Part shown: positions 1 to 64,000 of the stretch, piece after piece
Layout of the letters: every line of letters starts with the position of its first letter
How positions within the stretch are numbered: the first letter of the stretch is position 1
Source: Bartonella callosciuri
Lineage (GTDB): Bacteria; Pseudomonadota; Alphaproteobacteria; Rhizobiales; Rhizobiaceae
NCBI RefSeq assembly: GCF_014203215.1
Contig: NZ_JACHIM010000005.1
Span: forward strand, 1-64,000
Reading direction: 5' to 3'
DNA: 64,000 nucleotides
The notes under the pieces: model-generated
Database searches by the model: none
What the model was told of the DNA's origin: nothing
What the model saw: only the letters and a program-made list of their open reading frames with translations
Made by a program: the position numbers and the translations under genes

Positions 1-81
1 ATGGAAGAGAAGCTTCGTTTTGCTATTCGTGAAGGTGGTCGTACTGTTGGTGCCGGTATCGTTTCTAAGATTATTGAGTAA
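1..81 (+). CDS. tuf: Elongation factor Tu, C-terminal end (partial)
   Basis: The window opens inside a gene whose last 26 codons read through to a TAA at 79-81. The peptide, with REGGRTVGAGIVSKI near its end, is the highly conserved C-terminal barrel strand of EF-Tu, the GTPase that delivers aminoacyl-tRNA to the ribosome. The ATG at position 1 is an internal methionine, not the start. The next genes are tRNA-Trp, secE and nusG, the usual order after a tuf copy in alphaproteobacteria, which supports the call. Confidence 0.93.
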   Translation: MEEKLRFAIREGGRTVGAGIVSKIIE

Positions 82-123
82 ATAATGGTTGTTGAGGGAT
101 ATTAAGGATATAATTTGAGAGTT

Positions 124-199
<76 letters not shown>

Positions 200-403
200 A
201 AAGGGTATGTTTTTAGTTGTGAGGAGGTGTTTTTTAACTCACTTTTTCGCTTTTTTGTGTGGGGCTTGTTTTTTTGTATATGAATCGGTATTGAAAGAGA
301 GAATGAGGAAGCTGCATAAGGCTGAAGGTTATTTTTTCGTGTTTTTTTTGTATTTATTTTGTTGTATAACCCACAATAAGATAAGAAAGGTAGAGTGTGA
401 CTA

Positions 404-616
404 ATGGCATCTAAAACCAATCCAATTACCTTTTTAAAGCAGGTTTATGCAGAAACAGTTAAGGTGAAGTGGCCTACACGCCGTGAAACGGTGATTTCTA
501 CAGTTATGGTATTATTAATAACAGTGTTGGCTTCAGCTTTCTTTTTTGTTGTGGATCAGGTTATGCATTTTAGTGTTTGGCGGGGTATTGATCTTCTGAA
601 ATATCTTTTTAGTTGA
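404..616 (+). CDS. secE: Preprotein translocase subunit SecE
   Basis: SecE is the small clamp-like subunit of the SecYEG channel in the inner membrane. This 70-residue protein has the short single-span form usual outside enterobacteria. An amphipathic N-terminal helix with the conserved VKVKWPTRRET segment (about residues 19-29) is followed by one transmembrane helix (about 30-54) and a short tail. The ATG at 404 follows a GGTAGAG-like site. The stop at 614-616 lies about 20 bases before nusG, so the two are probably translated from one message. Confidence 0.95.
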   Translation: MASKTNPITFLKQVYAETVKVKWPTRRETVISTVMVLLITVLASAFFFVVDQVMHFSVWRGIDLLKYLFS

Positions 617-636
617 TAGTGCAAGGAAGTGTGACT

Positions 637-1167
637 GTGGCTGCTCGTTGGTATATTGTTCAAGCATACTCAAATTTTGAAAAAAAGGTGGCGGAAGCTA
701 TTGAGAAAGAGTCCAAGCAAAAAGGGCTTGATCATCTTTTTGAAAAGATTTTTGTTCCGACTGAACGTGTTATTGAAGTTCGTCGTGGACGTAAGGTTGA
801 TACTGAGAGGAAGTTTTTTCCTGGTTATGTTCTTGTTCGTGCTGAGTTAACGGATGAGGTTTATCATCTCATTAAGAATACTCCTAAAGTGACAGGTTTT
901 TTGGGGTCAGATTCGCATCCTATTCCCATTTCGGATTGGGAAGTGGAGCAAATTCTTAAACAAGTCCAAGAGGGGGTTGAGACTCCAAAATCTTCTGTGT
1001 TGTTTGAAGTTGGAGAGCAAGTTCGCGTTGCTGATGGTCCTTTTGTTTCGTTTAATGGGGTTGTTCAAGAGGTTGAAGAAGAGCGTTCTCGCCTTAAGGT
1101 AGAGGTGCTAATTTTTGGGCGTCCTACGCCTGTTGATTTGGAGTTTGGTCAGGTTGAAAAACTCTGA
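637..1167 (+). CDS. nusG: Transcription termination/antitermination protein NusG
   Basis: NusG binds the RNA polymerase clamp, suppresses pausing, and links polymerase to Rho and to the leading ribosome. The N-terminal NGN domain (about residues 1-110, starting AARWYIVQAYSNFEKK) contains FFPGYVLV; the C-terminal KOW domain (about 120-176) contains VRVADGPFVSFNGVV. The frame is open from a TTG at 613, but I place the start at the GTG at 637: AAGGAAG (623-629) lies 7 bases upstream of it, and the product then begins like other NusG proteins. That gives 176 residues. It follows secE directly and precedes the L11-L1 genes. Confidence 0.94.
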   Translation: MAARWYIVQAYSNFEKKVAEAIEKESKQKGLDHLFEKIFVPTERVIEVRRGRKVDTERKFFPGYVLVRAELTDEVYHLIKNTPKVTGFLGSDSHPIPISDWEVEQILKQVQEGVETPKSSVLFEVGEQVRVADGPFVSFNGVVQEVEEERSRLKVEVLIFGRPTPVDLEFGQVEKL

Positions 1168-1315
1168 TTAAACTTAAGGTGATTTTAATCACTTTAAGTA
1201 ACTGGTGGGAGGGTTTATAGGCTTTTGTCGGCTTGATAATCCGAACCACTCGACTGCAGCGGGTTGCAGGCAAAATGATTTGTCAGCATACCAGTGAAAT
1301 TGAAGGCAGATTGTT
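1168..1315 (+). promoter_or_regulatory. Spacer and leader ahead of rplK
   Basis: A 148-base spacer. Just after the nusG stop an inverted repeat (1172-1199, arms ACTTAAGGTGATT and AATCACTTTAAGT, one G-U pair) forms a stable hairpin but has no downstream T run, so it looks more like an RNA-processing or pausing element than a terminator. The rest is GC-richer than its surroundings and contains short self-complementary segments. In many bacteria the L11-L1 message is autoregulated by L1 through a leader structure. I could not match a defined L1 site here. Confidence 0.4.
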
Positions 1316-1744
1316 ATGGCAAAAAAAAGTATAGGTCAGCTTAAATTGCAGGTTCCTGCCGGAGCTGCTACCCCGTCTCCACCGATTGGTCCGGCTCTCG
1401 GTCAGCGTGGTATTAATATTATGGAATTCTGTAAAGCGTTTAATGCAGCTACGCAGGAAATGGAGAAGGGTGCACCGATTCCAGTGGTTATTACTTATTA
1501 CCAAGATAAGTCTTTCACCTTTTCTTTAAAGACGCCTCCTGTGTCGTTTTTCTTGAAGAAGGAAGCGAATTTGAAATCTGGTTCAAAGGAGCCTGGTAAA
1601 GTCTCTGTGGGAAGCATCTCTCGTGATAAAGTTCGTTCAATTGCAGAAGCAAAGATGAAGGATCTTAATGCAAATGACATTGAGTCGGCGATGCGCATGG
1701 TTGAAGGTTCTGCTCGCTCTATGGGCTTGGAAGTGGTGGGCTAA
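1316..1744 (+). CDS. rplK: 50S ribosomal protein L11
   Basis: L11 forms the stalk base at the GTPase-associated centre and contacts EF-G, release factors and RelA. The 142-residue product is full length. The N-terminal domain has the conserved [26 protein letters not shown] (about residues 7-32) with the proline-rich hinge; the C-terminal rRNA-binding domain (about 70-142) includes [16 protein letters not shown]. The start ATG follows a GAAGG site. rplA begins 4 bases after the stop, implying translational coupling. Confidence 0.97.
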
Positions 1745-1748
1745 CATT

Positions 1749-2447
1749 ATGGCAAAAACAGCAAAGAGAATAAAAAATATTCGCAAAGATATTAATTTTC
1801 ATGAGCTTTACGCTTTAAAAGATGCAGTTTCGATGGTTAAAGAGCGTGCAGTTGCTAAATTTGATGAAACGATTGAAATTTCAATGAATTTAGGTGTTGA
1901 TCCTCGTCACGCAGACCAAATGGTTCGCGGTGTTGCTCATTTGCCTAATGGAACAGGGCGGAATATTCGTGTTGCCGTTTTTGCACGTGGGGATAAGGCT
2001 GAAGAAGCTAAAGCTGCTGGTGCTGATGTTGTGGGAGCTGAAGATTTATTTGAAAGCATTAATGGTGGTATGATTAATTTTGATCGTTGTATTGCAACGC
2101 CGGATATGATGCCTCTTGTTGGTCGTCTTGGTAAGATTCTTGGTCCACGGAGTTTGATGCCAAATCCAAAAGTTGGTACTGTGACCCTTGATGTTTCTAG
2201 TGCTGTCAAAGCTTCTAAAGGTGGTGCTGTTGAGTTTCGTGTTGAAAAAGCTGGTATTGTACATGCTGGTATCGGTAAAGCTTCTTTTGGAGTTGAGAAG
2301 ATAGTGGAGAATATTAAAGCTTTTGCTGGTGCTGTTATTAAAGCTAAACCACAAGGTGCAAAGGGTGAATATATTAAGCGTGTTGCAGTTTCCTCAACTA
2401 TGGGGATTGGGGTTAAAGTAGATCCTGCAACGGTTCGTTCAGAGTAG
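1749..2447 (+). CDS. rplA: 50S ribosomal protein L1
   Basis: L1 builds the mobile L1 stalk at the E site and in many bacteria represses its own L11-L1 message. The product is 232 residues, normal for the family, starting [15 protein letters not shown]. The conserved [15 protein letters not shown] motif lies around residues 133-147, and the C-terminal segment carries [14 protein letters not shown]. The frame extends upstream into rplK, but ATG 1749 lies 4 bases after the rplK stop and gives the standard N-terminus. Confidence 0.97.
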
Positions 2448-2499
2448 GTCTGAGTAGTTTTATAATTTTGTTTTAGGGTGTGCAAATATCAAAATTGTA

Positions 2500-2800
2500 T
2501 TTAGAGTGTCGATTTTTATCGACATTGAGTTATCTAAGTTCTATCGAGCTTAGGTTATACCGGAAGAAATTCCGGAATATCCTGTCCGAGATTGTGGGTG
2601 GTGCTATTTGGGTACCTTAATCGAAAAAGACCCGCATGAGACTGGAAAAAACTGAGAGTTAAAGACTTAAAGGGTTTGAACCAGGGTTGCCTTTGATCGC
2701 TGTGCGTGAAAAGGGGACAGGATCCTCATCGGTAGCATAAGGTATTTTATGTTATCAAAGGTAACCAATAGATTTGTTTTAAACAAATCTATTAAATGGA
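2500..2800 (+). promoter_or_regulatory. rplJ-rplL leader (L10 leader type)
   Basis: The 361-base gap between rplA and rplJ is strongly structured. Hairpins are visible at 2507-2524 (TGTCGAT/ATCGACA), about 2533-2553 (CTAAG../..CTTAG) and 2560-2575 (CCGGAA-GAAA-TTCCGG, a GNRA-like loop). These are followed by a GC-rich block around 2581-2720 of the kind forming the ribosomal protein L10 leader. L10(L12)4 binds such leaders and represses rplJL translation. A perfect 13-bp inverted repeat (2767-2793, arms AATAGATTTGTTT and AAACAAATCTATT, one-base centre) sits just before the rplJ ribosome site. The call rests on position and structure; individual helices were judged by eye. Confidence 0.6.
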
Positions 2801-2808
2801 GAGAGACA

Positions 2809-3327
2809 GTGAATAAAGCGGAAAAACGCGAATTTGTTACATGGCTTAACGAGGCTTTTCGAAAGTCTGGTTCTGTTATTGTTGCACATTATTCCGGTCT
2901 GACAGTTTCGCAGATGAACGATCTTCGTTCGAAAATGAGTGAAGCTGGCGGTGCTGTTAAAGTCGCCAAAAACCGTCTTGCTAAAATCGCTCTTCAGGGC
3001 ACAGAATCTGAATCGATAGTAAATTTGTTTACTGGGCAAACACTTATTGCTTATTCGGAAGATCCAATTACAGCACCGAAAGTTGTTGTTGATTTTGCGA
3101 AAAGCAATGACAAATTTGTTATCCTGGGTGGTTCAATGGGTGCGACAAGTTTGAGTGTAGATGCTGTGAAGTCATTGGCTTCATTACCTTCACTAAACGA
3201 GTTGCGGGCAAAACTTGTAGGTATGATTTCTACCCCTGCAGCCCGTATCGCACAGGTTGTTAATGCACCTGGTGGTCAGATTGCACGTGTCATTGGAGCA
3301 TATGCCCGGGAGGATAAGGCGGCTTAA
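2809..3327 (+). CDS. rplJ: 50S ribosomal protein L10
   Basis: L10 anchors the L7/L12 dimers to the 50S stalk and represses its own message. The 172-residue protein begins [17 protein letters not shown] (GTG start read as Met). The N-terminal rRNA-binding domain includes [13 protein letters not shown] (about residues 47-59), and the C-terminal helix that carries L7/L12 ends the protein. The frame is open from an ATG at 2749, but GTG 2809 has GGAGAG 5 bases upstream and gives the family N-terminus. rplL follows after a 102-base spacer. Confidence 0.95.
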
Positions 3328-3429
3328 GACTGTTTTGTATTCATGCTTATGAAAGAGCTTTGGTGCTTTTTTGTTTTTTTGAATAATTTTAAATAATGGT
3401 TCAAATCTTTTAATTGAAGGAATTTTAAA

Positions 3430-3801
3430 ATGGCTGATCTAGTGAAGATCGTAGAGGACCTTTCTAACTTAACCCTTTTGGAAGCTGCGGAGCTCTCTAA
3501 GTTGTTGGAAGAAAAATGGGGGGTTTCGGCTGCTGCTCCTGTGGCTGTAGCTGCTGTTGCTGGTGTTGCTGCTCCAGCTGCTGAAGAAAAAACAGAGTTT
3601 GATGTTATTCTTGTTGAAGGTGGTGCGCAAAAAATTAATGTTATCAAGGAAGTTCGCGCTCTTACAGGACTTGGTCTTAAAGAAGCTAAAGATTTGGTTG
3701 AGGGGGCGCCTAAACCTATCAAAGAAGGTGCTTCTAAAGATGAAGCAGAAAAAATTAAATCTCAACTTGAAGCTGCTGGTGCTAAAGTTGAACTTAAGTA
3801 A
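3430..3801 (+). CDS. rplL: 50S ribosomal protein L7/L12
   Basis: L7/L12 is the multicopy stalk protein that recruits translational GTPases. The 123 residues are family length: an N-terminal dimerisation and L10-binding region (1-33), an Ala/Val-rich hinge (about 34-54), and the C-terminal factor-binding domain (about 55-123) with [29 protein letters not shown] in its core. The start ATG follows GAAGGAATTTTAAA, a good ribosome site at normal distance. A hairpin follows the gene, and rpoB begins about 290 bases downstream. Confidence 0.97.
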
Positions 3802-3812
3802 ATTTTGTTTTA

Positions 3813-3836
3813 TTGGCGAGCATTTATGTTCGCCAA
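3813..3836 (+). terminator. Hairpin after rplL (partial terminator/attenuator)
   Basis: The inverted repeat TTGGCGA/TTCGCCAA-type (arms TTGGCGA 3813-3819 and TCGCCAA 3830-3836) is followed by a pyrimidine-rich TTTCCTTTCTTTT. It lies just after rplL, where many bacteria place an attenuator that sets the ratio of ribosomal protein to polymerase transcripts. A further hairpin, TTCAAGG/CCTTGAA (4045-4067), lies close to the rpoB start. Confidence 0.5.
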
Positions 3837-4089
3837 TTTCCTTTCTTTTGAAAAGAAGGGAGATGATCAGTAAGAGCCTTTTCCTAGCAGACTAGTAGCT
3901 GTGATGGGTATAGGTTTTACTCCTAGTTCCCTCCTCTTTGAGTCACGTAAATGGGTGGCTTGTGTTAGTGGAACAAGTTGGTGGTACCCAATTTAGGGTA
4001 TCAAGTGAAACTGGTCTGCGTGTGCAGGTTAATGACATAAAGCTTTCAAGGTTTAGTCTACCTTGAAGAGTAAAGATCAAGGAGCAACG

Positions 4090-7000
4090 ATGGCTCAGAC
4101 CCTAGCGATGATGTCTCAATTCAATGGTCGTAAGCGTGTACGCAAATTTTTTGGTAAGATTCCTGAAGTTGCAGAGATGCCGAATCTTATTGAGGTTCAA
4201 AAAGCGTCATATGATCAGTTTCTCATGGTTGAGGAACCAAAAGGTGGACGACCAGATGAAGGTTTGCAGGCTGTTTTTAAATCGGTATTTCCTATTTCGG
4301 ACTTTTCCGGTACAGCTATGCTCGAATTTGTTGGTTATGAGTTTGATTTACCAAAATTTGATGTTGAAGAATGTCGTCAGCGTGATTTGACTTATGCTGC
4401 ACCATTAAAGGTGATCTTACGTTTAATTGTTTTTGATGTTGATGAGGATACTGGCTCGAAGGATATCAAAGATATTAAAGAGCAGGGCGTTTATATGGGC
4501 GATATGCCTTTAATGACAACGAATGGTACCTTTATTGTTAATGGTACAGAACGTGTTATCGTTTCACAGATGCATCGTTCTCCTGGTGTCTTTTTTGACC
4601 ATGATAAAGGAAAGTCACATTCATCGGGAAAGTTTCTTTTTGCTGCTCGTGTTATTCCTTATCGCGGTTCATGGCTTGATATTGAGTTCGATGCTAAGGA
4701 TATCATTTATGCCCGTATTGATCGGCGACGCAAGATTCCTGTTACGAGTCTCTTGATGGCATTGGGCATGGATGCATCAGATATTTTGTCAACGTTTTAT
4801 AATAAAGTTACTTATGAGCGAGATGGAGATGGGTGGTGTACTCCTTATTCTGTTGATCGCTTTAAAGGCATGAAGCTTGTTTCTGATCTTATAGATGCAG
4901 ATAGTGGTGAAGTTGTTGCCGAGTCTGGTAAAAAGCTAACTGTTCGTATTGCAAAATCTTTAGCCGAGAAAGGTCTCAAGGCGGTTAAAGTCAGTGAGGA
5001 TGATTTATTAGGGTGTTATTTAGCAGAAGATATCGTCAATTATCAGACAGGTGAGATTTACCTTGAAGCTGGTGATGAAATTGATGAGAAAATATTGAAG
5101 ATTTTACTTGATGTTAATGCTGATCAAATCAATATTCTTGATATTGATCACATGAATGTTGGGGCATATATCCGTAATACTCTAAAAGTGGATAAAAACG
5201 AAAGTCGGCAGGATGCATTATTTGACATTTATCGGGTAATGCGTCCAGGTGAACCACCAACAATGGACACAGCGGAAGCTATGTTTCATTCGTTATTTTT
5301 TGATCCAGAGCGTTATGATCTTTCAGCTGTTGGGCGTGTTAAGATGAATTTACGTATGGATCTTGATTGTCCAGACACAGTTCGTATTTTGCGTCAGGAA
5401 GATATTCTGGCTGTTGTTAAAATGTTGGTTGAATTGCGCGATGGTCGTGGTGAAATTGATGATATCGACAATCTTGGCAATCGTCGTGTTCGCTCAGTTG
5501 GGGAGTTGATGGAAAACCAATACCGCATTGGTTTACTTCGTATGGAGCGTGCGATAAAAGAGCGTATGTCATCGGTTGAAATTGACACAGTCATGCCCCA
5601 GGATTTAATCAATGCAAAACCTGCTGCAGCAGCAGTTCGCGAGTTTTTTGGGTCTTCGCAGTTATCACAGTTTATGGACCAAACCAATCCATTGTCAGAA
5701 ATTACTCATAAACGCCGTCTTTCTGCTCTTGGTCCGGGTGGTTTGACTCGTGAACGCGCCGGTTTTGAAGTTCGTGACGTACATCCGACACATTATGGAC
5801 GTATTTGTCCAATTGAAACACCAGAAGGTCCTAATATCGGTTTGATTAATTCCTTAGCAACATTTGCGCGAGTTAATAAATATGGATTTATTGAAAGTCC
5901 ATGTCGCAAAATTGTTGATGGTAAAGTGACAACAGAAGTTATTTATCTGTCTGCTATGGAAGAATCAAAGCATTATGTAGCTCAAGCCAACTCTCCACTG
6001 GATTCCGAGGGACGCTTTACAGAAGAATTTGTCGTTTGTCGTCATGCAGGCGAAGTTTTGATGGCGCCGCGCGATCATGTGGATTTGATGGATGTTTCCC
6101 CAAAACAGTTGGTTTCAGTAGCAGCAGCTCTTATTCCATTTTTGGAAAATGATGATGCGAATCGTGCGTTGATGGGATCGAACATGCAGCGTCAGGCAGT
6201 TCCGCTTGTACGTGCTGAAGCGCCATTTGTTGGTACGGGAATGGAATCAGTTGTTGCTCGTGATTCAGGTGCAGCCGTTAGTGCAAAGCGTGGGGGTATT
6301 GTTGATCAAGTCGATGCAACGCGTATTGTTATTCGTGCTACAGAAGATTTAGATCCTTCAAAATCTGGTGTAGATATTTATCGTTTACAAAAGTTTCAGC
6401 GTTCTAATCAGTCTACTTGTATTAATCAGCGTCCTCTCGTGTATGTTGGTGATCGGATAGAGAAAGGGGATATTATCGCGGATGGTCCGTCTACGGATCT
6501 TGGAGATTTAGCTCTTGGGCGGAATGTTCTTGTAGCTTTTATGCCTTGGAATGGATATAATTACGAAGATTCCATTTTGTTATCTGAGCGCATTGTTGCC
6601 GATGATGTTTTTACTTCAATTCATATTGAGGAATTTGAAGTTGCAGCACGTGATACAAAGCTTGGGCCTGAAGAAATTACGCGTGATATTCCTAATGTTG
6701 CAGAAGAAGCGTTAAGGAATCTTGATGAAGCAGGTATTATCTATATTGGTGCGGAAGTTCAGCCTGGTGATATTTTAGTTGGCAAGATTACGCCAAAAGG
6801 TGAAAGTCCTATGACACCGGAAGAAAAGCTTTTGCGTGCAATTTTTGGAGAAAAGGCTTCAGATGTTCGTGATACTTCTATGCGCATGCCTCCTGGAACT
6901 TTTGGGACTGTTGTTGAAGTTCGTGTTTTTAACCGTCACGGTGTGGAAAAAGATGAACGTGCGATGGCAATTGAACGTGAGGAAATTGAACGTTTAGCTA

Positions 7001-8238
7001 AAGATCGCGATGATGAACAGTCGATTCTTGATCGCAATGTTTATGCGCGTCTTGCAGATATGTTGACAGGTAAAGTTGCTGTAGAAGGACCCAAAGGCTT
7101 TTCAAGCAGTAAAGAACTTGATAATATGATAATGGGTAATTACCCGCGTTCACAATGGTGGCAATTTGCTGTTGAGGATGAAAAGCTTCAAAGTGAAATT
7201 GAGGCTTTACGCAAGCAATATGATGAATCAAAAGAAGCGTTGCAACGTCGCTTTATGGATAAAGTTGAGAAGGTCCAAAGAGGCGATGAGATGCCCCCTG
7301 GTGTCATGAAAATGGTAAAGGTTTTTGTGGCGGTGAAGCGTAAAATTCAACCAGGTGACAAGATGGCGGGACGTCATGGTAATAAGGGGGTTGTGTCACG
7401 TATTCTTCCAGTAGAAGATATGCCGTTTCTTGAAGATGGAACCCATGCTGATATCGTCTTGAATCCGCTTGGTGTGCCTAGTCGTATGAATGTTGGACAA
7501 ATTCTTGAAACCCATCTTGGTTGGGCCTGTGCTGGTATGGGCAAGAAGATTGGTGATTTGGTAGAGTTATATCAAGAGACTGGCGATATACTTCCTTTGC
7601 GTCAGCGTATAGAGAATTTTATACCTGATAATGATCATAATGAACCAGTCCGTAAATATGATAATGAAAGTCTTTACAAATTAGCGCTGCAGATGAGGAA
7701 AGGTGTTTCAATTGCGACCCCTGTTTTTGATGGAGCACACGAAGCTGATATCAACATGATGCTGGAAGATGCGGGCTTAGATAGTTCAGGGCAGGTTACG
7801 CTTTATGATGGTCGTACTGGAGAGCCTTTTGATCGTCCAGTGACAGTGGGTTATATTTACATGTTGAAATTACATCACCTTGTTGATGATAAAATTCATG
7901 CACGTTCGATTGGACCATATTCTCTAGTTACGCAGCAGCCATTAGGTGGTAAGGCACAATTTGGTGGTCAACGTTTTGGTGAAATGGAGGTCTGGGCACT
8001 TGAAGCCTACGGTGCTGCATATACTTTACAAGAGATGTTGACTGTAAAATCGGATGATGTGGCTGGTCGAACAAAAGTTTATGAGGCAATCGTGCGTGGC
8101 GATGATACATTTGAGGCGGGTATACCGGAGAGCTTTAATGTGTTGGTAAAAGAAATGCGTTCACTTGCTCTTAATGTAGAACTTGATGATGCGCGTGACC
8201 TTATTGCACGGCGGGCATTATCTGATACAGCAGATTAA
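4090..8238 (+). CDS. rpoB: DNA-directed RNA polymerase subunit beta
   Basis: Beta forms one jaw of the polymerase and much of the active-site wall. The 1382-residue product is full length for alphaproteobacteria. The rifampicin region is at about residues 518-556 ([15 protein letters not shown]...[13 protein letters not shown]), with Asp, His and Ser present at the positions equivalent to E. coli 516, 526 and 531, so no classical resistance change is visible. The conserved [17 protein letters not shown] follows at about 566-582. The C-terminus has the usual [23 protein letters not shown] block. The frame is open from TTG 4063, but AAGGAG at 4079-4084 precedes ATG 4090 by 5 bases. Confidence 0.98.
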
Positions 8239-8246
8239 CAATCCAG

Positions 8247-8272
8247 AGAACGCATTTGAAAAAGTGCGTTCT
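8247..8272 (+). other. Hairpin between rpoB and rpoC
   Basis: Arms AGAACGCA (8247-8254) and TGCGTTCT (8265-8272) make a perfect 8-bp stem right after the rpoB stop. No T run follows, so full termination is unlikely. It may be an RNase processing site in the rpoB-rpoC message. The 174-base gap is longer than the few tens of bases common elsewhere and contains no reading frame. Confidence 0.45.
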
Positions 8273-8412
8273 AATTGGCTTAAAGGGCTGAAGAAGGAAA
8301 TTTCTATTAAGATAGTACAGAAAATTTTAAAAATAGAAGTAAGTTTTAAATAAGATCTGTAATAAAAATAAGATGTTACAAGAGGTTCTAAGAATCTTTG
8401 AAGGAGAACGGC

Positions 8413-11400
8413 ATGAACCACGAGGTCATGAATCTTTTCAATCCTCAGGCGCCAGCGCAGACATTTGACTCTATTCGTATTTCCATTGCGAGTCCTGAGA
8501 AGATTTTGTCCTGGTCATACGGTGAGATCAAGAAGCCTGAGACTATTAATTATAGGACTTTTAAGCCAGAGCGTGATGGTCTTTTTTGTGCACGTATATT
8601 TGGTCCGATTAAGGACTATGAGTGTCTATGCGGTAAATATAAGCGCATGAAATATAAAGGAATTATCTGTGAAAAATGTGGTGTAGAGGTTACTCTTTCC
8701 CGTGTGCGCCGTGAGCGTATGGGGCATATTGAGCTTGCGGCACCTGTTGCGCATATTTGGTTCCTTAAATCATTACCAGGGCGCATTTCTACACTTTTAG
8801 ATTTAACTTTGAAAGATATTGAGCGGGTTCTTTATTTTGAAAATTATATTGTAACAGAACCAGGATTGACCTCTCTTAAACTCCATCAACTTCTTTCTGA
8901 AGAAGAATATATGCTGGCTGTTGATGAGTTTGGGGAAGACCAGTTTACAGCTATGATTGGTGCTGAGGCTATTTACGAGCTTCTAGCGGGCCTGGAATTA
9001 GAGAAAATCGCAAATGATTTGCGTATCGAATTGTCTGAGACAACTTCGGAGTTAAAGCAGAAAAAGCTGATTAAGCGGCTTAAGATCGTTGAAAGTTTCC
9101 TTGAATCTGGCAATAAACCAGAATGGATGATTATGAAGACGATCCCAGTTATTCCACCAGATTTGCGTCCATTGGTTCCGCTTGATGGTGGACGTTTTGC
9201 GACGTCGGATTTAAATGATCTTTATCGACGTGTTATAAATCGTAATAACCGTTTGAAGCGATTAGTTGAATTGCGTGCTCCTGGAATTATTGTGCGTAAT
9301 GAGAAACGTATGGTACAAGAAGCTGTTGATGCATTATTTGATAATGGTCGGCGTGGGCGTGTCATTACTGGAGCAAATAAGCGTCCATTAAAGTCTCTTT
9401 CAGATATGCTAAAAGGTAAGCAAGGGCGTTTTCGTCAAAACTTACTTGGAAAGCGTGTTGATTACTCGGGGCGTTCTGTTATTGTGACAGGTCCTGAATT
9501 GAAATTGCATCAATGTGGTCTTCCCAAAAAAATGGCTCTGGAATTATTTAAACCATTTATTTATGCACGGCTTGATGCAAAAGGATATTCATCAACTGTA
9601 AAACAAGCAAAAAAGCTAGTTAAAAAAGAGCATCCGGAGGTTTGGGATATCTTGGATGAAGTTATCCGTGAGCATCCTGTTTTGCTAAATCGTGCTCCGA
9701 CATTGCACCGTTTGGGAATTCAGGCTTTTGAACCTATTTTGATTGAAGGCAAGGCTATCCAACTTCACCCCTTAGTGTGTACTGCTTTTAATGCGGATTT
9801 TGACGGTGATCAAATGGCGGTTCATATTCCGCTTTCTCTTGAAGCACAGCTTGAAGCTCGTGTTTTGATGATGTCGACCAATAATATTCTTCATCCAGCC
9901 AATGGTGCTCCAATTATTGTTCCATCACAGGATATGGTTCTTGGTCTTTATTATCTTTCGATTGTCTCTGAAAAAGAACCAGGTGAAGGGATGGCTTTTT
10001 CCGATATAGGTGAACTTCATCACGCCTTGGAAAATAAGGTTGTAACTCTTCACACGAAGATCAAGGGTCGTGTTAAAAATATGGGAAGGGATGGAAAAGA
10101 AGTTGCAAAAATTTATGATACAACACCTGGTCGTTTGATTATTGGAGAGCTTTTGCCCAAAAATCCCAATATCTCATTTGATATCATCAATCAAGAAATG
10201 ACTAAAAAGAATATTTCTAAAATGATTGATCAGGTTTATAGGCACTGTGGGCAAAAAGAGACAGTTATTTTCTGTGACCGTATTATGCAACTTGGCTTTT
10301 CTTATGCTTGTCGTGCAGGAATTTCATTCGGCAAGGATGATATGGTTATTCCTGATAGTAAGTCGCGTTTAGTTGCAGAAACAGAAGCTTTGGCTAAAGA
10401 ATATGAACAGCAATATAATGATGGTCTGATTACGCAAGGTGAAAAATATAACAAAGTCATAGATGCTTGGGGTAAATGTACAGATCGCGTTGCGGATGAA
10501 ATGATGAAACGTATTCAGGCTGTTGAATTTGATCCTAAAACAGGACGTCAGCGGCCAATGAACTCGATCTATATGATGTCGCATTCTGGTGCGCGTGGTT
10601 CGTCTAATCAGATGAAACAGTTGGCTGGTATGCGTGGATTAATGGCAAAGCCATCGGGTGAAATTATTGAAACACCAATTATTTCAAATTTTAAGGAAGG
10701 ACTAAACGTTAACGAATACTTCAATTCAACCCATGGTGCACGTAAAGGACTGGCTGATACTGCATTAAAAACAGCAAACTCTGGTTATCTAACTCGGCGT
10801 CTTGTTGATGTTGCACAGGATGCTATTATTTCAGCAGTTGATTGTGGTACTGCAAAAGGTCTAACGATGCAGCCGATTGTTGATGCAGGACAAATTGTTG
10901 CGTCTCTTGGGCAAAGAATTCTTGGTCGTACAGCGCTTGTTGATATTTTGCATCCAGTCTCTGGAGAGGTTATCCTTGAAGGTGGAGCGATGATTGAGGA
11001 GGCCGATGTTGCTAAAATTGAAGAAGCTGGAGTTCAGTCTGTTCAAATCCGCTCTGCTTTGACATGTGAAACACGCCTTGGTGTTTGTGCAAAATGCTAT
11101 GGTCGTGATTTGGCACGTGGGACACCAGTTAATCAGGGTGAGGCTGTTGGTGTTATTGCTGCTCAATCTATTGGTGAACCGGGAACTCAGCTTACTATGC
11201 GGACTTTCCACTTAGGAGGAACAGCGCAGGTTGTTGATTCTTCTCATTTAGAAGCCTCTTATGAAGGTAGGGTAGAGATTCGCAATCGCAATGTGGTCCG
11301 CAATTCTGAAGGTCATTTGGTGGTTATGGGACGTAATATGGCTATCCTTATCAAGGATGAGTCTGGAAAAGAGCGTGTTGTTCATCGTGTTAGCTATGGT

Positions 11401-12624
11401 GCACATATTTTTGTTGATGATGGTGATGTGGTTAAACGTGGCCAACGTATAGCAGAATGGGATCCCTACACTCGTCCGATTCTAACGGAAGTTGAGGGTT
11501 ATGTAGGCTTTGAAGATATGATTGATGGTTTATCCGTTACTGAAACAGCTGATGAATCTACGGGTATTACGAAGCGTTTGGTGATTGATTGGCGTGCTAA
11601 TCCACGTGGTGCAGATCTAAAACCAGCCATTATCATCCATGCGGACAAAAAAGGTGAAACCATTGCTAAATTGTATAAGGGTAGTGAAGTCCGTTACATG
11701 ATGTCAGTGGAAACTATTCTTTCTGTTGAGCCTGGTGCTCACGTTAAGGCCGGTGATGTTATTGCGCGCTTGCCAATGGAAAGTGCCAAGACAAAAGATA
11801 TTACCGGTGGTCTGCCGCGTGTGGCTGAGCTTTTTGAAGCGCGGCGTCCAAAGGATCACGCCATCATTGCTGAAGTCAGTGGTACAATTCGATTTGGTCG
11901 TGGTTATAAGAATAAGCGTCGTATTATTATTGAACCAAATGATGAAACTCTTGAGCCAGTAGAATATTTAATTCCAAAGGGTAAGTTGTTTCACTTTCAA
12001 GAAGGTGACCAAATTGAAAAAGGAGATTATATCCTTGATGGTAATCCGGCTCCTCATGATATCTTGGCGATTAAGGGTGTTGAAGCTTTGGCATCTTATC
12101 TTGTTAATGAAATTCAAGAAGTTTATCGTTTGCAAGGTGTTTTAATTAATGACAAGCATATTGAAGTGATTGTTCGCCAAATGTTGCAAAAAGTTGAAAT
12201 TACTGAATCTGGAGATTCTGGTTATATTCCAGGCGACAATGTTGATCGTATTGAACTTGATGAGATCAATGATAATTTGATTGCAGAAGGGAAGAGGCCT
12301 GCGTCTGGTACTCCCATTCTTCTTGGAATTACAAAAGCATCTCTTCAAACACCATCCTTTATTTCGGCAGCATCATTTCAGGAAACAACAAGGGTGCTCA
12401 CGGAGGCCGCGGTTTCCGGCAAAATTGATACTTTGCAAGGTCTTAAGGAGAACGTTATTGTCGGTCGTCTTATTCCTGCAGGGACAGGTGGTACAATTGC
12501 TCAAATCCGCCGTATTGCTGCAGTTCGTGATGATTTGATTGTTGACGAGCAGCGTAAGTCTAGCGATAATCAGATGACTAAGGCTATGTTGACCAATATG
12601 ACAACTGGAGCAGTTGCTGAATAA
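8413..12624 (+). CDS. rpoC: DNA-directed RNA polymerase subunit beta'
   Basis: Beta' carries the catalytic magnesium site, the clamp and the bridge helix. The product has 1403 residues. The N-terminal zinc finger is [20 protein letters not shown] (about 72-91). The catalytic [12 protein letters not shown] is at about 459-470. The trigger-loop/bridge region and a second cysteine cluster ([15 protein letters not shown], about 885-899) are intact. ATG 8413 is preceded by AAGGAGA at 8401-8407; the in-frame TTG at 8398 lies before that ribosome site and is rejected. A terminator follows, so rpoC appears to end the ribosomal protein/polymerase operon. Confidence 0.98.
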
Positions 12625-12666
12625 TTTAAATGCGTGCTAAAAATGGTATGTAAAAATGGTATGAGA

Positions 12667-12695
12667 GCGCCCGAATCGTGAATTTGGACGCTTTT
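12667..12695 (+). terminator. Rho-independent terminator after rpoC
   Basis: A stem formed by GCGCCCGAAT and ATTTGGACGC (one mismatch, one G-U pair) around a short loop is followed immediately by TTTT. It lies 43 bases past the rpoC stop, the expected end of the rpl-rpo transcript. Confidence 0.65.
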
Positions 12696-12733
12696 AAAAA
12701 TCTCAAAATAGAGCATTTGCGTGTTTTTCTAAC

Positions 12734-12805
12734 AACAAAGAGGACTGTAAAGGCTATAAAGTCGCTGCGGTTTTAAGCCTCCTTGGTGGCTTATTGTCCT
12801 TTGTT
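12734..12805 (+). other. Nested inverted repeats in the rpoC downstream spacer
   Basis: The 604-base gap from 12625 to 13228 has no convincing gene. Past the rpoC terminator, an outer pairing of AACAAAG-AG-GAC (12734-12745) with GTCCTTTGTT (12796-12805) encloses a hairpin TAAGCC/GGCTTA (12774-12793). A TATAAT lies just downstream at about 12804-12809. It could be a small structured RNA or a degenerate repeat. From 12810 to 13228 I see only AT-rich sequence with no recognisable remnant. Confidence 0.3.
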
Positions 12806-13228
12806 ATAATGAGATTTATCTTTTCTATTGCTTAATTTGTAAGGCTCTTTATTTATGTAATTTTAGAGAGAAAGTTTATTTCCAATATATTTAAGTTGAA
12901 AAGTGCATAGGATAATAAGCTATTACGTTTTAAGGAAAAGTGGGGAGATTATCCGAAAGTGATGAACTGCTGGTTTTGAATACTTTTAGAAGTTTTTTTG
13001 ATTGATATCTTTTATGAAAGAGTGAAAAGATATTATACGATCCATCAAAAATCTTTCTTATAATCCGAGTAATAATCAATTCCCTGCTTACAATATTTTG
13101 CATCAGGAGAAAACTTTATATTTTCTTTTTAAAGTTTCGGAAAGCAGAAGATAGAATACTAACTAAAATTTTATAAAAAACAACTATAGTTTTTATAACA
13201 GTGTGGTCTATAAAAACAGAATCATGAA

Positions 13229-13617
13229 ATGTACGAATATTATTCAATTAGTGAATTGACACGAGAATTTTCAATAACCGCTCGGACTTTACGTTATTAT
13301 GAAGAAGAAGGGCTTCTTGTACCTTTTCGACGTGGGGGCCTCACGGTTTTATACGCAAATGGATCGTCATAAATTAAAACAAATACCGCGCGCTAAAAGA
13401 GTTAAATTTTCTTTATCTGAAATATCTGATATGTTGACTATGGTTGGAAAAACACCTGATGATGAGAAAAAGCTTAAGGAATTAATTTCAGGGATTCATA
13501 AAAAAACGGGCTGATTTACAGCAGAGGCAACGTGATATTGAGGATCTTTTACATGATTTAGGACGCATCGAAGAAACTTTTTTTGAGAGTTTAGCCGAAT
13601 TAGGAGTTAATCATTGA
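13229..13617 (+). pseudogene. MerR-family regulator, LiuR/GnyR-like, two frameshifts
   Basis: Reading from ATG 13229 gives a MerR winged-helix N-terminus (YYSISELTREFSITARTLRYYEEEGLL) that breaks at a run of five G (13334-13338). Removing one G restores RRGASRFYTQMDRHKLKQIPRAKR, the second half of the DNA-binding domain. A second break at a run of seven A (13500-13506) hides a coiled-coil tail (RADLQQRQRDIEDLL...) ending at 13617. With both corrected the protein is about 128 residues, like LiuR/GnyR regulators of branched-chain or isoprenoid acid catabolism; that subgroup is inferred from resemblance only. No target pathway genes are nearby. Both lesions are single-base gains in homopolymers, so sequencing error or phase variation is a formal alternative. 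Confidence 0.8.
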
Positions 13618-13838
13618 GTTTAAAGTTTACTTTCTTTTCCTTCAGTCATTCTCTTTTCCTTAAAAGAAAGAGGCTGAATTTACCATATATTGATAGGTAT
13701 TGACTTGGTGTCGAAGCTGTAAGCCATTTGAGGGAGTAGATTGAATAAAAAGTGTTGAGAAAATACTTCTGCAACATTTGCCTTTGTCTAAGCAAATAAA
13801 GCTATTCAAATTAATTTTTCAAAAAGAAAGTAAAAACA

Positions 13839-14516
13839 ATGGCAGTTTCTTCTCTCAATATTTTTCAATCTATTCTGTCACGAAAGTCAATTCGTGCTTT
13901 TACTAATCAGCCTGTTCCACAGGAAACGATCAAAGAAATCTTAAAACTTGCTGCCCGTGCACCCTCTGGAACAAATATCCAGCCGTGGCAAGTGATTGTT
14001 CTAACGGGAAAAGTGTTGCAAGAAGTAGGGGAGGAACTTTCACAACTTGTGCTTTCAGGTATAGAAGGAGAGCGTCCATATCATTATTATCCACGTAAGT
14101 GGCGTGAGCCTTATCTTTCAAGACGTCGAAAAATTGGCTTGGATCTTTATAAGAGCCTTGGAATTCAAAAAGATGAGCAGGAAAAAATGCTTCGTCAGAA
14201 GGCGCGGAATTTTTCATTTTTTGGTGCACCTGTAGGACTTTTGTTTACAATGGACCACGACATGGAAATCGGGAGCTGGCTTGATTTGGGTATGTTTATG
14301 CAAACTATTATGTTAGCCGCACGTGGATTTGGCTTGGATACCTGTCCTCAAGCTGCTTTTGCGGATTATCATAAACAAATTCGTATACTTTTATCTGTAC
14401 CTTCTGATCGGCAGATTATCTGTGGTATGGCACTTGGTTATCGTGATATAAGTGCTCCAGAAAATAATTTTGAGACTGAACGCGAACCAATTGAAAATTT
14501 TGTCCGTTTTATTTAA
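13839..14516 (+). CDS. Nitroreductase-family flavoprotein
   Basis: The 225-residue protein has the FMN-dependent nitroreductase fold. The N-terminal SRKSIRAFTNQPVP (about residues 14-27) binds flavin phosphate, and the LAARAPSGTNIQPWQVIVL block (about 36-54) is characteristic. The C-terminal half has a GLDTCPQAAFADY segment and ends with GMALGYRD, which closes the flavin site. Such enzymes reduce nitro groups or quinones with NAD(P)H; the true substrate cannot be read from sequence. It stands alone, about 220 bases after the broken MerR gene. The ribosome site (AAAGAAAG) is weak. Confidence 0.88.
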   Translation: MAVSSLNIFQSILSRKSIRAFTNQPVPQETIKEILKLAARAPSGTNIQPWQVIVLTGKVLQEVGEELSQLVLSGIEGERPYHYYPRKWREPYLSRRRKIGLDLYKSLGIQKDEQEKMLRQKARNFSFFGAPVGLLFTMDHDMEIGSWLDLGMFMQTIMLAARGFGLDTCPQAAFADYHKQIRILLSVPSDRQIICGMALGYRDISAPENNFETEREPIENFVRFI

Positions 14517-14710
14517 TGATATCCAGAAAAATATTTATATGTAAGCGGGCACAAATTTTAAAGGATTTAGAGCATAAATATTTCAGTGGGAAACCTCTCA
14601 TCCTTGTTGAACTTTCATATTGCATATTAATACTTATTTTACTAGGCTTGGAAAATTAAGAGATTCAGAGAGTGATTAATTAAGAATCTTTTCATTTTTG
14701 AAGGTTATCC

Positions 14711-14806
14711 ATGGAAAGCGCTCTAGAGAAAAGGTGTTGGGTAGTAGCAAGACGAGCGACCCTCGTATTTGTTGCTGTCATTTTTTTAGCTTATCTCACA
14801 ATTTGA
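14711..14806 (+). CDS. Possible 31-residue membrane peptide
   Basis: In the 352-base spacer between the nitroreductase and sdaA, an ATG preceded by GAAGG at a 7-base distance opens a 31-codon frame. The peptide has a charged, Arg-rich N-terminal third and a hydrophobic segment (about residues 18-31, TLVFVAVIFLAYLTI), which fits one inner-membrane helix with N-in topology. I do not recognise the family. A frame this short could arise by chance. The rest of the spacer contains nothing I can identify. Confidence 0.3.
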   Translation: MESALEKRCWVVARRATLVFVAVIFLAYLTI

Positions 14807-14868
14807 TTTTAAAAGGGATAAGCGTGATAAGGTGTATACTCAAATCGTATTTAGTTTTGAGGTAATGC

Positions 14869-16266
14869 GTGTTTTTATCTGTTTTTGAAATTTTTAAAAT
14901 TGGTATTGGTCCTTCCAGCTCACATACAATGGGACCGATGACAGCGGCTAATATGTTTTTGCAAGAGATTTTTGAGCGAAATCTTTCCCAACGATCTGAT
15001 ACTAAAGTCTCCCGTATACGTGTTTATCTTTATGGTTCTTTGGCTTTTACAGGGATTGGTCATGCAACAGATAGAGCTATTATATTAGGTCTTTTGGGAG
15101 AAAAGGCTTCAACTGTTGATCCTGATTGTATGGCACTTCTGCTAGAAAAGGTTGCACGTGAAAAAAAAGTACAACCAGAAGGCCATGCTGCTTATCAGTT
15201 TGATGTGCAAAGTGATCTTATTTTTGAGCGAAAGAAAGTTCTCCCCGGTCATACTAATGGACTTGCGTTTGAAGGGGTTGACGCTGATGGGAATGTTCTT
15301 TTGCGGCAGGTTTATTACTCTATCGGCGGTGGTTTTGTGGTAACTGAGGATGAATTAAGCTATATAAATGGTAATATACAACAAGAAACGTGTGAGGTTC
15401 CATATCCTTTTGATACTGCATGTAAAATGTTGTCAATGGCGAAAAAATCGGGACTTTCAATTGCTGAAATGAAGCGTATAAACGAAGAGACGAAGATCAA
15501 CCGTTCTGCTCTTAATACAGGGCTTGATGAAATTTTTTCAGCTATGACAAATTGTATTGATAGAGGTCTTTCACAAGAAGGTGAGTTGCCCGGTGGATTG
15601 CGTGTTTTAAGGCGTGCCAAAAAGCTACACGAAACGCTTTTGAAAAATCGAGAAAAAAATCATAATTATCCACTTTTAGCAAATGATTGGCTTTCGGTAT
15701 ATGCTATAGCAGTAAATGAGGAAAACGCCGCTGGTGGTCGTGTTGTTACAGCACCGACGAATGGAGCAGCTGGTGTTGTGCCTGCAGTTTTGCGTTATTA
15801 TCTTGAGTTTAATGACAATTCAGATCAAGAAGGGATATATAACTTTTTGTTGACAGCAGCAGCTATTGGTGGTGTTACCAAACATAATGCTTCTATTTCT
15901 GGTGCAGAAGTGGGGTGTCAAGGTGAAGTTGGGACAGCATCTTCAATGGCTGCTGCAGGGTTGACTGCTGCGTTAGGTGGTACACCTGCTCAAATTGAAC
16001 ATGCAGCAGAAATTGCGCTTGAACATCATTTGGGGATGACCTGTGATCCGGTTGCAGGTCTTGTGCAGGTTCCTTGTATTGAGCGCAATGCGATGGGAGC
16101 TATTAAGGCAGTGACAGCTTCTTCCCTTGCGTTACATGGTAATGGAGATCATTTTGTTTCTCTAGATGCTTGTATAGAAACAATGCGTCAGACCGGACAT
16201 GATATGAGTGAACGCTATAAAGAAACAAGTAAAGCTGGTCTAGCAGTCAATGCAATATCCTGTTAA
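14869..16266 (+). CDS. sdaA: L-serine dehydratase (single-chain, iron-sulfur)
   Basis: Converts L-serine to pyruvate and ammonia using a [4Fe-4S] cluster. The 465-residue chain holds both domains of the family. The beta domain (about 1-150) starts with [19 protein letters not shown]; the alpha domain (about 190-465) contains [35 protein letters not shown] and [16 protein letters not shown], whose cysteines bind the cluster. The start is the GTG at 14869 with GAGG a few bases upstream; the overlapping ATG at 14865 is out of frame. It is a single-gene unit followed by a terminator-like hairpin. It would feed host-derived serine into pyruvate. Confidence 0.95.
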
Positions 16267-16372
16267 AGTGTGCAACAGATATTTAATATGGTAAATTTTT
16301 TATGTTTTGTTTATTGCATATGAAGGTATAAACAGGCATCATAATTGGATTTTGCAGATTTCAATATTTGCT

Positions 16373-16447
16373 AACCGCTTTTGTAGTAAGATGGCTGATG
16401 AAAAGGTGTATTTCACCCTTATTTTAAGCGGTTTTTATCCACAGGAT
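16373..16447 (+). terminator. Terminator-like nested hairpin after sdaA
   Basis: Outer arms AACCGCTT (16373-16380) and AAGCGGTT (16436-16443) are followed by TTTTTA, and the interval contains an inner hairpin AAAGGTG/CACCCTT. It is the best terminator candidate for sdaA, about 110 bases past its stop. The rest of the 16267-17045 spacer has no supportable gene. Confidence 0.45.
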
Positions 16448-16922
16448 AATCCCGTTGTGGTGATATGTAAGCGAACGGTTTTTATTGATTTATCGTAAGA
16501 GAGTTGGAGATGAGAGAATATTGCTAATATTGCTGTATTCATAGTTTTCATTCAAGTTGGAAAATGATTAATAATCTTTAGAAGAATGTGTTAGTTAATA
16601 AAAGAGATGTATTTAAAAGTTGTTTTGTGTTTTGAAAAGAGCATGAGTTTAAAAAATGACTTAGGTAATTTTACATAATATTTATGTTGCGTGGGGGGAT
16701 TTGTGCATTATTGAAGAGGATTTTTTCGTAATAGTATCCAATAGGAAGAGTTTGACTTCAACGATGCCCCACTTCTTTCTTATGAAAATATATCAATGGT
16801 GACTTTGATATTAAATCTAAAAGTAAACCAACATTTGGTATTTTCTGTGTGCTTTAGGGGATAGTTTTATTGACAATCTGATCTGAGAATTGGATAAAAA
16901 TTTACCGTGCAATTTTTATTAA

Positions 16923-16964
16923 ACTTAAAAAAGGAGTGCATTTACTTAAAAAAGGAGTGCATTT
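16923..16964 (+). repeat. Perfect 21-bp tandem duplication
   Basis: The 21-base unit ACTTAAAAAAGGAGTGCATTT occurs twice head to tail (16923-16943 and 16944-16964) and a third copy starts but diverges after ACT. Each unit contains AAAAAAGGAG, which looks like a strong ribosome binding site, but no start codon and frame follow. It is probably a recent slippage or short duplication in decayed intergenic DNA. Confidence 0.85.
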
Positions 16965-17045
16965 ACTGAACAATCTTTAAAGATAGTCTGCAATTTATGA
17001 AGATATTTAATTGACAAAATAATTCTTGCCGAAGTTATCGATAAA

Positions 17046-17324
17046 TTAGATATTTGTTTTACCTAGATGGATTTTAATAGGGACATTACCGGTTTGGCTT
17101 GCAACACGTAAATGGATGCGTACAGGAGGCATTGCAAGACGACGATTTCGTGTTGTTTGGCAAATAAGAAGGTTAACAAGAGACTGTGTATCTAATATAT
17201 AGGGCGTATATCTTAAGCCAGCAAGTTTTATCGCAGCATCGTGAAGAGCACGCAATGAGAGCAGAAATGATTGCTTCAATAATTTCCCTTTTTCAGAGGG
17301 TGAAGCAAGAGCATTATGTGTCAT
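17046..17324 (-). CDS. Hypothetical protein downstream of the D,D-carboxypeptidase
   Basis: A 92-residue basic protein on the minus strand, starting 32 bases after the carboxypeptidase stop. Its ATG is preceded by AAGGAT at 8 bases, a good ribosome site, so cotranscription and real translation are likely. There is no signal peptide or obvious membrane segment. The N-terminal half is probably helical (LLKQSFLLSLRALHDAAIKLAGL) and the C-terminal half is rich in Arg, Ile and Val with alternating beta-like pattern. I do not recognise the family and give no function. Confidence 0.55.
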   Translation of the reverse strand: MTHNALASPSEKGKLLKQSFLLSLRALHDAAIKLAGLRYTPYILDTQSLVNLLICQTTRNRRLAMPPVRIHLRVASQTGNVPIKIHLGKTNI

Positions 17325-17356
17325 GATACTATCCTTAACGCAGAATCTAAAAACTT

Positions 17357-18748
17357 TTAGTAAGCTATAGTATAGCAGTTAAAATTTGCTTTCTTTAACG
17401 TAGAACAGGCGTGGAATGCGGCTTTTTTTGATTGAAATCCTACAAATCGTGCACGATAATAGCGATGTCCGCTTTTTTCAAACAGTTGCATATGTGAAGA
17501 TACATTCTTTAAAGCAGAATAAGCTGTGTTTTTTGCTTTTAAAAGCAGAGTTCTTGCTTGTTCTTTACCAGGAAGAGAGCCAATTTGAATAGCCCATCCG
17601 GCGTTTGTAGATAAAGAAGCCGTAACAATTTTATTTGTCTCAACAGGTATAGTTTTTTGAGGGTTAGGGATTGGTATAATTGCTTGGTTCACAGCAACTA
17701 TTGCTGCATTAGAATTTTTATGTTGTTCTGCAAATGCAGTCAATATAGTAGAAATTTCATCATTGAAGCTGTTTGGTTCAGCTTTAACAGTTGGTATAGG
17801 GGTATTTGCACCAGTGGGTAATTTATAATGTGCAGAAGCCATTAAATGTCCATCACGTGTTATCTGGCTTGCTTTTGGTAAATATTGGTTTAATAAGTTG
17901 GCCATATGCTCATCCCGTGCGGTAGACGATTTACCTCCCATAACAACAGCAACGATCGAGCGTCCCTCAGAACGCATTGAAGTCGCTAAATTAAAACCTG
18001 ACATTTGTGTGTAGCCTGTTTTAATTCCATCAACCCCCTTCATTACTTTGACGAGTTTATTGTGGCTGTTAATCGTATGTCCACGAAAAATAAAACTTTT
18101 TGTTTTGAACAATTTATACTGCTGTGGAAAATTTTTGCGTAAGGCTAATGATAAAGTAGCCATATCCTGTGCCGTAGAATAGTTTCGCGTATCTGGAAGA
18201 CCTGAAGCATTTGCGAAATGCGTATGCATCATACCGAGTTTGCGTGCTTTAGCAGTCATCATTCGAGCGAATTTTTTTTCGCTACCACCGAGATATTCAG
18301 CAATAGCAGTAGCAACATCATTTGCTGATCTTGTAATGAGTGCTTTAGCCGCTACTTCTGCAGAAATTGTTTGGCCTGCTTTAAAACCGATTTTTGTTGG
18401 TGGGCGTGTTGTTGCATAATGCGAAACGGGGATCGGTGTATTTGGTGTAACGCGCCCCATATGCATAGCCTCAAAGAGCATATAGAGTGTCATCATTTTT
18501 GTTAAAGAAGCAGGGTAACGCTTTAGCGTTGAATTGGCTTGAAACAAAATTTTTCCTGTGTTTGCGTCTATAATAATAGCAGCGTACTTATCAGGATAGG
18601 CTCCGGGAGGAGTAGCTGATGCCCAAGAGTAAGAAAGAGCTAAAATAACAAAAACAATCGCTACCTTTTTGTAGCAACGTATGATTTTTCGGCAGTTAAT
18701 ATACACTTGCGATATCCTATTTCTCCATTTATTTTGAAGATTCTGCAA
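17357..18748 (-). CDS. D-alanyl-D-alanine carboxypeptidase with SPOR domain
   Basis: A penicillin-binding protein of the S11 (DacA/DacF) family that trims terminal D-Ala from peptidoglycan stem peptides in the periplasm. The 463-residue product has an N-terminal membrane/export segment (about 29-45). The three active-site motifs are present: S81-x-x-K84 (PASLTK), S141-A-N143, and K243-T-G245 (GIKTGYT). A linker leads to a C-terminal SPOR-like domain (about 385-463, starting AGWAIQIGSLPGKEQA), which binds denuded glycan at division sites. The SPOR fusion is common in Rhizobiales. The N-terminus is long and basic before the hydrophobic stretch; no later start is available before the catalytic serine. 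Confidence 0.93.
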   Translation of the reverse strand: MQNLQNKWRNRISQVYINCRKIIRCYKKVAIVFVILALSYSWASATPPGAYPDKYAAIIIDANTGKILFQANSTLKRYPASLTKMMTLYMLFEAMHMGRVTPNTPIPVSHYATTRPPTKIGFKAGQTISAEVAAKALITRSANDVATAIAEYLGGSEKKFARMMTAKARKLGMMHTHFANASGLPDTRNYSTAQDMATLSLALRKNFPQQYKLFKTKSFIFRGHTINSHNKLVKVMKGVDGIKTGYTQMSGFNLATSMRSEGRSIVAVVMGGKSSTARDEHMANLLNQYLPKASQITRDGHLMASAHYKLPTGANTPIPTVKAEPNSFNDEISTILTAFAEQHKNSNAAIVAVNQAIIPIPNPQKTIPVETNKIVTASLSTNAGWAIQIGSLPGKEQARTLLLKAKNTAYSALKNVSSHMQLFEKSGHRYYRARFVGFQSKKAAFHACSTLKKANFNCYTIAY

Positions 18749-18882
18749 AGCTCCCCCTTTTCTGCAGCTTGTTGATGCAATTTAGACAAATGGTATTACT
18801 AATTTGTTTACAGAAATTATTTTGTAAGTTCCCCTATTTAATTTAAATCTAACCATAAAGGAAAGTTTTCTTCTTGACACAA

Positions 18883-18902
18883 ACAACTATTGCAATAGTT
18901 GT
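18883..18902. promoter_or_regulatory. Perfect 20-bp palindrome with overlapping promoter-like sequence
   Basis: ACAACTATTGCAATAGTTGT is a perfect palindrome. It begins 4 bases after TTGACA (18874-18879), a consensus -35 hexamer facing clpS/clpA, so a bound dimer would cover the promoter. The -10 region is less clear. It lies between the divergent carboxypeptidase gene and the clpS pseudogene. No regulator gene is adjacent, and I cannot assign the binding protein. Confidence 0.5.
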
Positions 18903-18967
18903 GAAAAAACTTAAGATTAACAAAAATACGCTCCACAAAAGCTGATAGCAATTCTATAGAGCTTATT

Positions 18968-19291
18968 ATGCACAATGAAAAGGGCGATAATTTGGATAAA
19001 AACTGGCACGATGCTGTTATAATAGCAAAGATTAGACTAAAATTCCAAAAGACTGGGCTATATCGTGTGTTTTTTCTGAACAATGGTTACACTCTCCTAC
19101 GGAATTTTATTATTTTTGTTTTGAAACCCTTTTTAAAAATAGAAGAAGCAGCGCATATTATGTAATATGTTCATCAGAATGGTGTGGATGAATGTGGAAC
19201 TTACAGTTATGAAGCAGCCGAGATGAGAGTGGTACGAGTTAAGAAGTGCGCACATCAAAATGGATATCTATTACAATGTGTAATGGAATGA
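18968..19291 (+). pseudogene. clpS: ClpS adaptor pseudogene
   Basis: Directly upstream of clpA one frame reads as a degraded ClpS. The segment GLYRVFFLNNGYT matches the family's SLYRVLLLNDDYT. After a TAA (19163-19165) the same frame continues VHQNGVDECGTYSYEAAEMRV, matching VHxxGVGECGVYTYEVAETKV, and ends with LLQCVME and a stop at 19289-19291. ClpS delivers N-degron substrates to ClpAP. Here, beside the nonsense codon, the substrate-pocket NDD is changed to NNG and the conserved PMEFV block is lost, so decay is well advanced. The gene ends 12 bases before the clpA start, the standard arrangement. A second ClpS gene elsewhere cannot be excluded. Confidence 0.85.
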
Positions 19292-19303
19292 AAGTGAGGG
19301 CGT

Positions 19304-21655
19304 ATGCCATCTTTTACATCTAGTCTTGAAGAAGTTTTGCATCGTGCATTAACAATTGCTGCTCAAGCACGGCATGAATATGCGACATTAGAACATCTTT
19401 TGCTTGCTCTGTTAGATGATGTTGATGCAAATTCAGTTATTCAGGCGTGTCAGGTAGACGTGGAAGAATTGCGGGAGCGTTTAACCCACTATATCCAGTC
19501 AGAATTGGATGTACAAATTAGAGCTGACGAGGATACAAAACCGACAACATTTTTTCGGCGTGTAATCCAACGTGCAGTGATTCATGCGCAATCATCTGGA
19601 AAAGACGAAGTATCAGGAGCGAACGTTCTTGTTGCAATTTTTTCTGAACGTGAGAGTCATGCGGCATATTTCCTTCAAGAGATGGGAATGACACGCTATG
19701 ATGCCGTGCGTTTCATCTCCCATGGTATCATACGGGATGAAGGATTATCTATGTTGATTGAGGGGCTTGAAGAGCAATTAGATCAGCAAATTTCAGATAG
19801 TGGTGAAAAGCTAACAAGTGCACTCACCAGTTATTGTGTTGATCTCAATTGTAAAGCACGTAGTGGAAAAATTGATTTATTAATTGGTCGTGAAGTGGAA
19901 ATTTCACGCATGATTCAGGTTTTATGTCGGAGATCAAAAAATAATCCGCTTTTGGTTGGTGATCCTGGAGTTGGAAAAACTGCTATAATTGAGGGGTTAG
20001 CAAAGCACATTGTTGATGGGGAAGTTCCTGAAGTTTTATCAAATGCAACTATATTTTCCCTTGACATGGGAGGACTTGTTGCTGGTACACGTTATCGTGG
20101 TGATTTTGAAGAACGGTTAAAGCAAGTTATTAAGGAATTTGAGGAATATCCAGATGCTGTTTTATTTATTGATGAAATTCATACCTTAATTGGAGCAGGG
20201 GCTACATTAGGAGGGAATATGGATGCGGCAAATCTTTTAAAACCTGCATTATCTTCTGGAACTATTCGCTGTATTGGTTCGACGACTTATAAAGAATATC
20301 GCAAAATTTTTGAACAAGATCGTGCTTTAGAGCGCCGTTTTCAGAAGATTGATGTTAACGAGCCTTCTATTGCTGATGCAATTAAGATTGTGCAAGGATT
20401 GAAGCCTTATTTTGAAGATTTTCATCAAATCAAATATAGTGATGAGGCGATGAAGGCATCTGTAGAGTTATCTTCGCGTTATATGATTGATCGCCGACTA
20501 CCTGATAAAGCAATTGATGTTATTGATGAAAGTGGTGCAGCGCAAAAACTTTTGCCAAAAAAACAACGGAAAAAGAGTATAGGTGTTAAAGAAATTGAAG
20601 TAACTGTTGCCACTATGGCAAGGATTCCACCCAAAACAGTTTCTGGTAATGATCAGAAGACGCTTAGCAAGCTTGAAAGAGAACTTAAACAGGTTGTTTA
20701 TGGACAAGATCAGGCAATTTCCGCCTTAGTTTCATCAATTAAATTAGCGCGGGCAGGATTGCGTGAAACAGATAAACCAATAGGAAGTTATTTATTTTCA
20801 GGTCCAACAGGTGTAGGAAAAACGGAAGTGGCAAAACAACTTGCATCTTCTTTAGGCATTGAATTGTTACGTTTTGATATGTCAGAATATATGGAACGGC
20901 ATACAGTGGCACGCTTAATTGGAGCCCCTCCTGGTTACATAGGATTTGATCAAGGAGGTCTTCTTACAGATGCTGTTGATCAGAAGCCTCACGCTGTTTT
21001 ATTGCTGGATGAGATTGAAAAAGCACATCCAGAATTATTTAATATTTTATTGCAGGTTATGGATTATGGTAAATTAACAGACCATAATGGCAAAAAAATT
21101 GATTTTCGCAATATCATTTTAATTATGACAACCAATGCTGGTGCTTCAGATATGGCAAAATCAGCTATCGGATTTGGCAAAGTGCATCGCGATGGTGATG
21201 ATATTGAAGCAATTAATCGACTCTTTTCGCCGGAATTTCGTAACCGGTTAGATGCGATCATTCCCTTTGCACCTTTATCTCAGTTGATTATCAATCAGAT
21301 TGTGCAAAAATTTATTTTTCAGCTTGAAGCCCAATTAGCTGAACGGGATATTTGTTTTGAATTAAACTCTTCTGCGATGGGTTGGCTTGCCAATAAAGGA
21401 TATGATTCTCAAATGGGCGCACGCCCATTAAGCCGTGTTATACAAGAGCATATTAAAAAGCCATTAGCTGACGAAATTTTATTTGGAAAGTTGCGCAATG
21501 GTGGCATGGTTCGCGTCTTGACACAAAAATCAAACACAGAAAAAGAGAGGTTGCAGTTAAAAATTTGGTCTTCCGATATGTCTTTTCGTTCAAAAATTAA
21601 TAAAGCAACACATCTTACAAAAAAACATGTAAAGAAAAAAGACCCTATGACTTAA
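19304..21655 (+). CDS. clpA: ATP-dependent Clp protease ATP-binding subunit ClpA
   Basis: ClpA is the hexameric AAA+ unfoldase that feeds substrates to the ClpP peptidase. The 783 residues comprise the N domain (about 1-140), D1 with Walker A GDPGVGKT (219-226) and Walker [15 protein letters not shown], and D2 with Walker A GPTGVGKT (500-507) and [12 protein letters not shown]. There is no long ClpB-type middle domain. An IGF tripeptide in D2 (about residue 624) matches the ClpP-binding loop. The C-terminus has a Lys-rich extension of about 35 residues beyond the usual end. The usual partner clpS just upstream is a pseudogene. The gene ends 4 bases inside the convergent HIT gene. Confidence 0.96.
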
Positions 21656-22086
21656 GAATGTTTTGAAAGGGCTGCACGGATTTTTTTCGCGTTCTCTTCA
21701 AGTGTTTCTGTAGGCGTTATAACATCATTATGGGGAGACAGTTCTATTCCTTCCATACGGGGTATAATATGGAAATGAAGATGATAAACGGTTTGTTGAC
21801 TCGCTGCTTCATTAAATTGCATGATTGTTATACCGTCTGCTTGAAAAGCTTTTTTGATAGCTTTAGCGATTTTTTGAACAGCTTTAATAAGTGGAAACAA
21901 TGTTTCAGTATCCGCATCCAGTAGGTTTCTAGAGCCTTTTCGAGGAATAACCAGCGTATGACCTGGTGCTTGTGGCATGATATCCATAAATGCAATGACA
22001 TCATCATCTTCATAGACACGAACGGAAGGAATTTCATTACGAATCAATTTAGCAAAAACATTGTTATTGTCATAAGCTTTTTTCAT
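21652..22086 (-). CDS. HIT-family nucleotide hydrolase/transferase
   Basis: A 144-residue protein of the histidine triad superfamily. The catalytic motif is H102-L-H104-F-H106-I-I, with the nucleophilic central histidine present. The N-terminal FAKLIRNEIPSVRVYEDDDVIAFMDI and PQAPGHTLVIPRKGSRNLLD blocks are typical of the bacterial Hint branch, which hydrolyses adenosine phosphoramidates or similar nucleotides. The physiological substrate is unknown. The stop overlaps the convergent clpA end by 4 bases, and no terminator is visible between them. Confidence 0.9.
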   Translation of the reverse strand: MKKAYDNNNVFAKLIRNEIPSVRVYEDDDVIAFMDIMPQAPGHTLVIPRKGSRNLLDADTETLFPLIKAVQKIAKAIKKAFQADGITIMQFNEAASQQTVYHLHFHIIPRMEGIELSPHNDVITPTETLEENAKKIRAALSKHS

Positions 22087-22219
22087 ATCAATATTTCCTT
22101 TTTATTCAGAACTTTAATTTCAAAACTAAAGAATGCGAAAAGTGAAAAAGTATTAGAAAAAAAAGAGTTTCGCAGTCGGTTATCACTTTAATTTATTATG
22201 CATTATCATTGATGAAAAT

Positions 22220-22681
22220 TTAAACTTCTATGATAGCTTCAACTTCTACTGGAACATCCATAGGAAGAGAGGCAACACCAATGGCAGAACGGGCATGTTT
22301 TCCAGCTTCACCAAGAATATTGACGAGTAAATCAGAAGTTCCATTGGCGATAAGAGGAATATCAGTAAATTGAGGATCTACAGCGACAAAAACGGTGATT
22401 TTTACCACGCGTTTTATTCTATTTAAATCACCGAGAGCTGCCTTGATTTGTGCAAGAATGTTGAGTGCACAGATTTCGGCTGCCTTTTTCCCTTGTTCAA
22501 CACTAACGGTTGCACCGACTTTACCGATTGCTATTGGCTCTCCATTAAAAAGAGGGAGCTGTCCCGAAATAAAGAGTTGGTTACCGCTTTGTAAAGTTGT
22601 TACGTAATTAGCAATTGGCTGTGTTGCTTCAGGAAGAACAATTCCAATTTTTTGAAGATGGCTTTCAATCGCGTTGGTCAT
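22220..22681 (-). CDS. RidA-family enamine/imine deaminase
   Basis: RidA proteins hydrolyse reactive 2-aminoacrylate and related enamines released by PLP enzymes such as serine and threonine dehydratases. This 153-residue protein has the YjgF/RidA fold with the key arginine R131 in the KHARSAIGVASLP motif and the C-terminal PVEVEAIIEV strand. It belongs to the longer RidA branch frequent in alphaproteobacteria. SdaA in this window uses an iron-sulfur cluster, not PLP, so the two are not obviously linked. The gene stands alone, divergent from eipB. Confidence 0.9.
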   Translation of the reverse strand: MTNAIESHLQKIGIVLPEATQPIANYVTTLQSGNQLFISGQLPLFNGEPIAIGKVGATVSVEQGKKAAEICALNILAQIKAALGDLNRIKRVVKITVFVAVDPQFTDIPLIANGTSDLLVNILGEAGKHARSAIGVASLPMDVPVEVEAIIEV

Positions 22682-22817
22682 AATTTACACTCCATAGTTA
22701 TTTTTCTATTGCATAAACTATTTTTAGATTGAATGAAATGTGTGGTTAATTAAGAAACGAGCCTTTTTTGCCTTATTTTATGATGTTATGCAACGGGGAG
22801 AGAATTGGAATTTTAGA

Positions 22818-23642
22818 ATGATCAGACCATTATTTGTAATAATTTTATATGTTGCTTTCTTATATATTGCGAGAGCAGAAGAACCCATTTTTATTGTACC
22901 TCATCGAGCAATTTATGATTTTCAGCTCGATAGTGTTTCTCATGAAGTGACAATTTCGGGGATGTCAGGGCGAATGGTTTACGAGTTGACTGGTTCAACG
23001 TGTCAGGGGTATAGTACACGTTTTCGTTTCATCAGCCGTATTCACATGGAGGATATGCCGGTGCGTTTCACTGATCAACATACGACGAGTTATGAAACGG
23101 GTGATAGTCGGACATTTCACTTCAGTGTTACAGATCAAGCTGGACAAGAGATTACACATCGTGCCCAAGGGATAGCGGAGCGTGTTAAAGATGGGATTAT
23201 CGTTAAACTCAATAAGCCAAAGGAAAAAGAATACAAGCTTCCATTGGCTGAGTTTCCAATTATGCAACTGAAAAATATCATCCGCCATGCAAAAGCGGGC
23301 GATCATTTTTACTATGTTGCTGTATTTGATGGAACAGATAAAGCAGATAAAATTATAAAAGAAAGTGTCGTCATTGGAGAAGAGAAAATACAGTTCTCTG
23401 ATACTAAAACGAAAAAAATGGAAAAATTGGAGGAGAAAAAATATTGGCCCGTTACGATTTCTTATTTTGATGATGTAGAAAAAAAAGATGGTTTGCCAGT
23501 CTATCGTAGCAGTTTTCTTTTATACGAAAATGGTGTTATGCGTGATCTTCATATAGATTATGGAACTTTTTCTGTACGTGCCGAACTAAACAGTCTTGAA
23601 TTTCTCGAAGAGAAGAATAACCTTAATCAATGTAAACATTAA
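22818..23642 (+). CDS. eipB: Periplasmic cell-envelope integrity protein (DUF1849, EipB-like)
   Basis: The 274-residue protein starts with a signal peptide (MIRPLFVIILYVAFLYIARAEE) and continues with IFIVPHRAIYDFQLD, the start of the DUF1849 domain. In Brucella, EipB is a periplasmic beta-spiral protein needed for envelope integrity and closed by a disulfide; the two non-signal cysteines here, in STCQGY and the C-terminal NQCKH, sit at the matching ends. The frame is open from 22740, but ATG 22818 gives a clean signal peptide; its ribosome site is weak, and ATG 22788 is the alternative. It precedes rpsB on the same strand with about 160 bases between. Confidence 0.88.
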   Translation: MIRPLFVIILYVAFLYIARAEEPIFIVPHRAIYDFQLDSVSHEVTISGMSGRMVYELTGSTCQGYSTRFRFISRIHMEDMPVRFTDQHTTSYETGDSRTFHFSVTDQAGQEITHRAQGIAERVKDGIIVKLNKPKEKEYKLPLAEFPIMQLKNIIRHAKAGDHFYYVAVFDGTDKADKIIKESVVIGEEKIQFSDTKTKKMEKLEEKKYWPVTISYFDDVEKKDGLPVYRSSFLLYENGVMRDLHIDYGTFSVRAELNSLEFLEEKNNLNQCKH

Positions 23643-23750
23643 AGCATTGCAGAAAATAACTTGAAAAAGAATCAAATATTAGTATGTTTACGCTATTCCA
23701 CACGCGGAGTTTGGGTGTTTGCAAGGAAAGTCTAGCAAGCGTCCGCCGGT

Positions 23751-23770
23751 AGTAGGTCTACCTACTTTTT
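23751..23770 (+). promoter_or_regulatory. Hairpin with T run in the rpsB leader
   Basis: AGTAGGT and ACCTACT form a perfect 7-bp stem with a 2-base centre, followed at once by TTTTT. It lies 30-50 bases before the rpsB start, inside a leader that also has CCGCCGG and CCGCGG segments able to pair alternatively. This resembles a premature terminator/attenuator or an S2 autoregulatory site. Which of these applies cannot be told by eye. Confidence 0.45.
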
Positions 23771-23800
23771 CCGCGGAGGTCGAACCGGAAAGGATAAACT

Positions 23801-24574
23801 ATGGCACTACCAGATTTTACTATGCACCAGCTTTTAGAAGCAGGTGTGCACTTTGGTCACCAGACTCATCGCTGGAATCCCAAAATGACTCCCTATATTT
23901 ATGGTCAGCGTAATAATATTCATATTATTGATCTTGCTCAGACTGTTCCTCTTTTACACCAAGCGCTTAAACTTGTTTCAGATACAGTTGCGCGTGGTGG
24001 CCGTATTCTCTTTGTTGGTACGAAGCGGCAGGCATCTGACATTATAGCTGAAGCAGCGAATCGTTCGGCACAATATTATGTTAATGCGCGTTGGCTTGGC
24101 GGTATGCTTACAAACTGGAAAACAATTTCCCATTCGATACATCGGTTGCGTAAGCTGGACAAAATTCTTGCTGCTGAAGCACAGGGTTTTACCAAAAAAG
24201 AACGTTTAAATCTTGAGCGTGATCGTGAAAAACTTAATCGTGCACTCGGTGGCATTAAAGATATGGGATCTGTTCCAGATCTTATATTTGTTATTGATAC
24301 AAATAAAGAGAATATTGCACTCCAAGAAGCAAAACGTTTAGGAATTCCGGTTATTGCTATTATTGATAGTAACTGCGATCCTGATCACGTTACTTACCCG
24401 ATTCCAGGTAATGATGATGCGTCACGCGCAATTTCGCTTTATTGTGATCTTTTTGCTCGTGCAGCTCTTGATGGTATTGCTCGTCAACAAGGTGCGATGG
24501 GTGTGGATTTAGGAGCGCAAGCTGATGCGCCTGTAGAACCCGTTTTGGAAAATGCGGTTTCAGTTTCTGAGTAG
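23801..24574 (+). CDS. rpsB: 30S ribosomal protein S2
   Basis: S2 lies at the head-body junction of the 30S subunit. The 257-residue protein is full length, with [22 protein letters not shown] at the N-terminus, the coiled-coil insertion (about 105-150), and [29 protein letters not shown], the second conserved signature (about 188-216). A GAAAGGA ribosome site precedes the ATG. The tail ([17 protein letters not shown]) is acidic and variable in this family. tsf follows after 105 bases. Confidence 0.97.
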
Positions 24575-24679
24575 TATTAACAATGCCTGTTAGGGTACTT
24601 ATTTTCTAAAGAAGAGGTTATAGGCGTCACGGGATTTTCTTTTTGTACGCTTTTACCGTTACAGAACAAAGAGGCAAAT

Positions 24680-25603
24680 ATGAGCATTACTGCTGCACAA
24701 GTGAAAGAACTTCGGGAATTGTCAGGCGCTGGTATGATGGATTGTAAGGCAGCTTTGGCAGAGACTGGTGGCGATATGGAAGCTGCTGTTGATTGGCTTC
24801 GTAAAAAGGGAATAGCCAAAGCAGATAAAAAAGCGGGTCGTACGGCGGCAGAGGGATTAATCGGAATTGTATCAAAAAGTTCAAGTGCAGTTTTGGTTGA
24901 GGTTAACTCTGAAACAGATTTTGTAGCGCGTAACGATGTATTCCAAGATATTGTACGCAATGTAGCGACCGCTGCTTTGGGTACGCAAGGGTCTGTTGAC
25001 GCTGTTTCTGCGTCTCTATATCCTGGTTCTGAGAAGACCGTAGAAGCTACAATTAAAGATGCAATTGGTACCATTGGTGAAAATATGGCATTTCGGCGTT
25101 CTGCCAAACTCTCTGTTGAGAATGGTGTGGTTGCAACTTATATACACAATAGTGTAGCTGATGGTCTTGGTAAACTTGGAGTTTTAGTTGCTATTGAAAC
25201 TACAGGAAATAAGGAGGCAGCAGCCTCTTTTGGTCGGCAGGTTGCAATGCATATTGCTGCAACCAACCCGTTGGCGCTAACAGTAGAAGATGTTGATGCT
25301 AGCGCCGTTGAGCGTGAAAAAGAAATTTTTTCAGATCAGGCACGTCAGTCTGGAAAGCCTGAAAATATCATCGAAAAAATGGTAGAGGGGCGCATGCGTA
25401 AATTTTATGAAGAAGTTGTTTTGCTCTCTCAGGCTTTTGTGATGAATCCTGATATAACAGTTGAAGCAGCTTTAAAGGATGCTGAAAAATCGATTGGTGC
25501 ACCGGCAAAAATCACAGGTTTTATTCGTTTTGCATTAGGAGAAGGTGTGGAAAAAGAAGAGTCTGATTTTGCTGCAGAGGTTGCTGCGGCTACCAAAGGG
25601 TAG
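24680..25603 (+). CDS. tsf: Elongation factor Ts
   Basis: EF-Ts exchanges GDP for GTP on EF-Tu. The 307-residue protein has the N-terminal UBA-like domain with [25 protein letters not shown] (about residues 8-32), then [12 protein letters not shown] (about 76-87), the second signature that contacts EF-Tu, and two core subdomains. The start ATG follows AAAGAGG at normal distance. It lies in the conserved rpsB-tsf-pyrH-frr order. Confidence 0.97.
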
Positions 25604-25680
25604 TTGTTTATAAGTTATTGTTAGAAATTTGAAATCTTACCATTGAATATAAAATTACTGGTAGGAAAGAGTATTATTAA

Positions 25681-25710
25681 GAGGGCGTCACGTGATAAAG
25701 TGGTGCCCTC
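25681..25710 (+). other. Hairpin between tsf and pyrH
   Basis: GAGGGCGTCAC (25681-25691) pairs with GTGGTGCCCTC (25700-25710) with two G-U pairs around an 8-base loop. There is no T run after it. It lies 46 bases before the pyrH start and may act as a processing or stability element that separates the rpsB-tsf and pyrH-frr portions of the message. Confidence 0.45.
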
Positions 25711-25756
25711 AGTGGTGTCGAAAGCAAAAAGCAAATGTGCTTTTGGGAGATTATCG

Positions 25757-26476
25757 ATGACATTAGCACTTCAGTATAAACGTATTCTTTTAAAGGTTTC
25801 AGGCGAAGCTCTTATGGGGGGGCAGAGCTTTGGAATTGATGTTTCTGTTGCAGATCGTATTGCTGCTGATATTGCTGAAGTGCGAGAGATGGGCGTAGAA
25901 GTCGCTATTGTTATAGGTGGAGGCAATATTTTTCGTGGAGTTGCTGTTGCTTCCCGTGGTGGAGATCGTGTGACAGGTGATCATATGGGAATGCTTGCAA
26001 CAGCTATTAATTCTTTAGCATTGCGAACATCATTGACAAAATTAGGGGTTGAAACGGTTGTATTATCTGCGATTGCTATGCCACAAATTTGTGAAAGCTT
26101 TTCACAACGTAAAGCGATAGGTTATATGAATCAAGGAAAAGTCGTTATTTTTGCGGGCGGTACGGGAAATCCATTTTTTACCACAGACTCTGCCGCTACT
26201 TTACGTGCAGCAGAAATTGGTGCAGATGTTCTTCTTAAAGGAACACAAGTTGATGGTATTTATTCTGCAGATCCAAAGATAGACCCTATGGCTAAGCGGT
26301 TTGATCAATTGACACATGTCGAGATATTACAATGGGGGTTGTCTGTTATGGATACGACAGCGGTTACTTTAGCGCGCGAGAACAAGGTACCAATTATTGT
26401 GTATTCTATTCATGAAAAAGGTGGTTTAGCTAAGGTATTAAATGGAACGGGACGGTTTACAATAGTATCCGAATAG
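25757..26476 (+). CDS. pyrH: UMP kinase
   Basis: Phosphorylates UMP to UDP in pyrimidine nucleotide synthesis; a hexameric member of the amino acid kinase fold. The 239-residue product has [15 protein letters not shown] at the N-terminus (phosphate-binding Lys and Gly), [10 protein letters not shown] (about 52-61) and the uridine-site segment [28 protein letters not shown] (about 138-165). The frame is open from 25643, but ATG 25757 with GGGAGA (25745-25750) gives the family N-terminus. frr starts 37 bases downstream. Confidence 0.96.
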
Positions 26477-26513
26477 GGATAAGCTTTACGGCATAATTGA
26501 AGGAGGTAGAGAT

Positions 26514-27074
26514 ATGAGTGTTACATCGATTATGGATGATCTGAAACGTCGCATGGATGGCGCTATTTCCGCTTTTAAATGTGAATTAGGTGGTTTGCGG
26601 ACGGGACGAGCCTCTATCAGTTTATTAGAGCCGTTAACAGTGGAGGCTTATGGTTCTGTTGTACATATAAATCAGGTTGCGAATATTTCTGTTCCAGAAC
26701 CACGGATGCTTTCAGTCTCGGTATGGGATAAAACAATGGTAGGGGCTGTAGAGCGTGCTATTCGTGATTCTGGTCTTGGTTTGAATCCTATTACTGATGG
26801 TACGAATTTACGTATTCCTTTACCTGAATTAAATGAAGAGCGCCGTAAAGAATTAGTAAAAATTGCACATCAATATGCAGAGCAAGCCCGAGTTGCTACT
26901 CGCCATGTTCGCCGGGATGGTATGGATAATTTGAAAAAATTAGAAAAAGAAGGTGAGATTGGCCAAGACGAAGCACATAGTTTATCTGAGAAAGTCCAAA
27001 AACTCACGGATGAAGCCATTGCTGATATTGATAAAATTTTAGTTGTGAAAGAATCCGAAATTATGCATGTTTAA
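26514..27074 (+). CDS. frr: Ribosome recycling factor
   Basis: RRF splits post-termination ribosomes together with EF-G. The 186-residue protein is a standard tRNA-shaped RRF: helix [24 protein letters not shown] (about 25-48), domain II strands with [23 protein letters not shown] (about 102-124), and [22 protein letters not shown] (about 132-153). An AAGGAGG site precedes ATG 26514 at 8 bases. In most relatives the next gene is uppS; here that gene is a pseudogene. Confidence 0.97.
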
Positions 27075-27104
27075 GGCGATTTTATTGCTACAAAAAGAAC
27101 ATGA

Positions 27105-27750
27105 TATCGGCGTCGTATAACATCTTTTTATGGGTAAAAATCGGAAGAGATGTTTGCTGTTGATAACAGAATACGAGGGAAAAAGAGATGTATTTTACCG
27201 CGGCTTTCTATTTAAAGAAAGGATTAATTTAAAAAGATAGAGCCTTTTGAGTCTTTATTATTGCCCTTGTATAAGCTTGTTTGCTGGAACAAACTATTTT
27301 GCAGAATAATGAAAGATTTTTTCAACGTAGCTTTGTAAGGTTACATGATAAAAATCCTTTTATTATTGCGCATTATTTAAAGTATTCCACGGGAGATACT
27401 GAAAAAGGGATATTGAGAAAAAACTGATACCTTAATATTTAGAGAGATACAGTGGAATAGGTCCAACACACGGTTGTTATTTTGTGTTTTTGGTTTTCAA
27501 TGTTTTTTTAGTTTTTTGCGGGTGACTGATATTTTGATAGAACAATGTTTTTATGTGAAACGAATATCAGACCTAGACTTTAAGTTCACATGGGTAGTGA
27601 GCAGCAGCTTTCTCATTTTTAAGGTTAAGATTAATGTTTGGAAGTATATTTAAAAATTGATCTTGATACGTAGACTTTTGATCCATTTTTATTGATTATT
27701 GATCTTATAAGCACAGTCTTTGTGGATTGTGTCATTTGTGATAAATTGTA
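27105..27750 (+). pseudogene. uppS: Undecaprenyl diphosphate synthase pseudogene
   Basis: The 783-base gap between frr and cdsA is the size of a uppS gene and carries collinear scraps of it in shifting frames. About 27108-27145 aligns at the base level with the code for RHIAIFMDGNGR. The next in-frame piece reads KRCLLLITEYEGKRDV, like KRGLPRI.GY..GK.AV. CWNK (about 27281-27292) matches ENWKR. ERFFQRSFVRLHDKN (27311-27355) matches RRFIRRDLAELHxNN. NTRL (27465-27476) matches the HNTRLTL motif. ISDLD then GSEQQLSHF (27593-27619) match IPDPD..RTSGEQRLSNF, and YVDF (27667-27678) matches YWPDF. Spacings between most scraps fit the family, with a shortfall between NTRL and ISDLD. Stops and frameshifts make it non-functional. 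UppS supplies the lipid carrier for peptidoglycan, so another copy must exist elsewhere. Confidence 0.8.
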
Positions 27751-27857
27751 AAAAATATGCAAAAGTATGAATATAAAAAAATACTGTGTAGCAAAGTTCT
27801 TTGTTCGCACGAATTCCTAAGCTTGTATTTTCTGTTTTTATTATTTGGGATGTTGTT

Positions 27858-28676
27858 TTGTCTAATCTTATTTATCGTATTCTGACAGCTTTTGTTTTTG
27901 GCATTATTGCTTTGTGTTTCACATGGGTTGGGGGAACTTTCTTTTTTTTGTTTGTCTGGGTTATTGGTGGGTTTATTCTTTACGAATGGATTAGTATCAC
28001 TAAAGAGAAATGGCGTTTTTCACAAAAAATATTAGCGGGTATTTTTTATTTGGTTTTTGGCTCTTTGTTGATATCGAATGTATCTGCTTTATTAATCTTT
28101 TGTATTTTAGTAGCTTTGGCAGCATTGTTGGTTATTCTTGGGTCTGTAAAAAAGAATGGTTGGGTTTTTTTGGGTTTTTTATATACATCTTTCCCAGTTG
28201 TGGCTTTATCCTTTTTACGGGGCCATGAGACGATAGGATTCCAGGGTGTTATCTTCTTATTTACGATAGTGTGGGGAACAGATATTGCTGGATATTTTAG
28301 CGGACGTGCATTGGGTGGTCCTAAATTGGCACCACAGTTTTCTCCTAATAAAACTTGGGCAGGGGCAATTGGTGGTACGATTATTGGAGTTTTAGGTGGT
28401 ATATTGATCGCTCTTTGGGTTTTTGACATAAATTTAACCAGTTTTTTTGTGCTATTGCTTGCTCTTATTTTATCAATTATTTCGCAATTGAGTGATTTGG
28501 GGCAATCATGGTTAAAAAGACAGTTTTCTGTTAAAGATTCTAGTTCTTTATTGCCTGGACACGGCGGATTTATGGATCGTATGGATGGGTTGGTAGGGGC
28601 TGCTTTTCTGCTTTATTTAATTGGTTCATTTATGTCTGGTATGGATACACCTTTTAATCTTTTTTGTATGATTTAA
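27858..28676 (+). CDS. cdsA: Phosphatidate cytidylyltransferase
   Basis: Makes CDP-diacylglycerol from phosphatidate and CTP for phospholipid synthesis, in the inner membrane. The product is 272 residues from a TTG start (LSNLIYRILTAFVFG), with GGGA 7 bases upstream; the frame is open from about 27801 but that extension has no ribosome site. About seven or eight hydrophobic segments are visible. The CdsA signature is in the C-terminal third: SWLKRQFSVKDSSSLLPGHGGFMDRMD with the catalytic Lys, Asp and Asp residues. rseP begins about 15 bases downstream. Confidence 0.92.
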   Translation: MSNLIYRILTAFVFGIIALCFTWVGGTFFFLFVWVIGGFILYEWISITKEKWRFSQKILAGIFYLVFGSLLISNVSALLIFCILVALAALLVILGSVKKNGWVFLGFLYTSFPVVALSFLRGHETIGFQGVIFLFTIVWGTDIAGYFSGRALGGPKLAPQFSPNKTWAGAIGGTIIGVLGGILIALWVFDINLTSFFVLLLALILSIISQLSDLGQSWLKRQFSVKDSSSLLPGHGGFMDRMDGLVGAAFLLYLIGSFMSGMDTPFNLFCMI

Positions 28677-28691
28677 TTGGGAGAGGATATC

Positions 28692-29840
28692 TTGGATTTT
28701 TTGAATCATATAATCGTTGTGGGCGACTTGCTTTTAAGAAGTTTGAGCGTTCTTTTCGTCGTTATGATTATCATTTTTGTGCATGAAGCTGGGCATTATC
28801 TCATTGGGCGTTGGTGTGGTATTAAGGCGGCAGTTTTTTCGCTTGGGTTTGGACCACAAGTAGTGAGTTATATAGATAAGCATGGCACACAGTGGCGTTT
28901 AGCGCTTATTCCTTTGGGAGGGTATGTAAAGTTTATTGGCGATGAAGAAGATACGGTTGTACCATCATCTCAATCATTTCCGATTGTTGAAGGTTCATTT
29001 GCCAATGCACATACTTGGAAAAAAGCAGTAACTGTTTTTGCTGGTCCTTTATTCAATGTCCTTTTTACCATTGTTATTTTAACATTTTTTTTCTTTATTT
29101 ATGGTCGTATCGCCATTGAACCAATTGTTGGTTCTTTGGTAAAAGATTCTCCTGCTGTTCAGGCTGGTTTGGGGTTAGGTGATCGTTTTGTTGAAATGGA
29201 TGGTCGTCGGGTTGAAAGTTTTGAAGATTTAATGAATTATGTGACTTTTCATGGTGGAGATCCTATAGAATTTAAAATGGAACGTATGGGGCGGGTTTTT
29301 ACGACGGTGATTACACCAAAGGTGATTGAGCGAGATGATGGATTTGGTAATCGGGTTTTGAGTGGAGTGATAGGTGTAGGCGTCCCTGTTGATCGAGATA
29401 ATCCTATGCGTTTAGATCCGGCTTATGTAAAACATATTCGCTATGGTTTTGTTAGAGCTGTAAGAGAAGCGTCAGAACGTGCCACGTTTATTGCCACTCA
29501 AACAATTTTTTTTATGAGTCGTTTAATAAGAGGAAAAGAAGATCATTGTCGGCTCAGTGGTCCTTCTAAGACGATTAAGATTGCCTGGCAAATTAGCGAA
29601 ACAGGTTTTATCTCTTTGTTGAATTTTACAGCTTTTCTTTCAATTTGTGTTGGACTTATTAATCTTTTTCCAATTCCGCCGCTTGATGGTGGGCATTTAT
29701 TGTTTCATGTCGTTGAGGTCATTACTAGGAGACCCATATCAGCTAAAATTCGGGGAATTATTTTTCGCTTAGGTTTCTTCGTTGTTCTTCTATTTATATT
29801 TTTTGCGTTTTCTAATGATTATTTTTGTTGGTTTCGCTAA
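28692..29840 (+). CDS. rseP: RIP metalloprotease RseP (site-2 protease family)
   Basis: An inner-membrane zinc protease that cleaves substrates within the bilayer, including anti-sigma factors and signal peptides. The 382-residue product has the zinc motif H31-E-A-G-H35 in the first membrane helix, one readable PDZ domain (about 120-205, with VGSLVKDSPAVQAGLGLGD), and the third zinc ligand in NLFPIPPLDGGHLLF (about 326-340). The start is the TTG at 28692, preceded by GGGAGAGG at 5 bases; the TTG at 28677 overlaps that site and is rejected. It lies between cdsA and bamA, the standard order. Confidence 0.94.
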   Translation: MDFLNHIIVVGDLLLRSLSVLFVVMIIIFVHEAGHYLIGRWCGIKAAVFSLGFGPQVVSYIDKHGTQWRLALIPLGGYVKFIGDEEDTVVPSSQSFPIVEGSFANAHTWKKAVTVFAGPLFNVLFTIVILTFFFFIYGRIAIEPIVGSLVKDSPAVQAGLGLGDRFVEMDGRRVESFEDLMNYVTFHGGDPIEFKMERMGRVFTTVITPKVIERDDGFGNRVLSGVIGVGVPVDRDNPMRLDPAYVKHIRYGFVRAVREASERATFIATQTIFFMSRLIRGKEDHCRLSGPSKTIKIAWQISETGFISLLNFTAFLSICVGLINLFPIPPLDGGHLLFHVVEVITRRPISAKIRGIIFRLGFFVVLLFIFFAFSNDYFCWFR

Positions 29841-30043
29841 TTAAGTCATGGAAAAAATTTTACAAATTGGGTAATAATGGAAGAAAATAAATTGAAGTCG
29901 TTTACCATGTCCACAAAATATTGTGGCATCGGTTGCTATAATAGGTAATTAAGGGGTAAAAAGTCTCGCTGAAAAAGAGTTGTTATGGCGGTTAGCTTTT
30001 TGAAGCATCATTTCTAGAAAATAAAATAAGGTAAAAAAAGCCA

Positions 30044-32440
30044 ATGACTACGAATTCAAATTTTTTTAATGCAGCATCTTTGTTGGCGTTGGGAATAGGA
30101 ATAATTACTCCAACAACAGCCTTTATGTCAATTGCAATGGTTGGAGAAGTACAAGCATCTGTGGTTCGTTCTATTGAGGTTCGGGGGAATAAATTTGTAA
30201 GTGCCCAGGCAGTTCGAGACAATATAAATATTAAAGCTGGACAGAGTTTTTCCATTGGTGATGTTGATACTGCGGTGAAGCGTCTTTTTGGATTAGGCTT
30301 ATTTTATGATGTGAAAATAAATCAGGTTAACGATAAGTTAGTTGTGCTTGTCAAGGAATATGAGGTAGTCAATCAGGTTTTATTTCAGGGAAATAAATCT
30401 ATTAAAGATCCTGATCTTAAAAGGTTTATTTCTTTAAAACCGAATGAGCCTTTCAACTCTGCTAAGCTCTCGGCGGATATTAGGATGATTCGTGAAGCTT
30501 ATAAAACTCTTGGTCGTAATAACGTTGCTGTTACAGTTCAAACCATTAACCTGGGGAAAGGACGCGTAAATGTAGTGTTTAATGTTGTTGAAGGTCGAAA
30601 GACAAAGATTCGTGATGTCGTTTTTAAGGGAAATCATGCTTTTGGAAGTCGCCGTTTGCGTGATGTAATTTCAACAAAGCCTTCGGGAATATTCTCATTG
30701 TTGTTGGGAGGCGATGTTTATACTGAGGAGCGTTTAGCTGCAGATGAAGAAGCTCTACGTCGCTTTTATTATAATCGTGGCTATGCAGATTTTCGTATTA
30801 TTTCCTCTAAAGCGACTTTTGATGAAGCAAGTAATACATATAAAATTTATTTTGTTCTTGATGAGGGCCCACGCTATAAAATTAGTGATATTCAGGTTGA
30901 AAGCAGCATTGATGGGGTTGATGTTCAATCTGTGAAAAAGATTCTTAAAACTCAGCCGGGTGACATTTATAGCGCAGAGAACATTGAACAATCTATTGCA
31001 ATTATCAATAATAAGGTTACTGATTCAGGGTATGCTTTTGCTAAAGTTGAACCACGGGGAAATCGTGATTTAGTAAATCATACAATTTCGATTTTATATA
31101 ACATTGAACAAGGTCCACGCGCTTATATTCAGCGTATTGAAATACGTGGCAATGAAAAGACACGTGATTATGTTATTCGCCGTGAGATTGATTTAAATGA
31201 AGGGGATGCTTACAATCAAACTCTCCTACAGCGGGCAAAGCGTCGTCTAGAAAGTTTAGGCTTTTTCAAAGCTGTTAATATTTCAATGGTTCCTACAGAT
31301 CAGTCTGATCAGGTTACCTTAGTTATAGATGTCGTTGAAGCTCCAACAGGAGATCTTTCTTTGTCTGGAGGATATACAACGGGTGGTACAAGCCCTGGTA
31401 TGTCACTTGAAGTGTCTGTTGCAGAACGTAATCTTGGAGGACGTGGTCAGTATGTTCGTTTAGGGTTAGGCGCTGGACAAGAAAAATCCCGCAATTACAA
31501 TTTTTCATTTGTTGATCCTTATTTTTTAGGTTACCGTTTATCTTCTGGTATTGATATTTTTCGCAGTACTTACCGTGCTGATAAAGCATATGATGTAAGA
31601 CAGACAGGGGGGATACTGCGGTTTGCGATGCCTATCAGTGATACATTATCTGCAAATGTTGCTTATTCTTATGTTCAGGAAGAATATGATTTTGGTAAAG
31701 AGTATGACTTAAACAAAGAGGCTGACATTAAGGAATTATATGGGAAATATTCTGGAGCAATCGTTCAGGCGGCAAAGCAAAGTCCTTGGAAGCGTTCATC
31801 TATTAGTTATGGTCTAACCTATAATACTATTGACGATATGAAGAATCCACATGATGGGTGGTATGTGCGTGTTCTTCAGGAATATGCAGGGCTTGGTGGG
31901 AGTGCAAAGTTCTTGAAGACAACTGGTAAAGCGATGATGTACAAGACGCTTTCTGAGCAGATGGATCTTGTTGGTTTATTTTCCTTTGGAGGTGGTTATA
32001 TCCACGAAATAGGTCGAGATGGTGTTCGTATCTTCGATATGTTTAAAGCAAGTTCTGATATGATCCGGGGATTCAAATATAATGGAATAGGTCCATTTCA
32101 GATTTCCAATAAAGGTGAAGTTTATTTCTTAGGGGGGACGACGTATATGAATGCGACTGCTGAAGTACAATTTCCTATATCTGTTTTTCCTGAGGGCTTA
32201 GGAATGCGCGGTGCTTTATTTGCGGATGTTGCAACGCTCTATGGCAATAATTATCGTCCTGTTTTTGAGGGGGAAGCGCCTGTTACGCATACCAAAAGTG
32301 CTTGGCGTTCGTCTGCAGGAGTGAGTTTGCTGTGGGATTCGCCATTTGGTCCACTGCGTTTTGATTATGCTTGGCCAATACAAAAGCAGGAAGGTGATCA
32401 TTTGCAGAAATTAAACTTTGGTATTTCTACGAAGTTCTGA
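30044..32440 (+). CDS. bamA: Outer membrane protein assembly factor BamA
   Basis: BamA is the essential Omp85 protein that inserts beta-barrels into the outer membrane. The 798-residue precursor has a signal peptide (about 1-38, ending near VQAS), five POTRA repeats (about 40-440; the first starts VVRSIEVRGNKFVSAQAVRDNI), and the C-terminal 16-strand barrel, with VRGF-type loop IRGFKYNGIGP (about 676-686) and a terminal Phe as required for assembly. Transcription continues into lpxD about 60 bases later, linking outer membrane protein and lipid A assembly. Confidence 0.96.
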   Translation: MTTNSNFFNAASLLALGIGIITPTTAFMSIAMVGEVQASVVRSIEVRGNKFVSAQAVRDNINIKAGQSFSIGDVDTAVKRLFGLGLFYDVKINQVNDKLVVLVKEYEVVNQVLFQGNKSIKDPDLKRFISLKPNEPFNSAKLSADIRMIREAYKTLGRNNVAVTVQTINLGKGRVNVVFNVVEGRKTKIRDVVFKGNHAFGSRRLRDVISTKPSGIFSLLLGGDVYTEERLAADEEALRRFYYNRGYADFRIISSKATFDEASNTYKIYFVLDEGPRYKISDIQVESSIDGVDVQSVKKILKTQPGDIYSAENIEQSIAIINNKVTDSGYAFAKVEPRGNRDLVNHTISILYNIEQGPRAYIQRIEIRGNEKTRDYVIRREIDLNEGDAYNQTLLQRAKRRLESLGFFKAVNISMVPTDQSDQVTLVIDVVEAPTGDLSLSGGYTTGGTSPGMSLEVSVAERNLGGRGQYVRLGLGAGQEKSRNYNFSFVDPYFLGYRLSSGIDIFRSTYRADKAYDVRQTGGILRFAMPISDTLSANVAYSYVQEEYDFGKEYDLNKEADIKELYGKYSGAIVQAAKQSPWKRSSISYGLTYNTIDDMKNPHDGWYVRVLQEYAGLGGSAKFLKTTGKAMMYKTLSEQMDLVGLFSFGGGYIHEIGRDGVRIFDMFKASSDMIRGFKYNGIGPFQISNKGEVYFLGGTTYMNATAEVQFPISVFPEGLGMRGALFADVATLYGNNYRPVFEGEAPVTHTKSAWRSSAGVSLLWDSPFGPLRFDYAWPIQKQEGDHLQKLNFGISTKF

Positions 32441-32504
32441 TTTAGCTTTTCTTTAGAGGAAAAGATTGAAGGGAATGGATTAGGCTGGGAGAGAAAGTGT
32501 TTTG

Positions 32505-33551
32505 ATGGCGGATACATTTTTTTTTACGCCGTCCCGGCGATTAACGGTTGCGAATGTTGCAGAACTGACAGGTGCGAAACTTCTTAATCCAGAGTTTTCT
32601 AGCACAGTTATAAATAATCTTTCTTCACTTGAGAATGCTGTGGAAGGTTCTCTTGTTTTTGTAGAGCATCGGAAGTTTTCTGATGCTCTCTTAGGAAGTT
32701 CTGCTGTTGCCGTTTTTTGTACGAATGAAATTGTTTTTAAAGTTCCTGAATCTATGGCAATTTTGGTAACATCCACACCACAGCGTGATTTTGCCCAGAT
32801 TGGTCGTATTTTATTTCCTGATTCCGTCAAGCCAATGCCTTGGTTTGGAGAGAGAGAAGTTTCGCCGCATGCGCATATTCATCCAAGTGCTAAGTTTGAA
32901 CGTGATGTGTGTATTGAAGCGGGAGCTGTCATTGGCAGAAATGTTGAGATTGGTGCAGGAACTCTTATTTCATCCACTGCTGTTATTGGTGAAAACTGTC
33001 GTATTGGGCGTGATTGCTATATTGCTCCCAAGGTAACCATCCAGTATTCTTTAATAGGTGATAGGGTTCAGCTTTATCCGGGTGTTTCTATTGGGCAAGA
33101 TGGTTTTGGTTATGTCGGGGGTATTTCTGGAGTTGAAAAAATTCCACAGCTTGGTCGTGTTATCATTGAGGATGGTGTAGAAATTGGTGCAAATACAACA
33201 ATTGATCGTGGAACATTTGAAGATACTATCATCGGTGAAGGGAGCAAGATTGATAATTTAGTACAGATTGCCCACAATGTGAAGATTGGTCGCTATTGTC
33301 TTATTGCGGCGCAATGTGGAGTTGCTGGAAGTACATCCATAGGTGATATGTCTCAACTTGGTGGAAGCGTTGGGGTCGCTGACCATATCGTTATAGGGAA
33401 GTGTGTTCAGATTGCTGCTGGGAGTGGTGTTATGAATGACATTCCGGATGGAGAAAAATGGGGGGGAAGTCCAGCACGACCATTTAAGCAGTGGTTCCGG
33501 GAAGTAGCGGCGTTGCGTAATATTGGCAGAGTTAAAAAGGAGAAACGCTAA
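32505..33551 (+). CDS. lpxD: UDP-3-O-acylglucosamine N-acyltransferase
   Basis: Third step of lipid A synthesis: adds the second acyl chain to UDP-3-O-acyl-glucosamine. The 348-residue protein has the N-terminal uridine-binding domain (about 1-105) and a left-handed parallel beta helix of hexapeptide repeats (about 110-320). The catalytic histidine lies in [17 protein letters not shown] (about 254-270). ATG 32505 is chosen; the adjoining TTG at 32502 is a possible alternative. The stop is 1 base before the fabZ ATG at 33553, so the genes are tightly coupled. Confidence 0.95.
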
Positions 33552-33552
33552 T

Positions 33553-34020
33553 ATGATCAACACCGAAGAAAGTAAAAACTTAGAGGCTGTAGATATTGAA
33601 AAATTGCTATCAATATTACCGCATCGTTATCCATTTTTATTAATTGATCGTATAGTTGAAATTAATGGTGAGCAAGAAGCTATTGGTATTAAAAATATAA
33701 CGATTAATGAACCACATTTTACGGGGCATTTTCCTGCAAAGCCGGTTATGCCTGGGGTCTTGATTCTAGAGGCGATGGCGCAAACAGCCGGAGCAATCTC
33801 ACTTTTAAGATTAGGGAATAAGCAGACAAATTTAGTTTATCTTATGACTGTTGATAATGCGAAATTTCGTAAACCTGTTGTACCTGGTGATCAGCTAAAG
33901 ATTCATGTTCAACTTTTAAAAAAGAGGTCTGGCATGAGGCGTTTTTCATGTATTGCAAAAGTAGAGGATGTCCGCGTTGCTGAAGCCGAAATTGCTGCGA
34001 TGATTATCGAAGAAGAGTAG
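33553..34020 (+). CDS. fabZ: 3-hydroxyacyl-[acyl-carrier-protein] dehydratase FabZ
   Basis: Dehydrates 3-hydroxyacyl-ACP in fatty acid elongation and so competes with LpxA and LpxD for 3-hydroxyacyl-ACP. The 155-residue hot-dog fold protein has the catalytic His in [12 protein letters not shown] (about residues 21-32) and the catalytic Glu in [19 protein letters not shown] (about 57-75). ATG 33553 is used because AAGGAGA (33537-33543) lies 9 bases upstream. The frame open from 33523 would overlap the end of lpxD. Confidence 0.96.
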
Positions 34021-34043
34021 ACAATATTAATGGGAATTTAAAA

Positions 34044-34868
34044 ATGTCCGGTACGAAAATCCATCCAACTGCTCTTGTGGAGAAAGGAGCACAGCTTGGT
34101 GAGAATGTACAAGTTGGGCCATTTTGTCATATTAGTTCAGAGGCTGCTATTGGCGATGGATGCAGTTTGATGAGTCATGTTGTGATAATGGGGCGGACAA
34201 CCTTAGGAGCCAATAGTAAAGTGTTTTCACATGCAGTTTTGGGGGCAGAACCGCAAAATAATAAACATAAGGGAGGGCATACGACACTTTCTATTGGTGA
34301 GAATTGTACGATTCGTGAAGGCGTAACAATGCATAGAGGCTCTGATTCGAGTACGGGGATGACGATTGTTGGTAATAATTGCCAATTTTTTTGTTATGCG
34401 CATATCGCTCACGATTGCTATGTAGGAAACCATGTAACCTTTGCAAATAATGCAATGATTGCTGGTCATGTTACTATTGGTGATTATGTTATTATTGGTG
34501 GTGGTGCTGCTGTTCACCAATTTGTTCGTATTGGGCATCATGCATTTATTGGTGGTGTATCTGCACTGGTTGGTGATTTAATTCCCTACGGGACAGCTGT
34601 TGGTGTACAAGCAAAACTTGCTGGGTTAAATATCATTGGTATGAAGCGTGCAGGTCTTGAGCGTAAGGATATTCATGCATTACGTCATGCAGTTGCCATG
34701 CTTTTTGATCATAGCAAACCATTTAAAGAGCGTGTCAACGATGTTTCTTCTTTTTATTCTACTTTTCAGTCTGTTGTTGACGTTATTAATTTTATTAAAG
34801 AAGAAGGAAAACGGTTTTATTGTACACCAAAATTTGAAGGTGATAGAATAAAAGAAAATAAGGATTAA
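34044..34868 (+). CDS. lpxA: UDP-N-acetylglucosamine acyltransferase
   Basis: First step of lipid A synthesis: moves a 3-hydroxyacyl chain from ACP to UDP-GlcNAc. The 274 residues fold as a left-handed beta helix of hexapeptide repeats (about 1-190) and a helical C-terminal domain. Conserved segments include VFSHAVLGAEPQNNKHKGG (about 61-79), REGVTMHRG (about 92-100) and YAHIAHDCYVGNHV with the catalytic His (about 119-132). lpxI starts 2 bases after the stop. Confidence 0.96.
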   Translation: MSGTKIHPTALVEKGAQLGENVQVGPFCHISSEAAIGDGCSLMSHVVIMGRTTLGANSKVFSHAVLGAEPQNNKHKGGHTTLSIGENCTIREGVTMHRGSDSSTGMTIVGNNCQFFCYAHIAHDCYVGNHVTFANNAMIAGHVTIGDYVIIGGGAAVHQFVRIGHHAFIGGVSALVGDLIPYGTAVGVQAKLAGLNIIGMKRAGLERKDIHALRHAVAMLFDHSKPFKERVNDVSSFYSTFQSVVDVINFIKEEGKRFYCTPKFEGDRIKENKD

Positions 34869-34870
34869 AA

Positions 34871-35743
34871 ATGCCTTTGTTTCGTGCCAGAAATTTTCTT
34901 TCCGGCCGTACTGCCGTTATAGCAGGAAATGGTATTCTACCTGTCACTGTCGCTCAGGCTCTTGAAAGGAATGGACAGAGTCCTTTTCTTGTACTTTTGC
35001 GTGATGAGGCAGACGCTGTACTTTATCGTTATGAGCATTGCGAGTTATCAATTGTGGAGTTAGCGCGGCTCGTTAAAATCTTAAAAACAGCAGGAGTTTG
35101 TAATATTGTTTTGGCAGGTGGTGTAAAAAAACGGCCACTTCTTACACAATTACAATTTGATTGGACAACATTTTTAGCCCTACCTAAGTTAATAGGGGCT
35201 TTGAGGGGAGGGGATGATGCGTTATTAAAAGCTTTTATACAGGTTATTGAAGCGTATGGTTTTTGTGTTATTGGTGCTCATGAGATAGTATCAGACCTTT
35301 TAGCTCCAATAAAATTTGATTTAACAGTGCGACGCGCTACGCGAAAAGAGAAAAAAGATATTTTCTTAGCCGCAGAGGCAGCAAAGCTTTTAGGTCGATT
35401 AGATATTGGGCAAGCAGCAGTAGCTATCAATGGAAGGGTGGTTGCAGTTGAAGGAGCAGAGGGAACTGATAATATGCTGTGGCGGGTTTGTGAAATGCGA
35501 GAAAGAGGGCAAGTTTCGCCTAAAGGTGGTGTTCTTGTTAAATGTGTGAAACCACAACAAGATCATCGCGTCGATTTACCATCAATTGGGCCTACGACAA
35601 TAATGAATATTGCAAAAAGTGGATTATCTGGCATTGCGGTGGAGGCAAATAAAAGTCTCATCTTATCAGTAAAAACGACAGTAGAAAAAGCCAATCAATA
35701 TTCTCTGTTTATAGAAACATTTGAAAAGTTTGATTATGAGTGA
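34871..35743 (+). CDS. lpxI: UDP-2,3-diacylglucosamine pyrophosphatase LpxI
   Basis: LpxI (formerly DUF1009) hydrolyses UDP-2,3-diacylglucosamine to lipid X; it replaces LpxH in alphaproteobacteria. The 290-residue protein has an N-terminal TAVIAGNGILPVTVAQAL segment and a C-terminal catalytic domain with AVAINGRVVAVEGAEGTDNMLWRV (about 188-211) and the acidic residues conserved in the family. It sits between lpxA and lpxB. Its stop overlaps the lpxB start by 8 bases (ATGAGTGA), implying coupled translation. Confidence 0.94.
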   Translation: MPLFRARNFLSGRTAVIAGNGILPVTVAQALERNGQSPFLVLLRDEADAVLYRYEHCELSIVELARLVKILKTAGVCNIVLAGGVKKRPLLTQLQFDWTTFLALPKLIGALRGGDDALLKAFIQVIEAYGFCVIGAHEIVSDLLAPIKFDLTVRRATRKEKKDIFLAAEAAKLLGRLDIGQAAVAINGRVVAVEGAEGTDNMLWRVCEMRERGQVSPKGGVLVKCVKPQQDHRVDLPSIGPTTIMNIAKSGLSGIAVEANKSLILSVKTTVEKANQYSLFIETFEKFDYE

Positions 35744-36944
35744 CTTTTCCTTAAAAATTGCTGTTGTTGCAGGTGAAGAATCTGGTGATTTTCTTGGAGC
35801 GGATTTGATTTCTTGTTTATCAGAACAGACGGGACGCAATATTCGTTTGATTGGTGTTGGTGGAAGGCATTTAAAGACATTAGGCTTAAAAAGCCTTTTT
35901 GATTCTCATGATATTGCTTTAATAGGTTTAGGTGCAGTGTTAAAAAAACTGCCATCATTGCTGCTGCGTATTCGCAATTTATCCAAATTTATCGTACAAG
36001 AACAACCGGATTGTTTAATTATTATTGATAGTCCTGACTTTACTCATCGTGTTGCAAAAAAGGTGCGTATTTTAGCACCTTCTATTCCTATCATTAAATA
36101 TGTTGCACCAACCGTTTGGGTATGGCGGCCAGAACGCGCTAAAGCTATGTGCGAATTTGTTGATCATGTTTTAGCGGTTTTTCCTTTTGAAGAAAAGATT
36201 ATGAAGGATTTAGGAGGTCCAGCGACCACTTATGTTGGACATCGTCTTTTGACTTATCCTCCCCTCTTGACTGTTCAATCAGAAAAAAAACGCCAATCGG
36301 AAAAGAAACATTTAGGGGGTAAACAAGCGTTGTTGCCCACATTAGTTATTTTGCCAGGGTCTCGCAATTCAGAGATTCGCTCTTTAATGCCCATTTTTAG
36401 AGAAACAGTAGAAATTCTTGCAAAACGAATGCCTCATTTATGTATTATTTTACCAACTTTGCCGCATTTGGTGAATGAAGTTCGTAATTTTGTACAGGAC
36501 TGGAAAAGCAACGTAGAGATTGTTGTTGGTGAAGCGGAAAAATGGCGTGCTTTTTCACAAGCAGATGTAGCACTTGCAGCATTGGGGACGGTTTCACTTG
36601 AACTGGCATTAGCAAAAATTCCCATGGTTCTTTGTTATAAACTTGATGTTTTTTCTAAATTATTCATTTTTCCCAAAATAATGTTATGGACTGCCGCTCT
36701 TCCTAATATTATTTCTGATAAGCCTATTGTGCCGGAATATTTTAATGAGTTTCTACGACCCGACATGTTGGCAAGGCAAATAGAACAACTTTTGCAGAAT
36801 CCTTTATTGAGACAAGCACAACTCAATGCTTTTGAGATGGTCGAACAAAAAATGAAGACTGAAATCCCATCGGGAATTATTGCTGCTCAAACAGTTATCA
36901 CTCTTCTCAAAGAAAAATTGGGACACTTAAAACTGTGCAGATAA
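35736..36944 (+). CDS. lpxB: Lipid-A-disaccharide synthase
   Basis: A GT19 glycosyltransferase that joins lipid X and UDP-diacylglucosamine to make the lipid A disaccharide at the inner membrane. The 402-residue protein begins IAVVAGEESGDFLGADLI (about 7-24), has VKYVAPTVWVWRPERAKAM-type acceptor segment (about 122-141), LPGSRNSEI (about 208-216) and the donor-site region LAALGTVSLELALAKIPMVLCYK (about 284-306). ATG 35736 overlaps the end of lpxI. It is the last gene of the rpsB-lpxB cluster and is convergent with the ABC transporter operon after only 14 bases. Confidence 0.95.
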   Translation: MSDFSLKIAVVAGEESGDFLGADLISCLSEQTGRNIRLIGVGGRHLKTLGLKSLFDSHDIALIGLGAVLKKLPSLLLRIRNLSKFIVQEQPDCLIIIDSPDFTHRVAKKVRILAPSIPIIKYVAPTVWVWRPERAKAMCEFVDHVLAVFPFEEKIMKDLGGPATTYVGHRLLTYPPLLTVQSEKKRQSEKKHLGGKQALLPTLVILPGSRNSEIRSLMPIFRETVEILAKRMPHLCIILPTLPHLVNEVRNFVQDWKSNVEIVVGEAEKWRAFSQADVALAALGTVSLELALAKIPMVLCYKLDVFSKLFIFPKIMLWTAALPNIISDKPIVPEYFNEFLRPDMLARQIEQLLQNPLLRQAQLNAFEMVEQKMKTEIPSGIIAAQTVITLLKEKLGHLKLCR

Positions 36945-36958
36945 AACAACACTGATGA

Positions 36959-37732
36959 TTAATGTTTTATCTTAGCAAGAAAATCACGAGCGCGTTGGCT
37001 TTTAGGGTTGGTAAAAAATTTATCAGATGTTGTATCTTCAATAATTTTTCCGTTTTCTAGAAAGATAATTCTTTCTGAAACTATACGTGCGAACCCCATT
37101 TCATGAGTAACGCAGAGCATCGTTATGCCTGTGTTTGCTAATTGAACCATAACTTCTAGAACTTCCCCAACACTTTCTGGATCAAGAGCTGACGTTGGCT
37201 CATCAAAAAGCATCACTTCAGGTTCCATACAAAGTGCACGAGCAATTGCAACACGCTGTTGTTGTCCACCAGAGAGTTGTGAAGGATATTTGTTACAATG
37301 TTTATCAATTCCAACATCTGTAAGATAACGAATTGCTCGTTCTTTTGCTTGTTGTTTAGAAAGACCTTGAACTGTCATAGGTGCTAAAATGCAATTTTGC
37401 ATAACGCTCATATGGGGAAATAAATTAAAATTCTGAAAGACCATCCCTATTTTACGTAGAACATTTTTTTGCTGGTGTAGAGGTGCAGCATGAATATCAA
37501 TATTGTGAATGCAAATTGAACCGTTTTGTGCTTTTTCTAATTGATTAATACAACGAATCAAAGTTGATTTTCCTGAGCCGGAGGGTCCACAGATAACGAT
37601 GCGTTCGCCAGGGTTAACATCTAAATTAATGTCATAGAGTACCTGAAAATCTTCATACCATTTATTGAGATTTCGAATAGAAATCACAGGGGCTTTAGTG
37701 GTATAGACCAACGTATTACTTTCCACATTCAT
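36959..37732 (-). CDS. Polar amino acid ABC transporter, ATP-binding protein
   Basis: The 257-residue ATPase of the HisP/GlnQ family powers import through the two permeases encoded just upstream. Walker [10 protein letters not shown] (about 53-61), Q-loop [10 protein letters not shown], signature LSGGQQQR (about 158-165), Walker [14 protein letters not shown] and the H-loop CVTHEMGFA are all intact. The last gene of a five-gene minus-strand operon, it starts 64 bases after the second permease. Confidence 0.94.
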
Positions 37733-37796
37733 CTTTTTATGTTCTCTTGTTGATAAGTTTAATATTTTTTATAAATGTTTTTGTGATCATTTTTGT

Positions 37797-38504
37797 TTAC
37801 CGTAAATGTCGGGTGAACCGACATTCGATAAGAACGATAAAGCAATGAATGAGCCCGACGATAAAAAGATAGATAAGAGCAGCCCAAACATAAACTTGAA
37901 AATCGAATGTGCGTGAATAAGTCAGTTTAGCAATTCCCATTAAATCATAAACAGTGATAAGTGAAGCAATAGCACTGGATTTAATCATTAAGACCAGTTC
38001 ATTTCCTAAAGGACGTAATGCGATAATCATTGCTTGGGGAAGAATAACTCTAAAAAATGTTACAGAACTTTTCAACCCCAATACTTTTGCTGCTTCACGT
38101 TGCCCAGTCTTTACTGAAAGAAAGCTTCCTTTAAAGATTTCAGACTGATAGGCAGCAGAATTGAGTGTAAAGATGAAAAGACAGCAATACCATGCATTTT
38201 GAAAGAACCACCATAGACCGATTTGTTGCCAGAAGTCGTTCATTGAACCAAGACCATAGTAGAAAAGAAAAAGCTGAGCTAATAAAGGAGATCCGCGAAA
38301 AAAATAAACATAAGCGCGTGCAAAATATTTTAAAAACTTATTATTTGATAAGCGCGCAAATGTGATAACCATACCAAGAGCAAAACCAAGAGAGCAAGCA
38401 ATAAAAACAAGCTCAACAGTAACAATAAAGCCCTCAATAAATTTGTGACCATAACGGTTTAAAAGAGCAGGATTAAAAAGAAAATAGAGCCACTCAGGAA
38501 TCAT
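37797..38504 (-). CDS. Polar amino acid ABC transporter permease (HisM-like)
   Basis: A 235-residue inner-membrane permease with about five transmembrane helices. The EAA loop that docks the ATPase is readable (GQREAAKVLGLKSSVTFFRVILPQA). FRGSPLLAQLFLFYYG is typical of HisM/GlnP-type subunits. The frame is open to 38600, but the ATG at 38504-38502 overlaps the preceding permease stop by 4 bases (ATGA) and begins the protein as MIPEWLYFL, so the shorter form is chosen. Confidence 0.92.
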   Translation of the reverse strand: MIPEWLYFLFNPALLNRYGHKFIEGFIVTVELVFIACSLGFALGMVITFARLSNNKFLKYFARAYVYFFRGSPLLAQLFLFYYGLGSMNDFWQQIGLWWFFQNAWYCCLFIFTLNSAAYQSEIFKGSFLSVKTGQREAAKVLGLKSSVTFFRVILPQAMIIALRPLGNELVLMIKSSAIASLITVYDLMGIAKLTYSRTFDFQVYVWAALIYLFIVGLIHCFIVLIECRFTRHLR

Positions 38505-39223
38505 GAGTTCAATACCTTTCGATATCTTCCTTGTATGTATGTTTCCAGATAGCGCAGGGTTGCAGAAAAGAACGCTGAAAATAACAAATAGAGTAAGCAT
38601 GCTACAAGATAAAACAGCATAGGTTTATTGGTAGCTGCAACTGCTAAATTTGTTTGTCGCATAAGGTCAACAAGTGAAATAGTTGATACGAGGGATGTGT
38701 CTTTGAGTAAAGTAAGCCAATTATTAGAGAGTCCCGGTAAAGAAGTTTGAATGAGCTGGGGAAAAACAATACGAAAAAATGTAGTTGAGTATGAAAGCCC
38801 TAAGGCTTTAGCCGCTTCATATTGACCTTTATCAAATGCGTTGAATGCTCCAAGCCAAACTTCACAAGAAAAAGCTGCAAGAACCATACTGAGTGCAAGA
38901 ACACCAGCAACAAACGCATTGATACTGAACATTATTTCAATATTAAGATAATCAAGAACAGTTTGAATAATATTTTGCAAGCCATAGTAAACTAAAAATA
39001 AAGTTAAAAGCTCGGGTAGACCACGGAACACTGATGAAAAAAGAATTGCTATAGCTTTAGCTATTTTAATATTGGATCGAATCATTACAGCAGTTAGAAG
39101 TCCTAAAGGAAGTCCTAAGAGCCCACAGCACAAAGCCAACGATAATGTCATTCCTGCACTAGAAAGTATAACAACACCCCACCCCCCATTGCTAAATGAT
39201 AGCAATGCTAAATTTTCCATCAT
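38501..39223 (-). CDS. Polar amino acid ABC transporter permease (HisQ-like)
   Basis: A 240-residue permease pairing with the HisM-like subunit. About five transmembrane helices, with FRGLPELLTLFLVYYG and an EAA loop (GQYEAAKALGLSYSTTFFRIVFPQL). The start is the ATG at 39223 (MMENLALLSF), which has GAGGAG about 7 bases upstream; the frame open to 39238 includes that ribosome site. It lies 77 bases after the nearer binding-protein gene. Confidence 0.92.
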   Translation of the reverse strand: MMENLALLSFSNGGWGVVILSSAGMTLSLALCCGLLGLPLGLLTAVMIRSNIKIAKAIAILFSSVFRGLPELLTLFLVYYGLQNIIQTVLDYLNIEIMFSINAFVAGVLALSMVLAAFSCEVWLGAFNAFDKGQYEAAKALGLSYSTTFFRIVFPQLIQTSLPGLSNNWLTLLKDTSLVSTISLVDLMRQTNLAVAATNKPMLFYLVACLLYLLFSAFFSATLRYLETYIQGRYRKVLNS

Positions 39224-39300
39224 TCTTGCGCTCCTCAAAAAGAGTTAGATAATGTTTTTTAGAAATAAACAGTTTGCTCAATTTTAGTTCAGATTGATAT

Positions 39301-40053
39301 TTAATAAATATCAGATGTAAAATATTTTTTCATAATTTTATCATAAGTTCCATCCAAACGGATTTCCTTTAGCGCTTGATTAAACTTATTTTTAAGGCCA
39401 TTATTATTTTTGCGTATTGCAATTGCAATAGGAAATTTTGTTTCTTCCAGAATTCCTAGAAGTCTACAACAATCTTTTCCTTCATTTTCGAGCCAATTTA
39501 ATGCTTGCAGTTTATCAACGATAATCATATCAAGTCTATGGCTTAAAAGGTCACGATTGACTTCTATTGTGGTAGGATAGAGTTTGATATTTATCTCTTC
39601 ATTAGCATAATGATCTTCTGCGTAGGCAGCTTGTGTTGTATTTGATTGCACGCCAAGATTTTTACCTTTAAAGGCATCTGCCGAGATCTCTTTAATTTCT
39701 GAACTTTTTGTCACAATTACAGCGAGCGCTGTGTTATAATAAGGGTCTGTGAAGTCAATTTTTTGTAAGCGCTCTTGTGTGAGAGCGAGAGAAGCGATGA
39801 GAGCATCGTATTTTTTTGCAAGAAGACTGGGAATCATTCCCTCAAAATCTTGAGTGTTAATAGTACATTCAACGTTCATTTTTTTACAAAGTGCATAAGA
39901 TATATCAATATCAAACCCTTGAAGTTTATTATTTGAGTCAATGTAACTAAATGGGGGATAGGAGCCTTCACTCGCAATTTTCAGCGTTTTTGCATCGGCT
40001 AATTGGATGAACAGTGTTGCGCTTATTATAAGAGCTACTGCTAATAATTTCAT
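39301..40053 (-). CDS. Periplasmic amino acid-binding protein, copy 1
   Basis: The solute-binding component of the importer, 250 residues with a signal peptide (about 1-21, cleaved near LADA-K). The mature part follows HisJ/ArgT-type proteins: SYPPFSYIDSNNKLQGFDIDISYALCKKM, DFEGMIPSLLAKKYDALIASL and GTYDKIMKKYF at the C-terminus, which suggests a basic or polar amino acid ligand. About 89% identical to the tandem copy just upstream. Differences cluster in the signal peptide and at positions around the first lobe (for example SLLAKKYDALIASLAL against GLIAKKYDAIISSLAP), where ligand specificity could be tuned. An AGGAGAAC site precedes the ATG. Confidence 0.93.
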   Translation of the reverse strand: MKLLAVALIISATLFIQLADAKTLKIASEGSYPPFSYIDSNNKLQGFDIDISYALCKKMNVECTINTQDFEGMIPSLLAKKYDALIASLALTQERLQKIDFTDPYYNTALAVIVTKSSEIKEISADAFKGKNLGVQSNTTQAAYAEDHYANEEINIKLYPTTIEVNRDLLSHRLDMIIVDKLQALNWLENEGKDCCRLLGILEETKFPIAIAIRKNNNGLKNKFNQALKEIRLDGTYDKIMKKYFTSDIY

Positions 40054-40472
40054 TATGTTCTCCTATTGGATAAGCGAGAAAATATAAGGTTATCATATAT
40101 TTTTATAATCTGTAAGTTCTTCTGGAGCAATGCAAAAAATTTATTTCTATTTTGCTATCATTATGATGGGCATTATCATAAAAAATTATCTATTTTATTA
40201 ATATTATATGATAAACTTGTAAAGGAAATAAGTATCTCATTGATTATAATACGGCTTTTTTATGAGATGATTTGTCTTTATTGTTTTATTTAAAAAAATA
40301 TAAATTCTTACTTTGAAAAAAGTTATAAATCTCAAGTATAAACTCAAAATTTAGGAAGAAAATAAAATATTTTAATTAGTATCATAAAAATATTACATAT
40401 TAAGAAATATATAAAAATATGTCATATTTTATAAATATAAATACTCTTTATAAATTAATAATGTATTTAATT

Positions 40473-41225
40473 TTAATAAATATCAGATTTAAAATATTTC
40501 CTCATAATCTTATCATAAGTCCCATCCGAGCGTATTTTCTTTAGTGCTTTATTGAATTTAGTTTTAAGATCATTATTATTTTTGCGTATTGCAATTGCAA
40601 TAGGAAGTTTTGTTTCTTCCAGAGTTCCCAGAAGTTTACAGCAATCTTTTCCTTCATTTTCAAGCCAATTTAGTGCCTGCAGTTTATCAACGATAATCAT
40701 ATCAAGTCGATGGCTTAAAAGATCACGATTAACTTCTATTACTGTAGGATAAAGCTTAATATTCACACCTTCATTAGCATAATGATCTTCTGCGTAGGCA
40801 GCTTGTGTTGTATTTGATTGCACACCAAGATTTTTACCTTTAAAGGCATCTGCCGAGATCTCTTTAATTTCTGAACTTTTTGTCACAATTACAGCGAGCG
40901 CTGTGTTATAATAAGGATCTGTGAAGTCAATTTTTTGTAAGCGCTCTTGTGTAGGAGCGAGGGAAGAAATGATAGCATCATATTTTTTTGCAATAAGGCC
41001 GGGGATCATTCCCTCGAAGTCTTGGGTGATGATAGTGCACTCGACATTCATTTTTTTACAAAGTGCATAAGATATATCAATATCAAATCCCTGGAGTTCG
41101 TTATTTGAGTCGATGTAACTAAATGGGGGATAGGAAGCGTCACTCGCAATTTTTAACGTTTGAGCGCTGACCAATTCGGTGAACAATGTTGCGCTTATTA
41201 TAAGAGCTACTGCTAATAATTTCAT
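40473..41225 (-). CDS. Periplasmic amino acid-binding protein, copy 2
   Basis: The second tandem copy, also 250 residues with signal peptide (ending near LVSA-Q), and first in the operon direction. It differs from copy 1 at about 27 residues. A central block of more than 60 residues (TQERLQKIDF to AEDHYANE) is identical, while both ends differ. The ribosome site AGGAGAAC and about 70 bases of upstream promoter DNA are also nearly identical, so each copy can have its own promoter. Both frames are intact, so both are probably made and may share one permease complex. Confidence 0.93.
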   Translation of the reverse strand: MKLLAVALIISATLFTELVSAQTLKIASDASYPPFSYIDSNNELQGFDIDISYALCKKMNVECTIITQDFEGMIPGLIAKKYDAIISSLAPTQERLQKIDFTDPYYNTALAVIVTKSSEIKEISADAFKGKNLGVQSNTTQAAYAEDHYANEGVNIKLYPTVIEVNRDLLSHRLDMIIVDKLQALNWLENEGKDCCKLLGTLEETKLPIAIAIRKNNNDLKTKFNKALKKIRSDGTYDKIMRKYFKSDIY

Positions 41226-41500
41226 TATGTTCTCCTATTAGATAAGCGAGAAAATATAAGGTTATCATATATTTTTATAATCTGTAAGTTCTTCTGGAGC
41301 AATGCAAAAAATTTATGAGTGTCCATTTTGCTATTATTGTAATGGATATTGTTATCAAAAAAGTATTTATTTTAACAAGTACGCAATATAATATATATGG
41401 AGAAGAAATAAATATCTCATTGATTATGTTGCAGGATTATTTATCACAGGACGATCTTTTTATTCAAAAAATACAGAATTTTTCTTTGAAAAAAATCCTA

Positions 41501-42195
41501 TTAAATTTAATTATAAAAAAAACAAAAGTAAATGATCGTTATCCTCATTAGGAGTCTAAGACTTCTTAGATATCTAGGAATCTAAAGATCAACGGGTTTT
41601 ATGATAAATATGAATCTTTTTATTGTAAGAAAGCGTCTTGCGAACGATTAATTTTAAAAAGAAGACTTGATAGGGGGAGTCTAGAATATTTCTTTCTTAA
41701 GCACTTCATTGGTAAAGTATCATTTTGTATAGAGAAATTTTTAAGTTTGTATTTCCTCTTTTTTCTTAATCGGCTGAAGGGGAATAAGAATTATTTTTTG
41801 TATAATTATAAAGAAAACTTTGATAATTTTTTGTGATGCTGTAGGGGGAGAGGAAAAATTCTTAATTTTACTGAGTTTTTGTACATTCCGTGATAATGAT
41901 TCTAAACCTGCGTAGGGAATGATAGGGAAGATGTTTAATTTCGTAGGATGAGGATCATAAGTTTAAATTTTCTCTCTTTTTGATAAAGATCTTTCTGATA
42001 TAAAAGAGATCATTTTGGATTTTATTGATTTATTAAAAGAAAATCATCAATTTTTTGCAACTTCTATGGTGGTATTATAACTGTAGAAAGGGTTTTAAAA
42101 TCAAGGTTTGTAAAACACACTTTTACGTTGAGATATTTAGTCATTGTAATAAAGCTCCAATAAATTGAAGCTTTATTGAAGGGGTATTTTATTTT
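41501..42195. other. Gene-free spacer between transporter operon and gltA
   Basis: No supportable gene. A TAGATATCTA core palindrome occurs near 41567-41576. A hairpin at 42148-42177 (arms AATAAAGCT and AGCTTTATT) lies about 20 bases beyond the gltA stop and may mark the 3' end of the gltA message, although no clear T run follows on the minus strand. Confidence 0.5.
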
Positions 42196-43491
42196 TTAGT
42201 TTATACGTTTTTCTATAGGAATATATTCACGTAGAGCATAACCTGTATAGAGTTGACGTGGTCGCCCAATTTTTTGTGCAGGATCCTCAATCATTTCTTT
42301 CCACTGTGCAACCCAGCCGACGCTGCGTGCTAATGCAAAAAGAACAGTAAACATTTCCGTTGGGAAGCCTAGAGCTTTTAATGTAATGCCAGAATAAAAA
42401 TCGACATTAGGGTAGAGCTTTTTTTCAATAAAATATTCATCATTCAAGGCAATTTTTTCAAGTTCTATAGCGATATCAAGAAGTGGATCATCTTGAATGT
42501 TGAGTTCTTTTAAAACTTCATGGCAGGTTTGTTGCATGATTTTTGCACGTGGATCATAATTTTTATAGACTCGATGACCAAATCCCATAAGGCGGAACGG
42601 GTCATTTTTATCTTTTGCACGTGCAATGAATTCAGGAATTCTCTTAACAGAACCTATTTCTTGGAGCATCTTTAGGCATGCTTCATTGGCTCCACCATGT
42701 GCTGGCCCCCAAAGGCATGCAACGCCTGCTGCAATACATGCGAATGGATTAGCCCCTGATGATCCTGCAAGGCGTACAGTGGATGTAGAGGCATTTTGTT
42801 CATGATCAGCATGGAGAATAAAGATTCGATCCATTGCTCGAGCAAGTATAGGATTTATTTGGTATTCTTCACAAGGAACAGAAAAGCACATACGAAGGAA
42901 ATTTGCAGAGTAGCTAAGATCATTACGTGGATAAACAAATGGTTGTCCGATACTATATTTATAGGCCATAGCAGCAAGAGTTGGAACTTTTGATATGAGG
43001 CGAACAGAAGCAATCATTCTTTGTTGAGGGTCTGTAATATCAATAGAGTCGTGATAGAATGCAGACATCGCTCCAAGGCACGCAAGCATGACAGCCATAG
43101 GATGTGAGTCGCGACGAAATCCATGAAAAAATCGCGCGAATTGCGCATGCACCATTGTGTGCTGCGTAATACAACGGTCAAAGTCATTTTTTTCTTGTTT
43201 TGTTGGGAGTTCACCGTAAAGTAAAAGGTAGCAGCTTTCGAGAAAGTCTCCTTTTTCAGCTAGTTGATCGATAGGATAACCGCGATAAAGCAATATCCCT
43301 TTATCACCATCGATATAAGTAATTTTTGATTCGCAAGAAGCAGTTGAGGTAAAACCAGGATCATAAGTAAAGGTATCTGTTTCTTTATAGAGAGAAGAAA
43401 TTTCAATAACGTCAGGACCAAGAGTACCTTTACCTACTGGGAGTTCTATTTTTTTATTATTCACTGTAATGTGTGCATTATTCTCAGACAT
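42196..43491 (-). CDS. gltA: Citrate synthase
   Basis: Condenses acetyl-CoA and oxaloacetate, the entry to the TCA cycle. The 431-residue protein is a type II (hexameric) citrate synthase. The catalytic His and Asp regions are present: the oxaloacetate site [16 protein letters not shown] (about 232-247), [11 protein letters not shown] (about 268-278) with the first catalytic His, [14 protein letters not shown] (about 310-323) with the second, and [14 protein letters not shown] with the catalytic Asp. This locus is widely used for Bartonella typing. It has its own promoter region (43492-43744). Confidence 0.97.
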
Positions 43492-43744
43492 TAGATATTC
43501 CTTTCAGATCCTTTACTCCTAAAATCAAGATGTTGATTTATCAGGTAGGAAGACATATGATTGAAGCCTTTCTTCCGATATTAAAGGGTAGATTTACCCT
43601 AAAAGTTTTCTCATGCAATCTAAAAAATATTTTTTATTTACAACTTTCGGAAATAAGTTATATTTTTCAAATATTTAAGATGAAGTAGAGTCTTTAGTTT
43701 GTGTTAAGATATTTGTATTTGAATATTTATTTAGCTAGATAGAT

Positions 43745-45184
43745 TTATGTATCTGTTGTTAGCGTAGCCGTGACAAGTTGGTCATTGATGCGATTAAGAG
43801 ATTCATCCCTTCCCAATAAAACAAGAACGTCGAAAACTCCTGGCGATGTTGTACGTCCTGTAAGAGCCGCGCGAAGTGGTTGGGCAATAGCTCCAAACTT
43901 TAGGTTTTGTGCTTGTGCATAAGATCGAAGAGTTTCATCCAAGGTTTTTGTATTCCAATTTGGACATGCTTTCAAGGCAAGAAAGATACCTTCTAAGATG
44001 GATAGACCATTTTTGTCTAAGAATATTTGTGCTTTTTCGTCAAGTCGTAGTGGTCGTTGCGTAAAAATGAAGGCGGCATTGTCAATGAGTTCTCTCAATG
44101 TTTTTGAACGTTCTTTCAAATGTGGTATGGCTGCTAGAAATTGGGTACGGCGTTGTTCATCAAGCCTTTCCATTATTTTCAATCCACCTTCAATTTCTGG
44201 TAAAATAGTAAGAGCAGCATCAAAAAGATTTTGATCATTGCTCATGCGTATATAATGTCCATTGATGGCATCGAGCTTTTTGAAATCAAAGCGCGCCGCA
44301 CTTTTATTAATATCATCAATATCAAACCAGGAAATCATATCTTCGATTGACATAAGTTCATCATCACCATGACTCCAACCTAAACGGACTAAGTAATTTC
44401 GCAAAGCAGCAGGAAGGTATCCCATTGCCCGGTAAGTGTCGACACCTAGTGCACCATGCCGCTTTGATAATTTGGCGCCATTTTCATCATGGATAAGTGG
44501 AATATGTGCCATAACAGGAATATCCCATCCCATTGCATTAAAGATGATTGTTTGACGTGCTGCATTTGTGAGGTGATCATCACCACGTATGATATGTGTT
44601 ACTCCCATATCATGATCGTCAACGACAACGGCATGCATATAAGTAGGTGAGCCATCAGAACGCAAAATAATAAAGTCATCTAAATCTTTATTAGGGAAGC
44701 GAACATCACCTTGAACGCGGTCGTGCACAATTGTTTCTCCATCTTGTGGTGCTTTGATGCGGATAACAGGTTTGATATCTTTAGGGGCTTTAGAAATATC
44801 ACGATCGCGCCAACGTCCATCATAACGTGGTGGGTGACCTTTTGCGCGGGCACTTTCACGCATTTCAGCCAACTCTTCAGGAGAAGCATAGCAATAATAA
44901 GCTTTTCCATCTTTGACCAATTGCTTAGCAATTTGGCGATGGCGTTCTGCTTGTTCGAATTGTGAAATAGGGGTTCCGTCATAGCTAAGCCCCATCCAGT
45001 GCAAGCCATCTATAATGGCTTTTACAGCTGCTTCTGTTGAACGCTCCCGATCTGTATCTTCAATTCGTAGCAGCATTTTACCTCCAGTATGTTTGGCATA
45101 AAGCCAATTAAAGAGGGCCGTACGAGCACCTCCGATATGAAGGAATCCTGTTGGTGAGGGAGCAAAGCGGGTAATAGCAGACAC
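43745..45184 (-). CDS. gltX: Glutamyl-tRNA synthetase 1
   Basis: A class I synthetase that charges glutamate. The 479-residue protein has the HIGH-type motif in [21 protein letters not shown] (H16-I-G-G) and the KMSKS-type motif [10 protein letters not shown] (about 242-251), with an anticodon-binding domain of alpha helices to the C-terminus. It is the canonical bacterial discriminating or non-discriminating GluRS; a second paralogue is encoded at 54219-55598. The gene is divergent from comEC with 115 bases between. Confidence 0.95.
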
Positions 45185-45299
45185 GGATCTCTTCCTTTAA
45201 AATTAAAATGTTATTTGTAGAATTTTATGAAAAGGTTATGTTAGCAATAGATAATAGGGGGGGCAATAGCCGCATTGCAAGTAAAGTGGGGATTTGCGG

Positions 45300-47633
45300 A
45301 TGTTTAATCAAAATAAAGTGAAGAGGGGTTTATCCATAAGCAGTGAGTCAGAAAGAAAAAAATCGATTCTGATATGGCATGATATTTTTTCTGCACTTTA
45401 TAATAATGCAAATAACAACAGTTGTAACAAACAAAAATTTTTTTTGTTTACACCTTTAAAAGAAGCTATGGCTTCTTGGGGGAAGTGGTTAGTAGATTGC
45501 ATAAACAAAGAAATCTCTTTTGGAATTCTTTTTTCTTTAGTTTTAGTCTTTTTTTCCATAGGCATCATTTTTTATTTTAGTTTAGAGCGAGAGCCAAGCT
45601 GGGGGCAATTGTGTGCTTTGGTGAGTATCTTCGGAGGAATATTGTATGTTTTACGTTTTCACCGGAGAGTATGGCTTACAGTGGGATTTCTGTTTTGTAT
45701 TGTATTGGGCGCTTTGGCTGCCAAAATAGAAACGTGGCGTCTCTCTACACCAATGTTAAGCGGTGATATTGTCAGCACATTAACGGGGAGAGTTATTTCT
45801 ATTGAGACAAGACAAAGAGGAGGATTTCGTTTAGTTATAGATGTTTTGAGCACGGAAAAGCCAATATTACACCATGGTCCTAATCGTGTTCGTTTGTCAG
45901 CAAGGTATTTACCATATGGCTTGGCAATTGGTGATGGGCTCTATGGGAAAGTCAAGATCCGTGCACTATCTGGGCCGGTCCGTCCAGGAGGTTACGATTT
46001 TAGTTTCCATAACTATTTTAAAGGAATTGGTGCTCAAGGATTTTATCTAGGAAAACCAATTAAAGTACCAGTTTCACAGTCCGATAGAATATTAGATAGA
46101 GTCTTAACAAAAATTGAAAATTTACGGACGAATATGACACAAAGAATCCGTATAGCGATTGATAGGGAAAAAGGTAGCGTTGCGGCTGCCCTTATAACGG
46201 GACAGCGGGGCGGTATTTCAGATGACACAAATGAAGCATTGCGTACGGCTGGATTAGCGCATATTTTATCAATATCAGGTTTGCATATGGCTCTGTTGAG
46301 TGGCCTAATTCTTGTGAGTATCCGTAGTTTTCTAGCGCTTTTCCCAGTTTTCTCATCCTATTATTCCGCTAAAAAATTCGCTGCTATTGCTGCATTAATG
46401 ATGACAGCTTTTTATTTGCTATTATCTGGGATCGCTGTATCGGCACAGAGAAGTTTTGTGATGATTGCTGTTATGTTGGTTGCTGTATTGTGTAATCGTT
46501 CTGCTCTAACAATGCGCAATTTTTCTATCGCGGGTTTGATCACTTTGGCTGTTACGCCACATGAAATATTAGGTCCCAGCTTTCAAATGTCTTTTTCCGC
46601 AACCGCAGCTTTGATTGCATCTTTCGATTGGTGGAATGGAAAGTCACATTTTCGTAAAAGAAAAACCACCCCATCTTATGTTGGAGCTGGAGTGATCGAT
46701 TTTGTATTCTTATCGTTTATTTCAATATGTGTATCTTCTTTTGTGGCAGGGACTACCAGTGGAATTTACGCTGCTTATCATTTTTCCAATTTTGCATTTT
46801 TTAGCGTCATCAGCAATGTTTTAGCTTTGCCAGTAGTATCAATCATCATCATACCTTTTGGATTAATCGCAGTCCTTGCAATGTTTTGGGGGCTTGAATG
46901 GTTACCACTCCAAGTTATGGGTTTTGGTGTTGACCTTGTGATAAAAATTGCTCACTCTATAAGAGACATTTCTCCTGCTTTGAATCCTGGATTTGTGCCG
47001 CCATCTGCGTTGGTATTATTGAGTGTCGCTTTGGTTGGGTTGTCTTTTTGCAAGACATCTATCAGATTCTTTTTTAGTCTTTTTATTTTTCTTGGTATTT
47101 ATGTTTATTGGGTGCATTCACCTATACAACTCATTATAGCAGAGAATATGAAGCTTGTGGGTGTTATCAATGAAAGAAAATTATATATTGACCGTTACCA
47201 TGTGTCTAAATTTACAACATCCCTATGGGAAAAATCATTTCGCATAAATGAAATGATCAAATTAACGAAATATGGTCCTGCATTTCATGAACAATTCGTA
47301 TGTGATAATCATGTGTGTACGTCTTTATTAGAGAATGGGCTAAAAGTGGTTGTTTTGCGTAGAGAAATAAGTCAATGTATAGAGGCAGACATTATGGTTA
47401 AGCCATTTGCAATAAACAATCCAACATGCAACAAGAAAACAAAAATAATATTTACTCCTGAGCAATTGTTATCAAGAGGGAGTGTGATGATGACGAAAAG
47501 TGGGAAAATCATTTGGTCTTCTATGGGGTTTTATAGACCATGGAACATGCACAGGCAGTATGCACAAAAATTGCATAATTTATCGTATTCTCGACATCTC
47601 TATATAGAAGAGCAGAAACAGAACAGAAAATGA
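45300..47633 (+). CDS. comEC: ComEC/Rec2-type DNA uptake channel protein
   Basis: A 777-residue polytopic membrane protein. A variable N-terminal part with membrane segments (about 70-150) is followed by the DUF4131 region (about 160-270, RVISIETRQRGGFRLVIDVL) and the competence channel domain (about 285-580, with AALITGQRGGISDDTNEALRTAGLAHILSISGLHMAL). The C-terminal soluble part (about 620-777) has no HxHxDH metallo-beta-lactamase motif, as in other rhizobial forms. ComEC imports single-stranded DNA across the inner membrane; in Bartonella such uptake has been linked to receipt of gene transfer agent DNA (recalled, not shown here). ATG 45300 has GTGGGGA 7 bases upstream. Confidence 0.9.
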   Translation: MFNQNKVKRGLSISSESERKKSILIWHDIFSALYNNANNNSCNKQKFFLFTPLKEAMASWGKWLVDCINKEISFGILFSLVLVFFSIGIIFYFSLEREPSWGQLCALVSIFGGILYVLRFHRRVWLTVGFLFCIVLGALAAKIETWRLSTPMLSGDIVSTLTGRVISIETRQRGGFRLVIDVLSTEKPILHHGPNRVRLSARYLPYGLAIGDGLYGKVKIRALSGPVRPGGYDFSFHNYFKGIGAQGFYLGKPIKVPVSQSDRILDRVLTKIENLRTNMTQRIRIAIDREKGSVAAALITGQRGGISDDTNEALRTAGLAHILSISGLHMALLSGLILVSIRSFLALFPVFSSYYSAKKFAAIAALMMTAFYLLLSGIAVSAQRSFVMIAVMLVAVLCNRSALTMRNFSIAGLITLAVTPHEILGPSFQMSFSATAALIASFDWWNGKSHFRKRKTTPSYVGAGVIDFVFLSFISICVSSFVAGTTSGIYAAYHFSNFAFFSVISNVLALPVVSIIIIPFGLIAVLAMFWGLEWLPLQVMGFGVDLVIKIAHSIRDISPALNPGFVPPSALVLLSVALVGLSFCKTSIRFFFSLFIFLGIYVYWVHSPIQLIIAENMKLVGVINERKLYIDRYHVSKFTTSLWEKSFRINEMIKLTKYGPAFHEQFVCDNHVCTSLLENGLKVVVLRREISQCIEADIMVKPFAINNPTCNKKTKIIFTPEQLLSRGSVMMTKSGKIIWSSMGFYRPWNMHRQYAQKLHNLSYSRHLYIEEQKQNRK

Positions 47634-48013
47634 CAGGCATATTTTTCTGATTATGCTTTGGTATCTTGTGTATAGTGTTCGGAGAGTTATCAATTTCAGA
47701 AAAACTTACTTATTGTTCACAATCTTTCAAAAAACAGACAATTTTTCGATGTCTAGACAATTTATACTTTTAAAGGAGCATTTTATCAGTGTACTTTGAT
47801 CAACAGAGAGATGCTAAACAATACTTATTGGATAAGAGAGCTGTCAATAAATTTTATAAAGAGATAAAGTTGTTAATTATTCTATTTATTTATAATAATG
47901 AGAACATTTTTAACCAAAAGATGACGAACAAATCTATGGCAGATTGTGGCAATAGGCTATTTTTAGTATCAATCTGTAATAAATTTTGCTGTCTGGTGAA
48001 GGTAAAGTAATTG
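47634..48013 (+). other. Spacer between comEC and rpiA
   Basis: A 380-base AT-rich region. A GTG-started frame of 73 codons (47789-48010) is preceded by AAAGGAGC at about 11 bases but has no recognisable domain, a biased Lys/Asn/Ile composition, and abuts rpiA; I do not accept it as a gene. The usual rhizobial neighbour of comEC, lexA, is not seen here. No terminator could be identified. Confidence 0.4.
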
Positions 48014-48718
48014 ATGAATATTCAGCAGTTAAAAAAAATGGCGGCTGTTAAAGCGCTTGAGTTTGTTGAGGATGATATGCGGCTTGGTATTGGCTCAGGC
48101 TCGACAGTAAATGAATTTATTCACCTTCTTGGTGAACGTGTTGCACAGGGGCTACGTGTGACTGGTGTTGCTACTTCACGGTATTCTGAACAACTCTGTC
48201 GTAAATTTGGGGTGCCTATCGCTACTTTAGAACAAATGCCTGAATTAGATCTTACTATTGATGGGGCGGATGAAATTGGTCCAGAGATGATTCTCGTTAA
48301 AGGGGGAGGTGGGGCGTTGTTGCATGAAAAAATTGTAGCAGCGGCATCTCGTGCAATGTTTGTTATTGCTGATGAAACAAAGATGGTAAAAACACTTGGT
48401 GCTTTTGCATTGGCGATTGAAGTTAATCCATTTGGTATGCATGCTACACGTAGAGCTATAGAAAAAGCAGCTGAGGATTTAGGACTTTCTGGAGAGATTG
48501 CATTACGAATGAATGGAGAAAATCCTTTTGAAACGGATGGTGGTCACTTCATTTTTGATGCATCTTGGGGATGCATTTTGCAGCCAAAACGATTATCGGA
48601 TGCACTCCTTGCAATTCCAGGAGTTGTCGAGCATGGTCTTTTTTTAGGATTGGCTTCGCGTGCAATTGTCGCTATGGCTGATGGTCAAATAAAAGTTTTA
48701 GAACCATTTGATTTTTAG
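48014..48718 (+). CDS. rpiA: Ribose-5-phosphate isomerase A
   Basis: Interconverts ribose 5-phosphate and ribulose 5-phosphate in the pentose phosphate pathway. The 234 residues include [17 protein letters not shown] (about 23-39, phosphate loop), [12 protein letters not shown] (about 79-90) and [15 protein letters not shown] with catalytic Glu and Lys (about 94-108). An in-frame TTG immediately precedes ATG 48014. The order rpiA, DUF2059 gene, gor is shared with Brucella and other relatives. Confidence 0.95.
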
Positions 48719-48823
48719 AAAAGACCGTGTACATGACGATATATTAGCATAATAAAATAGATGTTGCAGATTTTGGATAAAATGACGAATTTAAATTATA
48801 ATTAATATCGGGATAATCATTAA

Positions 48824-49381
48824 ATGAAAACAATATTTTCTTTTCAACGTTTTGTCGTATATTTTGGTGCAGTTGCTGTTTTGGTTATAAATATTGGAAC
48901 AGCTCATGCACAAGGTGTGAGCGATCAACATTTAGATTCAGCGAGGAAGGCTATTAGTGCCATTCGTGCAACGGATCAATTTGATAGTTTTTTACCAAAT
49001 TCTGCACGCGATCTCAAAGATGAACTGATCAGGGATGATCCAAATTTGGCAACTGCTATTTCTGATATTGTTGATAAACAGGCACTTGCTTTGGCTAAGC
49101 GGCGGTCTGATTTAGAAAAAGAAATTGCTCATGTGTATGCAAAGTATTTTACTCAAAAGGAACTTGACACAATTACGGCATTTTATAATTCCGATACTGG
49201 TAAAAAGTTTTTAACAGAAGTTCCAAATCTTGCGCGCGATTCTTATTCTGCATTTGATTCATGGCGTTCTGTTCTTATGCAGGATCTTATAAAAAATGTA
49301 AAAAAGGAAATGTCTGGAATACTTCATTTGAATAACGCCATTGCGCCTACAAAGCCGAGCACTGCAGCAGATAAAAAATGA
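48824..49381 (+). CDS. Exported DUF2059-family protein
   Basis: A 185-residue protein with a signal peptide (about 1-29, ending THAQ-G) and a helical DUF2059 domain (about 75-145) with YAKYFTQKELDTITAFYNSDTGKKFL, the family hallmark. The function is unknown in the family. The mature protein is predicted periplasmic. The position between rpiA and gor is conserved in Brucella-type genomes. A strong terminator follows, so it ends the rpiA transcript. Confidence 0.9.
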   Translation: MKTIFSFQRFVVYFGAVAVLVINIGTAHAQGVSDQHLDSARKAISAIRATDQFDSFLPNSARDLKDELIRDDPNLATAISDIVDKQALALAKRRSDLEKEIAHVYAKYFTQKELDTITAFYNSDTGKKFLTEVPNLARDSYSAFDSWRSVLMQDLIKNVKKEMSGILHLNNAIAPTKPSTAADKK

Positions 49382-49430
49382 GAGTTTGATTAATATTATT
49401 AAAATAGTACACGTTTCCTCGTTTATTTTT

Positions 49431-49457
49431 AAAAGTGGCGGTATTCCCGCCATTTTT
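49431..49457 (+). terminator. Rho-independent terminator after the DUF2059 gene
   Basis: AAAAG, then TGGCGG (49436-49441), a 5-base loop, CCGCCA (49447-49452) and TTTTT. It is a textbook intrinsic terminator, 55 bases past the stop, and symmetric enough to work in both directions. Confidence 0.85.
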
Positions 49458-49569
49458 AATTAAAGAAAGTCGGTCTTTATAGAAAACATGGTGCTTGAAA
49501 CAAAAAGACGTTCATTTGATAGTAAATAGCGATTGCCTATTATTGTAGACATATAAAAAGGAATAGTTT

Positions 49570-50967
49570 GTGGGATCTTTTGACTTTGATTTATTCGTTA
49601 TTGGAAGCGGTTCAGGTGGAGTGCGCGCTGCACGCCTTGCGGGAGGACTTGGTAAGCGCGTTGCTATAGCAGAAGAATATCGTATAGGGGGAACTTGCGT
49701 TATTCGCGGTTGTGTTCCTAAGAAATTGTATGTTTATGCGTCACAATATGCAAAAGAGTTTAGTAAGAGCGTTGGTTTTGGCTGGAAATATTCTAATCTA
49801 ACTTTTAGCTGGGAAACGTTGGTTGCAGCTAAAAATAAGGAAATATCAAGATTAGAAGGACTATATCGCCAGGGGTTGCAGAACAATAATGTTCGTATTT
49901 ATGAAAGTCGTGCTGTTTTTGTGGATGATCATACAGTAGAACTCTCGGTAACAGGTGAGAGGATAAGCGCAGAAAAAATTTTGATTGCAACGGGAGCTAA
50001 AGTTGTGCCAAACACTGCAATAAGAGGCGGTGATTTGTGTCTTACTTCCAATGAAATTTTTGATCTTGAACAACTTCCAAAATCAATAGCCATTGTTGGT
50101 GGGGGGTATATTGGTGTGGAGTTTGCTAATATTTTTCATGAATTAGGTGTGAAAACCACGCTACTTCATCGTGGTGATTTGATTCTTCGTCACTTTGATT
50201 ATGATTTGCGGCAGTTGCTTCATACTGCAATGATTGAAAAAGGGATTTCTATTATCTATGGAACGACAGTTTCTCAAGTACAAGCTCAAGCTATGGAGGA
50301 GGGGTATGATATTGTTTTATCAAATGGACAAACGATTAGTGCTGATCGCGTTATGTTGGCTACGGGGCGTGTACCAAATACAACAGGCTTAGGGCTCGAG
50401 CGGGCAGGTGTTCAAGTAAATGAATTTGGTGCAGTTGTTGTTGATGAAAGGATGGCTACAAATGTCCCTCACATTTGGGCTATTGGTGATGTAACGGGCC
50501 ATGTTCAATTGACACCTGTTGCGATCCATGATGCAATGTGTTTTGTTAAGACTGTGTTTGAGAATATATCCACGACACCTGATTATGATTTAATCACGAC
50601 AGCGGTTTTTTCTCAGCCAGAGATTGGAACGGTTGGTTTGTCAGAAGAAGATGCTATTCATCGTTATAGGCGTATTGAGATTTATCGTACAGTTTTTCGT
50701 CCTATGCGTAATGTTCTTTCCGGGAGTTCGGAGAAAATGTTTATGAAGCTTATTGTTGATGGTGAAAGTCGTATTGTTGTGGGGGCTCATATTTTAGGGG
50801 AGAACGCTGGTGAGATGGCACAGCTTATTGGCATATCTCTCAAGGGAAAGCTGACAAAGGATATCTTTGATGAAACTATGGCAGTGCATCCAACGATGGC
50901 AGAAGAGCTGGTAACAATGTATAAACCAAGTTACGTCTATGAAAATGGCAAAAAAGTAGAAAATTAA
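49570..50967 (+). CDS. gor: Glutathione-disulfide reductase
   Basis: Regenerates reduced glutathione with NADPH. The 465-residue flavoprotein has the FAD-binding GSGSGGVRAARLAG (about 12-25), the redox-active pair in GGTCVIRGCVPKKL (about 38-51), the NADPH-binding GGGYIGVEFANIFHELG with an HRGD-type segment after it, and the dimer-interface His-Glu pair in AVHPTMAEELVT near the C-terminus. The start is GTG 49570, with AAGGAA (49557-49562) 7 bases upstream. It has its own promoter region after the preceding terminator. Confidence 0.95.
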   Translation: MGSFDFDLFVIGSGSGGVRAARLAGGLGKRVAIAEEYRIGGTCVIRGCVPKKLYVYASQYAKEFSKSVGFGWKYSNLTFSWETLVAAKNKEISRLEGLYRQGLQNNNVRIYESRAVFVDDHTVELSVTGERISAEKILIATGAKVVPNTAIRGGDLCLTSNEIFDLEQLPKSIAIVGGGYIGVEFANIFHELGVKTTLLHRGDLILRHFDYDLRQLLHTAMIEKGISIIYGTTVSQVQAQAMEEGYDIVLSNGQTISADRVMLATGRVPNTTGLGLERAGVQVNEFGAVVVDERMATNVPHIWAIGDVTGHVQLTPVAIHDAMCFVKTVFENISTTPDYDLITTAVFSQPEIGTVGLSEEDAIHRYRRIEIYRTVFRPMRNVLSGSSEKMFMKLIVDGESRIVVGAHILGENAGEMAQLIGISLKGKLTKDIFDETMAVHPTMAEELVTMYKPSYVYENGKKVEN

Positions 50968-51040
50968 CCAGCATGTGTTATGGTAAGCGGCAAAGTTTTT
51001 GGTACGACAGACTATCTGCTTAAGCTCTGGAGAGAGTGCA

Positions 51041-52420
51041 ATGATAAAAGAATGGACGCCTGCTTCTTGGAGAGCAAGGCCAATTAAACAATTTCCAACT
51101 TATCCGGATAAATCTGTTTTAGAGGGTGTTGAACAAAAGCTACGCAGCTATCCTCCTCTCGTTTTTGCCGGTGAAGCACGGGATTTGAAAAATGAATTAG
51201 CAGCTGTTGCACAAGGTCAGGCTTTTTTATTACAAGGTGGGGATTGTGCAGAAAGCTTTGCAGAACATGAAGCTGATAATATTCGTGATTTTTTTCGTGT
51301 ATTTTTGCAAATGGCAATTGTTTTAACTTTTGGTAGTTCTAAACCAGTTGTTAAAGTCGGTCGTATTGCTGGACAGTTTGCAAAGCCACGCTCTTCTGAT
51401 ATGGAAAGCAAAGAAGGGGTGGAGCTTCCTGCTTATCGGGGGGATATTATTAATGGTATTGAGTTTGGAGTGGATTCCCGTACACCTGATCCACAACGAA
51501 TGTCTATGGCTTATCGTCAATCTGCGGCAACGCTTAATCTTTTACGTGCTTTTTCACAAGGAGGGTATGCCAATTTAGAAAATGTTCATGCATGGATGTT
51601 GAGTTTCGTTTCTAACAGTCCACAGGGGGAGCGTTATGAGCTGTTAGCAGAGCGTATTTCTGAAGCGATTGACTTTATGCGTTCTATAGGAATTACGTCC
51701 AGAACGAATTCTTCATTACGTGAAACATCTTTTTATACCAGTCACGAAGCACTTTTACTTGGCTACGAAGAGGCTTTGACGCGAATTGATTCGACTTCTG
51801 GAGATTGGTATGCAACATCTGGCCATATGTTATGGATTGGTGATCGTACACGTCAGATTGATCATGCACACGTTGAATATTGCCGTGGTATTAAAAATCC
51901 ACTTGGGCTGAAGTGCGGTCCTTCCATTGAGTCTGATGAGCTTTTGAGGTTAATTGATATTCTAAATCCTGAAAATGAGCCGGGTCGACTAACTCTCATT
52001 ACACGTTTTGGTTATGATAAGGTTGAGAATTATCTTCCTCAACTGATCCGTGCAGTTGAGCGAGAGAAGCGTAAGGTTATATGGTCATGTGATCCAATGC
52101 ATGGCAATACGGTTACTGTAAATGGCTATAAAACGCGCCCCTTTGATTGCGTTTTACAGGAAGTAGAAAGTTTCTTTTCAGTGCATCGTGAGGAGGGAAC
52201 ATACCCAGGGGGCATTCATATTGAAATGACGGGTCGTGATGTAACCGAATGTACAGGTGGTGCACATGCTATTTCTGTAGACGATTTATCTGATCGCTAT
52301 CATACGCAGTGTGATCCACGATTAAATGCAGATCAAGCGTTGGAGTTAGCTTTTCTTGTTGCTGAACTTCTTAAAAAAAATCGTCATCCTGTTTCATTAG
52401 CTCTTGCCGCGAATGGTTAG
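51041..52420 (+). CDS. 3-deoxy-7-phosphoheptulonate synthase, class II
   Basis: Condenses phosphoenolpyruvate and erythrose 4-phosphate, the first step of the shikimate pathway. The 459-residue protein is the plant-like class II (AroA-II) enzyme: [26 protein letters not shown] (about 63-88) with the metal-binding Cys, [16 protein letters not shown] (about 105-120), CDPMHGNT (about 350-357) and [21 protein letters not shown] (about 376-396). ATG 51041 is chosen; GGAGAGAG lies upstream and the frame open from 50999 has no better start. Only about 70 bases separate it from gor. Confidence 0.94.
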
Positions 52421-52532
52421 ATAGAAAGTTGCATAACATCTATTATTTCAGGTGTTTATGGGGGGAAGGGACTTTTGAAAAAAGGAATATTTTTAGTGAT
52501 TAAAACAGAGTTGTGATTGTTAAACTGATAAG

Positions 52533-54209
52533 ATGATACAAAAGCTTATGAAAAATGATTTTGGGGTAGCTGTTGCACAATTAAATCCCGTTATCGGTGA
52601 TATTGAAGGGAATTTTTCTCTTGCTATAATGGCGTATCAGAAGGCTAAAGAAGAGGGAGCAGACCTTGTTTTATTCACTGAGCTTTTTATCAGCGCATAT
52701 CCGCCGGAAGATCTTGTTCTTAAAGCTGCTTTTACAAAAGCATGTGAAGATGCTGTTAAGAAATTAGCAAAGATAACAGCGGGGGGACCAGGAATTGTAA
52801 TTGGTCTTCCGCTAAAGCGTAATAATAACCTTTACAATGGTGCCATGCTGCTTGATGAAGGGCGTATAATCGCTGAAAGCTTGAAATTTGACTTACCCAA
52901 TTATGCTGAATTTGACGAAAAGCGATTGTTTTCTTCCGGTCCACGTCCTGAGCCATTTGTTTATCGTGGGATCAAATTAGGAATAGTGATTTGTGAAGAT
53001 ATTTGGAATGATTCTTCTGTGTGTGCAGAGCTTGGCAATAAAGGAGCAGAGATCATTCTTGTCCTTAATGGATCCCCCTATTATCGTAATAAAACACTAA
53101 AACGTGTAGAAGTTGTTCGGGCGCAAGCGCTTCAATCTAGTCTGCCGATTATTTATGCCAATCAAGTTGGTGGTCAGGATGAGCTCGTTTTTGATGGGGG
53201 ATCTTTTGCGTTAAATGAACACGGCGAAATAATGTTCCAAATGAAACATTTTGAAAGTCATATTGCTTTAAGTCATTGGCAACGAAAAACGAATGGATGG
53301 CAATGTATTTCTGGTCCAAGTGAAAATCTTCTTAATGGGGTAGCTGCTGATTATCAAGCCTGTATTTTGGGTTTGAAAGATTACGTCAATAAAAATCGCT
53401 TTAAAGATGTTATTCTTGGTCTTTCAGGAGGCATTGATTCAGCTCTTTGTGCGGCAATGGCGGTGGATGCTCTTGGCGCTGAGAGGGTTCGTACGGTAAT
53501 GATGCCTTATCATTACACTTCGCAAGAATCATTGAAGGATGCTAAAGAATGTGCATGTCTTTTAGGATGTCATTATGAAATCATACCCATTATGCAACCT
53601 GTTGAGGCTTTTTTGGACATAATGGAACCTGTTTTTTTAGATCTTCCCTCTGATGTTACAGAAGAAAATCTGCAAAGTCGTGTACGCGGGACAGTTTTAA
53701 TGGCTCTTTCGAATAAGTTTGGTTCAATGGTGGTGACAACAGGCAATAAGTCGGAAATGGCTGTGGGGTATGCAACACTTTATGGTGATATGAATGGAGG
53801 GTTTAATCCTATTAAAGATATTTATAAAATGCAGGTCTATGCATTAGCACAGTGGCGCAATAAAAACCATTTGCAAAATTTTAAGGGACCAGAAGGAATT
53901 GTCATTCCATGCAATATTATAGAAAAACCACCTTCCGCAGAGCTTTGGGAAAATCAAAGAGACGAAGATTCTTTGCCGCCTTATCCTGTTTTGGATGATA
54001 TTTTGCAATTTCTTGTAGAAAATGACATGAGTATTTGTGATATTGTTCAACGTGGGTATTCACGGGAAACGGTTGAGAAAATTGAACAGCTTCTTTATGG
54101 TGCTGAATATAAAAGGCGACAATCTGCACCAGGCGTAAAAATAAGTTACAAGAACTTTGGACGTGATCGTCGTTATCCCATTGTCAACCGTTTTCGCGAT
54201 AAAAATTGA
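52533..54209 (+). CDS. nadE: NAD+ synthase, glutamine-hydrolysing
   Basis: Amidates deamido-NAD to NAD with ammonia from glutamine. The N-terminal carbon-nitrogen hydrolase domain (about 1-265) has the Glu-Lys-Cys triad at E50, K118 and C154 (VICEDIWN). The C-terminal synthetase domain has the PP-loop LGLSGGIDSALC (about 299-310) and NKSEMAVGYATLYGDMNGGF. Total 558 residues, normal for the two-domain type. An alternative start is ATG 52548 (MKNDFGVAVAQLNP), which matches family N-termini better; ribosome sites are weak for both. The gltX2 start is 9 bases after the stop. Confidence 0.94.
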   Translation: MIQKLMKNDFGVAVAQLNPVIGDIEGNFSLAIMAYQKAKEEGADLVLFTELFISAYPPEDLVLKAAFTKACEDAVKKLAKITAGGPGIVIGLPLKRNNNLYNGAMLLDEGRIIAESLKFDLPNYAEFDEKRLFSSGPRPEPFVYRGIKLGIVICEDIWNDSSVCAELGNKGAEIILVLNGSPYYRNKTLKRVEVVRAQALQSSLPIIYANQVGGQDELVFDGGSFALNEHGEIMFQMKHFESHIALSHWQRKTNGWQCISGPSENLLNGVAADYQACILGLKDYVNKNRFKDVILGLSGGIDSALCAAMAVDALGAERVRTVMMPYHYTSQESLKDAKECACLLGCHYEIIPIMQPVEAFLDIMEPVFLDLPSDVTEENLQSRVRGTVLMALSNKFGSMVVTTGNKSEMAVGYATLYGDMNGGFNPIKDIYKMQVYALAQWRNKNHLQNFKGPEGIVIPCNIIEKPPSAELWENQRDEDSLPPYPVLDDILQFLVENDMSICDIVQRGYSRETVEKIEQLLYGAEYKRRQSAPGVKISYKNFGRDRRYPIVNRFRDKN

Positions 54210-54218
54210 GCATTTTTT

Positions 54219-55598
54219 ATGATAAAAGTTCGTTTTGCACCATCTCCAACAGGCTATATTCACATTGGTAATATCCGTATTGCACTGTTTAACTGGCTTT
54301 ATGCGCAAAAACATAATGGAGCATTTATCTTGCGCTATGATGATACAGACGTTGAACGCTCTAAACAAGAGTATATCGATGCTATTACTGTTGACCTTGA
54401 ATGGCTTGGGATTCAACCCGATGAGATTTATTACCAATCTAAACGGTTTAGCCGGTATGATGAAGTTGCGGAAATTCTCAAGCAACGTGGACTTCTTTAT
54501 CCCTGTTATGAGACTGGGGAAGAATTAGACCGGCGCCGTAAAATCCAGCTTTCTCGCAAATTACCTCCTATTTATGATCGTGCTGCATTAAAATTGACAC
54601 AAGAAGATAAAAAAGCATTTGAATTGCAAGGTCGTAAACCTCATTGGCGTTTTCTTCTCCCTAATTTTGAAAATGATCCTTTGCAAAAAAAGCGAACCGA
54701 AGTTTATTGGAATGATGCGGTAAAGGGAAAGCAGACGATTGATTTGGCCTCTCTTTCAGATCCTGTTTTAATTCGTGAAGATGGAAGCTACCTTTACACG
54801 TTACCTTCTGTGGTTGATGATATAGATATGGCCATTACACATATTATTCGTGGGGATGATCACATTACAAATACAGGCGTTCAAATTGCTCTTTTTAAAG
54901 CTCTTAATGCAGAGTTGCCAATTTTGGGCCATATTAATTTATTGGCTACAGTTTTGGGAAAAGGACTTTCAAAACGCAATAATGATCTTTCTATTCGTTC
55001 TCTACGCGCAGAAGGATTTGAATCTATAGCTGTTCAATGTTTTGCTGTTTTGATTGGAACTTCGCAAAATGTGCATCCCTATCCTAATCAAGCAGTGCTT
55101 TTAGAACATTTTAATCTCCAGGATATCTCAAGATCGGTTGCAAAATTTGATATTGCTGACCTTTTTTCTTTGAATAGCCATCTTGTTCATGAGTTAACTT
55201 ATGCGGAGGTTAAAACGCGACTTAAAAGTCTTTCTATTGATGGAGAAAAGGCGGAGTGTTTTTGGAATGCGATAAGAGGCAATATTGATAAAGTGAATGA
55301 TGCTGCTTTGTGGTGGAAAATTATTCATGATGATAAGTACTTTGATACAGTGGCATTTGAGGATCGTGCATTCATTCGTCAATCACTCAATTTTTTGCCT
55401 GAAGGCGTATTGAATGATGAAAGTTGGAAAATTTGGACGACGATTTTAAAAGAAAAAACAGGTCGTAATGGGAAAGCTTTGTTTATGCCATTACGTCAGG
55501 CACTTACAGGAATGGATCATGGACCTGAAATGGGGAAACTTTTGCGGCTTTTAGGACGTGAGAAGGTAATAGAAAGACTGGTTATTCAAAGTAAATAA
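54219..55598 (+). CDS. gltX2: Glutamyl-tRNA synthetase 2
   Basis: The second GluRS paralogue, 459 residues. HIGH-type motif [21 protein letters not shown] (H15-I-G-N) and KMSKS-type motif [17 protein letters not shown] (about 246-262), plus a C-terminal anticodon-binding domain. In species with two GluRSs and no GlnRS, one copy may charge tRNA-Gln with Glu for repair by GatCAB; which copy does so here cannot be told. It is about 32% the same as the copy at 43745 by impression only; no alignment was made. It follows nadE closely and probably shares its transcript. Confidence 0.92.
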
Positions 55599-55622
55599 GA
55601 TTAGTATTTAAGAGTTCGTTTG

Positions 55623-55653
55623 TTTTTTACTACCAAACAAAGGTAGTAAATTT
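55623..55653. terminator. Bidirectional terminator between gltX2 and the helicase gene
   Basis: TTTTTTACTACC pairs with GGTAGTAAATTT around a 7-base loop (core arms TTTACTACC 55626-55634 and GGTAGTAAA 55642-55650). T-rich or A-rich flanks on both sides let it serve both convergent genes, of which gltX2 ends 24 bases before it and the helicase ends 4 bases after. Confidence 0.7.
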
Positions 55654-55657
55654 CGGT

Positions 55658-57067
55658 TTAGTTGCGGGTTTTGATGAGCATAAATGCCGGGATATCATTG
55701 CCAAATCCAGGGGGAGAGGAAGCCTTATTTTTTTGAGGGCGATGTTGTCCGGGTGATTTTGCTTTATTATTTTCTGCTTGAGTGCAATCTACTTTATCAT
55801 CTTTTAATTTTAAGGACTTTTTAGTTTGAACAATAGGCTTTTTTTGAGGCGTTTTCTTTAATGATTTTGGAGATTTTTTCTTTAAAACAATCTCGTCATC
55901 TTTATCATCGGTCGTTAAAGCAGAGAGATCACCATTGAGCCATTCAATTTTTTCGTTGCTCATTTCCTCAATGGCGCTGATATATTTTTGGTCAGCTTTT
56001 GTAACGATTGTAAAAGCTTTTCCACTACGATTTGCACGTCCTGTCCGACCAATTCGATGAATGTAATCTTCAGCATGTGTAGGAACATCATAGTTAAAAA
56101 CATGACTTACAGCTGGGATATCAAGTCCACGAGCAGCAACATCGGAAGCAACAAGAAGTTTAAGTTTATTATTTTTAAAATCGGTTAGTGTGTTCGTGCG
56201 CGAATATTGGTCCATATCTCCATGGAGTGCACCTACACTAAAATTATGTCTGACAAGGGATCTAAAAAGTTCTGAGATATCTCTCTTTCGATTACAAAAA
56301 ATAATAGCATTTTTAAGCTCATCGCCTTCATTGTGAATAAGTTCTCGTAAAACAGCTCTTTTATCCCATGATTTATTCCCAGCTTTGACAAGCCGTTGTG
56401 TAATTGTGGTCGCTGTTGAGGAGGCCTTTGTAACTTCAACAGATATGGGAGAATGCAAAAATTGCTTTGTTAGTTTGGTAATTTCTGGTGCCATTGTTGC
56501 AGAAAAAAACAAAGTTTGACGGGTAAAGGGAGTTAATTTACAAATGCGTTCAATATCAGGAATAAAACCCATATCCAGCATGCGATCGGCTTCATCAATA
56601 ACAAGAATTTCAACACCCATCAGGAGCAATTTACCGCGTTCGAAATGATCAAGAAGGCGTCCTGGTGTAGCTATAAGAACATCAACACCCCGTTCAAGTT
56701 TACGATCTTGGTGTTCAAAAGAAACACCACCAATTAAAAGTGCAACATTTAAACTATGATTTATTCCATATTTATCGAAATTTTCTTCAACTTGGGCTGC
56801 AAGTTCCCGTGTTGGTTCTAATATGAGAGTACGGGGCATTCGTGCTCTTGCACGACCTTTTTCAAGGAGTGTGAGCATAGGCAAAACGAAAGAGGCTGTT
56901 TTCCCTGTTCCTGTTTGAGCGATTCCTAAAACATCTTTTTTTTGAAGTACATGGGGAATTGTCCCACTTTGAATAGGTGTTGGAACTGTATATCCCGCTG
57001 ATTTTACGGCTTTAATAACCTTTGCGGAAAGACCTAAATCATCAAAACTTTTTAAAGGTGGTATCAT
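55658..57067 (-). CDS. DEAD-box ATP-dependent RNA helicase (RhlE type)
   Basis: A 469-residue DEAD-box helicase. Q motif (FDDLGLSAKVIKAVKSAGYTVPTPIQ), motif I AQTGTGKT (about 49-56), Ia PTRELAAQ, Ib TPGRLLD, II VIDEADRM (DEAD present), III SATM, and C-terminal domain motifs V and VI (ARGLDIP and HRIGRTGRA). A basic, low-complexity tail of about 95 residues rich in Lys and Pro follows, likely for RNA binding. Such helicases act in ribosome assembly and RNA decay, often cold-induced. The gene is followed in its direction by the shared terminator at 55623. Confidence 0.94.
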   Translation of the reverse strand: MIPPLKSFDDLGLSAKVIKAVKSAGYTVPTPIQSGTIPHVLQKKDVLGIAQTGTGKTASFVLPMLTLLEKGRARARMPRTLILEPTRELAAQVEENFDKYGINHSLNVALLIGGVSFEHQDRKLERGVDVLIATPGRLLDHFERGKLLLMGVEILVIDEADRMLDMGFIPDIERICKLTPFTRQTLFFSATMAPEITKLTKQFLHSPISVEVTKASSTATTITQRLVKAGNKSWDKRAVLRELIHNEGDELKNAIIFCNRKRDISELFRSLVRHNFSVGALHGDMDQYSRTNTLTDFKNNKLKLLVASDVAARGLDIPAVSHVFNYDVPTHAEDYIHRIGRTGRANRSGKAFTIVTKADQKYISAIEEMSNEKIEWLNGDLSALTTDDKDDEIVLKKKSPKSLKKTPQKKPIVQTKKSLKLKDDKVDCTQAENNKAKSPGQHRPQKNKASSPPGFGNDIPAFMLIKTRN

Positions 57068-57214
57068 TTTTTTATCAAGTACTCTGCGATTTTAACTTCG
57101 CTATACGAACTATTTATGAAGTTAAATATTCTATACTATTTTGTAGGGTTAAGGCGCCTTCACAAAAAAGTCAACTATAACAGCCATATACACATAGAAA
57201 GTATAATACAATAA

Positions 57215-57988
57215 TTAATAGCGAAATTGTTCTGATAAAATGCGTTCATCCCATGAATGGTTAGAGTCAAAAAGGATTGAGGCTGTTACTTCTGTTGCTG
57301 TTGAAATCGTAACTGAATAGACAGATTTAACTTCAACATTGTCGGCTGCTGCATTTACGGGGCGTTTTTCAGATTCAAGCATATCAAAGCGTACTGTTGC
57401 TGTATTGGGAAGCAATGCTCCATGCCAGCGTCGAGGGCGAAAGGGACTAACGGGAGTAAGAGCCATAAGTGGAGCCATGAGAGGCAAAATTGGTCCTTGT
57501 GCTGATAAATTATAGGCAGTAGATCCTGCTGGTGTGGCAACGAGAATACCATCGCAAATTAATTGTTCCATACGTACCTTGTCATCAATGCTGATACGAA
57601 TTTTTGCTGCTTGATAGGATTGACGAAAGAGGGAGACTTCATTAATTGCGAGTGCTTCAATAGTCCCTTGACATTCAGCATTTGCAATCATGCGTAGGGG
57701 ATGAATTTCCTTTTTATGCGCGGCAGCAATACGATTTGGCAATTTTTGTTCATGAAACTCATTCATAAGAAATCCTACAGAGCCTTGATTCATGCCGTAA
57801 ATGGGTTTTCCAGTGTTCATAACGTCCCGTACTGTTTGTAACATTGTTCCATCGCCACCGATTGCAATAACAACGTCTGCTTCTTTTAGAGAAGAATGAC
57901 CGTAAACAGAAATTAATTTATGAGTAGCTTTGATAGCTTCCTCAGTTTCGGCAGAAATAAAATGAAAGCGGTTTGGTAATGTAATCAT
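57215..57988 (-). CDS. nadK: NAD kinase
   Basis: Phosphorylates NAD to NADP. The 257-residue protein has the catalytic GGDG motif (VVIAIGGDGTMLQTVRD, about 40-56), the NQGSVGFLMNE segment (about 67-77) and the later conserved TPAGSTAYNLSAQGPI block (about 153-168). It has the shorter, fungal/plant-type-free form common in alphaproteobacteria. The gene lies 147 bases upstream of the helicase gene on the same strand and is probably independent. Confidence 0.94.
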   Translation of the reverse strand: MITLPNRFHFISAETEEAIKATHKLISVYGHSSLKEADVVIAIGGDGTMLQTVRDVMNTGKPIYGMNQGSVGFLMNEFHEQKLPNRIAAAHKKEIHPLRMIANAECQGTIEALAINEVSLFRQSYQAAKIRISIDDKVRMEQLICDGILVATPAGSTAYNLSAQGPILPLMAPLMALTPVSPFRPRRWHGALLPNTATVRFDMLESEKRPVNAAADNVEVKSVYSVTISTATEVTASILFDSNHSWDERILSEQFRY

Positions 57989-58243
57989 TAAGAATTATCC
58001 TGATATTCACAACTTATTTTCTAGCGTATTTTGGGAGAATTTTGAAGCTGTATATAAAAACCGTTTTTGTAAGAAAAAGGATAATGTATGAAAAGTAATC
58101 TGTTTAAGGTAGTGTATCATAGCAGGATAGGATAAAAAGATTGCATAGTGACATAAAGTATAAACGAGTGTTTTTTAAAAGAATGATAATTCACCATTGA
58201 AGCTGAGAGTATGATCAGTTAAAAGATCACTGTTCAGTTGTAA

Positions 58244-58320
<77 letters not shown>

Positions 58321-60332
58321 AAATTTTCTGATTTTATATCATATTATTTTTATAACCAAATTGTCTTGGAAGAGATAATGATTTTAGAAAAGTAAGCTTT
58401 TTTACTGTTTGTATAATCTTTTTTGTAAAGTATTTTGAATATCGAGATAAAGGAGAGAAATACGACATGGAAGAATTTATCATGTAAAACTACTTTATCT
58501 TGTTTTTTCAGTAAGAGATCAAAATCATCTAAGAACTGTATTTGCAATATCTTTTTTCTTTCTGTAAACAGAGTAAAGACGTTCTTTATTATTCTCTTAA
58601 GAAAATATTTTATAAAATTTATTTGTAATTATACGTAAAGAGGTATCGATCTATACTCATCATATTATTATTTTTCGTGAGAGATCTATTAAAAAGTTTG
58701 CAATCAGAATGGCCTGTCAAGCATTTTCGTTTAGCCATGTAGGCGGCAAAAAACGCTTGTTGAAGTCTATACTGGATAATTCTGTTTCCAGAGTGATCAC
58801 ATTCATGAGCAACATAATTCTGTGTAAACAGTAATTACAGGTTAAGAATCAATACTTTTGCGTAAAAGGCTTTCTAAGAATTCTTTATGATGGTGTTTTG
58901 CAAATACAGATTTAAACATTTTGAACAGTAGATTCAAAAAATAATCGATTACCATAAAGTTATGCAAAAAATCGTAAAAAAAGCATAGTGCCTCTATAAA
59001 TATTACAATCGTTTACGGCTTACAGCACTTGTATTATAAAAGATCATACCATATTTCGTCATTTTTCTACGGATTGTTATTAATGCTTTCTAGAGCTTTT
59101 TAAACAAGCCTATAATTATTGAAGTTAAAAGTCTTTTTTGATACTCGGTAAGAAGAAATAAAAACACCATATATAGACTTTGTATAACAGCGTAGTAAAA
59201 ACTTTATTTCGTTCGTAAAGACACTGTATCGCGCTTTTAAATATTCCCTTTAATTTCATGATAACTATTTTACTGGTGGTCTTATGTTTTCCTTAGGCAT
59301 TATTGTATGCACTACTTCTATAGGAAAAGACCGTATTCTGGCTGTATTGCTAAAACGAGAGATCTCATTGCATATTATAGTCTCTTCTATATGAATTTTC
59401 CTTTTGGTGAAGCTCTTTGGAGCATACAGAAGCTTCTTTGTATACTCGAATATTAGATCATTAAAGTTTGTTCCAAATTTTTCTATGAAAAAAAGGTGCT
59501 CTCTATTGTAGTTTATAATTACCCTCTTTCATTGTATGAGCTTTCAAAGCCTCAGGTCTATTTTAAAAGTCATTAAACACGAGTTTTGGCATTTTTATTA
59601 CTTTGCAATAAGCTAGGCACCATCATTATATTGGCAAGCTTCCAATGTTTGCTGACAGCTTTTGTCTTTAGACGGTTCATAAGAGGTATTTTTAGTCCTT
59701 TTTAAACGATTTTTATTCACACGATAACTCCCATTATGATGTGTAAGGAATGGTTTCGATCGATGTATCATGAACAGGGTTGAAATGAGAGAATCTTTAT
59801 TATATTCAGGTTTCTCACTCAACATATAAAAAGATGAATTATCATTATAAATTCAATACTTTGAAAAAATCAGCAATGACTCTATAATACACTACGTACT
59901 ATACTATAAAATATCGAATTTTTAAAATATTAATTAAATATATCAATAAATTATTATATGATTTATCTAAGGTAATATTTTATATTAATATAATATACAT
60001 ATTTTTAAATTTTTACAGTATTTTAATATATTTAATCATAAATTTAATTGAGCATTTCTATGCTACATAAATTTATTAAAATGTTTATATTTTTATTTTA
60101 AAAGATGTAAATTTACTAGATTTTTTATTGTCTTGAAGGGGGGAATGACGCAAAAAATACAAACAAATTCTTCAAATAACAAAAGAGCGAATTCCAGTTC
60201 GAGCTGGGAAAAGATGTATAAATAACTTCTCTAATAAAATGATGTTTAAATAGAAGCAAATAGTCGATTTTACTATTATAAATTGAAGAAGGATGAGAAT
60301 TTCTTTACCTGATCGGTTTCAATTTCTTCTAG
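58321..60332. other. Two-kilobase gene-free AT-rich tract
   Basis: No gene or recognisable remnant. The densest AT stretch is about 59880-60110, nearly all A and T. Short frames exist, the longest 70 codons on the minus strand (59613-59825, Lys/Asn/Ser-rich, no ribosome site), and I do not accept them. A near-palindrome CCAGTTCGAGCTGG lies at 60194-60207. The tract may be an old degraded accessory segment next to a tRNA gene, a common insertion point, but I see no integrase, attachment repeat or insertion sequence. Confidence 0.5.
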
Positions 60333-60377
60333 AGAGTGGTTATACCTTTTTTGTTTTATAGGAAAATCAACCACTCT
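60333..60377 (+). promoter_or_regulatory. Inverted repeat in the hutH leader
   Basis: AGAGTGGTT (60333-60341) and AACCACTCT (60369-60377) are a perfect 9-bp pair around a 27-base loop, ending 38 bases before the hutH ATG. It could be a leader hairpin or two half-sites for a dimeric regulator. It does not resemble a HutC site that I can name with confidence. Confidence 0.4.
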
Positions 60378-60415
60378 AAAATTATTATATTTAAAAATAA
60401 ATAAGAAAGAAAACT

Positions 60416-61954
60416 ATGACTATTATGCTAAAACCGGGTGAGGTAACTCTAAACGAACTTGAGATTATTTATTTCAATGGTGAAGTAAGCAAACTTCACA
60501 GTGATACGCATCTCTCTATCAGAAAGGGGGCAGAGCGCATCGCTGAAATTGCTGCTGGGACTGAGCCAGTTTATGGCATCAATACTGGTTTTGGCAAATT
60601 GGCTTCGATTAAAATTGATGCAAACGATGTAGCTCTTTTACAAAAGAACCTTATTTTATCACATTGTTGTGGTGTAGGAAAACCTTTAGCAGAAAATATT
60701 GTGCGTTTGATAATGACCTTAAAGCTTCTTTCTTTAGGGCGAGGAGCTTCTGGTGTTAGTTTAGAGTTGGTCCATTTGCTAGAAAATATGCTTGCAAAAG
60801 GGGTTATTCCTGTCATTCCTGAAAAGGGATCTGTTGGTGCCTCAGGTGATCTTGCGCCCCTTGCTCATATGGCTGCTGTTATGATGGGAGAGGGAGAAGC
60901 ATTCTTTCAAAACATTCGCATGAATGGAGCGGCAGCTTTAGAGAAAGCAGGATTGTCTCCTATTATTTTAAAAGCAAAAGAAGGTCTCGCTCTTATCAAT
61001 GGTACCCAAACATCAACAGCGCTTGCTCTTGCGGGGCTTTTTCGAGGGTATCGTGCATTGTGTGGTGGACTTCTCGCAGGGGCATTGACAACAGATGCTA
61101 TCATGGGGTCAACGGCACCATTTCATCCTGATATCCATATTTTAAGAGGCCATTATGGGCAGATTGCTGTATCAAAAACATTAGAAAAGCTTTTAGAGGA
61201 TTCAAAAATTCGGGTTGCACATTTGCGTGATGATAATCGTGTGCAGGATCCTTACTGTATACGTTGCCAACCGCAGGTTATGGGAGCATGTTTTGATATT
61301 CTGATCGCAGCAGCAAAAACACTCATTATTGAAGCAAATGCGGTTACAGATAATCCATTGATTTTAAGTAATGATAATGTTGTATCAGGTGGAAATTTTC
61401 ATGCTGAACCTGTAGCATTTGCTGCTGATCAGATTGCTCTTGCTTTGTGTGAAATAGGCTCGATTTCTCAAAGACGTATTGCCCTTATGGTTGATCCAGC
61501 AGTTTCTTATGGACTTCCAGCTTTTTTAGCAGAAAATGCGGGGCTTAATTCAGGTTTTATGATTGCTGAAGTAACTGCAGCTGCTTTAATGTCTGAGAAT
61601 AAACAGATGGCACATCCTGCTTCAGTCGATTCAACACCAACTTCAGCAAATCAGGAAGATCATGTTTCAATGGCTTGCCATGGTGCTCGCCGGTTATTAG
61701 CAATGAGTGAAAACCTTTTTACTATTATTGGCATTGAAACGCTTGTTGCGGCGCAAGGAATTGAATACCGTTCTCCTTTAAAAACAAGCTCTTTCTTACA
61801 GTCTGTTATGGAGCATCTACGCAAAAATATTGATACCCTTAAAGAAGATCGCTACATGGCTCCAGATCTTCATAAGGTGCATATGCTTGTGCGTGAAGGG
61901 CATTTATTATCCATTTTACCGAAAACAATTTTTCCTAAACTAGGATCAAAATAA
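60416..61954 (+). CDS. hutH: Histidine ammonia-lyase
   Basis: Converts L-histidine to urocanate and ammonia. The 512-residue protein has the self-cyclising MIO triad A142-S143-G144 in [16 protein letters not shown], the catalytic Tyr region [14 protein letters not shown] (about 51-64), and [22 protein letters not shown] (about 316-337). The first ATG is used; MLKPGEV from 60425 is an equally plausible start, and the ribosome site (AAGAAAG) is weak. No hutU, hutI, hutG or hutC is in the window on either side, so the rest of the histidine route, if present, is elsewhere. The amino acid permease at 63243 is a candidate partner. Confidence 0.95.
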
Positions 61955-62413
61955 TATTTATTTTGAGATCAATGAGGAAGGAAGGACACTTAATTCTTGG
62001 ACTTCCTCATGCTAGATTGGAGGGAGCTGGTGGTATATTTTTATAATTAAATGGATGTGTGCTCATTTATTTACCGATATGTATCGGTTGTTCGTGCCAA
62101 ATTATTCTCCTAATGCCAAATTATCCTCTTAATATTGTGTTTCATGGTGATATCTTTTATTAGAATAAGCTTATAAAGGCTCATACCTAAGAAACTGATT
62201 TTTCAAATAGTTTTCAATAACACCTTTATCCTATTCTAGCTAAAGCTAAAAAATATAGATTGTATATTTATATATTTTATCCTTTTAAAAGGTTATTTTT
62301 TGTATTCTATATAGTAAATATAACATTTTTATTATCTATTCTTCTTATTTTCAGATATTTTATGAGTTTTATATTTACTCTGTTGTATTTCTAAATCAAA
62401 AAAAGGGAAAGAA
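61955..62413. other. Spacer with terminator-like hairpin, palindrome and 19-bp repeat
   Basis: TGAGGAAG (61973-61980) and CTTCCTCA (62002-62009) could terminate hutH, but no T run follows. ACCGATATGTATCGGT (62073-62088) is a perfect 7-bp palindrome with a 2-base centre, possible operator. Two imperfect 19-bp direct repeats follow at 62095-62113 and 62114-62132 (TGCCAAATTATTCTCCTAA and TGCCAAATTATCCTCTTAA). The remainder is very AT-rich with no gene. Confidence 0.5.
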
Positions 62414-62767
62414 ATGTTTACAAGAAGCATATTCATAATTTTTATGGCAGTTGTTTTTTGTTTTTCACAAATTATAGAGGTTAATGCGAATATTTTGAGA
62501 GCAAAATCTCAAGAGGGTATTTTCCTTGCTATGGTGGCACAAGAAAAAGATACTCTTTGTCAGGCGACAAATACAGCTATCGTTGCTATTTCAGATAAAA
62601 GCACTAGAGAGAATAGTAAATCTATTATTCAACGGAATATTAAAAAGGTTATTTTTTTCGCAGTCGTTTTTTTTCTTGGAAGATATGCGTTTAATATGCT
62701 TAAGAAATGGGCTGGGAATGCATATTATCAAGGTGTTGAAGATTGGAAATCTTCACTTTATACTTGA
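62414..62767 (+). CDS. Small exported membrane protein, unknown
   Basis: A 117-residue product with a clear signal peptide (about 1-27, FTRSIFIIFMAVVFCFSQIIEVNA), a short central segment with one cysteine, and a second hydrophobic helix near the C-terminus (about 79-97, VIFFAVVFFLGRYAFNML) followed by an aromatic, hydrophilic tail. GGGAAAG at a short distance supports ATG 62414. I do not recognise the family. Possibly a small inner-membrane protein or a host-interaction factor; this cannot be decided. It is flanked by AT-rich spacers. Confidence 0.65.
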   Translation: MFTRSIFIIFMAVVFCFSQIIEVNANILRAKSQEGIFLAMVAQEKDTLCQATNTAIVAISDKSTRENSKSIIQRNIKKVIFFAVVFFLGRYAFNMLKKWAGNAYYQGVEDWKSSLYT

Positions 62768-63242
62768 TTACACTATCTATTTGGTGTGATAAATTGGTTT
62801 ATACGCTATCGTGTATAATTTTTTATTGTTATGAACTAAAAAAGTAAGAGAGAGTTTGCTTAAAGTAAAAAAATTAACGCGCTCATTCTCAAATAGCCTA
62901 GTACAGATTTTAAAACTTCTATTTCGTAAACTGAAAAGAAGGGATCGGGATTTATGTTGCATTTATCCAATATTTTTCTGCAAAAAATAGAAAAATGAAT
63001 TCAACGATAATTAAAATTTTATTACTCTTTGATCTAAATAAAATGATACAAAATTTTAGGTTATAAAAAAGCTGAATAATTCGTAATAAAAGTATTTTTT
63101 CATTGCCTAGGATGGAGTATCTGAGTGGCTGTTGTTCAATATTTTTTAATCTGTTCATAAGAGAAACATGAAGCCCTACTTTATTATACGGCTGGTTTTG
63201 TAGGACGGATATTTATCAATATTTCAATGAAGAAGGAAAGAA
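62768..63242. other. Spacer before the amino acid permease
   Basis: A 475-base AT-rich spacer. No supportable gene on either strand: the frames at 62777-62962 and 62952-63158 (minus) are short and of biased composition. An AAGGAAAG ribosome site for the permease is at its end (63233-63240). No clear promoter elements were identified. Confidence 0.4.
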
Positions 63243-64000
63243 ATGGTAGGAAATGAACTGAAACGTGGCATGAATAAGCGCCAGGTTGTTTTTTTAGCTC
63301 TTGGCTCTGCTATTGGTACAGGTCTTTTTTACGGATCTGCACAAGCGATCAAACTTGCTGGTCCAAGTGTTCTCATTGCCTATTGTATTGCTGGTTTAGC
63401 TATTTTTATGGTTATGCGCGCTCTTGGTGAGATGATTATTTATAATCCGCTGCCCGGTTCTTTTGCCCGTTATGCTGCAAATTATATATCACCGTTGGCT
63501 GGTTTTTTAACGGGATGGACATATGTATTTGGAATGATTCTTGTTGGTTTGGCTGATATCACAGCTTTTGCGACTTATATGGGATTTTGGTACCCTAATA
63601 TTGCGCCGTGGATATGGGCATTTAGTATTACGTTGATCATTACAGGGATTAATTTAGCAGCCGTTGAAGTGTATGGTGAATTAGAATTTTGGCTGTCTTC
63701 TATTAAAATTATTGCTATCGTTGCTATGATTATTTTAGGAATCGCAATTATTGTGTTTGGTTGGGATGCAAGGATAAATTCCTCTCCTATTAGTATTCAC
63801 AACTTGTGGAAAAATGGAGGTATTTTTCCCAATGGTTGGTTTGGTTTTTTGGCTTGTTTTAGTGTTGTTGTCTTTGCTTTTGGTGGCATAGAAATCATAG
63901 GGATGGCAGTGATGGAAGTACAAAATCCTCATAAAACGATTTCAAAGGCAATTAATTCTACTCCAGTTCGTATTTTGCTCTTTTATGTCATGACATTAGC
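63243..64000 (+). CDS. APC-superfamily amino acid permease (partial)
   Basis: The first 252 codons of an amino acid permease of the AAT family, cut by the window end. MNKRQVVFLALGSAIGTGLFYGSAQAIKLAGPSVLIAY contains the first helix with the conserved GSAIGTGLF, and the next segments carry ALGEMIIYNPLPGSFARYA and GWTYVFGMILVGLADITAFATYMGFW. Relatives include ProY and the histidine permease HutT. A HutT role fits its position 1.3 kb past hutH, but the substrate cannot be read from sequence. AAGGAAAG precedes the ATG. Confidence 0.92.
   Translation, partial: MVGNELKRGMNKRQVVFLALGSAIGTGLFYGSAQAIKLAGPSVLIAYCIAGLAIFMVMRALGEMIIYNPLPGSFARYAANYISPLAGFLTGWTYVFGMILVGLADITAFATYMGFWYPNIAPWIWAFSITLIITGINLAAVEVYGELEFWLSSIKIIAIVAMIILGIAIIVFGWDARINSSPISIHNLWKNGGIFPNGWFGFLACFSVVVFAFGGIEIIGMAVMEVQNPHKTISKAINSTPVRILLFYVMTL

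What the first reader, a model, noticed from the sequence alone, without database searches (positions are those of the whole stretch)
27105..27750. uppS is a pseudogene at its conserved place between frr and cdsA
Scraps of every conserved UppS block occur in order (DNGR, ENWKR, F..R..L..LH..N, HNTRL, PDPD, GEQRLSNF, YWPDF equivalents) but in different frames and broken by stops. UppS makes undecaprenyl diphosphate for peptidoglycan, so loss at the cluster means another prenyltransferase must supply it. A replaced or relocated uppS in this lineage would be an unusual change in an essential pathway.
Basis: partly seen in the sequence, partly recalled or inferred. Interest (0 to 1): 0.75.

Follow-up and report, generated by a model that had tools for sequence, protein, structure and literature searches.

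The report
Dead uppS gene across Bartonella
Most Bartonella genomes examined have lost the enzyme that makes the lipid carrier for bacterial cell-wall building, yet keep the cell-wall gene that uses that carrier, so they must get the carrier in some other way that is still to be identified.

Summary
The gap of about 785 bp between frr and cdsA in this Bartonella genome is a decayed uppS. The window's own motif scraps are barely above chance. A chained profile through less decayed relatives settles it: 97.7 bits for the window in round 3, against at most 6.2 in 975 shuffles. The loss is not peculiar to this genome. No cis-prenyltransferase (PF01255) is detected in it or in 56 of 71 Bartonella genomes (itself included), 11 of them single contigs. 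It is found in 391 of 396 sampled genomes of the order; the five without include all three Bartonella drawn. Two genomes nested among the UppS-less ones keep an intact uppS in place, and a single loss is rejected (AU p = 0.001), so uppS was probably lost more than once. MraY, which needs a polyprenyl-phosphate carrier, is in 70 of 71; a PAP2-family protein is in all 71. The only long-chain prenyl synthase found is one DdsA-type trans-synthase per genome. Best mechanism, inferred and not shown: all-trans decaprenyl phosphate from DdsA is the peptidoglycan carrier. Rivals are an unrecognised synthase and scavenging. I found no report of the loss in the papers searched.

The parts
26514..27074 (+). 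frr, ribosome recycling factor, intact upstream neighbour
   Evidence: ORF of 186 aa; TIGR00496 200 bits and PF01765 209 bits
27163..27725 (+). uppS remnant (pseudogene), detectable part; the whole frr-cdsA gap is 27075 to about 27857
   Evidence: chained DNA profile: no hit in round 1, 31.6 bits in round 2, 97.7 bits in round 3; shuffles at most 6.2 bits of 975; no long open frame
27801..28676 (+). cdsA, phosphatidate cytidylyltransferase, intact downstream neighbour (start codon uncertain; may begin near 27858)
   Evidence: ORF of 291 aa; PF01148 179 bits
28677..29840 (+). rseP-like site-2 protease, next gene of the conserved order
   Evidence: ORF of 387 aa, found at least in part in all 47 compared loci; name by my reading of the sequence
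30044..32440 (+). bamA, outer-membrane assembly protein, next gene of the conserved order
   Evidence: ORF of 798 aa, found in all 47 compared loci; name by my reading of the sequence

Best explanation
The reduced-genome Bartonella (mammal-associated, recalled) lost UppS at its ancestral frr-cdsA site, probably more than once, after their common ancestor no longer needed it. They still build peptidoglycan on a polyprenyl-phosphate carrier. The most likely source is the ubiquinone-tail enzyme: DdsA makes all-trans decaprenyl diphosphate from IspA's farnesyl diphosphate, the PAP2 phosphatase of about 200 aa removes one phosphate, and MraY and MurG load the resulting all-trans C50 phosphate. Shown here: the pseudogene, the absence of any detectable PF01255 enzyme, retention of IspA, DdsA, PAP2 and MraY, and rejection of a single loss on one 19-taxon data set. 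Inferred: that DdsA's product is the carrier and that MraY accepts it. MurG was not searched for.
For: No PF01255 in the window genome or in 56 of 71 Bartonella genomes, that genome included; controls ring in 14 of 14. MraY family PF00953 in 70 of 71 and PAP2 in 71 of 71; the window genome's PAP2 is closest to undecaprenyl-diphosphate phosphatase models, though below their cut-offs. Two full-length PF00348 enzymes in every genome, 71 of 71: one FPP-synthase-like, one closest to solved octaprenyl and decaprenyl synthases, 4jxn and 3mzv. UppS-bearing F02 and G006 nest among UppS-less species; monophyly of the UppS-less ones is rejected, AU p = 0.001, which suggests the bypass predates the losses and uses something the ancestor had. 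No DgkA-type kinase match in any of the 56 (the family rings in 8 of 14 controls), which weighs against salvage of free polyprenol through such a kinase. A review reports that peptidoglycan enzymes accept carriers such as geranyl, farnesyl and geranylgeranyl in vitro (PMC12560707, passages read).
Against: No direct evidence of an all-trans carrier anywhere. DdsA and IspA show no change at the chain-length motifs. MraY has only 2 fixed differences over 356 columns between 6 bee/tamiae-type genomes and the 33 others (the 33 include the UppS-bearing G006 and G046), so nothing marks a change of carrier. UppS-bearing relatives have the same two synthases, so DdsA alone does not explain why they keep UppS. 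In-vitro tolerance of short trans carriers does not show that a C50 all-trans carrier sustains growth. With six proteins and 47 loci the single-loss tree was not rejected (AU p = 0.083).
Confidence: 0.48

Rival explanations
1. An unrecognised, non-homologous enzyme makes a poly-cis polyprenyl diphosphate and replaced UppS.
For: MraY is nearly unchanged, as expected if the carrier is still the usual one. Several losses fit an ancestral gain of a replacement. A gene-content comparison of UppS-less and UppS-bearing genomes was not done.
Against: I know of no poly-cis long-chain synthase outside PF01255 (recalled), and that family is not detected while the 14 control genomes, archaea included, all ring. 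No extra full-length PF00348 protein.
Confidence: 0.22
2. The carrier is scavenged: polyprenyl or dolichyl phosphate, or the free alcohol, is taken from host cells or from medium.
For: These are host-associated bacteria (recalled); Rickettsia parkeri scavenges host isoprenoids that feed its own bactoprenol synthesis (PMC6854040, passages read).
Against: No DgkA-type kinase match in any UppS-less genome, so a free alcohol would need another kinase. Bartonella can be grown without host cells (recalled; axenic culture of B. quintana is also stated in the start of the abstract of PMC11983613, search listing). IspA and DdsA are retained.
Confidence: 0.15
3. A short trans carrier (C15 or C20 phosphate from IspA) is used instead of a long one.
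For: A review reports geranylgeranyl lipid II as an effective transglycosylase substrate in vitro (PMC12560707, passages read).
Against: IspA motifs do not differ between groups and the protein scores over the cut-off of an FPP-synthase model; carrier function in vivo needs flipping and recycling.
Confidence: 0.06
4. The gap is ordinary intergenic DNA, or UppS is present but missed (assembly gap, error or extreme divergence).
For: The direct match of the window to UppS is weak.
Against: Chained profile; the gap also lacks an open frame in 38 named relatives; 11 single-contig genomes without PF01255; nothing at E <= 10 with an intact Bartonella UppS (no positive control in that call).
Confidence: 0.03

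Closest known systems
UppS / cis-prenyltransferase (PF01255, TIGR00055), frr-uppS-cdsA gene order
   Same: Remnant lies at the conserved place and is colinear with uppS by chained profile; F02 and G006 hold an intact copy there.
   Different: No long open frame in the gap and no copy detected elsewhere in the genome.
Mycobacterial decaprenyl-phosphate carriers
   Same: A review says uppS is absent in mycobacteria and that shorter carriers can be used there (PMC5814848, passages read).
   Different: Mycobacteria still use PF01255-family enzymes for their carrier (recalled); in UppS-less Bartonella none is detected.
Rickettsia, host-isoprenoid scavenging
   Same: Host-associated alphaproteobacterium with a hole in the isoprenoid-to-carrier pathway (PMC6854040, passages read).
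   Different: Rickettsia lacks upstream steps, FPP synthase among them, while its C55 products and UppS are discussed as its own; Bartonella keeps IspA and DdsA and lacks UppS.
DdsA / IspB long-chain trans-prenyl diphosphate synthases (ubiquinone tail)
   Same: One per genome; the window genome's is closest to solved octaprenyl and decaprenyl diphosphate synthases.
   Different: Not known, to my recollection, to supply a peptidoglycan carrier in any bacterium.

Membership tests
UppS (PF01255) functional gene | open reading frame of about 240 aa | tested here: not met
   longest stop-to-stop frame in the gap is 78 aa
UppS (PF01255) functional gene | profile match in the genome | tested here: not met
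   0 matches at E <= 0.001; the tool reads through stops
uppS pseudogene | homology to uppS DNA beyond chance | tested here: met
   31.6 then 97.7 bits through intermediates, shuffles at most 6.2 bits of 975; direct match alone is weak or absent
uppS pseudogene | ancestral position between frr and cdsA | tested here: met
   same place as intact uppS in 12 loci and L075
DdsA-type long-chain trans synthase (the second PF00348 protein, outside the window) | DDxxD motif with small residues just upstream | tested here: met
   HTATLLHDDV in 40 of 40 sequences taken; the meaning of the residues is recalled
DdsA-type long-chain trans synthase (the second PF00348 protein, outside the window) | product is all-trans C50 and reaches MraY | not testable with these tools
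   needs enzyme assay and lipid mass spectrometry
PAP2-type polyprenyl diphosphate phosphatase (outside the window) | PAP2 domain and curated undecaprenyl-diphosphatase model | tested here: inconclusive
   PF01569 62.6 bits, over cut-off; best NCBIfam model 107.3 bits against a cut-off of 229

The most novel reading that the evidence does not exclude
Most Bartonella build peptidoglycan on an all-trans C50 carrier made by the ubiquinone-tail synthase, so one trans-prenyl pool serves both respiration and the cell wall, and the dedicated cis-prenyltransferase is dispensable. It would be the first natural bacterial lineage known to me that makes peptidoglycan without any PF01255 enzyme.
Probability: 0.42. 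Interest if true: 0.87.

Novelty: new variant of a known kind. Interest (0 to 1): 0.72.

Why it matters
UppS is treated as an essential antibacterial target and poly-cis undecaprenyl phosphate as the near-universal carrier of bacterial cell walls. A clade in which 55 genomes (one per species, by the tool's description) lack it while keeping MraY would mean that the cis geometry, or the dedicated enzyme, is not strictly required. It gives a natural experiment: intact uppS in bee-type, F02 and G006 genomes, decayed copies in sister lineages, and a direct lipid measurement that separates the explanations. It also bears on drug-target lists for Bartonella that assume the standard pathway.

Tried and rejected
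Direct profile and protein searches of the window for UppS: too weak alone (round 1). Six-protein tree: a single loss not rejected, AU p = 0.083; the larger 8117-column alignment of 19 taxa rejected it. A weak second PF00953 match (below cut-off) near the PAP2 gene looked like a linked glycosyltransferase. It is a 326-aa protein, hydrophobic by my reading, next to an ORF that I read as ribosomal protein L9, with no Pfam or NCBIfam match; a similar ORF stands at the same place in the UppS-bearing F02, G006 and G003, so I dropped it. Chain-length motifs and MraY fixed differences gave no signal. No Rfam match in 26400-28700 at E <= 1. UppS on plasmids: 119 records match, all under 60% identity; Bartonella is not among the ten organism names shown, 30 further names were not shown. 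BacA as a marker: present in only 1 of 71, so not informative about UppS loss.

Full report
WHAT IS THERE. The window carries the order pyrH - frr - gap - cdsA - rseP - bamA (rseP and bamA named by my reading). The best named relatives of its cdsA are Bartonella. No ORF of 60 aa or more lies wholly between frr and cdsA. In 12 Bartonella loci with an intact uppS, and in the named locus of Bartonella sp. F02 (L075, the same genome as L008), the gap holds uppS: 820-843 bp, stop-free frame 243-254 aa. In the window and in 38 other named Bartonella loci the gap is 432-1144 bp and the longest stop-to-stop frame, in six frames, is at most 94 aa.

IS IT REALLY UPPS. From the window alone the answer would be uncertain. 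A DNA profile built from 12 intact uppS genes hit 10 of 39 decayed gaps but not the window (1 of 975 shuffles at 1.0 bit, 0 of 39 reversed), and round 1 of a 13-gene profile missed it too. A frameshift-tolerant alignment to the F02 UppS scored 48 against a mean of 30.4, sd 3.6 and maximum 45 in 100 dinucleotide shuffles. Two other references scored 35 and 31 and were not significant; decoys scored 40 (reversed UppS), 31 and 25. Other species hold better-preserved remnants: 156, 132 and 129 bits for L067 (Bartonella sp. A05), L064 (B. melophagi) and L061 (Bartonella sp. WD12.1) in round 1. When remnants accepted above all shuffles were added in steps, with the window never added, the window scored 31.6 bits (E 4.5e-9, model 473-570) in round 2 and 97.7 bits in round 3, over model positions 80-687. 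In round 3, 39 of 39 gaps gave a hit, 36 over the acceptance threshold, and 39 were accepted in round 4. The best of 975 shuffles in any of the five rounds was 6.2 bits. Gap position 1 is window 27072, so the detectable remnant (round 5) is about 27163-27725. Iterated profiles can drift, so rounds 2 and 3 carry the argument.

HOW WIDE IS THE LOSS. PF01255 has no match in the window genome, which is 1.74 Mb in 36 contigs and 100% complete. An intact Bartonella UppS finds nothing in it at E <= 10, though that call had no positive control. In the genus, 15 of 71 genomes have a match; controls ring in 14 of 14. In one of the 13, G013, the gene is split over two frames. Of the 56 without, 11 are single-contig assemblies. 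One of the 56, G062 (85% complete), is probably only incomplete: it also lacks a PF00953 match and has the bee-type DdsA motif, so I count 55 real losses. In the order, with completeness of at least 95% asked for, 391 of 396 genomes have PF01255. The five without are the three Bartonella drawn, the window genome among them, and two drafts at 95% completeness.

MORE THAN ONE LOSS. A tree of six proteins from 47 loci nests F02 and G006 among UppS-less lineages (several of the nodes there are weakly supported), but did not reject a single loss (AU p = 0.083; the split gene of G013 was counted as UppS-bearing). With 8117 columns from 19 taxa, A05 (UppS-less) is sister to F02 (UppS-bearing) with local support 0.999, and monophyly of the UppS-less taxa is rejected: delta lnL 73.5, AU p = 0.001. 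Two placements of the outgroup are not distinguished (AU 0.65 and 0.36). I count at least two losses, three on the best tree, assuming no regain. Limits: the constrained tree came from a fast search, the best tree from a run that hit the time limit, and the genes all lie in one region. The remnants also differ in decay. F02 and G006 UppS are identical at 196 of 239 positions to each other and at 154 and 148 to a bee-type one, as vertical descent would give.

WHAT REMAINS OF THE PATHWAY. The MraY family PF00953, whose MraY member puts the peptidoglycan precursor on polyprenyl phosphate, is in 70 of 71 genomes; the exception is G062, and in G038 the match is partial. BacA is in 1 of 71, so it is missing in UppS-bearing genomes too. 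PAP2 is found in 71 of 71, with one protein of about 200 aa in each; in the window genome it matches PF01569 and, below cut-off, undecaprenyl-diphosphate phosphatase models. A second PAP2 match is seen in 14 genomes, the 13 bee/tamiae-type ones and G062. A DgkA-type kinase (PF01219; 13 of 71, 12 over cut-off; 8 of 14 controls ring) is seen only in the 13 bee/tamiae-type genomes, in G063 below cut-off, and in none of the 56 UppS-less genomes nor in F02 or G006. PF00348 gives two full-length proteins in every genome, and extra fragments in three. One is FPP-synthase-like. The other is closest to solved octaprenyl and decaprenyl diphosphate synthases. Their motifs do not differ between UppS-bearing and UppS-less genomes (21 IspA and 40 DdsA sequences). 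MraY shows 2 fixed differences over 356 columns between 6 outgroup sequences and 33 others, which include G006 and G046, against 6 of 300 for IspA and 3 of 338 for DdsA (39 of 40 MraY loci parsed).

HOW IT MOST LIKELY WORKS. A lineage that keeps MraY and a likely carrier phosphatase presumably makes peptidoglycan and must have a polyprenyl phosphate. The only long-chain synthase found is DdsA. Repeated loss suggests that the bypass existed before the losses, and DdsA was there. A review states that MraY, MurG and transglycosylases were used in vitro with carriers such as geranyl, farnesyl and geranylgeranyl (PMC12560707, passages read), so trans geometry is not a bar in principle. I therefore put all-trans decaprenyl phosphate first, at about 0.48. 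An unknown synthase (0.22) and scavenging (0.15) remain. The near-absence of change in MraY is neutral or slightly against a changed carrier. One paper lists mraY among genes with convergent, positively selected changes in B. bacilliformis (PMC4864206, passage read), whose named locus here has only a remnant (L076); this is suggestive only.

WHAT IS KNOWN. No paper in the library holds Bartonella, undecaprenyl and uppS together. Nine hold Bartonella and undecaprenyl. I read passages of two of them: one discusses UppP and lists MurG in B. bacilliformis as drug targets (PMC7416641), the other names MurG of B. henselae (PMC11118080); neither passage notes a missing UppS. The other seven I saw in the listing only. 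A metabolic model of B. quintana has no occurrence of undecaprenyl or prenyl in its main text (PMC11983613, term search). A review of peptidoglycan in obligate intracellular bacteria says uppS is in almost all peptidoglycan-positive genomes studied except mycobacteria; the word Bartonella does not occur in its main text (PMC5814848, passages read). A paper on ant symbionts of the family reports a complete set of peptidoglycan genes in them (PMC6044324, passage read). Further searches showed nothing on this loss in their listings and abstract starts. Most subscription papers are not held, so the absence from print is not certain.

Noticed in passing
L126:4183-4910: In the single-contig 2.9-Mb genome G013, uppS is split over two overlapping frames (83 and 177 aa open frames): a recent break in a bee-type genome or a sequencing error.
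   Followed up: partly
L181, L182, L183 (genomes G022, G001, G050): Partial PF00348 matches lie shortly downstream of the full ispA, as if it had been duplicated in part.
   Followed up: no
L044 (genome G063): The only BacA-type phosphatase match in 71 Bartonella genomes.
   Followed up: no
L072 gap between frr and cdsA: B. rattimassiliensis has a gap of 1144 bp, longer than any other; the matched uppS remnant starts only at about position 653, so DNA was probably inserted.
   Followed up: no
L073, L082, L083: The best cdsA alignment covers only part of the protein in these three draft loci, possibly assembly errors or frameshifts.
   Followed up: no
genomes G189 and G425 of the order: Two non-Bartonella draft genomes at 95% completeness show no PF01255 match; incompleteness not excluded.
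   Followed up: no
frr-cdsA gap in the UppS-less loci: The gap is still 432-831 bp long in 38 of 39 (window included; L072 is longer); whether it keeps a promoter or leader for cdsA is open.
   Followed up: no
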